Shown piece after piece: positions 1 to 64,000 of a stretch of 64,000 bases of DNA (position 1 is the stretch's first letter; every line of letters begins with the position of its first letter). The stretch spans positions 7,933,367 through 7,997,366 of the forward strand of contig NC_081339.1 in the NCBI RefSeq assembly GCF_022539665.2, read 5' to 3'. Below the pieces are notes generated by a model. It was not told where the DNA came from, made no database searches, and was given only the letters and a program-made list of their open reading frames with translations. The DNA is from Daphnia carinata. Taxonomy: Eukaryota > Arthropoda > Branchiopoda > Diplostraca > Daphniidae. A program made the position numbers and the translations under genes.

Positions 1-2713
1 CCTAAAAGTATAAAGCACTCAAAACTAGTTTGCATTTGAATGTTGATAGTGGTGGATACCCTATTGCACTAGCAGTCACGTGATATTCACCAGGTAGTAG
101 GAGTCTCCAGTAGTCGCCATCAATATAGCTTCGGACATTTTTTCCTTCGAAACCAGCCACAGCTATGGAAGCATTAAAGATGGGGAAACCATTTGTGTCC
201 ATTACAAAGCCCTTAAGACCGTGATGAACTTGCTCGATGTACTCTAAGAGCGACTGGCGGTTCAATTCCCAATAGTGCTTCATATCCTTAGCCTTTGGAT
301 ATTTGAAGCAACTCACTTCCACAGTGATTTCCATATCATTTGTATGGACGTAGTTCCAATCTTGCATGCCGCCGGAAACGCTGTACCAGTGAGCACCATT
401 CGTAATTCCATCCTTAAAGGATTCGTCGAGAACACCCAATAAGCGGCCAGCAAGACTCTGATGGCAAGGTTTCCCCAAGTGCATGGTAGGATGTGCATAG
501 CTGTAAGTCTTGGCAAGTTTGCGGAAGAGCGCATCGTCAGGTGAAGGGCTATCAATCTTGCTCTTGCCCTGAGGATTGTCATCGAATGGATAATTGGCCA
601 CCAGCGAACCACCATGAAGATTGGCAGACAAAACAAACGGGAGGGACTGTGACCAATTCATCACCGCAAGTGTTTCAGGTTGGAAGCTCGCATTATCATC
701 CTTAGGGAAATACTGATCCGGAAAATCACGATTCAAATCGACTTGGTTGGCGTTTCCCCGTCCATAGCCACCATTTTCATCCCCTTCAAGGGCTATTTCG
801 TAACCATCAGGATTCATTGATGGCATTAAATGAATACGTGTTGAGTCTATTAATTTTGTGATCCGGTCATCTCTACCATAACCATTGGTTAAAGTGATGG
901 CAAGATTTAAAATCAGTTCACGTCCTACAACCTCATTGCCGTGCCTAAAACGAAGAAAACATAGTACACAGATTTTAATAAAATTTTTAAAAAAGCATAC
1001 TTACATATTTGCGATATATTTAAATTCCGGCTCGCTAGGTTCGTGTTGGCCCGGATTATCAGATATCTCTAAGACCTAGAAAGTTACAATAAAAGTTTCT
1101 GAACAAATTTCGTAAGTAATACATTAAATAATATCCTCACATAAAGCTCGCGGCCTTGTATGCTTTGTCCAATGGTATACAGCCGTGTAATGGTCGGGAA
1201 GGCCTCAGTGATTCTTTTTAGCAATGTTTCCATTTCGGTATAGTTGTGGTGTCCGAATTCCATGTAAATTTTGCTGTCCTTGTCCGGTAGATCTGGGATG
1301 GCACGCGTCATTCTGATGTTTAGTGTGGTAGGCGCATCTTCCATGACCGAAACGTTATGAATTTCAACATCTTGATAGCCAAATGCGGAAACTTGCAACG
1401 AATAATTCCCTGGTAGAAGGAGTCGCCAATATTCCCCATCATTGGTTGTTTTCACGTCATATTCGACACCAACAACTGTGATCCGAGCCCTAGGAATAGC
1501 TTCATTCGTCTGGTGATCAGTCACCAAGCCCTTCACTCCCAAATGAACAGCCTGCATATATCTGATTAGGCTTTGGCGGTTTCCTTGCCACTCGAGTTGA
1601 AGGTTGGAGGCATTTGGATACTTGCAACACGATAGCTCGACCGTAATTTCGAAACAATTGGAAAAGACGTAGTTGAAATCTTGCATTCCACCTTAAAATA
1701 TTCGTTTGAATTATTGTGCCATTCCAAGTTTAACATTTGTGCGTGACAAACCTGGAACATCGTACCAGAACGCTCCGTTGGTGATACCGTCTGTAAAGTT
1801 ATCTCCTTGACACAAGTTGCCCTTATGCATGAAAAGATGATTTGATGCGTAAACTCGGGCCAAATGCTTGAAAAAAGTGTCGTCCGGGGCTTTCCCCTCT
1901 AGGCAACATTCACGATGGAGAGCAGTGTCGTCAAAAGGGTAACTAGCAACAACTGAACCACCGTGAAGATTTGCTGATAATACAAAAGGATTATTGACAA
2001 TCCATAACATAATGGCCAGCGTTTCAGGCTCTCTGCCTTTGATAAATAATTCTTCGTCGACATTTTTTGGAGATCCTTTGATCTCAAGGCGGTCTGGAAA
2101 GTTTCTGTTCAAATCCACGTTATTGGAGTTTTCTCTTCCTGAAAAAGAGTTTGACCCATAACAATCACCTTCCTATTACAAAAAAAAAAAAAAAAATATT
2201 AAAAAAATATGCTTATAGGAAAACAGATAAATAACAACAAACCTTTGCTTTGGCAAAACCATCAGGGTTAAGACTAGGTAGGATATATATATCTGTGGAT
2301 TCAATAAGCTTAGTCACTTCAACATCCTTTCCATAGTTTTGTGTCAGATGCTCCGCTAAGGCAATAAGCATTTCTTTGCCAACAGCTTCATTTCCGTGCA
2401 TGTTACCAACATATTTAAACATTGGCCTCCCAAGAGGCCTAGGTGCACTAGCATTTGCAGTTATCCGAAGGAAGACCAACTCCCTACCCTGCACTGATTT
2501 GCCTATGGTTCCTCTTTTAGCAATAAACGGAAAATCTCTTTCTAAGGTCTGAAAAATAGATATCAGATCTTCATGAGAGCGATATTTATTTATTTCAACG
2601 CCATTCCATTGCGTAAGATTTGACGAATTGTTAGAAATAAAGCTAAACGACGACGTGACAGATGACAGAAACCAAAGGAACCAAATATGAAGATTCAAAT
2701 AAATGACACGCAT
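1..2713 (-). CDS. CPD: Carboxypeptidase D (silver), multi-domain M14 metallocarboxypeptidase, 3' part outside window
   Basis: A membrane or secretory-pathway carboxypeptidase that trims C-terminal Arg/Lys from processed peptides. Exons on the minus strand: 2713-2243, 2172-1752, 1691-1141, 1075-1005 and 944 to about 60, where a donor (GG|gtatcc) points to more exons off the left edge. A hydrophobic signal sequence follows the first Met. Domain 1 has the zinc ligands in HGNEAVGKE, then NPDG, DLNRNFPD, the third ligand in NLHGG and the catalytic Glu in TVELSC. It is followed by a transthyretin-like beta domain. Domain 2 begins with HGNEVVGRE and repeats the same signature, with catalytic Glu in TVEVSC, so both visible domains look active. 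Animal CPDs usually have a third, inactive domain and a membrane anchor, which would lie outside. Head-to-head with ribophorin I. Confidence 0.93.
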
Positions 2714-3396
2714 TTTACAAATTCCTTAATACTTTCCCATTTAAAAATACGAATCCCGAAACAAATCGAACAAAATCAAAAATTGCCTAGAAACTAATTA
2801 AATAAACTGAGGAGTACTCTATGATACAAACAAAAGTGAAAGATTGTCTTTGGGTAACACTGATGCCATTTTTTGGAACTTGATCTTTTTTAAACTGCTT
2901 TTTTTTTTGTTCTGGTTGTTCAAATAGTTCCATATATCATGTAAAGGTATTCATCATCAAATGCCACGTTGATTATAACTCGACATAGTGAAAAATCTAA
3001 GTAATGTAAACATGGCACCAACACCAGTATTGGGGTAAATTACATTTTCCACAGTCAGGATATTCTGGAATTCGGATCCCTGAATCCTAAAGCTCGTAAC
3101 AGAACCAGAACAATGAAAAAAAAATAAAACTCCTGTATGGCTTCCTCGAAGTAAATACGAACAAACGATTTAAAAAATGGGTTAAAGAACAAAAAAAAAA
3201 CATGGAAAAATAACCTGATATGCGCAAATTGTACCCAGACAACTGTTGTATCGGCAACCGCGGCCGGTTGTCGGGCCCAATCAGAATGAGCAAGCTGTCG
3301 TCTAACAGACTAACAAGTTCGCTGCACACGTCATTGCCGGGCCGGTATCATTCATTTCGGCAATATTTTACGCAGAAGTGAAGCCGTCTGATCATT
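2714..3396. other. Intergenic, shared upstream region of CPD and RPN1
   Basis: About 680 bp between two divergent start codons. It holds A/T-rich sequence and a GC-richer patch near 3240-3350. It must contain both promoters. No TATA box or other element is clear enough to call. Confidence 0.6.
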
Positions 3397-6083
3397 ATGG
3401 GATTCCGAATTAAAGTTTATTTGATTTGCCTATTCATAACGCTCACTGGATTTTGCACCGCAACCAGTGAAGATATACTAATCAAAAATGCCGAGCGGAC
3501 CATCGACCTAACGAGCCAACTTGTCAAAATCACCCACCGCCTGACTTTGTCAAATACGGGCAAATCATCTGTCAAAAGCTTTAGTTTCCCTATCGACCCC
3601 AAAGCTCCGGAGAAATTATCATACTTCAAAGCCCAGGTACTTTTTTGCTTTCTTATCTTAAACACACGATTAATAAATTTAAGAGACATCCATTTAGCTT
3701 GCAGATGGAAAGGAGTCGTCAGGTGAGCTGAAAACAGAGTCTTCCACCGTTAAGGGAATTTTGACATACAAAATCACCCTAAGCAGTTCTCTTGAACCTG
3801 GTCAAACTGTCAAAGTATGTGATTGTTTAAAACTGATAATGTTTTTTTGCTGTAGTTGACATTTGATATGTTCAGTGGCTTATGTGTTTGTAAATTGATT
3901 GTTTAGGTTCTTGTTGGCACAGTATTCACTCACAATTTAGCACCCCATCCATCCGAAATTACTCAAAAGGAAAAACAGTTGGTTCAGTACAAGGGAAGTG
4001 CTTATATCTACACACCACACAAAGTTACAACACAAACCACCAAAGTCCTACTAAGCTCATCCACTGTTGAAAGCTACACCAAGGTTAAGCCTTCTTCTCA
4101 AAGTGATTCCACTATTACTTATGGACCTTATGAAAATGTTGCTCCATTGTCAGAGGTAAGATAGCATTTCTGTTTTGCTTTTCATGTTGTTTTACTAATT
4201 ATATAATTTTCCTAGGAGAGCATTATTATTCATTTTGAGAATAACTCCCCATTTTTAAGTGTTGGTCATTTGCTCAGACATATAGAAGTGTCTCACTGGG
4301 GTAACATTGCAGTTGAGGAAACTTTGGATGTTTACCATGGTGGAGCCAAGCTCAAAGGTTCATTTTCTCGATTTGAATACCAAAGAGAGCAAAGTGGGGT
4401 CTCTAGCGTCAAATCGTTCAAAGTAAAATGGATTGTCTATTTGTTATTCGTTTCGTGTATCTAATGCATCAATCTTGCAGACGGTGTTGCCTGAATTAGC
4501 CGCAGATGTGTATTATCGCGACGAAATCGGAAATATTTCCACATCAAACTTGAGACAGGAGGATGATGGTGATGTTTCGTTGGAACTCCGTCCGAGATTC
4601 CCATTGTTTGGTGGATGGAAGACACATTATGTGGTTGGCTACAATCTACCCAGCTTCGCTAACTTGTTCAATTCTGGTGAAACTCGCATATTTCTCATTT
4701 TTATACCTCTTAACCAAAAATGCTCATCGTTCGTTTTATTGCATTCGTTTCTTTACAGGCGATGAATTTGTTCTACAAATGGATCTTATTTCTCACATCT
4801 TCGATCACATGGTTGTCGATGATGCTCTTGTTCGCATCATTCTCCCCGAAGGAGCATCTAATATTGAAATTGAAACCCCTTATGCTGTTAGCAGATTACC
4901 AGACTCGTTGCATTTTACTTATCTTGATACGAAGGGCCGCCCAGTTGTCGAGATTGCTGCCAAGAATCTTGTAGAGAACCACATCCAACCCTTCAAGGTA
5001 ATTTTTTTTTCAACGTACATTTGGATAATTTCATTTACTAATGCATTTATGGGTTTTGTATTTTCAGTTGCGTTACACGTTTTCCCGGATCGTCATGCTT
5101 CAAGAGCCATTCTTGTGCGTTCTAGCCTTTTTCCTTTTGTTCCTCACCTTCATCATCTATGCGCGCTTGGACTTTTCGATCACCAAGGTTTGAGAGAATA
5201 AAGAGCATGGATATTGCAGCATCCCATTCATCTTTCACCTTTCACCCTGCTCGCTCCATTGTTTCGTCAACAGATTTATCCATGTGATTGACATGCACGC
5301 CTACTGTGTAGATGGATAGCTTTGGTCTGACATAAACGCACTTGAAGCGCTGTACACAAATTCTCTGTAGATCCATATTCTTTTCATTGTTATTATAAAT
5401 TTAATGACTTTCCTCTTAGGCTCCCAAACTAAGTGTTCTTCTTTCGCTGCATGGTATTCGCTAAACAAATTCAAATTCCTATAGCTGAATTTTGATCTGA
5501 TATTAGACATAATTACAACTATTCAAATGACAGGATGAAACGTGTGGCAATCAGTCACGTGCAGCAGTTATGGCTGAACATATTCGTAACCATTACCTCA
5601 AGAGATCTACATTGTTTCAAGCATTTGAAACACAAGTGGCAAAACTTAAAACCTCGCGGGATATCAATGCTTTCCAAGTATGGCGGTTATATTTCTCGTA
5701 AATGCGGCATTATCTTTCTATTCCGTGTAACTCATATTTTTTTAGGCAGCAGCAAAAAATATCACAAGCGACTTACGAGCTCAAATGTTGGATCTACCGA
5801 GTAATCTTAAATCGGAATATCCTCAGCTTAACGACCGTGTGACTGACCTTAAAAAACAGGACAAGTAAATTGCCTTTTCCTAAGATCCCGCCAGAATATT
5901 GATCAATATCTTGGTTCATTTTTCAGAGCTTACAGAGATAATCAGAGCACCCATGCTCAGCTAGTAGAACGACTAGTTAGTGGGAAAATAAATAAAGCTC
6001 AATTCGGCGACTCCGAAGCCCTGCTGACTAAAAAAAGGGACGAACTTGTCGAAAAACTAAACCACTTAATTAACACGCTTTAA
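3397..6083 (+). CDS. RPN1: Ribophorin I, oligosaccharyltransferase subunit 1
   Basis: A subunit of the ER oligosaccharyltransferase that N-glycosylates nascent proteins. Ten exons: 3397-3636, 3698-3814, 3907-4155, 4216-4422, 4481-4676, 4759-4997, 5068-5187, 5534-5677, 5746-5864 and 5927-6083. They join in phase to 595 aa, against about 607 in mammals. A signal peptide starts the protein. The lumenal domain carries family motifs such as YGPYENV, HWGNI and [13 protein letters not shown]. One transmembrane helix ([20 protein letters not shown]) is followed by the charged coiled-coil cytosolic tail ([22 protein letters not shown]). Oddity: the 346-bp intron after the TM exon is the longest in the gene. 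It opens with an in-frame TGA and has an AATAAA at 5197-5202. Confidence 0.95.
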
Positions 6084-6829
6084 AAAGTATTCTGGGTCTT
6101 CTCTATCAGTTCTGTCCTGCAGGACGCTTTTCTTTATACGAACTTGATTACAAATTTAACCTAAAAACTCGTACCACATGTGAAGAATTTTAAATTTAAT
6201 AGTTATCAAGAAATAATTCAGCCTCCTTTAAAGCAAGCTTGTGCTTGTATTAAGGGAATATTATTAGTTTTGTGACGATATGACATTTTCTAACCCCTTT
6301 CCAGAATCAAGGCGTTGACACGAAGGGCGCTTAAGACCTGCTTAACAATAACAGTTGATGAAAATAACAACCAATATTGTTATTCAACAATAGTCTGCCA
6401 ATCAGTTCTACGTCGTGGAATGGAAAACCAGACTTACACAAGCGTACGACTGTTTCGAAATTTATAACTTCCAGTTTCTCAGCCCAGTATCACGAGTGTC
6501 ATCCAGGCAATGTTTATGGAATTCTACTAAAGGCGAAATCTAGAATTTTTATATTTTTTTTTTCTCTTTAGTTTTCCTTTAGACCTTCGGTGTAAAAAGA
6601 TGTTAAAAACTCTACATCAATACCCGGACAGGTATTAGACCATTAGATTATTTCCCAAGTGAATAAGAGAAACGTCTTAATTTACAGGCCCTTTCGAAAT
6701 TCGCAAATTATTTGCACTTAGTGATAAAGGTTTCCTTATAACAAGTACATACTTTTTTTACAGTAATGAATTAGCTTATTGAAAAGGCGTGTTTTTTTAT
6801 CTGCGATCTGATATGAAATCTATAGAAGT
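6084..6829. other. Intergenic, 3' flank of RPN1
   Basis: About 750 bp of AT-rich DNA after the RPN1 stop. Short open frames here have no family resemblance. I see no RNA gene or repeat. Confidence 0.5.
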
Positions 6830-7039
6830 TTACTTGTGCCTTTCTTCATCTATTCTGGTCGGAGATTTTTGCTGTTGGGTTAAATTCAGTTCAGCCTTCG
6901 GAGCTGGTAAGATAGTATGCCTCTGCACTTTTGCCTTATGCGGCGATCTGCTGTGCCCTCCTTGAAAATCGAAACCGATACAAGATGGCGCAGGGTGCAT
7001 TGCTTTTTTATAGTTAACAGAAGTTAACGACGAACTCAT
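6830..7039 (-). CDS. Possible small protein (69 aa), second ORF of an overlapping pair
   Basis: The ATG at 7039 starts a 69-residue frame rich in His, Lys, Pro and Gln (for example HSRSPHKAKVQRHTILPAPK). I do not recognise a family. Its start codon overlaps the stop of an upstream 52-codon frame (7194-7036) as ATGA. It lies divergent to Mondo, so transcription from the Mondo promoter region is plausible. It could also be a spliced exon of another gene, or chance. Confidence 0.3.
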   Translation of the reverse strand: MSSSLTSVNYKKAMHPAPSCIGFDFQGGHSRSPHKAKVQRHTILPAPKAELNLTQQQKSPTRIDEERHK

Positions 7040-7194
7040 TTTAGTGCTTTATCAAAACTTCGTTGATCAGAGACTAATGGCCTCCAGTCCAGTTCAATGG
7101 GTTGGGAAATATTTAGCATGCCTTGTTTATTAGGCCTTTCTGTTAGCAAAAGTGGACTTTGAGTTGGAAAAAATTCTGTTGTTGTTGTGTTCAT
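7036..7194 (-). CDS. Possible small protein (52 aa), first ORF of an overlapping pair
   Basis: The frame from the ATG at 7194 has a Thr-rich start and ends ...LVSDQRSFDKALK, stopping in the ATGA shared with the next frame. The same frame is open further upstream into the Mondo first exon, but that part looks like antisense. Only 48 bp separate this ATG from the Mondo ATG. No family recognised. A uORF plus main ORF of one short transcript is an alternative reading. Confidence 0.25.
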   Translation of the reverse strand: MNTTTTEFFPTQSPLLLTERPNKQGMLNISQPIELDWRPLVSDQRSFDKALK

Positions 7195-7242
7195 CTCTAA
7201 AGGTCTGTTGGTGCCTGCAGTGACCAAACAAAGCAAGAAAAA

Positions 7243-10200
7243 ATGACAGGCGGTAACTCTCCAACAACGACACAGAGCTCTCAGAGTCAATCGAGGCAAG
7301 CTTCTCCGTTACACGCCGGGCAACAACAACCTCTCTGCCAGGATGGCCAACCACAACAACTACGAAAGAAGTCTAAAGAAATCATCCACTCTGGACACTT
7401 CATGGTCTCTGACTTTGAAGCTGAAGGAAGAGATGATGATGACGAGTTGGCAATTCCTGTGCCTGAAGATGCTGAAGACCCAGCTGTTCTGGTTGGAGCA
7501 GTCTCAGTAAGCAGCATGAATGCAGCTGGTGACCTTGCTGGCTCTTGCAGTAATCAAGGATCCTGTTCAGTGACCAGCATAATAAGACCTAAAAGAACTG
7601 AAACCATTTCACCAGGTATAATCAAACCGAAATTAGTTGCATTTATTTTATTAACAATTGTGACCAAAATTTACCTTTATACAAGGTTTCATAAAAGATT
7701 CTGGAAAGTGGATTCAGAAGAATGCAATTGGAGCAACATTCTCATGTGAGGATCTTCCCATGCAGGCTACAGAGGATTTCATGATCCCAGCTGTTACCAT
7801 AGATCAAAGTCTCACCAAGCTGTTCCAGTGTATGACCCTGGCCTATAGGTTGGTCAATCCCATAGCTTTTTTTGCCCTAACATTCACACTGAATCATCTG
7901 CATTATGTGTAAAGTTCAAAGTTGACCTCTCCGCGATGGAAGAATTTTAAGGGATTGCGGCTGCAGTGGAAGGATAAGATCCGCCTAAATAATTTAATTT
8001 GGCGTTGCTGGCACATGCAATGTACCAGTTTTAATTAATTGATCTGGAAATGTGCCTGTATTGTAAACTCTCTTTTTGTATAGTTATTGAAAGAAGGAAC
8101 ACAGCTGTATGTCAGTTTGCTTCCCCACTCGAAGTGGATCAACATAACAAGCCCGAGGTAAAGTACATTATCATGGTAATAAAAGAAATTTTTTTTTAGC
8201 CGTACGCTCAATTTTTCAGGCAGTTGTCCTTGAGGGGAAATATTGGAAGCGTCGGTTGGCAACTGTCACAGCCGAGTATAAAAAGTGGCGAATATTTTTC
8301 AAGAACCAGATGATGGGTCGTGCCTCCAAGGATCTCAACGACGTCGTAAGACACAATACATTATGAGCGTTTGTAGATAAAATGCTAAAAAAATGTTTTC
8401 AACACAAGAATATGTGCGGAGAACTGGATCACCTAGATTGGTTTGCTCCACGTAGCAATTGCAGTTTTAACTCAGGGACTGGTTCCCTCGCTCTGGATGA
8501 TGACCTGTTCATGGACTTCTCTGATACGCTCTTTTCAAGCCTATCATCGAATCAGCCTTTTCCCTTTCCCAACCCAAGAGAAATCGGTATTAAATCATTA
8601 AAAAAATATCATTTGTATTTATTCATCATATACTCTTTTTATTCTAGCTAAAGGAGCTGGTCTAGCCGATTTTATTCAACCTGGACTGATTCAGTTACAA
8701 CCCAACCTAGATGATTTCATGGATACTTTTGAACCGTTGCATGGTTTGTAAAGCTAAATGACTTGAATAGAACAAAACAAATAATTGTGCCCCCTTTTAG
8801 ATTTACTCTCGGGACGCTTACCGCCAGTTGAAGAAGAAATTGTCGCCGTGGAAGATAACATGGCTGGACGAACATCCGATCACCACGCTCAGCGACGCAA
8901 CGATTTTCAATTGCAAGATCATTCGCCTTATTGTGCCTCAACTACCACGACTCTAGTCAGTGCCGCTACGATAGTCGTCACGGCATCCTCTCCGCAGCCT
9001 TTGCTCAATTATTTTCAAATGGATCAGTCCAGTTCTTCATATTTATCGAATCCTCAGCTCGACAACAGTCATCGACAGTTGACCAACCAGCAGAATACAC
9101 GGCCATCGCCACAGTATCATCAGCAATCACAAGAGCAACTTCAGCGACAGCCGCTCGTCAACGAATCAGCATTTAGTCATCCTAGAACGGTGGTTGCGCC
9201 ATCGACACAGGTAATATTCTTTTCAAAGCAATTCATATCCAAGTTATACATGATTAATCTTCTCTGCACAGAATTCGGTGTTTGATTCCCACGCCCCACC
9301 TGTAGGATCGTCCCACCAACTTCAGCAACAGCCGCAACTCGTCCAATCTACCGATGGATTCGCAGCATCTGGAGGATATGAGAATGCAGCATCTCATTCG
9401 GGAGCCTTCCAACGGCAAAACAGTGGAGGCAGTGAGCATGGATTCGTCGTACCAACAGCACAGTTTGTATGAACTAATAACTATACATCTTTCCTAACCT
9501 AGTCGGTCAGTAAAAGGCTCTTTTACCCGTTATAGCAAGGAAAACAACGTAGTAGATCGAGAAGTGGTTCGGGACCCAATACGCCTGGAAATGGATCGGC
9601 GGCCATTTTTCCACATGCAACAACCACATCGCTAAGTGCTAGCCAGCCTTCTATCGGATCCAGTCGAGCTAATCGCACCAAATCGAATGGTAATTCGAGC
9701 AGTAGTAGCAGCAGCCCAGCTCGTTTGCTCAGCAACTCGGCCAGCGCTCAAGAGGCCGGCCTGCCACGAAGCAGCCGCGGTATTGGACGTCTTCGTTCTA
9801 GCTCTGACCTACAACCTATCATGCCTGTGCCTACAGCGGCGGCTACGACCCCTGCTCCTGTCGTACCTCGTACCATTCTTCCTGACAATAGCGCTTTGTT
9901 GGCTCACCTATTGACAAGCCCTAATCAAATAGGTACACCATCAACCACGTTGGTGTTAACTGCTGACTCGTCAGCGACGCGGTAGGCAAAATGATTAATA
10001 CTTCATAATTCTCATTTATTTAAAAAATGTATGTTTTACGCACAGGATACCCATCATCTTTCCTCTTCAAAACCCTGATACTACGACCACGAAATTGGAA
10101 AAGCCATTGACCTTGTTGCCTACAACTGTAAATCTTGAGTATTCCAATGACAGTCGTCCTTATAAGCAAGAGCCTTCTCCGAATGTGCCGATGGTAGAAG

Positions 10201-11230
10201 ACCTAGTAACAAACCAAAATACCTCAAGGAGCAGAAGTAGTGATGGCGAACGCACGCAGTACAGGGTACGTTTGCAAAATGCATTATTTTTACAAGCTGA
10301 AATAACTTTATTCATTGTTTAACAGGAGCATCGTCGAGTGTGCCACATCAACGCCGAGCAAAAACGTCGCTGCAACATCAAAAATGGCTTTGATACGTTG
10401 CAGTCTTTACTACCGGGCGGGGGTGCAACAAGCGGATCGGGGAATGGTGGTTCAGCTGCTACTAGCCATGGCAAATCCAGTGATGTCAGCAAAGCTGCAA
10501 TGCTGCATCGTGGTGCGGAATTCATCCGTCAACTTCGCCAGGAGCGGCAACAACAACAGGAAGAGATGGAGCAGCTCAAACAAAATATCGAAACGCTCAA
10601 TGCAGCCATTAGGTAAGTCAGTTTATGTCTACGCATTACTTAATTTTAATTAATTTTGTTTTGGTTTTTCCAGCGGTTGCCAAGCCCTGCTACCCGCGAA
10701 TGGTGCTCCCGTTTCCCGGCAGCGTAGTAACCGGATGCGGGAAATGTTCGACGAATGGGTCCGAGTTCGAACTTTGCAGAATTGGAAATTCTGGATTGTA
10801 TCCTTTTAATCAAAAATTTTGTGACGTTTCCGTATAATCAAAAAATGCATTTTCCTTAACCTAATATTTTTCAGTTTTCCATTTTGATACAGCCACTCCT
10901 TGAGTCCTATAGCACGGCCCTTTCGGCCGCTACCTACGAAGATCTCTGGCAAAATGTTTTAAATTGGGTAGACCAGTATTGTTCTTTGATTGCCCTACGT
11001 CCAGGTAATATACCTATTATTTTATTATGGGTATATAAAATAGTAATTTCTCTGTTTTTTAAAAATTACTTTTATTTCCGCGTTCCACAGTGGTGTTCAA
11101 TTCGCTCCGGAACTTGAGCAAAACAACCGACATTATAGCAAATCCGTCTCGATTGCCGGCGGAAGCCACACAGGCAGCTTGCAATCCGGACAGGACAACA
11201 ACGCCCAACAATCTTCCGTCGACGACATAA
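7243..11230 (+). CDS. Mondo: Mondo (MLXIP/ChREBP family) bHLH-leucine-zipper transcription factor
   Basis: A glucose-responsive factor that pairs with Mlx and binds carbohydrate response elements. Fifteen exons join in phase to 1022 aa: 7243-7615, 7686-7848, 7915-8021, 8084-8157, 8220-8345, 8409-8586, 8648-8743, 8801-9210, 9272-9466, 9536-9981, 10046-10265, 10326-10612, 10674-10797, 10875-11004, 11091-11230. Seen in order: the N-terminal HSGHFMVSDFE element, the Mondo conserved regions (KLTSPRWKNFKGLRLQWKD, DFSDTLFSSLSS, IQPGLIQLQPNLDDFMDTF), a long Gln/Ser-rich middle, the bHLH basic region EHRRVCHINAEQKRR near residue 797, a leucine zipper, and the C-terminal WMC/DCD-type region (MFDEWVRVRTLQNWKFWI, LNWVDQYCSL). 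The loop between the helices has a Gly/Ser-rich insertion (GGGATSGSGNGG). The ATG at 7243 is the first in frame, but an upstream non-coding exon is possible. Confidence 0.95.
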
Positions 11231-12182
11231 TCGGCCCATTCACCTTACAGTTTTACTCCCTGTCCATCCCCACAAATTTTCAAAAACTTTTCATTCCACG
11301 AAAAGTTCTACACAACAAGAGTAGATCCAAGTGTTCATGCGGCAAAATGTTCATAATCGACAGTAGTCGTCATATAGCAGATGTAGCACTATCCTATTGT
11401 ATAGATATATGGAGATATTAGTTCACAATTTTATCTAATAGTAATTTTTAAAAGCCCCCTTAGTTAGTGTAACTGACACGATTTCAGAGTAGCTTTTGAA
11501 AGAATGATGAGTCATCAAGATAAAATAAGCAAAAAACACAAAAAAAAATGCGGTGAACGGGTGGTTTGTTTTCCTCACCCACAAAAAAAAAGTAAACCAA
11601 GAAAGATAAAAAAAAAAAAAAAAAAAAAAAGGCTAACACTTCAAATGGTATCCGTTGCAACAGCCTGATACATATATGTATTTTTCTTACTTTTATTTCT
11701 TCTTTCATTCTCGTAGTAAGCAAAAAAAAAATATTCGCTCGGTTTTTTCTGCATTTCTCTGGTTCACGCTCCCTCCCCCCCACAATCGAACTTGGAAAAA
11801 CAAGTAAAATACATATTCGTTGTATTGTTAATCTTTGCATCTTGAAGTACAAAGGATGCAGGAATTCTACGATGTACAAAAACGATTGGTGAATCCATAG
11901 ATCGCATGTGGGTTGTTTCGTGTCATTTTTATTTGAAAATAAATCGGTCAAAAAAACACAGTTAAATGTAAGTAAATCTGAGAAGTTCAACCACGTAAAA
12001 AAATGTCAAAGTGTTGAACACCATTCAAAAAATATTACATTAACAACAAGTAACTAGCAAAAGTATCAACTATGTACAACAATCGAATATGAACTCGTGG
12101 CACGCAATGGTGAATTCTGTTGTCTTTGATTAAATAATTATATTAAGTGGGTGTCTGATTGGCTGAGAATGCTCATGTTGGG
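11231..12182. other. Convergent 3' region between Mondo and C/EBP
   Basis: Holds both 3' untranslated regions. There is a run of 23 A at 11608-11630 and several shorter A or T runs. On the minus strand an AATAAA (plus-strand TTTATT, 11928-11933) lies about 250 nt after the C/EBP stop and may be its polyadenylation signal. The long minus ORF here (11484-11990) is low-complexity Phe/Leu/Lys and is not believed. Confidence 0.5.
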
Positions 12183-12977
12183 TTATCTGGGATGGCTTTG
12201 AAGGCGAGCAAAAGCGTTTGTGACTTGGAGTTTGATGGGCTCGGGAATGTCGCTGAACTTGGAGAAAAGCCCGTGGAGGAACTGGATTTCTTTGGAGAGC
12301 TGTTCGACACGTCTTTCTAGTCTCTCTTTATCGGCAGACAGGACGGTGACGCGCTGGGCTACCATGCGTGATTCTGCCTTGGCCTTCTCTCGTGACTTCT
12401 TCACAGCGATGTTGTTGAGTGTGCGACGGCGTTTGTATTCATCACTGTCCTTGCTGACGTTTTTGCTGCCCGTCTTGTATCGGCGACTTGTTGAAGTCGT
12501 GCTGCTGGTCGTCGAACGACCTGCAGGGCTCGACACGGATGTGCCATAAGGGCTTGGCACTGCGATCGAGGAATAATCATTTGCTTCGGTTAACGTGCTA
12601 GGCAAACAACGGCTGTCTTCATCCTCTTGCAAATGAGTTATCTCGCGTTTCACCACCGGTTGAGGCTGATAGCCGGTCGAGTGAGATAAGTAATCTGCAA
12701 CGCTTTCGATGTTGGACTCTATCATCGCCTGCTTAAAACAGAAAAAAATAATACAATAAGTACGTTGTTTCTAAGTCTTTTTTGTATGTCGAATGCTAAG
12801 CAATACCTCGAGATCCATAGAAGTTTCCGATACTTCTAAATGTTCTGGATAGTAGTCGTAGTTGTCAGTAAACGGTAGAGTGTCGCCACTCATTAATGGT
12901 GGATGATTGTAATCCAATAATTGACCCTCGAGTTTCCCGCTGGTGATGTCGAAGAATTCGCAGTCAAAAAAAGACAT
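12183..12977 (-). CDS. C/EBP family bZIP transcription factor
   Basis: A CCAAT/enhancer-binding protein, a dimeric activator in metabolism and differentiation (slbo in Drosophila). Two exons, 12977-12807 and 12728-12183, give 238 aa. The start is the ATG at 12977 (MSFFDCEFF). The open frame continues upstream only to a GTG, which a nuclear gene would not use. The C-terminal basic region YKRRRTLNNIAVKKSREKAK carries the C/EBP signature, and the following heptads (VTVLSADKERLERRVEQL) form the zipper. The N-terminal half is acidic and aromatic, fitting an activation domain, and VVKREI resembles a sumoylation site. It is convergent with Mondo; the upstream 1.4 kb carries CRE palindromes. Confidence 0.93.
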
Positions 12978-13141
12978 ACCGCGAACGGCTATTTGCTGAT
13001 GGGTATGTCGAGGAAATAAACTTTCACTGTTGTATGGAACTCGGGTTGTCGAATGAACGTACTGCACTGTTCGTCTTCACTGTATGTCTTCTCTAGCTGG
13101 AGTTGCGAAAACGAATGATGAAATCATGAATCGCGCTGCGC

Positions 13142-13148
13142 TATTATA
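13142..13148 (-). promoter_or_regulatory. TATA-like box of C/EBP
   Basis: The minus strand reads GAGTATAATAGC here, about 170 bp upstream of the C/EBP ATG. A start site about 30 bp downstream would leave a leader of roughly 140 nt without an intron. Confidence 0.5.
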
Positions 13149-13268
13149 CTCCCAGCTCAGGACAAAACTCGGGACTGGGAAAAAAAAAACCAGTTTAGCT
13201 CCTCCCCTCCGGACGTGGTGCAATCGTCGAGTCACTCGACATGGTGGTGGTTGGTACGGAGCCTGCAA

Positions 13269-13276
13269 TGACGTCA
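13269..13276. promoter_or_regulatory. CRE palindrome TGACGTCA (proximal)
   Basis: A perfect 8-bp cAMP response element about 120 bp upstream of the C/EBP TATA-like box, where CREB/ATF-type bZIP dimers could bind. Confidence 0.6.
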
Positions 13277-13809
13277 TTGCTCGGGGGAAATCCCCAACGA
13301 AAGAAAAGGGTTATCAAGCTGGGGAAAACCAAAGTCACCTATGCCACTGTTGGTTGGAACTGGTTCGAGGTAGTAATACTGGACAACAACAAAAAATGAT
13401 CGTCCAACAACAAATGCAAATGAGCTAAGTGAAATTGTAAACCATAGGGGCTATTGCTAGAAAAAAATGTGTCCATCATACTGATGTCAATGCCGTCAAC
13501 GTCGTGCGCAAGCGATAAAAAACCCGAACGTCAAACTGATTAATGCAAACTGATAACAAGCATTCACGTCCAACGGCGATGTTTACATCCCATCCTTTTA
13601 TTTCCAAGTTAACCACCACGTCATTTCTAATGCTCTCTCTGAACTAGAACGAGAAATTGTTAGTTCATGTGCATAAAACTTCAAACAAAATTATTTTCCG
13701 TCTTGGTTTTATTTATTAGTACGTTGAAAAAAGTGCTGAATCATCGGGTAAAAAAATAAAAACTGGAAAGTTGACCGATTTGCGTTATCTTGTGATTCTC
13801 ACAAGAGTG

Positions 13810-13817
13810 TGACGTCA
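13810..13817. promoter_or_regulatory. CRE palindrome TGACGTCA (distal 1)
   Basis: Perfect 8-bp CRE, 26 bp before the next one. It is about 830 bp upstream of the C/EBP ATG and about 590 bp past the end of BRPF. Confidence 0.5.
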
Positions 13818-13842
13818 AAGCCAAGGCGGAGAACCAACTCGA

Positions 13843-13850
13843 TGACGTCA
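13843..13850. promoter_or_regulatory. CRE palindrome TGACGTCA (distal 2)
   Basis: Perfect 8-bp CRE. A half-related TGACGTCC follows at 13895-13902, next to CCAAT (in CCACCAATG). Confidence 0.5.
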
Positions 13851-14399
13851 TTACACTACGGGTTTCTGGAAAGTACGCACATGCGCAGGTGGCTTGACGT
13901 CCCACCAATGAGAACACGTTCGACCGGAAATGGGAGGTCCCATATCACACAGGAATGTTATCTGTGCACAGACTGGCAACGAACGAAATAATGCATTACA
14001 ACCCGGTAACAACCATGCCATTGCAATGAGTATTTGTCACGTACGCAGTTGAATTTCTTTGAATGATACGGTGGTTAACATGCCCCTGTTATTGTAAATA
14101 CAGTTGCCTGCCGATGTTTTGTGTTCGAGAATCGTCAAAACTAGTTCAGGCCGATTAAACGAAAACGGGCAAGTCTGGACAATCGAATGCGTAGTACGTG
14201 AAAGCAACATCAAAATCCAGACAGAACATTCTCGAAATGAATATGATAACACCGATCTGTTTAGGTTTTTTTGTTTTTGTTTTACTTAAAAATGAGTTTA
14301 CATCAATTAGAACACGTACGTCTGAATATTCGCTACGAATTAAGCAAACGTGATGGGAAATCGAACAAGAATATGAGGTTTAAAATGGGAAATTAACTT

Positions 14400-18639
<4,240 letters not shown>

Positions 18640-19300
18640 TTTAGCACAACACAATTTCAATGGTAAATAGCTGATTGCGTAGTCGCTTTTTGTACTTAAT
18701 ATAGCTAATTTAGTTGAAAGTAGTCTCACATTTATCCATTTTTGTTGTCGTTTTTCAGACCACGCACTAAACGATGACAACCATCCAGACACCTGGCGCC
18801 AAGCCACTACAGCTCATTACAGAAACTATTTTGAATAACTCACTTCCCTGACACTCGTAACACGCAACAATACAAACATTAGTCATTGTTCGGCAAGAAT
18901 CAAAGCTTTATGAAATATGAGCTCCTAATTTCATACTCGAATTATTTATATATTATGTCACAAAACAAACCTGCAATCAGATTTACGTAATACAGTGTTA
19001 AGGTTTTCATCGATAATGTTATTTATTTAATCAATTTAATAATCTGCTACGGAAAAAAGAAACCGAAAACAGAAAAGAAAAAAACACCTAAACGGAAAAA
19101 CGCCATAAAAATCGAAACAAAAAAAATGAGGACAAAATTTGAAATGAGCCGAACAAAAAAAAATGTTCAAAAGGACAGGACACATCGCAATTTCGATTTT
19201 TCGATAAAGCTGCAGGCAAAAAAGAAAAAGTATCTGACGATAGTTACAAGTTTGTTGGTAAATTTTCCATGCTTTCTCTTTGTTACATTTAGAGAAAACT
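18640..19300. other. Intergenic between BRPF and ari-2
   Basis: 660 bp holding the BRPF promoter side and the ari-2 3' flank. A/T-rich; no gene or repeat seen. Confidence 0.5.
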
Positions 19301-21119
19301 TCACGATTCAAGAAAATCTTGCAAAAGTGTGGTACGACGTTTTTCGCAAACGTCCATTTGAATGCCCAGATCGCCTCGATCGGTTGTCTCTGCACGTTCT
19401 ACCTTCCACGACAGGTTTTCTATCTCAGCTTCTAGCTGAGCCTGTTGATACTCAAACTAAAAGAGGTATAATTCTTTACTACATTTTATTCCCAGAAGGA
19501 TGATGGTTCTGAAACTGCTTACCAATTCTTTACGGGGCCCCGCGTCCATATAATAAGCGTACGGGTAAGTATACTGCAGCGTATATCTACAACGTGCTAG
19601 CAAAGCAGCAGCATCCAGTAGACACTGCCAGTCAATCCAAGTACCCTCTGTGCCTGTCATAACTTTACACTGAATGCGTTCACGAATCCGTTGCAACGTC
19701 TGCTCCTCCAGTCGTAAACTTTTTGCATGATTTTCCCACTTAGGATTTAAAACATGTTCGAAAACATACTATTAAAATTTCCAATAAAATAAATTACATC
19801 ATATCACTCACTCGTTCAAAATAATGGAGGTATTTTTTCAAGGCTTCTTTAGCTCGAGCATGAGACGACTCGTTGGCTACATTAGGGTTCTCTTCATAAC
19901 GTGAGCAACGGTAGTATTCCGACCCGTGCGTCTTCCAATCGCCCAGGCACATCCAGCAAAAGTCATGTTTACATCCATAACATTGCATGTGGTTACAACC
20001 ACCGTTCTTTTCTATACAAATTTGGCACTTGGGGCAAACCTAATGATATAAAAGCAAAAGAGATTAAGAACTTCTAGTCACCGGAAAAGCTATACTCACT
20101 TTAGTATGAGCAGAAATATAGTTGGCCGTTTCGCTATCATCTGCACACTTGGTCAGCCACTGTCTAATTGTTTCGCAGTCAGTTGGAGCGTGATATTCAC
20201 TCCCACATCGAAAGCTAAAAATAATATTAAATTTATAGCAAAATATATGAAGTAGAAGGCTTGAGGATACGTACCAGAATGTTGTCTTGCAAGAATGGCA
20301 AACAATCCTCTTGGCCTTGTTTTCCTTGGCCCTTATAATTATGTTACAATTAGGGCCTGGGCAGAATCTCAGTTCCGGATGGGACCTAACGTAGTCGGAG
20401 AAGGCGTGACGGACATAACGTTCCTTCAGTTGAGGCGTGGCTAGTAAAGGCAAGACAAAGTCTTCTGTTGCCATAACAGAACAACCCATACATTCTGTTC
20501 CTGTAAAATACAAAATTTTTTGGTCATACATTTTTGTCTTAAAACAACAGTCCATACCTGTAGATACACCATGCATGACCTGAGTTTCAAGATAAGCATT
20601 CCAGCAACCTTTACAAAAGAGATGGCTGCATCCAATTCCACAAAACACATCTTTTGGTAGCATAACAATACAGATTGGGCAAACTAGAGTTTTTGATAGA
20701 GTCTTAACGACAGGGGTTTTTTCTGGTTTTAGTTTAGATTGAACTAGCAGCTGAGAGGCATCTTCCAAATACATTTTAATGACTGAATCTAAAGCCCAGT
20801 TATGAGTGTGTAGCAGTAGTTTGGAAAGGGAAGGTGTCAATCTCAGTCTGCTGCTCAAAGTTTCTACTAATTCATTCAATAATCTTTCCACCTGTTAAGG
20901 AAAACAACAAGCCATTCGTTTAATTTTCAAAATAACACCAATAGAAATATTTCCAACCTGATCTACTGTTAGACACTCAAATTCAAAATGTTCTGGATCA
21001 CATTTTTTTTGGTTCATGGTTTCATTATCGGCATCATTACAAGGATTGTAATAATCATCATAACCATATTCCTCAGTTTCAGAATATTCCACATCTGACT
21101 CATTATCATTGTTTGACAT
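19301..21119 (-). CDS. ari-2: Ariadne-2 RBR E3 ubiquitin ligase
   Basis: An RING-between-RING E3 that partners cullin-5-type ligases. Seven exons (21119-20958, 20891-20558, 20500-20275, 20214-20100, 20039-19812, 19738-19523, 19456-19301) join to 478 aa, against 493 for human ARIH2. An acidic N-terminus is followed by a UBA-like segment, RING1 ([20 protein letters not shown]), the IBR ([16 protein letters not shown]) and the RING2/Rcat segment [19 protein letters not shown]. In that segment the Cys of GGCNHM is the catalytic position in ariadnes. The C-terminal ariadne domain ([38 protein letters not shown]) is complete. All catalytic and zinc residues appear intact. Confidence 0.96.
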
Positions 21120-23316
21120 GGTGGACTACAGTAATGAGGAAAAAAAAACGTTTGGGGTTACGACAAAGAAGTGAATTATTTTAAAGATATAACACTTAGA
21201 CATGTTTCATAGATTTAAACTGACGTGAACACTCGGGTAATCACTACCTTTTATGTTGGAATGGCTTAAGTTGACGAAAAACAACCTCCCAGGACCACCT
21301 GGCCAGGCAAATATGTTTTTAATGCTTTTCGTTCATGAAAGTTATGTTAAGTAATTATTTGCTTCCCCACGAACAACACAGCTTCTGCATCTGCCGATAG
21401 GACAATATCGGGTATTTCACATACTTGGAACGCGGAATGGTACATCGGCGAAATCAACGTGGAGAGGGACATCTGTTGGAGATGGAAAGTCGAAATTGCC
21501 TCAGGCTGGATATATCGTGAAATGCGTTGAAAATGGATAAAGATATATAGAGTGACATTGAGTTTAAAGAGATACGTCGGCAAAACAACTTCCAGGCTTG
21601 GCATTTCCACGGAGTACATATGAAACCCTCTAATAGGGGGTTTTATACGTAGGGTCTAAATCTAAAAAATTCTGTAGGGTAGGAAAAATGCTATAGGCGA
21701 TCAGACCTCTTTCCACAATATACCATTCCACGCTCCGCGTTCAAAGTACATGGCCTACTTACGTCGAATAACTGAATAAGAAGTCATAATCACACATTCA
21801 TAGTTTCGTAATACAAGACAGAAAGCAATAAACAATGCAAATGGACGCTATATTAATGATTAACTAAATTGGTCTTCAATAACGTCATTATTGTTATTAT
21901 TGTTTTACTTTGTCCAGGTTTTTGGACAAAATTGTCCTATTGCAACTCCCTGTCTAGTTTCTATGTGCACCACTAGATGGCGTCTACCAATATCTATAGG
22001 ATTCGGGAAACAACCGTAGTTTTCCTGATTAATGGAGACATTTATTCAATCCATTTTTTTCATTTTCATCTCAGAAAAATATTGACGTTAGAAGGACTTC
22101 CCACAACAATAACACTGGTCATTATCAGTGCATGGTTTTCAATAAACGGTTGTGATCAACACGTGTACGAGTTTTATTATTATTACCCCGATCAAACTAG
22201 CACGACGAAAAATGTATTGGAACACTATAGCGTACTTTGAGCTGCTGCGTCCCACATTGTTAAAAAAATCGCCAATGAGTAAATGCATTTTTGTGGTGGA
22301 TTGAATATTTCACTGTTTTGAAATGCATTTGCGTGTACATCTCTGCGAAAGGTAGTCAAAATACGATCGCATTTTAGCCAGACCCATTTAAATTTTAATT
22401 TAGTGGCATAGACAGTCAGAAACCCCATTTAACTAGGCTAGTAGGAGCCTTTTTATATTTATAGGTCTAATGTCCTTCCGCGGTTTGATTCAAAGCCTAC
22501 GGCTACATTTTTTTCCTTGCCATGAAGTTACACTTCTCTTTTGTATTCTGGTCACAATACTTTTAAAAGAATGTCGTATTGTAGTTTAGGTTTGAGACCC
22601 ACAGCTTAGTTCGATTTAGCTCGTCAGTCTCAGCTTTCATACCAAAATACCTTCTTTCATGGAGATCTAAAATAGCTTACTGCCAGAGCCGACCATCTTT
22701 GAGGACGATATTTCGGTTGACACTCAGTATACGTTTTCTGTCATACCGAAATCCTGGTTTCTCCTGGTACTTCTGAAATAAGATGTTTTTCCCTGCAACG
22801 TTGTTTAATCCAATAACCAGACAAGAAAATTGCAATTATCACATGGCAATTTAGCTTGACCTGAGATGTATATCTTGCAGCCAACTAAGCTATAGCGGCA
22901 TTTAGTTAACAGAGGTTACGAGTAAAATTACAAAATTTTCAAAGAAAAAACTGATAGATTCATAATTATAATACTAAATTAGTAAAATCTGCATAATTTT
23001 TGAATGGTGGTTATAAATGTTAAAAGTATATTTTTTAAGTATTCAGAATTTTCTGTAGTACTAAGAAAATTTAAGATTGAAAGCATATATAAATAGTAAA
23101 TATCGTAGTTTTAGAAGAAATGCCGCGAGCTGACAGCGCCGCAGGCTAAGGCGTCTGTAAGTTGTACAGTGCACTTCCAGTTCCAGTTGTTTGAACTTGA
23201 AGCTGATAACGTTGCCTTTTTGGTTTTAATATTTTTGTGTTTTAGTCTGGTCGTAGTATATCAGGATAAAATTACTTGGTTTGTATCTTTTTAGCAGATT
23301 GTATTTGTGAAATACC
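21120..23316. other. Intergenic, 2.2 kb
   Basis: Between the divergent ari-2 and LAP2-like genes. Mostly A/T-rich. Short frames (21347-21619, 21977-22240, 22225-22428) show no domain. I see no RNA gene, TIR or tandem repeat. Confidence 0.5.
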
Positions 23317-24544
23317 ATGGCGAGTTTGACTAAAGAACAGTTGAAAAACGAATTAATAAGCCACGGGGTTCAACCGCCCGTTCAAAGCGCCAGAAAGGAA
23401 GAATTCGTTAAGCTTTATGAGCAACACGTTGCCCCGATTGCCGCCCAGAAAGGTGATTTCTCCAGTGACGAGGAAGGCGATGCTATCATCGAGCAAAGGG
23501 TACATAAATGTTGCCTTAGTTGTGCTCATTGGTTTATTTTTTTCTAAATTAAAGGTTGAAGTGTCAAACAACAGTTTACTCTTCAACGGATTGGACATCA
23601 CCACCATTTCCGATGATGATCTCTTTAGCCAACTGCAATCATTTGGCATACCAGTGGGTCCCATTGTTGGTAAACGAAATTATAACTCATTATTCAAACC
23701 TAATCAAAGTAATTCCATTTGCCAATTGCAGACACTACTAGATCGGTCTATCAGCGAAAACTAGCAGCACTCTTGCAAAATGGAACACAACCCCCTGTAG
23801 TTGAAGTTGAACATACAAATGGTAATGGGGCTTCCCATGAAGAAAAATACTCTGATTCAGAGGATGAACCTCAGGAACAGAAAGAAGATCATCAGAATAT
23901 TGAAATAGTAGCAGAGCATTTTGTACAACCCAGTTCATCTACCCCTGTTCCTGCTCCTGCCCCTGTCCCTCTTATAGCAGATCCAATTATCTCCACTCCG
24001 GAACCGCTAACTGTGATTCGTAAGCGGATCGCAGAGCGACCCCCATCTTCTGTTAGCGCTTTACCGTTGGTTGACCGTCAAGTTAGTTGACTTATTTTAA
24101 TTAAAAAACTTAAGGTAAAGAACTAAATTTATTTGTTTACTTTAAGGGTACGCCAACACCAAGGCCGAGCATTCGATCTGTCTCTAGCTCTTCCCAGTAT
24201 ACTTACGAATCTCGGCGCCGCGTAGATGTGACCGATGGCAGCGCAGCCAAGCCACTACCTTCCCATTCGGGGTCCCCCCCTGTTAAACCCAATATCATCC
24301 GTTACATTTTGTTGCTATTGGTACTTTTAGCAACCGCATACATAATTTATACTGTAAGTGTATCCAAAGATTAACGACTATTATTAACTAAATTTTTTTT
24401 TCTTTTTGTTAGTTTGCAAGCTTCGGTCAAGTCAAGCAGTTAATGGAGACAATCAGACAAAGTGTATCGCAGTACCTGGAGAAAGCAGAACAGGTTGCTG
24501 AGAAAATCGACAATGCCAAGCCTAATCCTTTGCCGGATGTCTAG
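23317..24544 (+). CDS. LAP2/thymopoietin-like inner nuclear membrane protein with tandem LEM-like and LEM domains
   Basis: A chromatin tether of the inner nuclear membrane. Five exons (23317-23499, 23555-23669, 23732-24081, 24147-24353, 24413-24544) give 328 aa. Residues about 1-45 (LTKEQLKNELISHGVQPP..ARKEEFVKLYEQHV) look like the DNA-binding LEM-like fold of LAP2. After DFSSDEEGD, the true LEM domain follows (DITTISDDDLFSQLQSFGIP, GPIVDTTRSVYQRKL). The middle is acidic and Pro-rich, with Ser/Arg-rich sequence before a single membrane helix near the C-terminus (IIRYILLLLVLLATAYIIYT), leaving a lumenal tail of about 45 residues. Drosophila LEM proteins such as Otefin have a single LEM, so the two-domain layout is nearer to vertebrate LAP2. 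Confidence 0.85.
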
Positions 24545-25299
24545 TGTTTTCAAACATAAAAAAGCCCCCGAAGCCGAACGCGTTATTGAGCTGTAGTTCA
24601 ACCCATTTATACTATCTGTAAAAGCATGATTGGAAATTGGAATACTCCATTCACTATTTTTCTGGTTCAGTTGTTGTTCATCACATACCCATTTTAACCT
24701 TACTGCTTGATTTCAAGTAAACGTTTGCCCCATCCCGATCCATAGGCAAACAGTCGGAAGAGGATATTCGATCTTTATTATGTTCAATTTGTATTGGCTT
24801 CTTCTTTTCGGCCAGAAGCTCAAATACACATGTCCAAACAAAATAAGTGAAACTAAATTGAAGACTGACTACAAACTTCACCGATGCTGATGACTCCAAC
24901 TGCGGCATCAGGAAAATTTCATTCTACATTGCAGCCCTGAGAGTGAAAAGCAGATATGACATAACGTCAACAAGACGAGGATGCTTACAAGCACAATTTT
25001 TTTTGTGAGTTCTAAATAGACTACGAGATCGTTAAAGTTTCATAATGCAAATCAGACGACAAGCAGATAAAATAGAGATTTGTTAATAGAAAGACTATAA
25101 TTCAATTTAATTGGCATGCAGCTCCATTACTATAATACTACAAGTTATATCTATTACTATAAGTTATAACTATTTCGTTAATAATTTAACATGCACTTGA
25201 TTTATGCTGTAAATGAATTAAAGAAGAAAAGGCGTGAGAAAAAAGCACGTTTTCCTAATTCCCAAACAGGATTAATTATTATATAATTTGATGGACAAC
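24545..25299. other. Convergent region between LAP2-like gene and Idh3g
   Basis: About 750 bp carrying both 3' flanks. No convincing exon. A further 3' exon of Idh3g could lie here if its last donor-like site is used. Confidence 0.4.
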
Positions 25300-27113
25300 T
25301 TACCAATTCTTCGTTTTGGTTTGTTCTTGGATGTTACGGATAACATTCTGTACAACATCTATACTTGTTGCTTGGCCGTGAAGATCTGAAAACAATCATA
25401 AATATTAGGTTGAATTACACTATTTAGTTTTCGGATGGTTACCTGGGGTCCATATACGGTCCTCGTTCACTGTTTTATTAATAGCGCTTCCTACCAATTG
25501 GGCATGGTAATCTAGTCCCAAATGGTCAAGCAAATCTACCGAAGCGTTCAACATTGCAATAGGATTAGCAATATTTTTTCCAGCAATAGATTGTCCAGTA
25601 TTTCTGGTTCCTGGGAAGCAAACCAATTACCAAATACAGTACGCGTCAAACAATGGTTCGATGATGCTTGTGATAAAATGACATTAAACTAATTTACCCG
25701 GTTCAAAAACAGCATATTGAGGACCCATATTTCTTCCGCTCAGTAAACCAGGGCCACCGATGAGACCGCATGCAAGATTCGAAACAATATTGCCATATAG
25801 ATTGGTCATGATCATAACATCAAACTGCTGGGGTCTTAAAAAAAATTGTTTTAATCAACCAGGAAACTTTTGATCCATATAAAAAATATGATTACTTAGC
25901 CACCATTTGCATGCAACAGTTATCAATAATCATGTTGTTATGCTCAATATTTGGATACTCCTTTGCTACTGCAGTACACGTTTCTAAGAAAAGGCCGTCT
26001 GAGACTTTCCTAAAGTGAAAAATGTTACTCAGAATTTTTGAACGAGAAAAAGCAGTTCAAGTAATAACCCACATAATATTAGCCTTGTGTACGGTAGTAA
26101 CTTTCTTTCTTCCTTGCTTTTGAGCGAGATCGAAAGCATAGCGGGCGAGTCTTTCTGAATTCGCACGCGTAACTATCTTCAAACTTTCGACGACACCAGG
26201 CACGTTCTTTATAGTATTATGATAAATAATTCTTGATCACCAAATGAAATAAAGTTCCATGTCAGATTACCTCATGCTCTAACATTGCATACTCTCCCTC
26301 TGTGTTCTGTCTAATAAGAACAATATCCTGCAAAGTTAAATTTTAATGACAAATTAACATCAGGGGAAAATTCATGTATAGTTATAATATAATACAATAT
26401 CTTTATGTCTGGTTTGAACTCCTGGAAAGGATTCACAGTTCATTACATATGTAAAAAGATCTAGCTCATTGCGAAGCTCAACATTTCTAGAGATTTGTCC
26501 TGGTCTGTTTTCTCTTGTTTCAATATTCCCTGATGCAAACAGAAGGATGGCATTTGAAAAACAGTCAGACATTCAGATGTAACAACTATTACCTTTAATG
26601 GCAACTCCATTTCTTTTGATTGATGTGATGGCATCAAAAAAATCTGTTTCTGATTCAGAGTTTGGATCAAAGCTAATTTCTTCAAAATCTACTGGTACAC
26701 CAGCATATCTGTAAACTTCCTTAACAAAAGTCATCATCTCTGGACCAATCCCATCACCTATAATGTAAAAGATTACAATATGTTGAATGAATAAGCTGAT
26801 TAATACAGAGCACAAGATTTTTGGACCTGGAAGCATTGTTACTGTAAACCTTCCACCATACTGAGCCAGAAGACTTTTGCTCTATAAACAGTGTTTAGAT
26901 CTGTTATGAAATCATAATACAACAATGTGGTTTATTACATTTATCACCTTATTGTGAGCTTCTCTAGTTATTGTCCAGACACTTCCCTGTGAGAGAAAAA
27001 AGAAAATTCAACATCATTGTTGCAAAAATCAAAATGATTTTCCTTACGGCTTTAAAGTGACCCAAATTTCTCAATGGCCCTGAAACCGTACGTAACAGTA
27101 GTGATGTAGACAT
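25300..27113 (-). CDS. Idh3g: Isocitrate dehydrogenase [NAD] subunit gamma, mitochondrial
   Basis: A regulatory subunit of the mitochondrial NAD-dependent isocitrate dehydrogenase of the TCA cycle. Eleven exons (27113-27048, 26986-26948, 26881-26827, 26757-26593, 26529-26396, 26327-26271, 26206-26073, 26009-25896, 25834-25698, 25610-25443, 25385-25300) give 384 aa, against 393 in human. The start [18 protein letters not shown] is a mitochondrial presequence. Family motifs: [76 protein letters not shown] and [16 protein letters not shown]. The last three patterns favour gamma over alpha or beta. The stop TAA at 25302-25300 lies inside TTG|GTAAGT, which is also a perfect splice donor. Confidence 0.93.
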
Positions 27114-27612
27114 TTTGCTTTCGAATAATAATTCGAATAATAAAAATAATAGTACAAAAGTCGAAATATACTACAATTTAAAGAATTTCTTATTTTACTC
27201 GGATGTTAATTTATTCTGCTAGTTTTCTCAGATTTCTATTTAACGGCGTTGTCATGTCGATTAAGCTTTTTTACATCACACACTCGAAAATCAAAACTTG
27301 ACAGTTCATAGAGGGAGAGCGAAGAGTGCAGGTGAAAAACTAATTACAAAACGTTGCATTAACGGGAGGCCCCAGAACGGGAAAGCTAACTTGGCCTAAA
27401 CAATTGTCTAAAAAAAGTCAAGCAGTGGCCAGCAAAGGCTGGTGCTAAAAAAGTATTCTACACGCAATTCTAATCTCAACTTTAAAGCCAACATCTTTCT
27501 GTGTTTCACGAAACATTAGCAGGTAAAGTTACCATTACAGAAACCTTCTTTAACCCTTGTTGCTGCAATAAAAGCAATATACACTTTATGACATTCTCCC
27601 GCCATAATACAG
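27114..27612. promoter_or_regulatory. Divergent promoter region, Idh3g and small unknown gene
   Basis: 499 bp between two divergent ATGs. No TATA box is clear. A shared bidirectional promoter is inferred from geometry only. Confidence 0.35.
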
Positions 27613-27977
27613 ATGGTTAAAGAATCAATGGCTACCATACGTGCATGTGTCCATTCCGTTCGCCCGAAAATTATTACTAAGTCAGGTATAAATACGGTCG
27701 CGGTTTTCTCTTTAATATTTTATAATCAGTGTAACCCTTGAAAAGTCAATTGATGTATGTTTCACTTTAAGATAAAGCATGCAAAAAGCAACCTGTTGCT
27801 CCCATATTAAGTTTGTCCACCCGCATGGCTATAATTGAGGAACGATTAACAGAGTTAGAACAAGATAATCTGTGGTGGGCCGAGTGGAAGAAGAACAAAC
27901 AAATCAAATTTGGTGAACAGGAAAGGCAATTACGAAATCGGAGTGAACGTGAAAACATGGAACAGGATCTGGCGTAA
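27613..27977 (+). CDS. Small unrecognised two-exon protein (92 aa)
   Basis: Exons 27613-27685 and 27772-27977 join in phase through a standard gtataa...tttaag intron. The N-terminus (MVKESMATIRACVHSVRPK) is basic with few acids and could be a mitochondrial presequence. The rest is charged and helical (IEERLTELEQDNLWWAEWKK, RQLRNRSERENMEQDL). I do not recognise a family. Support comes from the exact phase match, the divergent position to a mitochondrial enzyme gene and the biased composition. It ends 277 bp before importin-9. Confidence 0.6.
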
Positions 27978-28254
27978 AACTAATAAATCCTGATGCGTAT
28001 TACCTCGTGTTTGTAAAATGAATGGTAAAAATCTGCTTCTGTGTAAATGTCTAACAAAATAAGAATTTTTAAAAATTTTGCGCGCCACCGCAACAGTAAC
28101 AATGATGTTCTTGAAAGACATTTTGGCGCCATCTCTGCACCATGTGTTCGTAGACAGTCGTGAGTGTTGTCTGCAATTCAGTAAAACATCTCGGTCGAAA
28201 CTGTTGTTGTTAAATAAATTCAAGAAAAGTTAGTTGTCATTTATCTGTAATACA

Positions 28255-31200
28255 ATGTCTGCTCCGGAAGTTAACAATTCACTGAAAGAAGCTTCCCTCG
28301 AAACTTTGCGCAGTATTTTATCAGCTAATCAGGAAGTAAGAAAGGCCGGGGAGAGCCAAGTTCAAGCCTTGGAGGTTACAGAAGGTATTTCTCGCTCAAA
28401 TTCATGTGACCAGATAAAGTGATGATTGAAATGCTTTTTATCAAACTATTGATTAAGGGTTTGGAATTTACCTTACTGAAATCATTTTGGATGTTAAATA
28501 TCAATTGCCTATCAGACAGTTAGCAACAGTTCTTTTGAAACAGTACATTGACTGTCATTGGTGGAAGCTCTGTGAAGAGAAATTTCGTCCCCCAGAAACA
28601 TTACCAGAAGCTAAGTCTTTGATACGTGACCTTCTACCGAGAGCTCTTTCAGATTCCAATAGTAAAATTCGTTCTGGAGCTGCACATGCAATCTCAACAA
28701 TTGCTGCTTGGGATTGGCCAGAGGAGTGGCCATCTCTGTTTACTACTCTTATGATGTACCTGACTCAGGGTAGTGAAGACAGTTTGCAAGGATCTATGTG
28801 TGTGTTACTTGAAATTACACACAATGTTGATGATAAGCAGATGCCCCAGGTGTTTATTTATTTTATTTTTTTATGAATCAGCAGCTGAATTGTTTATTTT
28901 TTGTTTTCATTAGGTAGTCCCAGTGATTCTTCCTGAGGTTTACAAGATTTTTTCTGACAGTACTGTAGGTATACTATATATTGTTATGGGCTACATTTTA
29001 AACATGTTTTGGAATTTTGGTTTTGCAGCGATATAGTGTGAGAATGCGTTCCCAAGCAATCCAAATATTTACTAACCTAACGGAGGCAGTATGTTCAGCC
29101 GGTGAGTATAACAAAGGGCTAGTAAAGGAACTCCTTGGACCCTCTCTTCTGCCATTTACTGAAGCTCTCGTGAAACATCTACAAGAACCTGATGGCCCGA
29201 CTAGTGACGTCGGGCTCAAAACCTCAATTGTCAAAGGTATTCCTACTTCAGAAACATTATTATGACTTTCGTAAACTATTCGTCTTATGCAGCGCTCACG
29301 GTGCTTGTAAAGCACGTGCCAAAACAGCTATCACAATGGTTATTACAAATCCTTCCAACGGTATGGAACACATTGACGCATTCCGCCCATGTTTACGTTG
29401 CCTGCGTTGTTAATGAAACCGAGGAATCTGATGAGCAAGTTGATCTGGATGGTATCATGTCTCCTTGTTTAATTGCTCTCAATGTAATTCTTTCGATACC
29501 TTTAACAATTCACTACAACAGGAGAGGTTATCAGCTTCGAAAACTTGGTTTCTAGCATCTTCGAATTTGTTCATGCCCTCGTCGAAACCCCCCGCTTCCG
29601 CAGTGCTGTACGGGATGGGATCAGTCAAATAATTTACTATATTATCCTGTTCATGCAAATAACTGAAGAGCAAGTTGCAACCTGGACAGCTAGCCCGGAC
29701 CGCTTTGTTGAAGACGAAAGCGAAGATTCATTTTCCTATTCCGTTCGTCTTGCCGCGCAAGATGTTCTACTCGTAAAACATTATTTTTTGTATTACCGTT
29801 ATTTAGTTATTGCTATTATTATATACCAACATCTCACAGGCTCTGCGACAAGAATTCGAGGATGAAGCTTGCTCTGGTCTGTGTGAAGCCGTGACGCGCC
29901 ACCTGCAAGAGGCTGAAGTAATGCATACTCAGGGCAGCAATAACTTTTGGTGGAAAGTGGTTGAAGCTTCTTTACTATCCCTTGGCGTCGTCAAAGATCT
30001 TCTCGAATCTCAGCAAAAGGAAAACCAATTGCCTTTGGATATAGTGGTTATCCTTCAGAGCAGCTTAGATCAGCATAATCGCATGGCCGGTAAGTGGAAA
30101 AGGAGTGTTTTCAAAGTTTCATCGCTAACATCTTGTATCCTGGCAGCTTCACCTTTTCTATTGGGCCGTTGCCTGTGGGCTGCTAGCCGGTTCGCGAATT
30201 TCTTACCGGCGACATTACTTAATCGGTATATACAGGCAACCGTCGAAGCTTTGCAGCCCCATCAGAATGTCATTCTTCGTATCACTGCTGTTCGGTAATT
30301 CTTACTTTGCGTGTTCATTTGAGACACTTCTTAATTTCTTGCCTCTCTTATTGCGCATCAAGAGCTGTGTGGGGATTTTGCGAACACTTGAAAGAATCAC
30401 AGAATACTGCCATGTTGACACCAATGCTACCTATCGTGACGGAATCCTTGTTGAATCTGGCCATTTTATTTAGCCACGAAGTACTCAGCTTGGTTCTTGA
30501 AACTCTCGCTATGGTTTTGGCTGTGAGTATCACTTGATTATTTTCTCTTTATTTAATTTAGTTTTTGATACTTTTTTACTTCGTGCTTTCTTCTTTAACC
30601 TAAAATGCCGAATTGTTCTCTAGGTTGATAAAAATTTTACCGCGACATGCGAGTCCAAGGTTTGTCCGCTTACTATCGCCCTTTTTCTAAAGCACAATTC
30701 AGGTAATTAACTTGCAATTATTTTACAGCTTTGTCGCCTTAGGTAAATTTTAATTTCCTTATAATAGACCCTGTAATTGTTGAACTTGCCCAAGACATCT
30801 TCCGGGAGCTCTCACAGAACGAAGCTTGCCTAGGACCCCTTCAACATAGATTAGTTCCCACTTTAGTCTCTATCCTTCAGTCACCACCCGACAAGGTGCC
30901 GTCAGGTTTGTAAAAGCGTAACACTGTTTTTATTTATCCAACTTTGATGTTCAAAATTTATATATTGGTAAACAGGATTGCATGGGGTAGCATTAGATGT
31001 CGTTGAGACTCTTGTTCGAGCCTCTAAACCTCCATTAAGTGATGCTTTGATGCAAACATTTCCTTGTGCCGTACGCTCTGCTCTGTCGTCGGATGACCCT
31101 ACCATCGTCCAGGTAATACATCACGTTTACACTTCCTGTATCTGAATTCGTATTGTATAACAAATTATCGATTCCGTTCCAGAATGGAGGGGAATGTTTG

Positions 31201-32299
31201 CGAGCTTTTGTATCTGTTTCACCGGATCAAGTGGCTGCCTATCGGGACTCTGAGGGCCACACTGGCCTTTACTTTATCATTCAGGTTGTCCTCAATCTAC
31301 TGAATCCTACGGTTAATGAATCGAGTTCAGCCTTTGTTGGCCGGCTCGTCAGCACTTTATTCAATCGTGCGGGGAGTCATTTGGGCGACAGTGTCGATTT
31401 GATCTTAAGAGGTGTTTTGAGTAAACTCCAAGGGTCTTCGTCACTTGTGGCTGCGCAGTCACTAATTATGGTTTATGCACATTTAATCCATGCCCAAATG
31501 GAAGCTGTGTTAGACTTTCTGTCATCTGTACCAGGACCCAAAGGCCAGTCAGCTCTTCATTTCGTCTTACACCAATGGTGTTCGAGGCAGCACGTATTTT
31601 CTGGTGCTTATGAGACTAAAGTCAGGTAATTACGATGAGCATGTTATTCTTGCAATAATAATCTGCCCCACTCCTCTAATTGAATCAATCTCTCTTTTAG
31701 TTCCATAGCACTTGCGAAACTATTACATCACGGTGTAACGACAAACGATAATCGCATCACCGAAATTACAATTACAGTTGAAGATGATAGCGATCATACC
31801 GATGGTGATGGCTGCATTCGAACTCGCTCTCAACGTGGAGTTCTTCAATATCGTGTCAAAGAGATATCCATCTTTGTCAAAATTTTAAAATTAATGATCT
31901 ATGAACTATCTAATTGCCTGGAATCTGCGATGGCATTCGCGGACGATGACGATAACGATACAGACGGAGAAGTAAAAACAGCCTTCGTGATTCATTTTTC
32001 AGTTTGTAATAATTTTTTTGTATTCTTGTCTTTGAAAGCAGAGCGTGGAAGGCATGCGTGAAAATGCAGGTGGATTGTTATCTAGCCAGTTACTAGATGA
32101 TGAAGATAAGTTGGATGATTTGAAGGACGATGATCCTGACGCACAGCATGATCCAAACTCGGTAATCAACTTGCAACAATATCTTACGGATTTCCTGCGC
32201 TCCTTCAGCAGCCAGAGCTATTTTCCGTCTGGGTTCCTTCCGCATCTAAACAGTCAAGAGAAACAGGTTTTGAACTTGATTGGTATTCATCAGCTTTGA
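28255..32299 (+). CDS. IPO9: Importin-9, karyopherin-beta nuclear import receptor
   Basis: An import receptor and chaperone for histones H2A-H2B, actin and ribosomal proteins. Fifteen exons give 1024 aa (human 1041): 28255-28384, 28458-28849, 28914-28964, 29029-29236, 29293-29451, 29522-29772, 29840-30089, 30147-30294, 30363-30522, 30624-30702, 30768-30905, 30976-31112, 31183-31625, 31701-31971, 32042-32299. The N-terminal importin-beta domain ([19 protein letters not shown]) is followed by HEAT repeats with family patterns such as [19 protein letters not shown] Glu/Asp-rich stretch near the C-terminus ([19 protein letters not shown]) fits the acidic loop that handles histones. The frame runs seven codons upstream of the ATG from a TTG; the ATG at 28255 is the plausible start. 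The acceptor of the last exon could also be a few bases upstream. Confidence 0.94.
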
Positions 32300-32966
32300 A
32301 GTGTATTATCACACAAACTAAAATTTATGGGACAATCTGTGGTAAACCACCTGCGGATGTTTGTCATGAGCTTGTAAATACAATGCCATCAAAAGGATGC
32401 AGACAATTTTGGTAGCATAAGTAAATCTTTGCTATCATATACTACTATACAAATGCCGTGCAACAATAAAACTTTCGGCGCCTACAAATGTGCCCTTGTA
32501 ATTTCTTCTCCCCTCCCTCCTATTTTAAATTGAAATCTTTAAAGGGTTGCAGTTAATATTTCAAACAAAATGGGAGGGCAAGTGGGGACGAAAATTTTCT
32601 AAGTACCGGGCAGGTCCAGCCTCCTTGCTAATATTTTTCTTTCTTTACCACAAGTACTGATCTTTAATTGAAGTCGGCAGACACAGTTAATACTAGTTAT
32701 CTCAACCCCTACAAAACAAATAGTGTTGCAAGCAAGAGGCCCATGACATCACAAACAAGTTCTACCAGAGTATTTTGTAATAGGGAATGATGCAGAAAAA
32801 AAAACAAAAAATGGGATCTAATGGGATGTAGCACGAAAAACTTGATAAGAAATTGTTAGTTGAGATAAAAGAATATAGGTCATTAGTTCCCAATACGAAA
32901 TTCTGCTGAGGCACAAATTTTGGGAACCCGAAGTTACAGCTTGCATGCTACATATAAGATGGCTGT
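32300..32966. other. Convergent 3' region, importin-9 and Su(var)3-9
   Basis: Contains the importin-9 3' UTR and the 3' flank of Su(var)3-9. No other feature seen. Confidence 0.5.
32465..32470 (+). terminator. Polyadenylation signal of importin-9
   Basis: AATAAA about 165 nt after the stop codon, on the sense strand. Confidence 0.5.
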
Positions 32967-35044
32967 TTATTCTGCCTTAAGAAACGGGGCTATTACTTGG
33001 TTTTCTGGCAGTGAAAACATTATCTTTCGGCAATTAGTAGCTCCGCAACGGCATTCATTTTTTACACTAACTTCTTTGCCTGATGACACTGAAGTTTTTG
33101 CCTCCGGGTTTTCTGTCAAAAAGTTCGCAAATCATAATGTTTGGCATAGCAGTCCTATAATACCTTCCGTAGAAAAAGGCTTACCGGTTTTAGATGAAGC
33201 ATAATCGAAGGTAAGCTCCTCTCCGACATGAATGTCTCTTTGGGCAAAGAGCGCAAGGCGTGGCATATTGGGATCCATGCAATTTGCCCACACGGCAAAG
33301 ACGGCTAAATTAGGATCACACTGCAAGTGAATAAATCATTTGTTTACTAAATCCGCTTTTGAGTTTTGTTTCAATGACTCTGATACCGAATGATTGATAA
33401 AGTGTGCAACATTTCCCTGGTGAGCAGCATCGACGGAGTAAACACAATCAATATCATTGAAATCCAAATCGAAAAGATAAGTTCTTCCTTCTGAATCTAG
33501 ATAAACAAGAATGCAGTCGTTTCATTCTTTCGAACGATTTTGAACGTATAAACTGTTCAATTGATTACCATACTGCACTCCACGTTTTTCAGCTTCTTCG
33601 TTGGTAATGACTTCCCCAACATATTCAATAACAAAGCTGTTTTTACGAATCGTTTCAAGTGTTTTGACACCCCAACCACAACCATTGCTTGTGCGAAAAA
33701 TGCAGAGTTTCAACTGTAATACAAAATGCTACTTATTATGTTTATCTGTATAATAATTTATAAATGTTACAAATCCACCTTTGAACCTCTCTGGACTACT
33801 CGGTTTGGACATTCCGGTCCACAACGACACCGACTGTTACATTCGTAAATTGGGGTACCAACAGGAACCTTGAGGCGCCCTGCTTTTGTGTATGCTGACT
33901 GTGTACCCGACATCGGACCACAACATGTCTTGCGGCCGTCGATGCAATCGAGACATTCACATCCAATTACAGGGTCGTCCGGAATAACTACTCCATCTCC
34001 GGCCTAAAATTTTGAATCAGTCTTGAATACTCATTAGATGACAATGAAGATTCTTTTACCTTGCATTGAGTAACATAGGTGAAACCAACTGGGGGTTCAT
34101 CTAAGTCGACATTGTTTTCGATTTTGACTGGCGGTTTTCCCTGAGTAGTTTCATTGATTTCAGTTTCCCATTCTTTCAATCGCTGGAGCTGATCAACTCG
34201 TCTTTGGCGAAAATCTCTAGTAAGTAACTGCATCATCAAATTTTTTTCCATCTGTAATAGTTTCTGTTTCTTTCTGTACACCATGAATGCATACTTGTTG
34301 ATTTCTTCATTGGACAAATGGACTATAAAAATAAATCATGGTAATTAAAGCTATATCTGTGCCCACGATAAGTATTAGTTAAAATACTTTTAAATCCATT
34401 AAATTTGTGTCTATCAGATGAACTACAAACTAGTTGTATGGCTAGATCAATATCCTCATTTGTTGGCTTAAGAATTCCTTCAATGTATTTTTGAAGTTCT
34501 GCAGATTCAGTTGCCTTCTTTTGTCGGATTTCCAAACCATTCCTGTTTAGCCATTCAAGATGTAAACAAATCCTTGATGATGTTGATGAAATTATTACTT
34601 ACGGGTCTTTGTCAGGATTACGCTGATAAAATTCAGCAATTAGTGCAGGACAGTCACAGTCTTCAATGGGTACCCAAGAATCATCATCATCACTCCAACC
34701 TTTCCAATGAACAAGATAAAACTCACGGCCCTGTTAAGTTTGAAAGTTTATGTCAATAATAAACTAAGCATCAACATTCTTTTTACCTCTTCATCGGTTT
34801 TGTGATCAATGATCATCTCCACTTCATATTCATCTGAAGAGGTGGGTTTTGTAGATCTTGATCTTTTTCTTGATGTATAACCATCAGACTTTTTTCTACT
34901 CTTTCTTTTCTTTTTAATGAGTTCTTCATTTTTGCTGTCATCAGAAACCACCGACACGGACAGTGATACCGATTCGATGTTTTCGGTTTCCATCACAGTT
35001 TCAGATTTGCCAAGTGTAGATGGGTCGTCGTGATCGTCACCCAT
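32967..35044 (-). CDS. Su(var)3-9: Su(var)3-9, histone H3 lysine-9 methyltransferase
   Basis: Trimethylates H3K9 to build HP1 heterochromatin. Nine exons (35044-34787, 34730-34603, 34542-34388, 34322-34060, 34003-33779, 33713-33569, 33496-33387, 33320-33185, 33112-32967) give 521 aa. Start is the ATG at 35044; the frame upstream begins with GTG. A Lys/Arg-rich N-terminus precedes a chromodomain ([35 protein letters not shown]). Pre-SET carries the Cys cluster ([18 protein letters not shown]), SET carries INHSCDPN and LTFDY, and post-SET carries [10 protein letters not shown]. The last exon must be spliced at ACCG|gtaagc: the unspliced frame would lose the post-SET zinc site. No eIF2-gamma exons are attached, unlike in Drosophila. 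Confidence 0.94.
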
Positions 35045-36270
35045 TATGCTCACAACGAAAGGCGAAATAGAAGAAACTGAATCGGGTTTGAGATTATTGT
35101 TTAAATAAAAATATGTGGCACAATTTTAGTTAACACACGACGCACTTAAAAACTTTGCGCCGGAAAAAGCTTCTTCCGTTTAAATGTCAGGTACACACAT
35201 TTACAACACATGCACACACCAGCACCCCAAGCAATATGGTGTTTCGCGCCGGTTTCAGGTCCTTTTTTTTAACGCCTTTCTAGCCACATTGCACGATTCA
35301 AACTATATTATAACATGTTTCTACATATAAGCCATTATAATTTAATAAATTATTTGATGAAAGATTCGTCTAAAGCTGGTTGATTTTCGCATCATTGCTA
35401 TGTCCGTTACAATAATAATTCTACATAAAACATTTATTTCGGCAACAGGCTACGAAGCTAGTTAATCCTAATGACACTTCGTAGCACAAGGCTCGGAGAG
35501 GGACATGGTGAGTTAGTGCGGTAGGGCCTTCGGAGAACCTTTTCTCGTCTGCTAGAAAAAAAAATTCCGGGTGTAAGATTGTTAGTACTCCCGGAATGGG
35601 AATTGCGGGATTCGGGTAAATTGCTCGACGAACGAGACACTTTTGTTTGATGGAAGTTTCAATTTGAAAAAGATACGTTGCATATACTGTAAATGCGAAG
35701 ATTTTTTTGCTAAAAGATCACAGTAACTCATCCGTCGTGTTTTCAAAGTATTCGACAGCATGTTTGAGAATGAGATAAAGCCTTTTTATTCAAAGAAAGC
35801 TTTGGGCTTTCTTTGGCTTTCCCGTAATACTGAGTAAGCTATTAGTAGTTGATGCTTTCATGGAAACTGAAAAAAAAATTATCTACTCTATTTGTTCATT
35901 TATATTTTAAAATACGTTTTTTCTTGTCGCGTGTGAATTCGAATTGGCAACCACTCCGGATCCGTGCTACCTTCCAGAATTATTTTTCCTTTTAGTACCG
36001 GAATCTGGGCTGGCTAAAATTCGTAGGAGGATATGCTAGCAGAAGAGAAGAAGGGCTAGCAGACGAAGAGAAAGGAGTGTTTCGCGAGCCCCATGTTTCT
36101 GAAACTTAGACTTAAAAGTTCCAATAAATTGGTGCTAAAACATAACACGATATTCATTTGAATTCAACTTCCAATATGCACTGTTGAATAAGTCAGAAAT
36201 ATTATTTTACGGTTCCACACAGCTCGTAGATGTGGTGCGTTTTTTTCAAATAGCAATCGTAGCATTTAAA
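35045..36270. other. Divergent intergenic, Su(var)3-9 and TP53I13-like
   Basis: 1.2 kb. A Ser/Arg-rich minus frame at 35458-35640 has no recognised relative. No TATA box or repeat called. Confidence 0.4.
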
Positions 36271-37544
36271 ATGAGCCAAACAAAACATTGTATTGCCATT
36301 AGGTTTTTAATTGTTCTTGAAGTGCTTTGCTTGACATTATGTCGTGCAAAACATGACAATACAGTCACTGGCATATTGAACAGTGACCCACAGTAAGTCT
36401 TAAATCTTGGATACACAAAAATCCTTTATTTATACAGCTTCTTGATTTAAGATTTGTGAGCCCATTAGGTCTCTTGTCAACACCTCGACTCTTGAAAAAA
36501 GATATTCCTGAAGAACTCAAAGATGCAAAACATGGAATTCTCATGGGAGTGTCCTCCGACAAATGTGATAACGGAAAGGTGATTTTTCACATTAACTATT
36601 CTTAAACTTTTAAGCGAAATGTAGTAATGTTGGCATTCTAAAGGTGAACATAACAATAGATTGGGATGGTTCACCAGTAAATCATACATGCTTCACTTCC
36701 AAATATCCAATTCCAGTTAAAGAGGATATTGAGCCATTTATAACTTGTGACAAAATCCCCCCTGGGAATTATTCAGTATTAAAATATCTGACTATGTATG
36801 TTGAGAAATTGATTAACCTAAATATTTTTATTCCATTAGCCTCCACACTACTGTATGGACACCATAGTTCAGTACAATTCAACTATTCCAACATAGTACG
36901 TTTCCCTTGTTATTGCAGTTGAAATTAGTAAATGGATAATTTTGTTTTTGTCGCAAACATGATTACAGCGAAGGACATCGTCCCCTTTGGCCTATATTCG
37001 GTGAATACCAGTTTGTCCCACCTCAGCGTTGGCTACATAACATTGAAGTGCGATTACTTTGATTGAAGCCAGAATTATTCAGAATAATAATTCTTATTTC
37101 TGTCGCAGCACGGGGCAATTGTCATGTTATATCACCCCTGCGCCGAACCTTCAGAAATTCTAAAGTTGAAAAAGCTTGTCACATCTTGCCTTTGGAAATA
37201 TGTTATAACTCCTTGGAATATGATGAGCAGAGAACTGGTGAGCAGTGGCAATCTTTATTTTTAGTTGCAACAAAACATATTCACAGCTTGATGGTTTGAT
37301 GAAAACGCTGGTGTTCAAGTGTGTATTGATTTTTGTTTCTTATTTTTAGCCGTTTGCTTTGGTAGCATGGAGATGTCGACTGCAAATGGCTAAAGTGGAC
37401 CCAGGAATTGTGCGGTACTTTATCCGTTCGAAAGCATTTCGTGGACCCGAATCGCATTATCTTAAACAAGGGCAATTCTCTGTGGGGCTCATAGAAGTTT
37501 CAAACCCACCAAGTGATCCATCGCTTGACAAAGTGCTCTGCTGA
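36271..37544 (+). CDS. TP53I13-like secreted or membrane-associated protein
   Basis: Resembles tumour protein p53-inducible protein 13; the biochemical role of that family is unclear. Seven exons (36271-36392, 36452-36578, 36644-36775, 36840-36895, 36969-37047, 37109-37237, 37350-37544) join to 279 aa. An N-terminal signal sequence ([13 protein letters not shown]) is followed by a Cys-containing domain with N-glycosylation sites. The diagnostic block reads HYCMDT, then [31 protein letters not shown], then [15 protein letters not shown]. The reading frame was chosen so that Cys and Trp motifs continue across introns. The human protein has a C-terminal transmembrane region that is not seen here, so this form may be secreted. 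Confidence 0.75.
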
Positions 37545-38014
37545 TAAGTGAAAGTAATCTTCATTTTGTTCAGTACAATTACTTCAAAAATCATAGCAGT
37601 TATATCACGATTACTGTAAAAAAATAGATCTGTTATCATTTATTTTGTTTGGTAAACGGTACAGGTGGCGTTTTTCATATTAATAAAAATGTTTCTGGAT
37701 AAACAACAAAATTTTTTTCATTCTAAACGAACACTTCATTTTCAAGTAGAATACATTTTAACACAGCCTTAATTCATATTTTTTTGCGAAAGAAAACGTC
37801 ATTATTCTTCAGTTCCATCCTGATAAATCGACCTACTGTACGTTAAAAACGCAGAAAGTTAAGCATTAGGCAACAATCATGGTGGCAAATCCTTTAGGCA
37901 GTTAAACATTTTTGTTTGGATTTTTCGTCAAAATAGATCGGCAATATCTGTGCGCAAGATAATTACCACAAGACATGCATATTTGTTAACAAGGATGTCG
38001 TAAACAAAGAACAA
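37545..38014. other. Convergent 3' region
   Basis: 470 bp between the stop codons of the TP53I13-like and WSCD-like genes. Nothing else seen beyond the poly(A) signal listed. Confidence 0.5.
37682..37687 (+). terminator. Polyadenylation signal of TP53I13-like gene
   Basis: AATAAA about 140 nt past the stop codon on the sense strand. Confidence 0.45.
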
Positions 38015-39514
38015 TCACGTTGGAATGCCGTATTCAGGAGTAATGTTAAAGTAGTCGTAATACTGAATGGGAAGTGGATCCAAGCCCCGTTCTTTCAAAA
38101 CAAGTTGCACGCTTTCTATCGCCTTGTGAATTAATAATCTCTGGCTGGCAGTGTATGGGAACCTACACCAACAAATAATGGTATTAAAGGAATTTAAAAT
38201 AAAAATATAGCTCAATGTTCAGTTTAATGTACTAAAAGAAAAAAAAAATTAACGTACTCAGTTTGTGCTGTCTGATTAGATTCGCGTTTAAATGAATTAT
38301 CCGCCGTATGGCGTAAAACACACTCCAGCCTTTCTTTGTCGTAACCCAACCCGAGCATCTTTAACAGACGTTTCATTTCCGATCGAGTTTCCCGATGTAA
38401 GAGCTCATAGTAAATGACGCCACCCTGTTTTAGTCCACGGATCCAGACGGTCGCCAAAGTTTCCCAGCCGGCCACAGATCGACTCACGAAATTATCCCAT
38501 CCTGCATATTCAAATAACTTTATTAATTAAAAAAAAACTTAAATCTCAAAGAAAACGTGACGTTCATTGTACCTGTGCCTGAGAAAGCACTTTCTGGTGC
38601 AGCTCCCACCATTCCGGTGAAATCAAAATTACGATAGGATCGTATAGCTTTGAAAGGATTGCGTATAATTAGAATGCCTTTGCCATTGAATTCATCCAAT
38701 GTTTTAGTTCGATTCGCTTCAGGCAAACTGTACAACACGGCGTCCAGTGAAAAGTCATGCGTCTTTTGCAGCAGAGTACATCCACAGTCAACTGGAATCT
38801 GATAGCTCGTGTTAGCTAACGGTGCAAAAACATAAAATTGACACGTTGAATTTGTTTCACAATGTTGTCTCAAGTATGTAATACCTTTGGATTGGAACTG
38901 GGTATCATCACCGGCATAAACTGAGCTGATAAACATACCTGTAATGCCCACTAACAACATACGCAGCCAAGAATTGCCACTGCCAGGGAATGAGACTAAA
39001 GCACCAACTTGCGGATTACTACCAGGTTTAAGCACTCGCGATTCGTATTTAGTACAATTGGCATCGTCATTCCACAAATCTAGCCAATCCAGCGTTCGAT
39101 TCAAATCGGCATCTACATCTGCATCAAATTTGAAGTCTGGAAATGGTTCGATCCCGACAGGCTCGACAGTGGCTATTGCCGCTTCTCCACACAAGTTGGC
39201 TGACAAGGGATCGGCAATTGGTTGAACACTGTTATTATCATCGATGAATTCTTCTAGATCATTTTTATCAATTGTGTCTTCTTCCGTTTCCTGCATCAAA
39301 ATAAATAGAAACATGCAACTGTCCATCTTGAATTGATCTCGAATTTAGAGTTTAAAGACATTGTTTACACTAGAACACTCACCTTATTTTGGAGCAAATT
39401 AAGGGCGAATTGTCGGTTTAAATTCATTCGGTTGGTCCACAAGTAGACGGACGACCCGAAAAAAATGCCAAGTAAGACGTACTGCAAAACATTCAAACGT
39501 CGTCGGTGGAACAT
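38015..39514 (-). CDS. WSCD-family sulfotransferase-like type II membrane protein
   Basis: Resembles WSC domain-containing sulfotransferases of the Golgi. Four exons (39514-39383, 39290-38573, 38501-38258, 38162-38015) give 413 aa. A short basic cytosolic tail (MFHRRRLNVLQ) and a signal anchor (YVLLGIFFGSSVYLW) place the catalytic part in the lumen. The PAPS-binding 5' loop is SFPGSGNSWLRMLL, and the 3' phosphate region is ILIIRNPFKAIRSYRNF. N-glycosylation sequons are frequent (NRT, NST, NTS). No WSC domain is evident between anchor and catalytic domain; instead there is an acidic stem. The substrate is not deducible. Confidence 0.8.
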
Positions 39515-41122
39515 GATGGCAAACTGAGGTTGCCTCGTGTTGCGGGAGAACTGCCCGTGGCCGAAGACAACACGGCACTGGCCGCCAGTTTAACGAACAA
39601 TGTCGCGCTGCATGTTCAGCTCGGGAAATGCAAAGAAGTAAAAATTCACGTGAAGCCTTACCTCCCGGCTGTTGACCTCTACCAATAGCAGGACAAACAG
39701 CAGACATGTACACCTTTAGAACAAGCTTGAAGATCGAGCAGGCAACTCACAACGCCGAGGGCGTTCAATACACCTTCAACAAGCAAAAGCTGTCCTTGAA
39801 GATGTTAGTGCCACATGTGATCTGCCGTGACTCGTCCATTTGTGTTGCGGTGAACACAGACGGGCACAGATGGTTTTCTCATTCAGCCCTTCCTTTCTCT
39901 TCCTCTCCGTTTTGTTTCCCTTTTCCCTTTTTTTACACGGAGAGCTAAAGATGAGTCGGAGTTTTTTAGTGGCTCTTGCCATTCCTTATTTGGAATGATG
40001 ACCAAAAATTACGTTTCACTCATCTGGAGGTATTTGGGAGCGAAAGTTGAATTCAGCTGAAGTGCTTTACGTGTAGAGATTTCGCACACACCTAGTTGCT
40101 TACCAAAAAGGTGGCTATATAACTATAGACCATCAACTGTTTGAAGTACTCGGAGGAAGAGTGGCTTTACATAACAACTACAATTCAAGTTTCTTTCAGA
40201 ACAGAAATTTCATAAGTTGTCATCCTTTACGTTGCATGAATGTTAACCCTTGCGTATTAGAACAGCTCTGAATTTCAAATGATTGTCGTCGTGCCACTCG
40301 CAACGCTCACCCAACACTGGAGTTCCTCTTGAAACTGTCAAATTAACTGAAAACCGAGTTTTTTAAGTGGCAAGAGGTCGCGTAAAGTGCATCAACTCGA
40401 TGTGTTAGAATACTAATCAAACTCATAGATTCACCTCTCTGTTCTTGATCGAAAAAAATTTTTTCTCAAAAGCCTTTGGAACATAGCTCCTCTCCTCAAG
40501 AAGTGGCAGTTTCAAGATAGGTCGAGGTCTACGAACCCGTGTATTGTTTTCTTTTAACAATGACGACATTTATGTGGCTGTTTTTGAAACACTTGATGGC
40601 TTTTATACACTCGTTTTACCACATGGTGTGCATTATTCTTTTCTGTACAAACGTTTTACAGAGCTTGGGAATTTCATCCTCATTCGACACGAGTTTTAGG
40701 CTTTCGAGATGAATGCCATCCGAAATGATGGATGCATTTAAATGTAAAGGAATGTTTCAAATTGTGCCGGGATACGGTACGCCCTATCCCCGCCCTCTCA
40801 CCGAGTAAACCGACCAGAAGTCGTGACTTGTGCCTAATCGAAAACACGGTAATCACGAGCTTTATATGCCTAGCCATGTACGGATTCGCCTATACGGACA
40901 TGAGGTAGAACACTCCTAGATGTTTATTTACGTCTTATACATTCCAACAAAAGGTTCTGCATAACTAAAGACCATTCATGTGTGGATCAAAAAGGAAATT
41001 GTGATTAGAAAAAAATGTTTGAATTTTTATTTCAGTTATTACTTGAGAGTTATACATCTATGAGTATTGAAATTGTTAAAAAATTAAAGGAAATGTGAAT
41101 AAGCATTTATAAAGCGAATACG
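39515..41122. other. Intergenic, 1.6 kb
   Basis: Upstream of the WSCD-like gene and downstream of the PB1-ZZ gene. Short frames only; no motif, repeat or RNA gene recognised. Confidence 0.5.
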
Positions 41123-41958
41123 TCACATTACTCGCAACGTACACGTCTTCAACTTGATTTTAGTCGACTCGAAAGCTGAACTTTCATTCTGTTTGCTTAG
41201 CAGCTGCTTCATCTCCGGCAAGCAAATAGGCTAATAAAATAACAGTCCAAATGTAATTTCTAAAGAAAAAATATCTGCTAAAAATATGAATCATAATAAT
41301 GTAAATACCTGATCTCCGGCGAAACGGATAAATACGTGTTCCGGATGTTTACCGGCGGTGTCGCACTGGCCGCACAGAGTGAAATCACCATCGCAATCGA
41401 GACATTTGTACACGAAGCCAACAAGCGGATTCTTGCAGCTTGAACAAATCAAATGGCGATGAGGATTGCCCTGACAATTACCCGTAATGGATGGCCTTGT
41501 CGTTTGGATAAATATCCGTATGGGACTCTCTTGGTCATCCAAATGGCCATGTGTTATGACTCTTAAGGCAGCCAACGTCTCTTTAATATTATCACACGGT
41601 ATGGCAATCCTATCGTTCTCCTCATCTATAAAATGAATTTATAATTCAAATCCATATATCCATGCGACATTAGAAGGTCAGGATTAAATTATTTCAATAA
41701 AAATTTCAATTATTTCATACCAACGTAGACAATACGTGTGGGTACATCGGCCAGTTGAGGGTAGACGTTCAGGACTCTCTGGCCGAGCGAAATGTGGCTA
41801 AAAGATGCTGTGTCGGCAGTGGTGGTGTTGCCTGTGACGTAAGACCATGTGAGGAATTTGTAGCTGTTAGCGTCGACCGTCCCATCGGTTGCCATGACGC
41901 CGCACTTGAAGGTCAGCGTGACTTCGGGCATGTTCATTATAGGATTCAGACTCAACAT
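41123..41958 (-). CDS. PB1-ZZ protein, truncated p62/SQSTM1 relative
   Basis: Three exons (41958-41721, 41625-41309, 41230-41123) give 220 aa. An N-terminal PB1 domain (MPEVTLTFKCG to VYVDEENDRIAIPCDNIKETLAALR) keeps a Lys in the first strand and an acidic OPCA-like loop, but lacks the KEIRRF basic cluster of the local p62. A ZZ zinc finger follows (CSSCKNPLVGFVYKCLDCDGDFTLCGQC, then GKHPEHVFIR). The tail is only about 35 residues and has no LIR or UBA. The IPCDNIKET block resembles LPIDDIKET of the anchored PB1 gene at 56 kb more than p62, so those two look like sisters. The inferred role is a PB1 partner of p62 or an adaptor; it cannot bind ubiquitin through UBA. Confidence 0.8.
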
Positions 41959-44900
41959 TGATGATTTCCGTTTTGATAAACTAGCTTGAACACTGCTGCA
42001 ACTATGACTGCGCTTTCTTTAGAGTCTTTGGCTTGGTTTACTTAAGTAAACGTTGTTTTAGCGTCATCGTACATCGTTGTTTTAACGTTGACATTCCTAT
42101 TTTAAAGGGCTTTTCGCTTTAAAAAAAATTCCCAAACTAGTCTTTTGCTGGAGACAATGGCATTGTCGTACATGAATAAACGTTTAGCAGGAAATATATT
42201 GACGCAAGGATAGATGTGTTTTCAGATCAAACACGACCGTGTTTCACGTTACGCAAAGCTTCTATCCTTGTTTTGGAGTTAGTATTTATTCTGGAACACG
42301 GTTGAAATGTATTCCGATTGGTCGTATCACAGAAGTATTCTCCTTTAAAGGCGATAAACAATTGCACAAACATAAATTCCAACTTCCGTGTTTGGCCATG
42401 TCTTTGTTTCAACATCTTTTGATCGCATTGGTGATTGCGTTGCTAAAGCAAATGTGTTGAAACAATACGTCGTGGCTGGTAGTTTTTTTTGTGGCGGAAG
42501 TCAACGAAATATCCGTCTTTTCTTCATCCGGACCTTGTCGGTTCAGGGTCACGTCTTTGATAGTTAAATGACTCTTTCTGTTGCGTATCGGATTGAAGTC
42601 GAAAGAGATAGGCAAAAAAACAACATCGGTCATAAAAACTGTGAATCCTTTTACTTTCGGGAGTTAGGGGACGGTGGTTAACGAGGCATTGGCATTCTAT
42701 GCAAAATACATGTTGACGGCGGATCGTCCATTACGTGTAAGAATGTTGCGCAAAAAAAAGCATGTAACAAAAATGGTTGCATAATCGAATAAAAAATGTT
42801 GCAAAAGTAAACATCGATGGCATTTACGATCGTTAAAAGACTCTGGTATGGTAATCTCTGTTAATATTTTCATTCCCCGGATTGAATCATTCCCATTGAT
42901 GGAAGCTAGTACAGCGCGCTTGTCACACCAATCAAGAAATACAACATGATGGAGAGTTGCGCAAATGTGAGGAGAAAATTCTTTAAAATACATAAAATAA
43001 AAACAAGTAGGATGGAAAAAGAAAAGAGGATAAAAAATAGTAAACCAGATTTTTCACGCATTGCCGGACATAATTGGCGAATAAAATTTGAACGCTGGAC
43101 GTGGGTCGATGGGTGCGAAATTTAAAAGCCGTTTGATGCTGCAAACTAGCTTTCTACGTGGAACTTGACTTGTAAGTCGTACAAGTATAGGAACGTGCTT
43201 TTGCATTTCGTTTGTCGTTTATCTCGAGTCTGTGTATATTATTGAAAAATTAAAGGTTGTTGAATTGTGTTTATTAGTATACGTGCAACCACAAACAATG
43301 GAATTGGAATAGTTTCCCCGTCTGTTTGTTTCCGCAATTTAAATCACTGGGGTTCTAATTTCTTAAAACAATACTCCAAAGTAAGCTGACTTCTGAATGA
43401 TGAGCCAATACATCCTTGACAACTGTATCTTACAGTTTATTTGTTTGTTGTATAATTTGACACGGACAGGAAGCTATAGTCTACTGACATACCATCCCAA
43501 ATGATCATCCGTATATTAAATTAACTGAACTTCAGTTTAGACCACAAGACAAATCCCGATGATTTATTGTTCAGCCAATTTGTATGACTTTCCCGCAGTC
43601 GAAATGCAAGACGAGAATGATCGAACCATCCTATTTGCTTACTCACCGAGGCGTTTCAAAATAGGAAGCCATCATCGTTGCAAGTGGAAATAAATTGATT
43701 GCTTACCACAGCCAGCGTTCTTACACCGGTTGTTAGACACGTGGCAAGTTCCGTTTGAAATTGTTGAACCTCGTTTCCCTGTTCAAATTTATTACAAATG
43801 CAAGTAGAAAAACAATAAATGTCTTATTCTTCGTTTGTCCTAAACATGCAGGTTTGTACCGTAATAAACAAGTGTTTTTTAAAGGATCCTTTCGCTGAGG
43901 AAAAATGGCATTTACCTGTGTTTGCATTTAAGCAATTCGCTAGTTATTAACGATGTACGTCATTTCAATTTCTCAATCATTCTTCAGTATTTTTTTTCCT
44001 CTTTGCTAGCGGAGAATCAAAGCTAACGAATGAATCATATGAGCTCTTCAAGGCAGCGTAGGCTATAAAAAATAAGTTCTCAAATAACCGTGAACTAATG
44101 GTCACGTAACAAGTTACGGAGAATAAGAAATCGTGAGCTGGCAAGAATAAGGAAAAACACAAATCAATTCCAAAAATGCATGTTACAACTCAGAGATTCA
44201 TATGACTCAACATACTCCGCTATCCATTGATGGGTTTCACTATACGTAACTAGCTAAAGAATAAATCAAATATAAAAGAATGGGGAGTTTTGCGTTCGTC
44301 GGGTCACGAACGTGAATAGTTCCAAAGCTATTCGGACAAGATTATGGCGTTGCACGATTGTGTTGCGCAATTTTTTAAAAGCTACCTAGTAGGTTAAGAT
44401 TCTTTTTAAACAACGAAGAGGAAAAAAACGAAACATTTGCCAATTATTTTCATTTTCTTAATTGGAGAAAACGTTCAAGAAAAGTACAAAGTCTAGTTTG
44501 ATTGTTCCTGGAAGAGAGAGGAGGATAAACCAGATTGCGCATGACTATTGTTTTCAGTTTTCCTTTTGTTACGTTTTTTCGTGTGACAACACTGGAACAT
44601 TCGATTTTCTCCCGCAAATCGATTTAAAAAAAAAAAAGAGAGAGAGAAATAAAAGTGTGGGATCATTAAAATAAATTCTAACCAGGTCTCTCTTTTTTCT
44701 GAATATCGCAAACTCTCATGTACCCATTTCCCTAACATCCTGTAGTCATTAAGGCAAGGTAAGCAACAACTTGTGCAGGATGGTAACCTAAGAATAATCA
44801 GTTCAACAGAGTGGAAACGTATAGGGGAAAAGAAAAAAAGGTTTTTACAAAAAAAAAAAAGAGGAGGGTGTTCCAAAAAGGAAGAGAAAGATTAAAGGGA

Positions 44901-45769
44901 AACCAAAAATGAAAGGGGATTTTCAAAGAGTCACGGCAGAGGATGAGAGAGGAAGCCACCTGTGAAAACACCCGCTTTGCATAAAGAGAAAAAAGAAAAA
45001 AAAAAAGAAGGCCGACAATCTTTTTGTTTTGATTTTGTCCTGCGGGAAGGTCTTTCTGTCTCCGTCCAACGAGAAGTAACAAGACCCTCCTCCTCACACA
45101 CGTTTCTTCCCTCCCCCTCGGGTTTTTCGTTCGCCACAAACACACGACCGTTGTAGTATAGTAGTGGAAAAAAAAATCTACACACACACACAGTGCCTTT
45201 CCTTTCTTCAGCTTGTTCGTTTTCCTATATATTCATTAGTGTTCGGTCTGGCGGTAACCCACACGCACCGACAGTGCAGCGTTTCCTTAGTTTTCGTTCC
45301 AGAGGGAAAAACACAAGTTTTCCAGTTTTGTTCAAACCGACGATAGTACCCGGATTTATCGTCTAGTTTAACATTTTGATTTAATAAGAAAGACATTTAT
45401 CCATGGATTCATGGACATTTTTGTGTGTTTTTTCTTTGCTGTCCAAAGTGGCAGTGTTCGGTTTTCTCTATGTGAACAAGTGAACAAACAAAGGAAGGGT
45501 AACCACCTTTGAATTCGTCCCCCGGAAAGTAAGAAAACACTCGGGACAAAAGAATTTCGAGACGTTTTGGGAGGGCAAGACGCGTTTCTCATGCCCAATC
45601 CTGAAAGCTGCACCTAAACTCAGGTGTGGCAGCTGTTTAAGGTGTTGTCCCTTTGTTTTTTTTGCCTGCAAAATAGAAAAGAAAAAAAGGTCCGCCAGAG
45701 AGCATATTGGTAGCTGTTGTGCGTGATTTTCCATCAGTTTTCTTCACGACGACGGGTAGAAAAAAAAAA
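41959..45769. other. Intergenic or 5' region, 3.8 kb
   Basis: Long gap before the four-TM gene. Around 44450-45200 the plus strand is rich in purine runs with A tracts, and a CA microsatellite lies near 45180. Frames on the opposite strand there are Phe/Leu-rich artefacts of these tracts. It may hold non-coding 5' exons of the next gene. I see no coding exon. Confidence 0.4.
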
Positions 45770-48700
45770 ATGAAACGCGGTAAAACAGACGAGGATGGAC
45801 AGAACGTACGGGATAAATTACAAGAACTAGAAAACCAACACGACGGACATCATCATCATCATCAACGACCAGCCACCGTTCCGTTATTGAATCGGTGTTG
45901 CTGTTTCAGTTTGCTGACTGGTGCCGTCTTCACGGGTATCTACGCTACGGTAAACGAAAAATGTTGTTGTACTTTGCTCTTATTTGTTCACGTCATTAAC
46001 TCTCTCGATGTAATATCAATTGTATCTGCGATTTGATAGTGCGAGGTGAATATCTCCGTTTGAAATTAGGCGTGGTTTAAAGGAACAGGTGGATGTAGGA
46101 AGAAACATAGTTTGATGTTTGTGGCGAGTTTTCTTTTTTTTTTTTGGTTCAGCGTAAAACGATATCAGTGTTCCAATCTGATGCGCTTTCCAAAAGGTGT
46201 TAAATGTACAACATGTCCTCCTACAGGTACTTAGCCCCCCCTACGATAATTTGGTCGTGCACGGTAGGCTCTTTAAGTGCAGAACGCTATAAGACTACAG
46301 GGTTTCTATTTTCATGGGCAGAGAGGGGCTGTGCAGAGAGACTCTCGTAAAAATTACGGACGATGACGCTGCGGTTGGATGTATCTACGTATATAATCAA
46401 TGGGAAAAAAAGCCCTTTTCGAGTTGATTCCACACAAAAAAAAACTGTGTGTAGGAGGAGGGAAGAAGGCGTTTTACGACGAGACACGAACCGCAAAATA
46501 ATACCAGGAGATGGGGGAGTCTTCTCCTTGCCTCTATGATTGCGTAGAGAAGTCGGATGTGTTTTTGTTTTTATTTTTTAACGGGAAAACGCACATGATT
46601 GAAGATGAAAATAACTGCTGGAGACTTTTTTGCGAGTAGCAAGCGGTATAAAAAAGAAAGAATTGTACACACAGTGCTAGAGTGACGCCGCTATTCAAAG
46701 AAGAGATCGATCCTCATCTACACAGCGGTTTGTCTACCGTAGCAGCAATAGCGTAGGCGGAGAATAGAGGCCATCGTCCCATTGAAACTTGTCTTTCAAT
46801 TATGACGCAAGGAGCTGCTTTTTTTTATTTTTTATTTCGAGTTGAATGCCAGATGGAGAGATAGCTGCCAGATATACCGGTGCGGAGGGAGGGGGGGAGG
46901 GAATTCCATTTCCTTTTGGCTTGAAATCTCAATACCTAACGGCGTGCTATTCAAAACGTTATGTCAACCAACCTGTAATCATATGCGCAACAATTCGTTT
47001 GCAGTTCTTTTTTTAACATTAGGAAAAACCTTCAATTACATTAATTTATTCTTATTATTTATGATTTAAATAAAATTTGGATAAAGGCTGTTTACATTTG
47101 TGCATTCGCCATTGAGCTCTGGTTGATTACCGAAGCAAAAGGTACGATACATTTCCTGCTTTGCGCATAATTTGTTTAGTTTTAATTGAAGAACATTTAA
47201 ATCACTTATAAACAGATGAATTACCTTCTCCGCCTTACATTCTTTGTTTGGTTTACTTTATCATTTGGATTATGTCAGTGGCCTTGCTCGTTGGACTTGC
47301 CCTGGTAATGAATCGCAACACCATTTAATTAACCAGTTATACAAAATGGTTTCAAAACATAAATACATCATTTTTAATTGAATATTGCAGAGAAGAACGC
47401 AACCCATTTTAGCTTGGTTACTGTGCTTGATTGTGGTATTCTTTCCGGAATGCGGACTCGTTATGTTCATGAGTCTCTATTACTGGGTATACAGTTTAAA
47501 AAACCAAATTTTTTAAAATATCCTATTTTAATGTTTCGGCACACATTCTTTTGCAGACACTGAGTACGTCATTCGGCACGGTAGAATTGGTATTTTGGAT
47601 CGTCCGCGCTTCAATGAATGTAAGTAGACGATAAAAAATTGTGCCCTTAATAGGCGCTATGTTCCACGGCGGTACATTTGAAAAGCTATAAACTGTTTTC
47701 GCGTGTTGCATTTGGTCCGCAGATTTTGGGGGCGATCCAAGTCTTTTCTCTTTATTCACAATGGAAAGAGGAAAAGAACGTCGGGCGAAGATTACGCGAT
47801 CTTAGCATGGTAATACTATTGCTGCATCGTTATGACACACTTTTTTTCCAGACCGACTTCAAAAGCATTTCATTAATTTAAAAAGAAAAGCAACTTGTTA
47901 TCAATAGAGACTTCCTGTGTGCATAAGTAATTCTTATTTGGGCCATTAGCATACGTCTCCGATGTCTAACGGTTACTATACGAACCCCATAATTAAGACA
48001 CCATTGCCGGGGAGCCTCAGAGCTGGTTATCACAATGCCGCTTATCTCAACTCGAACGTGAATTTGCATCGACACATGCAAATGCACGGCAACCGTCAAC
48101 AAGTCAACGCTGCCATGGCATCGTTGGATCGTACACGCAAACATTTCGCAAAACACTCGTTAAACCGGTAAACCCAATTTTTTTTATGTCGTTCCAGAAT
48201 CTTTGCGCGATAACAGCCTAATCCCATTTTGCCTTGGTTCGTTACAGATCCATATCTTCCGTATCGCAACTCTACCCAAAGGATGAGACCGATTGTGGCA
48301 AGGTGTTCACTAAAGGTGAGATGGCGAACGGCTTTACGGTTTTCGACCAGTGGCAACAGCATCAGCAGTGGCTGGAACAGAAAAAAATGGGGATAACTCC
48401 AGAACCTGGAATGGCATTTGGTCCTATGGGCATCGCTGGAGTTGGACTAGATGATTCGGAATTGGGACCGATGGATAACGGCTGTTGCCCGCAGCATTCC
48501 ATGCGGTTTACGAACGATGGCGATTACTTGAATCGGGCCCCACTTTCGCGTGCCGTCAGCACGCTCTTGTTGAATCGTCACTGCCCGTCTCAATTTGCAA
48601 TTCCAAATTTTGATCGACAACGCCAGTTTTTAATTGGCTCCAATTCGGTTAGCAGCCAAGCTCCGCCAATGAGACGGGCCCATTCCATGAACGATTTAAA

Positions 48701-48854
48701 TCTTAGGGCTTCCTCAACCTCATGCGATATCAAGTTCGGTCGAACAAACAGGCCGCATTTCGATTATATTCGGTCGGCCGGACGTCACGGACATATAATT
48801 ACGCGAGGCGAATCTGACGACTTCCAGCGAAGCTACAAAGACGTCGCTTTGTAA
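45770..48854 (+). CDS. Four-transmembrane protein of unknown function
   Basis: Eight exons (45770-45949, 47087-47141, 47216-47304, 47391-47486, 47557-47619, 47723-47809, 47950-48167, 48248-48854) join in phase to 464 aa; intron 1 is 1137 bp. A charged, His-rich N-terminus (DGHHHHHQ) leads into four hydrophobic segments. They are CCCFSLLTGAVFTGIYA through AFAIEL, YILCLVYFIIWIMSVALL, LLCLIVVFFPECGLVMF, and VELVFWIVRASMNILGAIQV. A cytosolic tail of about 270 residues follows, rich in Met, His, Asn and Arg and with repeated RR/RS sites (MRRAHSMNDLN). The layout recalls LAPTM or arthropod pasiflora-type tetraspan proteins, but I cannot assign it. Convergent with NCKIPSD at 292 bp. Confidence 0.75.
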
Positions 48855-49146
48855 ACTTTGGATGATAGGCCTTGAAAAAAAATAATAATGTTTGAAAAAT
48901 CACGTGCGTTGTCTCTTTCAAAAGGTCCCTGACAACAAACATGCAGCTTCGAAAAAAAAAGTTACCTGATATTTTTTTGTGTTGTTGTTATATCTCGTCA
49001 AGGTAGCGTATAGACACACTGCCTCTGATTTGCACCTTTAACAATACATTTTGTTTGCCCTTACCTCTAGCTTTTTTTTGTCAGGCTTGATGTTGATTTA
49101 ACATGAGTGTTGGACTAGTTTATTTTTTTAGATCGAAGGAAGTACT

Positions 49147-50937
49147 TTAAGATCTTTCGAGAAAATCAGGAAATTCGTGATAAATTTGCATAATTTTGTG
49201 ATGATCTTGTTGCATGGCTGTGGATGGGCTTCCTAATTTGTCTGACTCTTCACGTATGACTTTTAAACATTTTGCGAAATCGCCTTTTTTATAATCTGGA
49301 CAATTGACCCTAATTATGGCATGATAAAGCTGCAAGGCGTCTGACCGTCTCTAAAAAAAAAACATTTTTTCAACATTATCCAGGTTTGAAAAAAAAACAC
49401 GCTTAGAGGAAATACCTTATCTCCTGGCCCATAGTCAGTGAGCCGTCTTAAAATGACATCAAGCAAAACTTCTAGGTCAGCTGTGTAAAACAGTTTGGCT
49501 GTTTCAACTCCTGAAAAGAGTCCAAGCATCAAGCTGGACACAGAATCAGCTTGATTCTTATCATGTTGTTCGCCAAGGTATTGTTTAATAGGATCATCTA
49601 GAATTGAAAAAAAAAATTATTCAGAGTCCAACATCAAAAGATGCAAACGAAACAAATCAAAATATTCAAATGTTACCTTCTCTGTTGTAGAGCAGCAAGA
49701 TCTTTTCGATAAGGCTGTCACACATACTTCTATTAGCTAAACAAAGCAAAACCGGATTGTTCTCCGAAGACACTAAACTGAACTGCCGATACAGGGCCAA
49801 AATTAAATGCATTGCGGCACTAGTGATTGTCAAACATTCCTGATCTTTTTCATCACTTGTAGCTATGGAAACGGATTCCGTTTCTAACACGTCAACGAGA
49901 AGAGCAATCAAGTTCTCTCCGAGCTCATTTTGCTGCGCGAAAGATAGTGGTTCGTGGCAACATAACGTCACAGTTAGAACTCGGATCGACCAATAAATGC
50001 GATCTTTATTGATATCTTTTGCAGTGCCAATCGCTTGGATATCTCTGGCCAATTCGGAAGGAAGAACTGAGTTGATGGCCACGTTGACGAATGTTGGCAA
50101 GAGTTGGAGGGCATGGAAGAGAATGGCAAGTATCGGTTTCCGTTTTCTCCATGAGGTTTCGGCTTGCAAACGGTGAACCAACTGCAACAGTAAGGCACAA
50201 TCATGACGTTCAAGGGCAGCAATCAGCAAAGCGCGATCAGCATGTGTTGTGAGGTTTAACATTTCATTCCAAGTTTCTTCTGGAACATCAGTCTCTTGAT
50301 CTGAGGCAAATTCCATGATTAAACCAACCACCCGATCCAAATGGTGACTATCTAGTCCGCCACGGCGGATGTCCATGGAAATCTGATCTGTATCGGTATT
50401 AAGAATGCGCTCTATTCCATTCGGAATGTGACGAACGTTCTCTTGCAAGTATTTCAGAGTTTCGAGAATGGCCCCTTGCGCCTGCTGGAACGTACACCTC
50501 GTGTTGTGGCGAACGAGTGATGTTAATTCGTACATCTGTTTGGCTGCCAAGTGTTCTAGCTCCATTTCTAGTTTCATTCGAGATTCTTTTAGGTTCTCTA
50601 TAACAGCTGCTTGGTCACGACTAGCTGACCGCTTGGAAGAAATTCGTTTTAAAATATCATCGATGTGTTTGATTTCTTCTATTTTGGAACATGGGGCTAC
50701 GGTGAGGTAATTGGCTGGAGCCTGGAATAAACCGCGTATCAATACGTAGTAGATGTAATTCATCCCATAATTATTGGGAATTAAAATACTTACATAGCCG
50801 TTTTCTCCATTTAGCTTAATGACGTGAACCCATTCGTGATCCTTGTTAGTTCTTTTTAATGTCACGAAAAGGTCATTTTCAGCAAAACTTAGCGTGCCCT
50901 CGTACGGCGCTTGGAAATCGTACATTGCGCGCAGCAT
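49147..50937 (-). CDS. NCKIPSD: NCKIPSD/SPIN90 (Dip1), SH3 protein that activates Arp2/3
   Basis: SPIN90 family members bind Arp2/3 and seed linear actin filaments. Four exons (50937-50794, 50721-49677, 49597-49416, 49350-49147) give 524 aa, shorter than the roughly 720 of mammals. An SH3 domain occupies residues 1-56 (MLRAMYDFQAPYEGTLSFAENDLF ending in APANYLTV). The Pro/Ser-rich linker of mammals is replaced by a helical segment, then the armadillo-like leucine-rich domain follows. Diagnostic pieces are ELTSLVRHNT, SVLPSELARDIQ, IEKILLLYNREGDDP, ETAKLFYTADLEVLLD and DYGPGDK. Absence of the linker suggests Nck-type SH3 ligands are lost here. Confidence 0.93.
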
Positions 50938-51604
50938 CTTCCCTACAAAGAACAATACATGAATGCGAAACCATTGCTTTAATTAACTTATGAACATACA
51001 AGCTCAAAAGATAAAATTTAAATAGGTTAATTTTAATGGCTTAGAAGCCTGAAAAGTACTTCTTCCTATTTTTTGTGCCACAATATTTAAATGATAAATA
51101 AGAAAAACATGTTTGATACATAACAAAGATGTAATCAAAATGGATGGAAATCATGCCATGGCCATATAGTTAAACAACATGATATCATGTAGTTTGTTTA
51201 CAAGAATTTATTTAAGCAAAGAGAGGCATGCACAATTCAACAACTAGGGACTACAATTAACAATAAGAAGTTACAAAACAGGAATCCATCCATACATCTA
51301 CGCTTTCAATGTGCACCCAATACTTCTAAATTTTCAACTTAACATGCAATACATACTTTAATTTATGTTTCCCCATTGCTGACTGAAAGAACGATAGAAA
51401 AGCGAATCGCTAAGTAACTGTAATTGCATATCTTACGTTGCTAGGCAGCAAACCGGGTAGAGATAGATGAAGATGATCAGATTTTTACTGAATTAGGTTA
51501 TTCGTTATCTATATAAAATGTCAACATGCTTCTTAATGTCTTACAGCATTACATCAATTGTTTGGTTGATCCTGAAAGTGAATATAGGTCCAAGGAATAT
51601 GAAA
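50938..51604. other. Intergenic upstream of NCKIPSD
   Basis: 670 bp, A/T-rich, NCKIPSD promoter side. Nothing else supported. Confidence 0.45.
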
Positions 51605-52486
51605 GAGAAAGTAAATGACAGAACACTTTGTCAATACAAAACAGCGGAAAATAACAGGAAAATATCAATGTTTTGTCGTCTGCTAACGCAGAAAATGGCC
51701 ATCTTATGGTACTTACTGAAGTTTCTTCCCAACTGTTAAACTCAAGGGTAAAATAATTTTACTTAGGGATGTATGTTGTCACTAGAGTGTCGCCATAATA
51801 TTAAATGCATTAAATGGGCTATTTTATACTTTTAAGTGTAAAGAGTAAAAAAAAAAAAAAAATTGGGGTTGAGCACTCACTGACTTTTCCGAGATTCTAA
51901 CGGGGGGTGCTCCCTACGAAGGTGCATCCCAGATCGCTATCAGATACGAAATCTACGATCCTTGAGGGGGATGCACCCCGTGAGACGATGGCACACGAAT
52001 GCTACGGCGTGACTTGGCACTAGGTACCAACCGTCTACCGCTTAGTTCGTCTTGGCTGCCTCACAGAGCCCGTATCCGTTTTAAATCTCTTCCAATTCAG
52101 TGGCACTCAACCCTACATCAGTAATGGGGATAATGCAAATCGTTTATACTGTACCATAGACGACGAAAAACACCTACTGCTCGTTATGGCGTCCTTTGAC
52201 CTTTAATGTTAAATTTCGCCAATAAGATAAACTATATTGACAAAATAAAAAAATGAACTGTATTCGCAACTTACCATGTTATTTATTGCTGCAAATTCCC
52301 TTAAAGCTAGAAAAATTTTAACACACAAAAAATGGTACAAAAGTAGCTGGTTTAAGCTCGGGAGCGTGAATGGGACAGGTATACCAGTCCTAACATAAGA
52401 CTAGAAGCTACTCTTCGGTTGCCACCAGGTGGCGTCGGAGTAGCATGTTTCCAAGAAATATTTTTATAACTATCGTTCGGCCCGTT
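51605..52486. repeat. Direct duplication, copy A (about 882 bp)
   Basis: Matches 54631-55512 from end to end by eye, with scattered substitutions and small indels in the flanks. It contains the invariant core at 51866-52095. Its right end abuts a truncated PB1-gene remnant at position 52487, so the segment seems inserted into, or joined to, that remnant. Confidence 0.9.
51866..52113. other. Invariant structured core A, candidate RNA gene or MITE-like element
   Basis: Positions 51866-52095 are identical to 54893-55122 over 230 bp. Outer arms GGGTTGAG (51866-51873) and CTCAACCC (52106-52113) are perfect complements, extended inward by CACTG (51878-51882) and CAGTG (52098-52102). Inside, GGTGCATCCC (51921-51930) pairs with GGGATGCACC (51968-51977) around GATCG/CGATC and AGAT/ATCT. 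No open frame of note. TTTT lies at 52079-52082. Confidence 0.6.
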
Positions 52487-52768
52487 GACGAACGGACATG
52501 GAGCGAATTACCACTCCCGTAAGAATCAGCATTGGAATCCCTTTGTGATGCCTCGATCGTGGCAGACTCTTGTGAGACGACTATGTTGCGCTGTTCTTCG
52601 TTTAGGGCCACGTCAGCCGACTTATTTTCCTTTTCTGATCGTTTCAGATCTATCATAGAAGATTCATAGAAGATCATAGAAGGCCATGACACCCTAAATT
52701 GAATTTGAAATCTCCTATTTGCTCATTACCAACGCACTTCAACATCCCCTCAGCTCCTTGCGAGACAT
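52487..52768 (-). pseudogene. Decayed copy of the PB1-LIR tail-anchored gene
   Basis: The minus strand keeps the first-exon start and part of the N-terminus next to the stretch LKRSEKENKSADVALNEEQR, nearly identical to the third exon of the intact gene at 55845-56877. The PB1 exons between them are missing, and the match stops at duplication copy A, before the LIR and membrane anchor. The frame is not a plausible product. Confidence 0.75.
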
Positions 52769-53179
52769 TTTAGTGAGTGAGGATTCATTCCAAAACGTTG
52801 ACTTGTTTTTACACCAAGTGCATCAACGTCGCACAACGTCCCAACGTTCGGGTGTCGACCATTCCTGAAACTGCAACAAAAGATCAGAGAGCTAGAAAGA
52901 CATACACAGTCCATATTTTTTTACGGGGAAACTGAACTCCTTCCAGCACAATAGGAGGCTACTTCTGCGATTTTTTTTTTACGATTCACTTTGTAGGCCT
53001 ACTGCAGCATTAGTTTCGTTACTGCAAGAGAAGTAAGTAGACATTGCTGGAATTCTCTCGACAGTGACTACTGTTTGGTGTTAAAGAACGCGAAAACGGT
53101 TTGAGGTATTAGTACCCAAGAGAAGACGGCGAAGCTAGAAGCCGAATCCGAAGCCCAATCACTAACAAGTTATTCAAAA

Positions 53180-53575
53180 ATGGCGAAGCCGCTACCATTT
53201 AAGTGTTATCTTTCAAATAAAAACGAACAAGATAAGGAAATTCGCCGTTTCACTCTTGAATTAGATAGGACGAATGATTTCAAGTATCTTACGAGGAAAA
53301 TTATCTCCGTTTACCCACATCTGGAATGGGATAACAATCCTACCATTTCCTATATTGGTAAGCATTCTTTCTATTTTGTTTATAGCGATAGAGATGGCTA
53401 GTGAAATAAGCTAATAACATGTTTTTTGTTTTGTTTATTTTTTAACGATTCAGATGAAGAAGGAGACGAAGTGAGGATTTCTAGCGATAGGGAGCTAGCT
53501 ATTATGTTCACCAAGTGTAAAGATAATGACCCATTCCGTCTTATTGTTCAATATAGTGATGATAAGAAACGTTAA
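53180..53575 (+). CDS. PB1-only remnant of p62, 99 aa, possibly expressed
   Basis: Exons 53180-53357 and 53454-53575 correspond to the first two exons of p62 at 58044, with the same splice phase and a similar leader. The PB1 domain is intact: first-strand Lys (FKCYLS), basic cluster KEIRRF, and acidic loop DEEGDEVRISSDREL. A stop follows ...SDDKKR where p62 continues to the ZZ finger. It could yield a free PB1 domain that blocks or caps p62 polymers, or be a pseudogene. Confidence 0.55.
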
Positions 53576-53690
53576 GTTGTATCATCACCTTCTGGATCAC
53601 GTGGAAATACCGAAGGGGAAATTTACTGGGGTGTGACTTGTGATGGCTGCCAAGGGGTTGTCAAAGGGCGTGTACAACTGGGAGGAGAAA
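53576..53690 (+). pseudogene. Untranslated ZZ-finger remnant
   Basis: After the stop of the PB1-only frame the sequence still encodes [18 protein letters not shown], matching the ZZ domain of p62, then loses similarity. This supports recent decay of a full p62 copy. Confidence 0.8.
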
Positions 53691-54630
53691 ACTATAAAAA
53701 ATCGAAAAATTTGAGCCCTTCGTTCGGACGTTGTTTTTAGTTCTAAAGTAATAAAAATACCATTTTTAGATTCCTGGTAACACAGAAAATCGAATGTCAC
53801 AGTATAACTTATAATGTTGAATGTAATGATCTATAATTAAATTTTGAAGTATTGAAATGTGTACAAACTACCACAAGGTGGCGCGAAAGAAGTGGCAAGT
53901 TACACTAATTTCAAAGAAAATGCTCTGTCAAATAAAGAATATTATTAAGGTAAACAAGTATTGGTATTGTATTTAAAAAAAAAACAGAACCAATAAAACA
54001 GACAATAAACGTGTATTAAAAATTTCCATGACGGCAACGCCTAGCTTAGCACTATGCCTTTGCATAACGAAAAGTCAGAAATGTAAACGTCAGGCACATG
54101 GTTAGGCACGGTCAGTAAGGCTGAGACCAGATTGCGTGAAATTCACATTTTAGATAGGTAGTGCGTCAGTTTCTTTTATTTTGTAGTTGTTAATATCACT
54201 TTGATATTTATGTTCAATTATGTAGTCGGGAGCTGATCAAATTTCCTTCAAAGTTTTATTTGTTTTTTCTCCAAAATGTTTTGTTTTACTTTATACAAGA
54301 AAGACAAATTGTAATGGGATCGTTGTTAACGCAGTTTCCTAATGACATCAGCTGTACATAAGAGCTCGTAATACAAGTATGTATTGGCGTGCGTAGATCT
54401 GGTGACTACAGGATCCCATCTGGAGAGAACGTCATGAACGCGAACAAGTGTTGGAAGAGGGGAAATACAATAACAGTGAGCGATGCTAGTGGGCGTGTTA
54501 AAGGCAAAATAAAAAAAGAGACAGAATTGCGATTGACGATATAAAAAGGCAGTGAGAAACTAGTGTTCAAGATGACAAACGAATGGGAGACCTGGTACTG
54601 AATGTACGCACGCCTTTTTTTTTATCTTCT
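53691..54630. other. Intergenic spacer between the decayed p62 copy and duplication copy B
   Basis: About 940 bp. No gene, RNA or repeat recognised. Confidence 0.5.
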
Positions 54631-55512
54631 GAGAAAGCAAATGACAGGTAACACTTTGTCAGTACAAAATAGCGGAAAATAACCGGAAAATATCAATGTC
54701 TTGTCTCCTAACGCAGAAAATGGCCATCTTAAGGTACTTACTGAAGTTTCTTTCCAACTGTCAAATTCTAGGGTAAAATAATTTTACTTAGAGATGTATG
54801 TTCCTGTGAGATTGTCGCCATAATATTAAATGCATTAAATGAGCTATTTTATACTTTTAAGTGTAAAGAGTAAAAAAAAAAAAAAAAAATTTGGGTTGAG
54901 CACTCACTGACTTTTCCGAGATTCTAACGGGGGGTGCTCCCTACGAAGGTGCATCCCAGATCGCTATCAGATACGAAATCTACGATCCTTGAGGGGGATG
55001 CACCCCGTGAGACGATGGCACACGAATGCTACGGCGTGACTTGGCACTAGGTACCAACCGTCTACCGCTTAGTTCGTCTTGGCTGCCTCACAGAGCCCGT
55101 ATCCGTTTTAAATCTCTTCCAACCCAGTGTCACTCAACCCTACATTAATTATGGGGATAATGCAAATCGTTTATACTGTACCATAGGCGATGAAAAACAC
55201 CTACTGCTCGTTATGGCGTCTTTTGACCTTTAATGTTAAATTTCACCAATAAGATAAACTTTTATGATAAAATAAAAAAATGAACTGTATTCGCAACTTA
55301 CCATGTTATTTATTGCTGACAATTCCTTTAAAGCTAGAAAAACTGTAACACACAAAAAATGGTACAAAAGAAGCTGGTGTAAGCTCGGGAGCGTGAATGG
55401 GACAGGTATACCAGTCCTAACATAAGACTAGAAGCAACTCTTCGGCTGCCATCAGGTGGCGTCGGAGTAGCAGTTTCCAAGAAATATATTTATAACTGTC
55501 ATTCCGCCCGTT
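54631..55512. repeat. Direct duplication, copy B (about 882 bp)
   Basis: Second copy of 51605-52486, same orientation, about 3 kb away. Differences are concentrated outside the 230-bp core; for example the A run before the core differs in length and the right flank has many substitutions. Confidence 0.9.
54893..55140. other. Invariant structured core B
   Basis: Identical to core A over 54893-55122. Closing arms GGGTTGAG (54893-54900) and CTCAACCC (55133-55140) are kept, as is CAGTG, while the bases between these arms on the 3' side differ from copy A (TCA against GCA; CC against TT). Confidence 0.6.
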
Positions 55513-55844
55513 ATGTTCGCAATTGAATGGAAGTGAAAATGACTTGGAGATGGCTTATGATTTAAGTGTAAGTAACTGTAGAATTAAACAAGCCACTTTG
55601 AGATCATAAAATTTATTGAACAACATAAATTTAGAAGAATGTTTGAACCGTCAAATGAGATGCTGCATTTTCCAAAAAGTAAACAAAAGGCATATTTTCG
55701 TGTCGAGTGATCTTGTCTCACTCTACGGATTCCTGCACAGCATATCGAACGTAATGGAACTCATTTCATCCTCCATGGAACGTACGACCCCATCCTGTAT
55801 TTCCGAATTTCAAAAGAAACAAAGAAAAAAAATTCCGCATAAGT
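55513..55844. other. 3' flank of the PB1-LIR gene
   Basis: 332 bp. A plus-strand frame (55616-55894) overlaps the end of the gene and is probably chance. Confidence 0.4.
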
Positions 55845-56877
55845 TCAACGCCAAAACCAACGATAAATCAGACATATTGATAGGTAAGTTATGACAGATA
55901 AAAAAACATTATGGACTTGTGAACGATCCGATTGATGACTAGCGCAACTGCTTTCGGTGGTAAAACGACGACGGCGACCACCAATATCTATCCCGCCACC
56001 AACTCGTGTCCAATCCTCCTCGCCGGAATGACTCTGGACCGAAAACGAGGATGAAGATGACGATAATGTCGACGAACGGACAAGAGGCGAATCGCCATTC
56101 CCGAAATAATCAGCATCGGAATTCGATTGTGATGCCTTGATCGTGGTAGACTCTAGTGAGACGGCCATGTTCCGCTGTTCTTCATCTAGAGCCACGTCCG
56201 CCGACTTATTTTCCTTTTCTGATCGTTTCAAATCTGTCGTAGAAGATTTACCTATGTAAAAAACGATTGGACAGCTGTTTTTTATGAATATAGCATCAAA
56301 TTCAAAATTAGCTAACCAAAATCTTCGAGGAGTGTGACGATACGCTCTCCCAGGGTGTGAATAGTTCTCTCAAGTCGATTTAAAGTGTCGACAATCTTTA
56401 ACCCGCTATTTTCGCAGCAAGGAATTACAGCATTATATTCTTTATTTTGAAGTACGTCATTCGAGGGTTGCTTTTGGCCAGGTAACTGCACAAATATTTG
56501 AAGTGGCAAGCTAGACAGGTAGCTGAAACATTGTAATGCGGTCACCGTTTCCTTTATGTCGTCAATAGGCAGAATTATCTTATCATCGTATTTGTCTATA
56601 TATAATTTGAAACAAACAGTGAATTGTAAAGTCGTAGTAGCAAATAAAACAAAAAGCACTTACCGATGAAAACAACTTGAAACGGTTGGACAACGTCAGG
56701 AAAAATAGTTTTCAATTTTTCTCTCAACGTTTGGGTTGTCGCGCTGCCTTTACTTTGTTGACGTGCATACAGTTTGGGCTGGTCATCAAACCAAGAAATG
56801 AATTTGAAATCTCCTATTTGCTTATCACCGACCAACAGACCGCACTTCAACATCACCGTCGATTCCTTGCAAGACAT
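55845..56877 (-). CDS. PB1 protein with LIR-like motif and C-terminal membrane anchor; candidate autophagy receptor
   Basis: Three exons (56877-56664, 56595-56317, 56251-55845) give 299 aa. Residues 1-100 form a PB1 domain (MLKCGLLVG, acidic loop DKYDDKIILPIDDIKET) without the KEIRRF cluster of p62. A short helical or coiled segment follows (LKIVDTLNRLERTIHTLGER). The third exon is Ser- and acid-rich and holds SGEEDWTRVGG, where residues 245-248 (W-T-R-V) fit the LC3-interacting W-x-x-[LIV] pattern with acidic residues before it. The final 23 residues include FLSVITYLSICLIY then RWFWR, a tail-anchor shape. No ZZ or UBA. It lies head-to-head with p62 at 1.17 kb. Function is inferred: membrane-bound partner of p62 or receptor for organelle autophagy. 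Confidence 0.75.
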
Positions 56878-58043
56878 TTTGGAGAATGATGAATTATTTC
56901 CAAAATGTTGGCTTGTTTACACCATGGGCATCAACGTCGTACAACGTCCCAAAGTTTCCGTGTCGACCATTCTTGGAACTGCAACAAAGATCAGAATTAG
57001 AAACATATGCACAGTTTATATCAGTTTTACGTGGAACTGAACTGTTTCCTCCAAAATAGGAGGTTGCTTCTGCGATTCGAGCCCTTTTTGTCTCATGAAG
57101 AAAGAATCGTTTTTGGTGTATGACGAAAGAAAGGAATAGCAACGCACGGTGATGTGGCCATTGGTAATTCAACCAATCGTATGACTGTTTAAGCTGGAAA
57201 GGGATAACGAAGTAGCCATGTTATTTTAATTTGGCAGCAAATAAGGATTTTTAGCGAATCCCCATTTTCGTAATCAACCCTTTTCGCCTTGAAAAACAAA
57301 AAGTTTGATCTTTCAATTTAGTTTAGTTTTATGGTTGTCAAGTAGTCTTTGTGTGCGAAACGATAGTTTTCCTCGAAAAAAGAGAATGGTAATGGTTTTA
57401 GCCGCACGCGTTCACAAGGAACAGGACATGTTTTGATCGTAAACCAAAATTCAACGTAGTGCGTATGAATCATCCGAAATTGCGCAGTTGGTGGCATGAA
57501 GTCTGGATGTGTCACGTTATCATTACAAACTGATACCGAGGAACTGAAAAAAATACATTGTGTTCGCAGTCGACCTTAAAAAAACATAACAAAAGATGCT
57601 ATAGCACAGAGGGGTGAATTAAAAGGAGAGCTGCCCAAAAATGATTTGGGTAAATTCTTTGTCTTTTTCGTTACTGGGGCAGTAGCAAAACTGCGATCGT
57701 AATGAAACATCATGGCGTCATTCTTGTCTTTCTTCCATTCTGTACTTCTTTCTAGAAACATGTTCCAACGGTTTTTAGGTTTTGAAATGTCATCTGTTGT
57801 TCGTCAGATGGCGTTGAAAGCCCAAATATTTTGTTGCCAGTCACGTTGTGCTTGCAGCATTTAGTTTCATTTCAGCACGAGAACTACGTAGACATTCCGG
57901 AATTCTCTGGAAAGTGACGCAACTAAAAGTGTTTTGGTATAAAAGACGCGAAAACAGTTCGAAGTATTAGTATTGAAAGAGAAGAAGGTGAAGCTAGAAG
58001 CAGAATCTGAAGCCCAATCACAAGCTGAACAAGTTAATCAAAA
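56878..58043. promoter_or_regulatory. Divergent promoter region, PB1-LIR gene and p62
   Basis: 1166 bp between divergent ATGs. Parts resemble 52769-53179, so this region was duplicated with the pair. The leader next to the p62 ATG is similar in both copies. Confidence 0.5.
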
Positions 58044-60168
58044 ATGGCGAATACATTACCATTTAAGTGTTATCTTTTAACTAACAACGAACAAGATAAG
58101 GAAATTCGTCGTTTCACTGTTGACCCAGACGTGGTGGGTAATTTCACGTATCTTAGGGAGAAAGTCCGTTCCGTTTACCCACAGTTGCTACGTGAGAATT
58201 TCAGTATTTCCTATATTGGTAAGTATTTTCCCTTTGTTGTTTCAGATTGTGATGGCTAGTGAAGCAGGCTAACAATATGTTTTTTGTTTTCTTTGTTTTT
58301 TGATGATTCAGACGAAGAAGGAGACAAAGTGACAGTGTCTAGTGACGATGAGCTCTTGGGAGCCCTTATGTTTGCCAAGCGTAAAGATGATGAGCCATTC
58401 CGTCTCATTATTCAACTTACCGGTGGAGTGAGACCTGAAGGTGCATCACCACCTTCTGGGTCACCTGGCAATTGTGAAGGGGAAATCCACTGGGGTGTGA
58501 CTTGTGATGGCTGTCAAGGGACTGTCAAAGGATTTCGCTATAAATGTTTCCAATGTCCTGATTTTGATCTATGCGGAAGATGTGAAACAGCAGGACAACA
58601 TCCAGGACATACGCTTATTCGCGTTACAGGAGCTATGGTAATTTAAAAAAAAACTTATGCTTGTTAGGTGGTTTCTCAATAACACTGTTTTTGTTTTCAG
58701 CCTGTGTCATTCCAGGCAATGAGGAACTTACTGAATGGAGGGGCTGAAGTTCCACATTGGCGTCGGAAGCATCATGGACGTTTCCACCATCATCAAGGCC
58801 ATCACGGATGGAGCGCCTGTTCCCAACCTGGCGCCAATGCTGAAGTTAATCCCCCAACCGCGGCGTCAGGGTGCAATAAAGGAGCAAATAAGCCAGATGG
58901 GAAGCCGCATTGTCCATACAAATTTTACATGGACCAGGCAAAAGAAACTGCCTCAAATTTCCAAGCTAACCACCCCGAATACCTTTCGAGTTTGGGCAGC
59001 ACGATTGCGTCCGTCATAGAAGGGCTCGGACTAGGTAAAATGCTGTACGCGGTAGTATATTTTAGATCACAAGGTTTGACTTTTGTTTTCTTGTGTAATG
59101 TAGGACTTGGCGTTGGTAGCAGTGGTGGATCCTGCCCTCGTACATCTTCGCAGAAGCCAGAAGCAAAGAAAGAAAATATTGTCAAGCAGGAGACCAAACC
59201 CGAAGCGAAGAATAACAAACAAGAAGTAAAAAAAGAAGTTATCATTCCCGTCACTCTAGAGAGTGATGAGGTGCCTGTCAGCGCGTCCATTATGAACCCT
59301 TATGCTCAGCTATTTGACGCAATTGCGGTTGCGAGGGCTGTTGAAATGAGCAATGCCAACCTGGCAGCCGGCGCTGCTGCGGCCGCCCAAAAAAATGCAA
59401 ATGCTGAAACTGCTGTTCCTAAAGTAAGTCCCCAGTCTGACATGACTTCACAGACGGGAATGACAGCTCAAGCGCCGCCTCAAGCTGTCGCTGAGGCCGT
59501 AGCTGAAGCAGTAGCACAGGCCCCTTCCCAGGCTGTCGCCGAGGCTGTTGCTGAAGCTGCTGCTTCAGCCCTTCCTCAGGCCGTAGCTGAGGCTGTTGCT
59601 GAGGCTGCTGCTTCGGCCCCTTCTCAGGCTGTCGCGGATGCTGTTGCTAAAGCTGCTGCAGAGGCCGCTAGTGCTGCTCAGACTGCCAGTATTCAAGCTC
59701 TGGCTGAGGCTGGTACTGCAGCCGAAAAAGATCCTTCTCCGTCACAGCAAAATGAAAATACGACAGCGAGCGTGAAGCCTTCCTCCCCGCGTGGTGATTC
59801 TGGTGACTGGACCATCGTAGACCATGGAACAGGAAACGCTAGTAGCGGTAGATCAACCCCTGCAGAGCCTGCCACCCAAACAGAGGGTGCCCGTCCGAAA
59901 AATCCGCCTCAAAAGCCAGTGCAGGAGAAGGTTCCGAGTCATCCAGGTAAACCAGAGTGATGTGTCTTTAAAGTGAAATACAATTGGTTTTAATTCTGAT
60001 TTAAATAACGCAGATCCTTACATATGCGCTGCTTTGGAGACTATGCTGGCAATGGGATTTACCAATGAAGGAGGTTGGCTTGCCCAGCTATTGGAAGTCA
60101 AAGAGGGAGACATAGGAAAGACCCTAGACGTTTTACAGTCACAATTCCAGCGCCGTCAGCAGTTTTAG
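58044..60168 (+). CDS. SQSTM1: p62/sequestosome-1 (Ref(2)P), selective autophagy receptor
   Basis: Delivers ubiquitinated cargo to autophagosomes and forms PB1 polymers. Five exons (58044-58218, 58312-58637, 58701-59034, 59104-59946, 60014-60168) give 610 aa, longer than the 440 of human. PB1 spans residues 1-100, with basic KEIRRF and acidic [15 protein letters not shown], so head-to-tail polymerisation is possible. The ZZ finger spans about 118-162 ([34 protein letters not shown]). Next comes a His/Gln-rich then Lys/Glu-rich linker and an Ala/Val/Glu repeat. The LIR is SGDWTIVDH (D513-V517), and the C-terminal UBA carries [13 protein letters not shown]. Every part needed for a receptor is present. 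The KEAP1-binding motif of vertebrates is not obvious. Confidence 0.95.
59475..59666 (+). repeat. In-frame 48-bp minisatellite in p62 (four 16-aa units)
   Basis: Four tandem units of the type [16 protein letters not shown] follow one another without a break in the fourth exon. Codons vary between units, so the repeat is not very recent. It lies in the linker between ZZ and LIR and predicts an Ala-rich helix. Confidence 0.85.
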
Positions 60169-60635
60169 GAAAAATTACTGAATTCAAATTCCGCAATGGT
60201 AGTCGTGGAACTCGACGGATGCATTAATCGTTTTACTTTTCGCTACTCCAATTTTATACTGCATTATAATCACCTATCGTTAATCATGGTATTAAGACTC
60301 TTTCGCATTATTTTACCTATGTGTCCTGTTTAGTTTTTAGTTCTTCTTCATCGGTGATTGTAATCCGAGATTAGTTAGCAAGTGACACCTAGAAATACAC
60401 GTATATCGACCGCGAAGATAAAAATTTGTATTTATTTTATTTCCCTTTTTTTTTTCAAGATAACGTGAAGGGTCTCTATTTGACTGGTTTTATCTGCCGG
60501 ATCTGTGTGACAGGCCAGGTCCAAAGTGTTCCTTACAACCACAGAGTTCCACGTCAGTCGATCTTTTTAAGCCACGTAGCCGAGAAACACCTGTATAAGA
60601 GTGCGGTTTCCTTACCTTCGTTTGACAAGTATTTA
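60169..60635. other. Intergenic, p62 3' flank and promoter of the secreted gene
   Basis: 467 bp. Includes a TATA box at 60594-60600. Confidence 0.5.
60594..60600 (+). promoter_or_regulatory. TATA box of the secreted-protein gene
   Basis: TATAAGA about 42 bp before the first ATG, implying a very short leader. Confidence 0.5.
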
Positions 60636-62090
60636 ATGTACACACACATGGCGAATCCTGCGGTTAAAGTTCTGTTTGTGGTGGTGGTTTTGTTCGCATC
60701 CTCATCCGCTTTGCCTACGACAAAATGTGCACGTGCGTCACCAGAGGAGCTCTGGTATTCTGATTACTCACCGATGCTCAAATCCACCTGTTTAGAGGGT
60801 ATAACAGAGCCCACCAACATCCAACGTAAAGCCCTGCACTATCAATCATATAAATCTAATTATTTATTCAGAAATGTCGTACTACTTTCGGCTGATCTTG
60901 GACCGAGTGGAAGGCGATCATTTATTCACTTTCATCCCACACATTAAGGAGGATCCAGAGTAAGGTGTTCGCGTTCCACACAGCGATGAATTATAATCAA
61001 TATGAAAATTTGTATTGACATTTATGCCGAGCAGGAAAGCGAAAAACCTCACAGAGAGCATGACCTTGGCAGAAAAGACAGCCCTTTTTCTTATGGGACA
61101 AGCATACGACGTCATAGAAGACTCTTGGTTGACCCTCGGAGAAACCAGCCGTCTGTTTTTGGCTGGTGGTGCGCCGGCCAGTGAGGTGGTCCGATCGATG
61201 GAAAACCTACAAAGTAAAAAAAAACGTCGTGTTACACCATGTGCTTTCTTCTCTCGAGTCAAAGCTTAGAGTACGACGTACGTCTTTCATTTTGTCCCAC
61301 TGTTTCCTTTTTCTTGCCCTTTTCTTAGAAGCCCATGTTCACGCAAACGAACTGCTAATTGACGCTGGCCGCAAAATCGCATTTTTCTTCAGAGATATGC
61401 TGGAATTAGGTAATGATTTTTCATATAGGGGAATTGTAATTTCCAAAACTATATATACGTTCGTCTCTACGATTGCAGCTATTGAAGGAGTCACGCTCAT
61501 GTTAGAAACAGAAGTGGACGAAGCACCGGAAGGTGATTATGAACTGGCTAAATTGATACAGGAGAAAATAATAAAGGTGAATTAAAATCCAAAAGATCGT
61601 AAATCTCTTTTTTAAATTCTAGCTCATTTCTGTTCACAGACATCACCTTTAGATTTAATTGGCATCATTGTTCGTCGATTTATTGGCAGAAGCATGGGCA
61701 CTGTACAAACATCGCCCAACAAAGATGTAAAACTTGATGATTTTATAATTAGCATATCTTCTATCTCATTGTTTTTTTCGTACTTAAGGCTCCAGATGTT
61801 CTATTCAGTGTTATGCCGAGGATCAATCAGGTACGGCCTGTTGTTTTGTTTACCACACGTTTCACTGAAAACTTCACAATTTGAAAATGTAGATGGTTAA
61901 TGACTTTAAAGCGATGATGGAAAGTGAACTGTTGACAGCCGAAAGTTGGACATCCTTCATGGAAAAAGAGCTCGAAAAGTCTTTGGTGGCTACAAAGAAA
62001 CGCGAGCTAGAAAACTTTGTGCTTATTTATCGTAACGAAATTTACGTTTACGAAGTGCTAATGAATATGATCACTTCCTACACTGAATAA
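60636..62090 (+). CDS. Secreted helical protein, unrecognised
   Basis: Eight exons (60636-60798, 60872-60959, 61035-61213, 61329-61409, 61479-61576, 61640-61726, 61789-61830, 61893-62090) join to 311 aa. An in-frame second ATG at 60648 would give 307 and a cleaner signal peptide (VKVLFVVVVLFASSSALP). The mature part has few Cys and is rich in Glu, Leu and Met with helix-forming stretches (MVNDFKAMMESELL, MEKELEKSLVATKKRELENF). No domain recognised. The signal peptide, TATA promoter and lack of family resemblance suggest a lineage-specific extracellular protein. An AATAAA at 62086-62091 overlaps the stop codon. Confidence 0.7.
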
Positions 62091-62091
62091 A
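62086..62091 (+). terminator. Possible polyadenylation signal overlapping a stop codon
   Basis: AATAAA contains the TAA stop (62088-62090) of the secreted-protein gene. Use would give a 3' UTR of only some 15-30 nt. Confidence 0.35.
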
Positions 62092-62620
62092 GAACTATCT
62101 AACGTGTCTAGTGCAATACAACTGATTGAACATCACTACGGATAAGTTTCCTTTGCGTCAAATCAAGACAATCCTTCCACATTTATCCCGTCCAACTCAC
62201 GTGTAATGCAAATGTGACGTGGAGGCCTTTGCGGGCTTACGAGGCCTTACTCGCGAGCAGGGATAAAAAAAAACGCTAGTCGGATCGAAGTTGCATATAC
62301 GTAACCACCAATTAACTCACTTTTATTAACCAATAAAATTGCACTAATCCTAACGATATTGCAATCGCTAACAAGCGCAATACGTGGCCTTCATGCAAAT
62401 GAAAATGACGAATTTTTATTCACAGTTTGTATCCACTTCTCTTTTATTTTTAAACGGTGGCACGCTATGCAAGAGGAGCATGGAGTATACGACTTCCATA
62501 ATGTAATCCGCTTAGTGCAGCCTGGCGTCCACGTATAAAAAGCCGACGTCGAGTTGGCTTGATTGTGCAGTTTGGTGTTGACGCTGACGTTCAAACCATA
62601 CACCTTGTTCGGATAACAAC
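62091..62620. other. Arrestin promoter region
   Basis: 530 bp between the secreted-protein gene and the arrestin start. Apart from the TATA box, no other element is clear. Confidence 0.5.
62534..62540 (+). promoter_or_regulatory. TATA box of the arrestin gene
   Basis: TATAAAA about 80 bp before the ATG at 62621, with GTGCAGTTT about 30 bp downstream as a possible initiator. Confidence 0.6.
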
Positions 62621-64000
62621 ATGCAAACCAATCTCATGAAAAAACTCTCACCTAGTGGAGATGTAAGTTTGACTGAAAATTTATACGAAATCAAACGCTT
62701 TAAGTACAATCACAACATTTCATTTGCAGATAACATTGTACATTGCCCAAAGGGAATATGTGGACCATTATAAAAGCGTCGATCCCATTGGTGTGTCTCT
62801 TGTTACCTATTCAAATTGTATGGCAAATTATATTGATCACGGTGCTAACACTTTGGTTCTTACTTAGACGGAGTTGTCATGGTGCCCATTAGCAAAGCCC
62901 ACGGCCATCGTCTTTTTGTTGAAATTCAGCTCCACTTTAGATATGCAAGTCTTTCGCCATTGAACATGTATCAGTTTCAATCAGCGTCTCATTTCAAATT
63001 ACAGGGTGCAGAGGCGGAAGAATTTTCCAACATACCGTTCAAAAAAATGGTTGTCGTAGCATCGCAAGAGCTTTTCCCGTTGGGGAACGGACCAAATCAG
63101 ATACCCCATGTCTTTACCAATTGGCAGGTATCACCGACATTCTCATCATTTTTTTAATTAGTTGCCCGATACATAAGCCTTTTTTATTCAACAGACGGCC
63201 TTGTGTAAGAAGATGGCCAACATGCAAGGCATTTGCCCGTTCAAATTAGAATTCCCACAAGGTTCACCACCGTCGCTGGTGGTGGCCGGCCCTGCAGGTG
63301 TATCAGGCGAGCCTTGGTGAAATAAACTATTCAAATCATACATCTCGCTAGATACCAACTCATTGATTTTACTTTCATCCCAATAGCGGCCTGACTTATC
63401 AAGTTGTTGCTTACTTTTGCACCGACCCGACTCTTCCGCTTGTCAAAAAGTACGTATCTAATATTTACACATAGATTTTTAAGACTAATAAAATTAACAA
63501 AGAATTCTCATTTTTTTTTATTGAGAAAAGAAACACGGTGGGATTTAACGTGCGTGTTACTCAGGAAACCCTACCAGTGCCTTTGCTTGAGCAGCTTTCC
63601 TTAGCGCCCAGCACTCGGCCAGCTACGCTGGTGCAACGGCAATTCCTTCTATCGCCCGGCAAAATGCAAATCGAGATGTGCCTCGATCGGGCCGTTGTTT
63701 ATTACGGAGAGAAATTATCTATGCACGTGCAAATCACTAACAACAGCAGCCGGACGATTCGCAAAATCAAATGCAAATTGTATCAAGTGTCACAACTTTC
63801 ATTCGCCTCGGGTGAACGCCGAGCGCCGTTGTATTGCATGGAAACGACAGAAGGATGTCCCATCCCACCAGGAGCAATACTTCAAAGAGTATAGAAAGAA
63901 GGAAACTAGCAATCATTTAAATTATTTATTTATTTTTAATTGTTATAAAAAATAGACATACACTTTGATTACGAAACTGCAACCTCATCGCACCAATGAA
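62621..64000 (+). CDS. Arrestin (phosrestin/beta-arrestin family), 3' part outside window
   Basis: Binds phosphorylated, activated GPCRs and ends their signalling. Visible exons: 62621-62662, 62730-62790, 62868-62944, 63005-63127, 63195-63316, 63387-63449, 63531-63888 and 63956 to the edge. The N-lobe is present: KLSPSGDITLYIAQREYVDH, DGVVMVPISK (arrestins have a conserved VDGVV), IPFKKMVVVASQELFP, LEFPQGSPPSLVV, GEPCGLTYQVVAYFC. The C-lobe starts at RQFLLSPGKMQIEMCLDRAVVYYGEKLSMHV with NNSSRTIRKIKC. A TATA promoter suggests tissue-specific, perhaps visual, expression. The intron at 62945-63004 has a GC donor and is 60 nt without stop, so a 20-residue insertion by retention is possible. Confidence 0.93.

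Follow-up and report, generated by a model that had tools for sequence, protein, structure and literature searches.

A soluble PB1-coiled-coil-LIR neighbour of p62 in Daphnia carinata, as annotated, and a conserved peptide in its last intron

What does the divergent gene beside p62 in Daphnia carinata encode, and does its product sit in a membrane? In the window, the whole stretch of 64,000 nucleotides of contig NC_081339.1 that was analysed, the initial annotation had placed next to a complete p62 a gene whose product would combine a PB1 domain, a LIR-like motif and a hydrophobic C-terminal tail anchor, and had proposed it as an organelle-phagy receptor. Both genes were recovered, with the PB1 (E=1.5e-11), ZZ (1e-11) and UBA_5 (3.7e-12) domains of p62 all over the Pfam cut-off; its neighbour is hereafter called gene X.

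58044..60168, plus strand: p62/SQSTM1 (Ref(2)P), 610 aa, PB1-ZZ-LIR-UBA; exons 58044-58218, 58312-58637, 58701-59034, 59104-59946 and 60014-60168
56878..58043, no strand: interval between the start codons of gene X and p62, 1166 bp
55723..56877, minus strand: gene X, divergent from p62, four exons, start ATG at 56877 and stop ending at 55723
56664..56877, minus strand: gene X exon 1, first half of the PB1, donor TCG/GTAAGT, identical to P0001; the phase-1 intron 1 that follows falls just before the Asp of the PB1 acidic loop
56317..56595, minus strand: gene X exon 2, second half of the PB1, then a predicted coiled coil (residues ~134-166)
55917..56251, minus strand: gene X exon 3, Ser-rich stretch, LIR-like EEDWTRV (W245) and basic patch RRRRF
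55795..55916, minus strand: gene X intron 3, 122 nt, weak donor CAA/GTCCAT
55723..55794, minus strand: gene X exon 4, soluble C-terminus DGVVRSMEDEMSSITFDMLCRNP followed by the stop
55612..55617, minus strand: AATAAA, a poly(A)-signal-like hexamer ~106 nt past the exon-4 stop

The interval carries TATAAAAG at 57938, upstream of p62, one of 5 such motifs in the window against 3.84 expected.

The 299-residue translation of the four-exon gene is identical at every residue to NCBI LOC130700905 (Daphnia carinata). In this annotated model exon 3 runs only to 55917 and does not reach the read-through stop at 55845, and the 23-residue hydrophobic tail that had been taken for an anchor is the translated 5' part of intron 3, exon 4 supplying a soluble end instead. 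The same type of ending was found in the gene models of two congeners, D. sinensis and D. galeata (P0001, P0002 and P0004 are gene models) and in the spliced contig set P0003, which is open across all three intron sites (7 members, 6 contigs, each at most 1259 nt); the soluble ending is thus present in four of the seven relatives found, while two read into intron 3 in DNA-like contigs and one ends earlier, so that the orthologues speak against the anchor even as they keep the W-x-x-V motif. One scan each of a genome-contig and a viral-contig collection yielded no confirmed relative. Neither ZZ nor UBA was over the Pfam cut-off in the gene X protein, in agreement with the initial annotation, and a weak N4BP1 UBA match in the family (E=0.006) is positioned inside the PB1. 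Judged from its sequence, the product as annotated is soluble, with PB1, coiled coil and LIR and with neither ZZ, UBA nor membrane anchor; the PB1-LIR-anchor receptor comes from overlooking an intron and is not to be taken as the main product, the anchored form being possible only as a minor retained-intron isoform.

The soluble reading leaves one puzzle, in that it does not account for the conservation of the intron-3 peptide. Of 20 ungapped residues of the read-through peptide, 14 are identical between the window and P0005, a relative whose complete ORF is 44% to 51% identical to the anchored protein first proposed. The BLOSUM62 score is 65; shuffles average 24.8, and none of 5000 scores as high. 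The peptides read from introns 1 and 2 do no better than shuffled ones, though that of intron 1 has only 11 residues. For four of the six changes a first-position change suffices and one hydrophobic residue replaces another, the length differs by three codons with the frame kept, and the hydropathy peaks are alike in the window, P0005 and P0006 (1.59, 1.74 and 1.68). Scored with a donor matrix, intron 3 has a value of -1.14, and the six remaining introns of gene X and p62 have values of 3.2 to 9.0. Conservation as RNA structure was considered and set aside, as the RNA around the intron folds more weakly than its shuffles (z +1.93; 197 of 200 shuffles fold at least as well). These features would fit a gene that makes two proteins, a soluble exon-4 form and, when the weakly spliced intron 3 is retained, a membrane-anchored form tethering p62 and Atg8 to a membrane, which comes near the original idea. 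We consider this unlikely, because retention of intron 3 with introns 1 and 2 spliced was seen in none of the seven relatives found, and both relatives that read through look like DNA: P0005 carries introns (it seems to begin in intron 1 and includes intron 2), and P0006 starts at the earliest Met of the exon-3 frame as read unspliced in the window. The P0006 frame moreover continues 78 residues beyond RWFWR, where an anchor would be no tail, and 506 of 20000 random read-throughs of the window (2.5%) contain a hydrophobic 19-mer of at least 1.6, a value that the gene's own tail just fails to reach. The 90% cluster of P0001 consists of one sequence and holds no second D. carinata isoform. A splice switch, with the intron-3 peptide as the switch, splicing of the last intron giving a soluble NBR1-like adaptor and its retention a membrane-anchored one, is doubtful to a similar degree; if true, a cell could shift p62 polymers between cytosol and membrane. 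A conserved peptide inside a weak intron is in any case a puzzle to which RNA could give a potentially striking answer.

The PB1 of gene X was upheld by relatedness to other PB1 proteins, Pfam PB1 itself staying under the cut-off for the D. galeata orthologue (E=0.026) and being unlisted for the window's own protein. Aligned with hhalign, four X-family proteins including the window's own matched the window's three p62-family proteins with a probability of 96.9 and an E of 1.3e-10, and the D. galeata orthologue, which UniRef names 'PB1 domain-containing', matched the PB1-ZZ paralogue listed below at E=5e-18 and p62 at E=2e-7 in BLASTP. Protein queries were used here in place of a six-frame PF00564 search of the genome, which returned nothing even at p62, presumably because an intron splits the PB1. 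AlphaFold2 models of P0001 and P0004, predicted from 4 and 7 sequences, were of low confidence (mean pLDDT 34.3 and 36.2), and only their element order and fold ranking were used: the order was strand-strand-helix-strand-strand-helix-strand, then a long helix, and for P0004 the top five PDB folds were MAP2K5/MKK5 PB1 entries, with no match reaching E 0.001 and unrelated folds from place 6 on.

Three further members of the p62 and gene X families lie in the same window:

41123..41958, minus strand: PB1-ZZ paralogue without UBA, 220 aa, exons 41958-41721, 41625-41309 and 41230-41123
53180..53554, plus strand: p62 copy ending after the PB1, 99 aa, exon 53180-53357 and a second part from 53454 roughly to the stop
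52484..52972, minus strand: decayed gene X copy, matched only by the beginning of exon 1 plus the sequence upstream of it and by part of exon 3

A phase-1 PB1 intron is common to gene X, p62, the p62 copy and the PB1-ZZ paralogue, all within ~19 kb. From the PB1 profile, the pairwise scores and this common intron, gene X is, on sequence grounds, probably a p62-family paralogue. The pair had been described as duplicated together, and a copy of each gene is indeed present upstream. Exon 2, the LIR and exon 4 are missing from the gene X copy, a ZZ remnant lies past the stop of the p62 copy, and the joint duplication says little on joint function because both copies are broken. The PB1-only p62 copy was also considered as a working gene, but no function is claimed for it, since its dN/dS of 0.53 against p62 (91 codons) could also follow from loss of constraint on one branch.

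A different descent must also be weighed, namely that gene X is an eroded NBR1 that kept the PB1, coiled coil and LIR and lost the FW and UBA domains. Its layout and a changed Arg pair recall NBR1, which is described as having a monomeric PB1 and a coiled coil in PMC9582228, where NBR1 is also reported lost in crustaceans. The FW (N_BRCA1_IG) domain is absent from the gene X protein by Pfam. No other NBR1 was found in this genome, on the basis of one six-frame search with the FW domain, the NBR1 hallmark, in which one match was over the cut-off (adjoining a UBA-like frame and reading as ILRUN) and a second was weak (E=0.1); this type of search also missed the intron-split PB1 of p62, and it had no control genome that gave a match. 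Against an NBR1 origin, the linked PB1-ZZ paralogue has the PB1 nearest to that of gene X among the p62-family ones compared, its ZZ has sequestosome-1 as best match, and the PB1 intron is common to the four neighbours. Comparison of gene X profiles with PDB sequences gave no PB1 chain and hence did not separate p62 from NBR1 descent. We regard an NBR1 origin as improbable.

Beyond the PB1, two parts of gene X are conserved. In all five proteins examined from the seven relatives, the eight a/d positions of the coiled-coil heptads are hydrophobic, a score that 1 to 9 of 3000 shuffles attain, depending on the protein. The LIR-like motif noted in the initial annotation stands as well: WTRV is present in 6/6 relatives that reach it (the window's own protein among them), within a Ser-rich stretch and with acidic residues just before it. 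The pattern [DE][DE]Wxx[LIV], picked after the site was seen, turns up in 0.9% of 5000 shuffles. The core motif alone is frequent, with 8 in the protein and 4.1 per shuffle. Descent of this LIR from that of p62 was tried and rejected, the similarity of the flanks being as good in 673 of 5000 shuffles. Atg8-family matches were over the cut-off at three places in the genome. With core motifs so common by chance, WTRV might be incidental and gene X a decoy whose PB1 caps p62 filaments and lowers p62-driven autophagy, in line with its changed basic face and the lack of a ubiquitin-binding domain over the cut-off. The invariance of WTRV and its Ser-rich, acidic setting argue against such a chain terminator, to which we give little credence.

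On balance, the product of gene X is probably a soluble member of the p62 family, a paralogue of 299 residues made up of a PB1, a coiled coil, a LIR and a short, conserved, soluble C-terminal end, and it would partner p62 in an NBR1-like manner. The annotated gene structure, the relatedness of the PB1, the conservation of LIR and coiled coil and the lack of a ZZ or UBA match are read from sequence; binding to p62, binding to Atg8, dimerisation and an effect on p62 bodies are inferred. The acidic loop of the gene X PB1 would most likely dock on the basic face of the p62 PB1, and this docking may be weak in D. carinata because the loop is weakened there (DKYDD, against DEDGD in D. galeata). Self-polymerisation is probably poor because Phe-Lys replaces the Arg-Arg of p62 on the basic face, the first-strand Lys being kept. 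The coiled coil would dimerise the protein, and WTRV would supply p62 bodies with further sites for Atg8 binding or restrict the length of p62 chains. Gene X may in this way do the job of metazoan NBR1, itself a p62 partner with a monomeric PB1, a coiled coil and a LIR, which the search of this genome did not turn up. Part of the original proposal, a PB1-LIR partner beside p62, has support in the sequence; its anchor is missing from the annotated product. Gene X keeps assembly parts and putative autophagosome-binding parts but neither cargo-binding domain, in animals reported to be without NBR1, and could show, as a natural experiment, which of the functions of NBR1 p62 needs a partner to supply.

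BNIP3, NIX and FUNDC1 combine a LIR with a hydrophobic segment and have no PB1. They would resemble gene X only if intron 3 were retained, the annotated product being without a membrane segment. In D. pulex p62 is triplicated, according to PMC10365311, a lineage-specific p62 duplication like that described here; in that survey genes were selected with the Pfam PB1 profile, the window's gene X escapes this profile, and the survey's available part describes no PB1-LIR paralogue without ZZ and UBA. The novelty of the gene X layout rests on the open-licence literature searched. With p62/SQSTM1 (Ref(2)P) itself, its genome neighbour, gene X shares a related PB1, the phase-1 PB1 intron and a LIR of the acidic-W-x-x-hydrophobic type, yet it differs in having no ZZ or UBA, Phe-Lys for Arg-Arg, a predicted coiled coil and half the length. 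With metazoan NBR1 it would share a predicted coiled coil and a putative LIR behind a PB1 of partly changed basic face, the Arg pair being Phe-Lys and the Lys kept, and it would likewise partner p62, whereas it is without FW, ZZ or UBA.

The gene divergent from p62 on the minus strand (gene X) was read in the initial annotation as three exons with a stop at 55845, encoding 299 residues that end in a hydrophobic tail (VHNVFLSVITYLSICLIYRWFWR) taken to be a membrane anchor; its W245 numbering was confirmed on translation. Relatives of X were sought among ~5.8 billion proteins, where six were recovered by homologue search and a seventh by profile search (P0001-P0007), and a homologue search with the tail region returned zero additional relatives. 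P0001, from D. carinata, matches the three-exon protein through SDRSQ and then diverges into DGVVRSMEDEMSSITFDMLCRNP, an ending encoded in the window at 55794-55723, after a pyrimidine-rich tract and CAG. The four-exon translation of X is identical to P0001 (NCBI LOC130700905), which places the window in D. carinata or a strain very near it, and a poly(A)-like AATAAA lies ~106 nt beyond the end of exon 4. P0002 (D. sinensis), P0003 (a contig set) and P0004 (D. galeata) have a C-terminal ending of the same kind as P0001; P0001, P0002 and P0004 are gene models, and P0003 (7 members in 6 contigs, at most 1259 nt) appears cDNA-like because its frame is open across all three intron sites. The reading frames of P0005 and P0006 enter intron 3, and both look like genomic DNA because the apparent start of P0005 falls within intron 1 and its frame includes intron 2, while P0006 starts at the first Met of the window's unspliced exon-3 frame. 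P0007 ends after the coiled coil. With exon 4 present in 4/7 relatives and a spliced, anchored form in 0/7, the tail anchor was not borne out: judged by the three gene models found, it is intron read-through.

An in-frame peptide in the 5' part of intron 3 (within 55795-55916, minus strand) is conserved in P0005 and P0006. Aligned with P0005, this translated part scored 65 against a shuffle mean of 24.8 (0/5000 scoring as high), with 14 of 20 ungapped residues identical and a length difference of 3 codons, a conservation at least equal to the whole-ORF identity with P0005 (about 44-51%); four of the six changes are explicable by a first-position change alone, hydrophobic to hydrophobic. Read-through pieces of introns 1 and 2 aligned with P0005 at the level of shuffled sequence (that of intron 1 spans only 11 residues), and no RNA fold accounted for the conservation of the peptide. 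The intron 3 donor is weak (CAAGTCCAT, a matrix score of -1.14, against 3.2 to 9.0 for the remaining six introns of both genes). Retention of intron 3 could in principle yield a membrane isoform of X. Among random read-throughs, 2.5% produced a hydrophobic 19-mer of at least 1.6, a value just above the 1.59 peak of the window's own tail; in P0006, the frame extends 78 residues further and therefore the peptide would not be a tail there. We regard such an isoform as unlikely and keep to the four-exon, soluble form.

Two further members of the p62 family accompany X:
58044-60168, p62, 5 exons, 610 residues
41958-41123, minus strand, PB1-ZZ paralogue without UBA, third p62-family gene, 220 aa, PB1 intron in common

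The p62 gene proved complete, as first described, with PB1, ZZ and UBA_5 each above the Pfam cut-off and an LIR-like site, SGDWTIV; alanine-rich direct repeats occupy 59466-59669 (plus strand) in exon 4, in the ZZ-to-LIR interval. The PB1 domain ascribed to X was not found by Pfam in X itself and fell under the cut-off in its D. galeata orthologue (E=0.026), which UniRef labels PB1 domain-containing. Relatedness to the p62 family is nevertheless clear from sequence comparison: an hhalign comparison with three p62-family proteins of the window reached a probability of 96.9 across 97 columns; in BLASTP the PB1-ZZ paralogue matched at 5e-18 and p62 at 2e-7; and X shares a phase-1 intron directly 5' of the acidic-loop Asp with p62, with the p62 copy and with PB1-ZZ. 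AlphaFold2 models of P0001 and P0004 both followed the PB1 strand/helix order but at low confidence (mean pLDDT 34.3 and 36.2), and the top five PDB folds for the P0004 model were MAP2K5/MKK5 PB1 entries, with no match below E 0.001 and unrelated folds from rank 6 onward. On the basic face the first-strand Lys is retained and the p62 Arg pair is replaced by Phe-Lys; the acidic loop varies across the X family between DEDGD and DKYDD.

Across P0001-P0004 and P0007, the five proteins inspected, the coiled coil of X had hydrophobic residues at 8/8 a/d positions, a heptad score equalled in 1 to 9 of 3000 shuffles. The W-x-x-V motif persists as WTRV in all six relatives reaching the site, the window's own protein being one. 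The stricter LIR motif occurred in 0.9% of shuffles, bare core motifs number eight in X, and flank similarity to the LIR of p62 was not significant (673/5000 shuffles as good).

Joint duplication of the pair, also proposed initially, was borne out by an upstream copy that matches in four blocks:
51605-52486 vs 54631-55512, 93.8% identity, 887 columns
52484-52664 vs 56068-56248, 85.6%
52696-52972 vs 56796-57077, 79.6%
53003-53667 vs 57853-58531, 77.3%

However, the X copy has decayed to ruin and the p62 copy ends after PB1 (dN/dS vs p62 = 0.53). The 93.8% block is apparently younger than the adjoining 77-86% blocks and may derive from gene conversion, later duplication or a mobile element. Triplication of p62 in D. 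pulex is already published (PMC10365311). An exon-like frame at 38227-38526 (minus strand) has a sulfotransferase match slightly below the Pfam cut-off.

A six-frame domain search of the genome (108 Mb, 106 contigs) for the FW domain found no NBR1, although split domains can escape such a search, and gave one match over the cut-off, adjoining a UBA-like frame, in a gene that we take to be ILRUN:
L023 4499-5333 (G000:C5:8574200-8583900), ILRUN-like gene, sole FW match over cut-off

A further FW match (E=0.1) remains, and because of this and of the split domains NBR1 is only likely, by this search, to be missing here. With the anchor set aside, X is a p62 paralogue specific to this lineage, and it has a single specific oddity that can be tested. 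From its sequence, X appears to retain the parts needed for joining p62 and binding Atg8, both cargo-binding domains being missing; binding by X, and its effect, we infer. According to PMC9582228, crustaceans have lost NBR1; the metazoan protein, whose PB1 no longer carries the basic face, contains a coiled coil and remains attached to p62 through the acidic face. We propose that X is a soluble, NBR1-like partner of p62 that originated from the p62 cluster.
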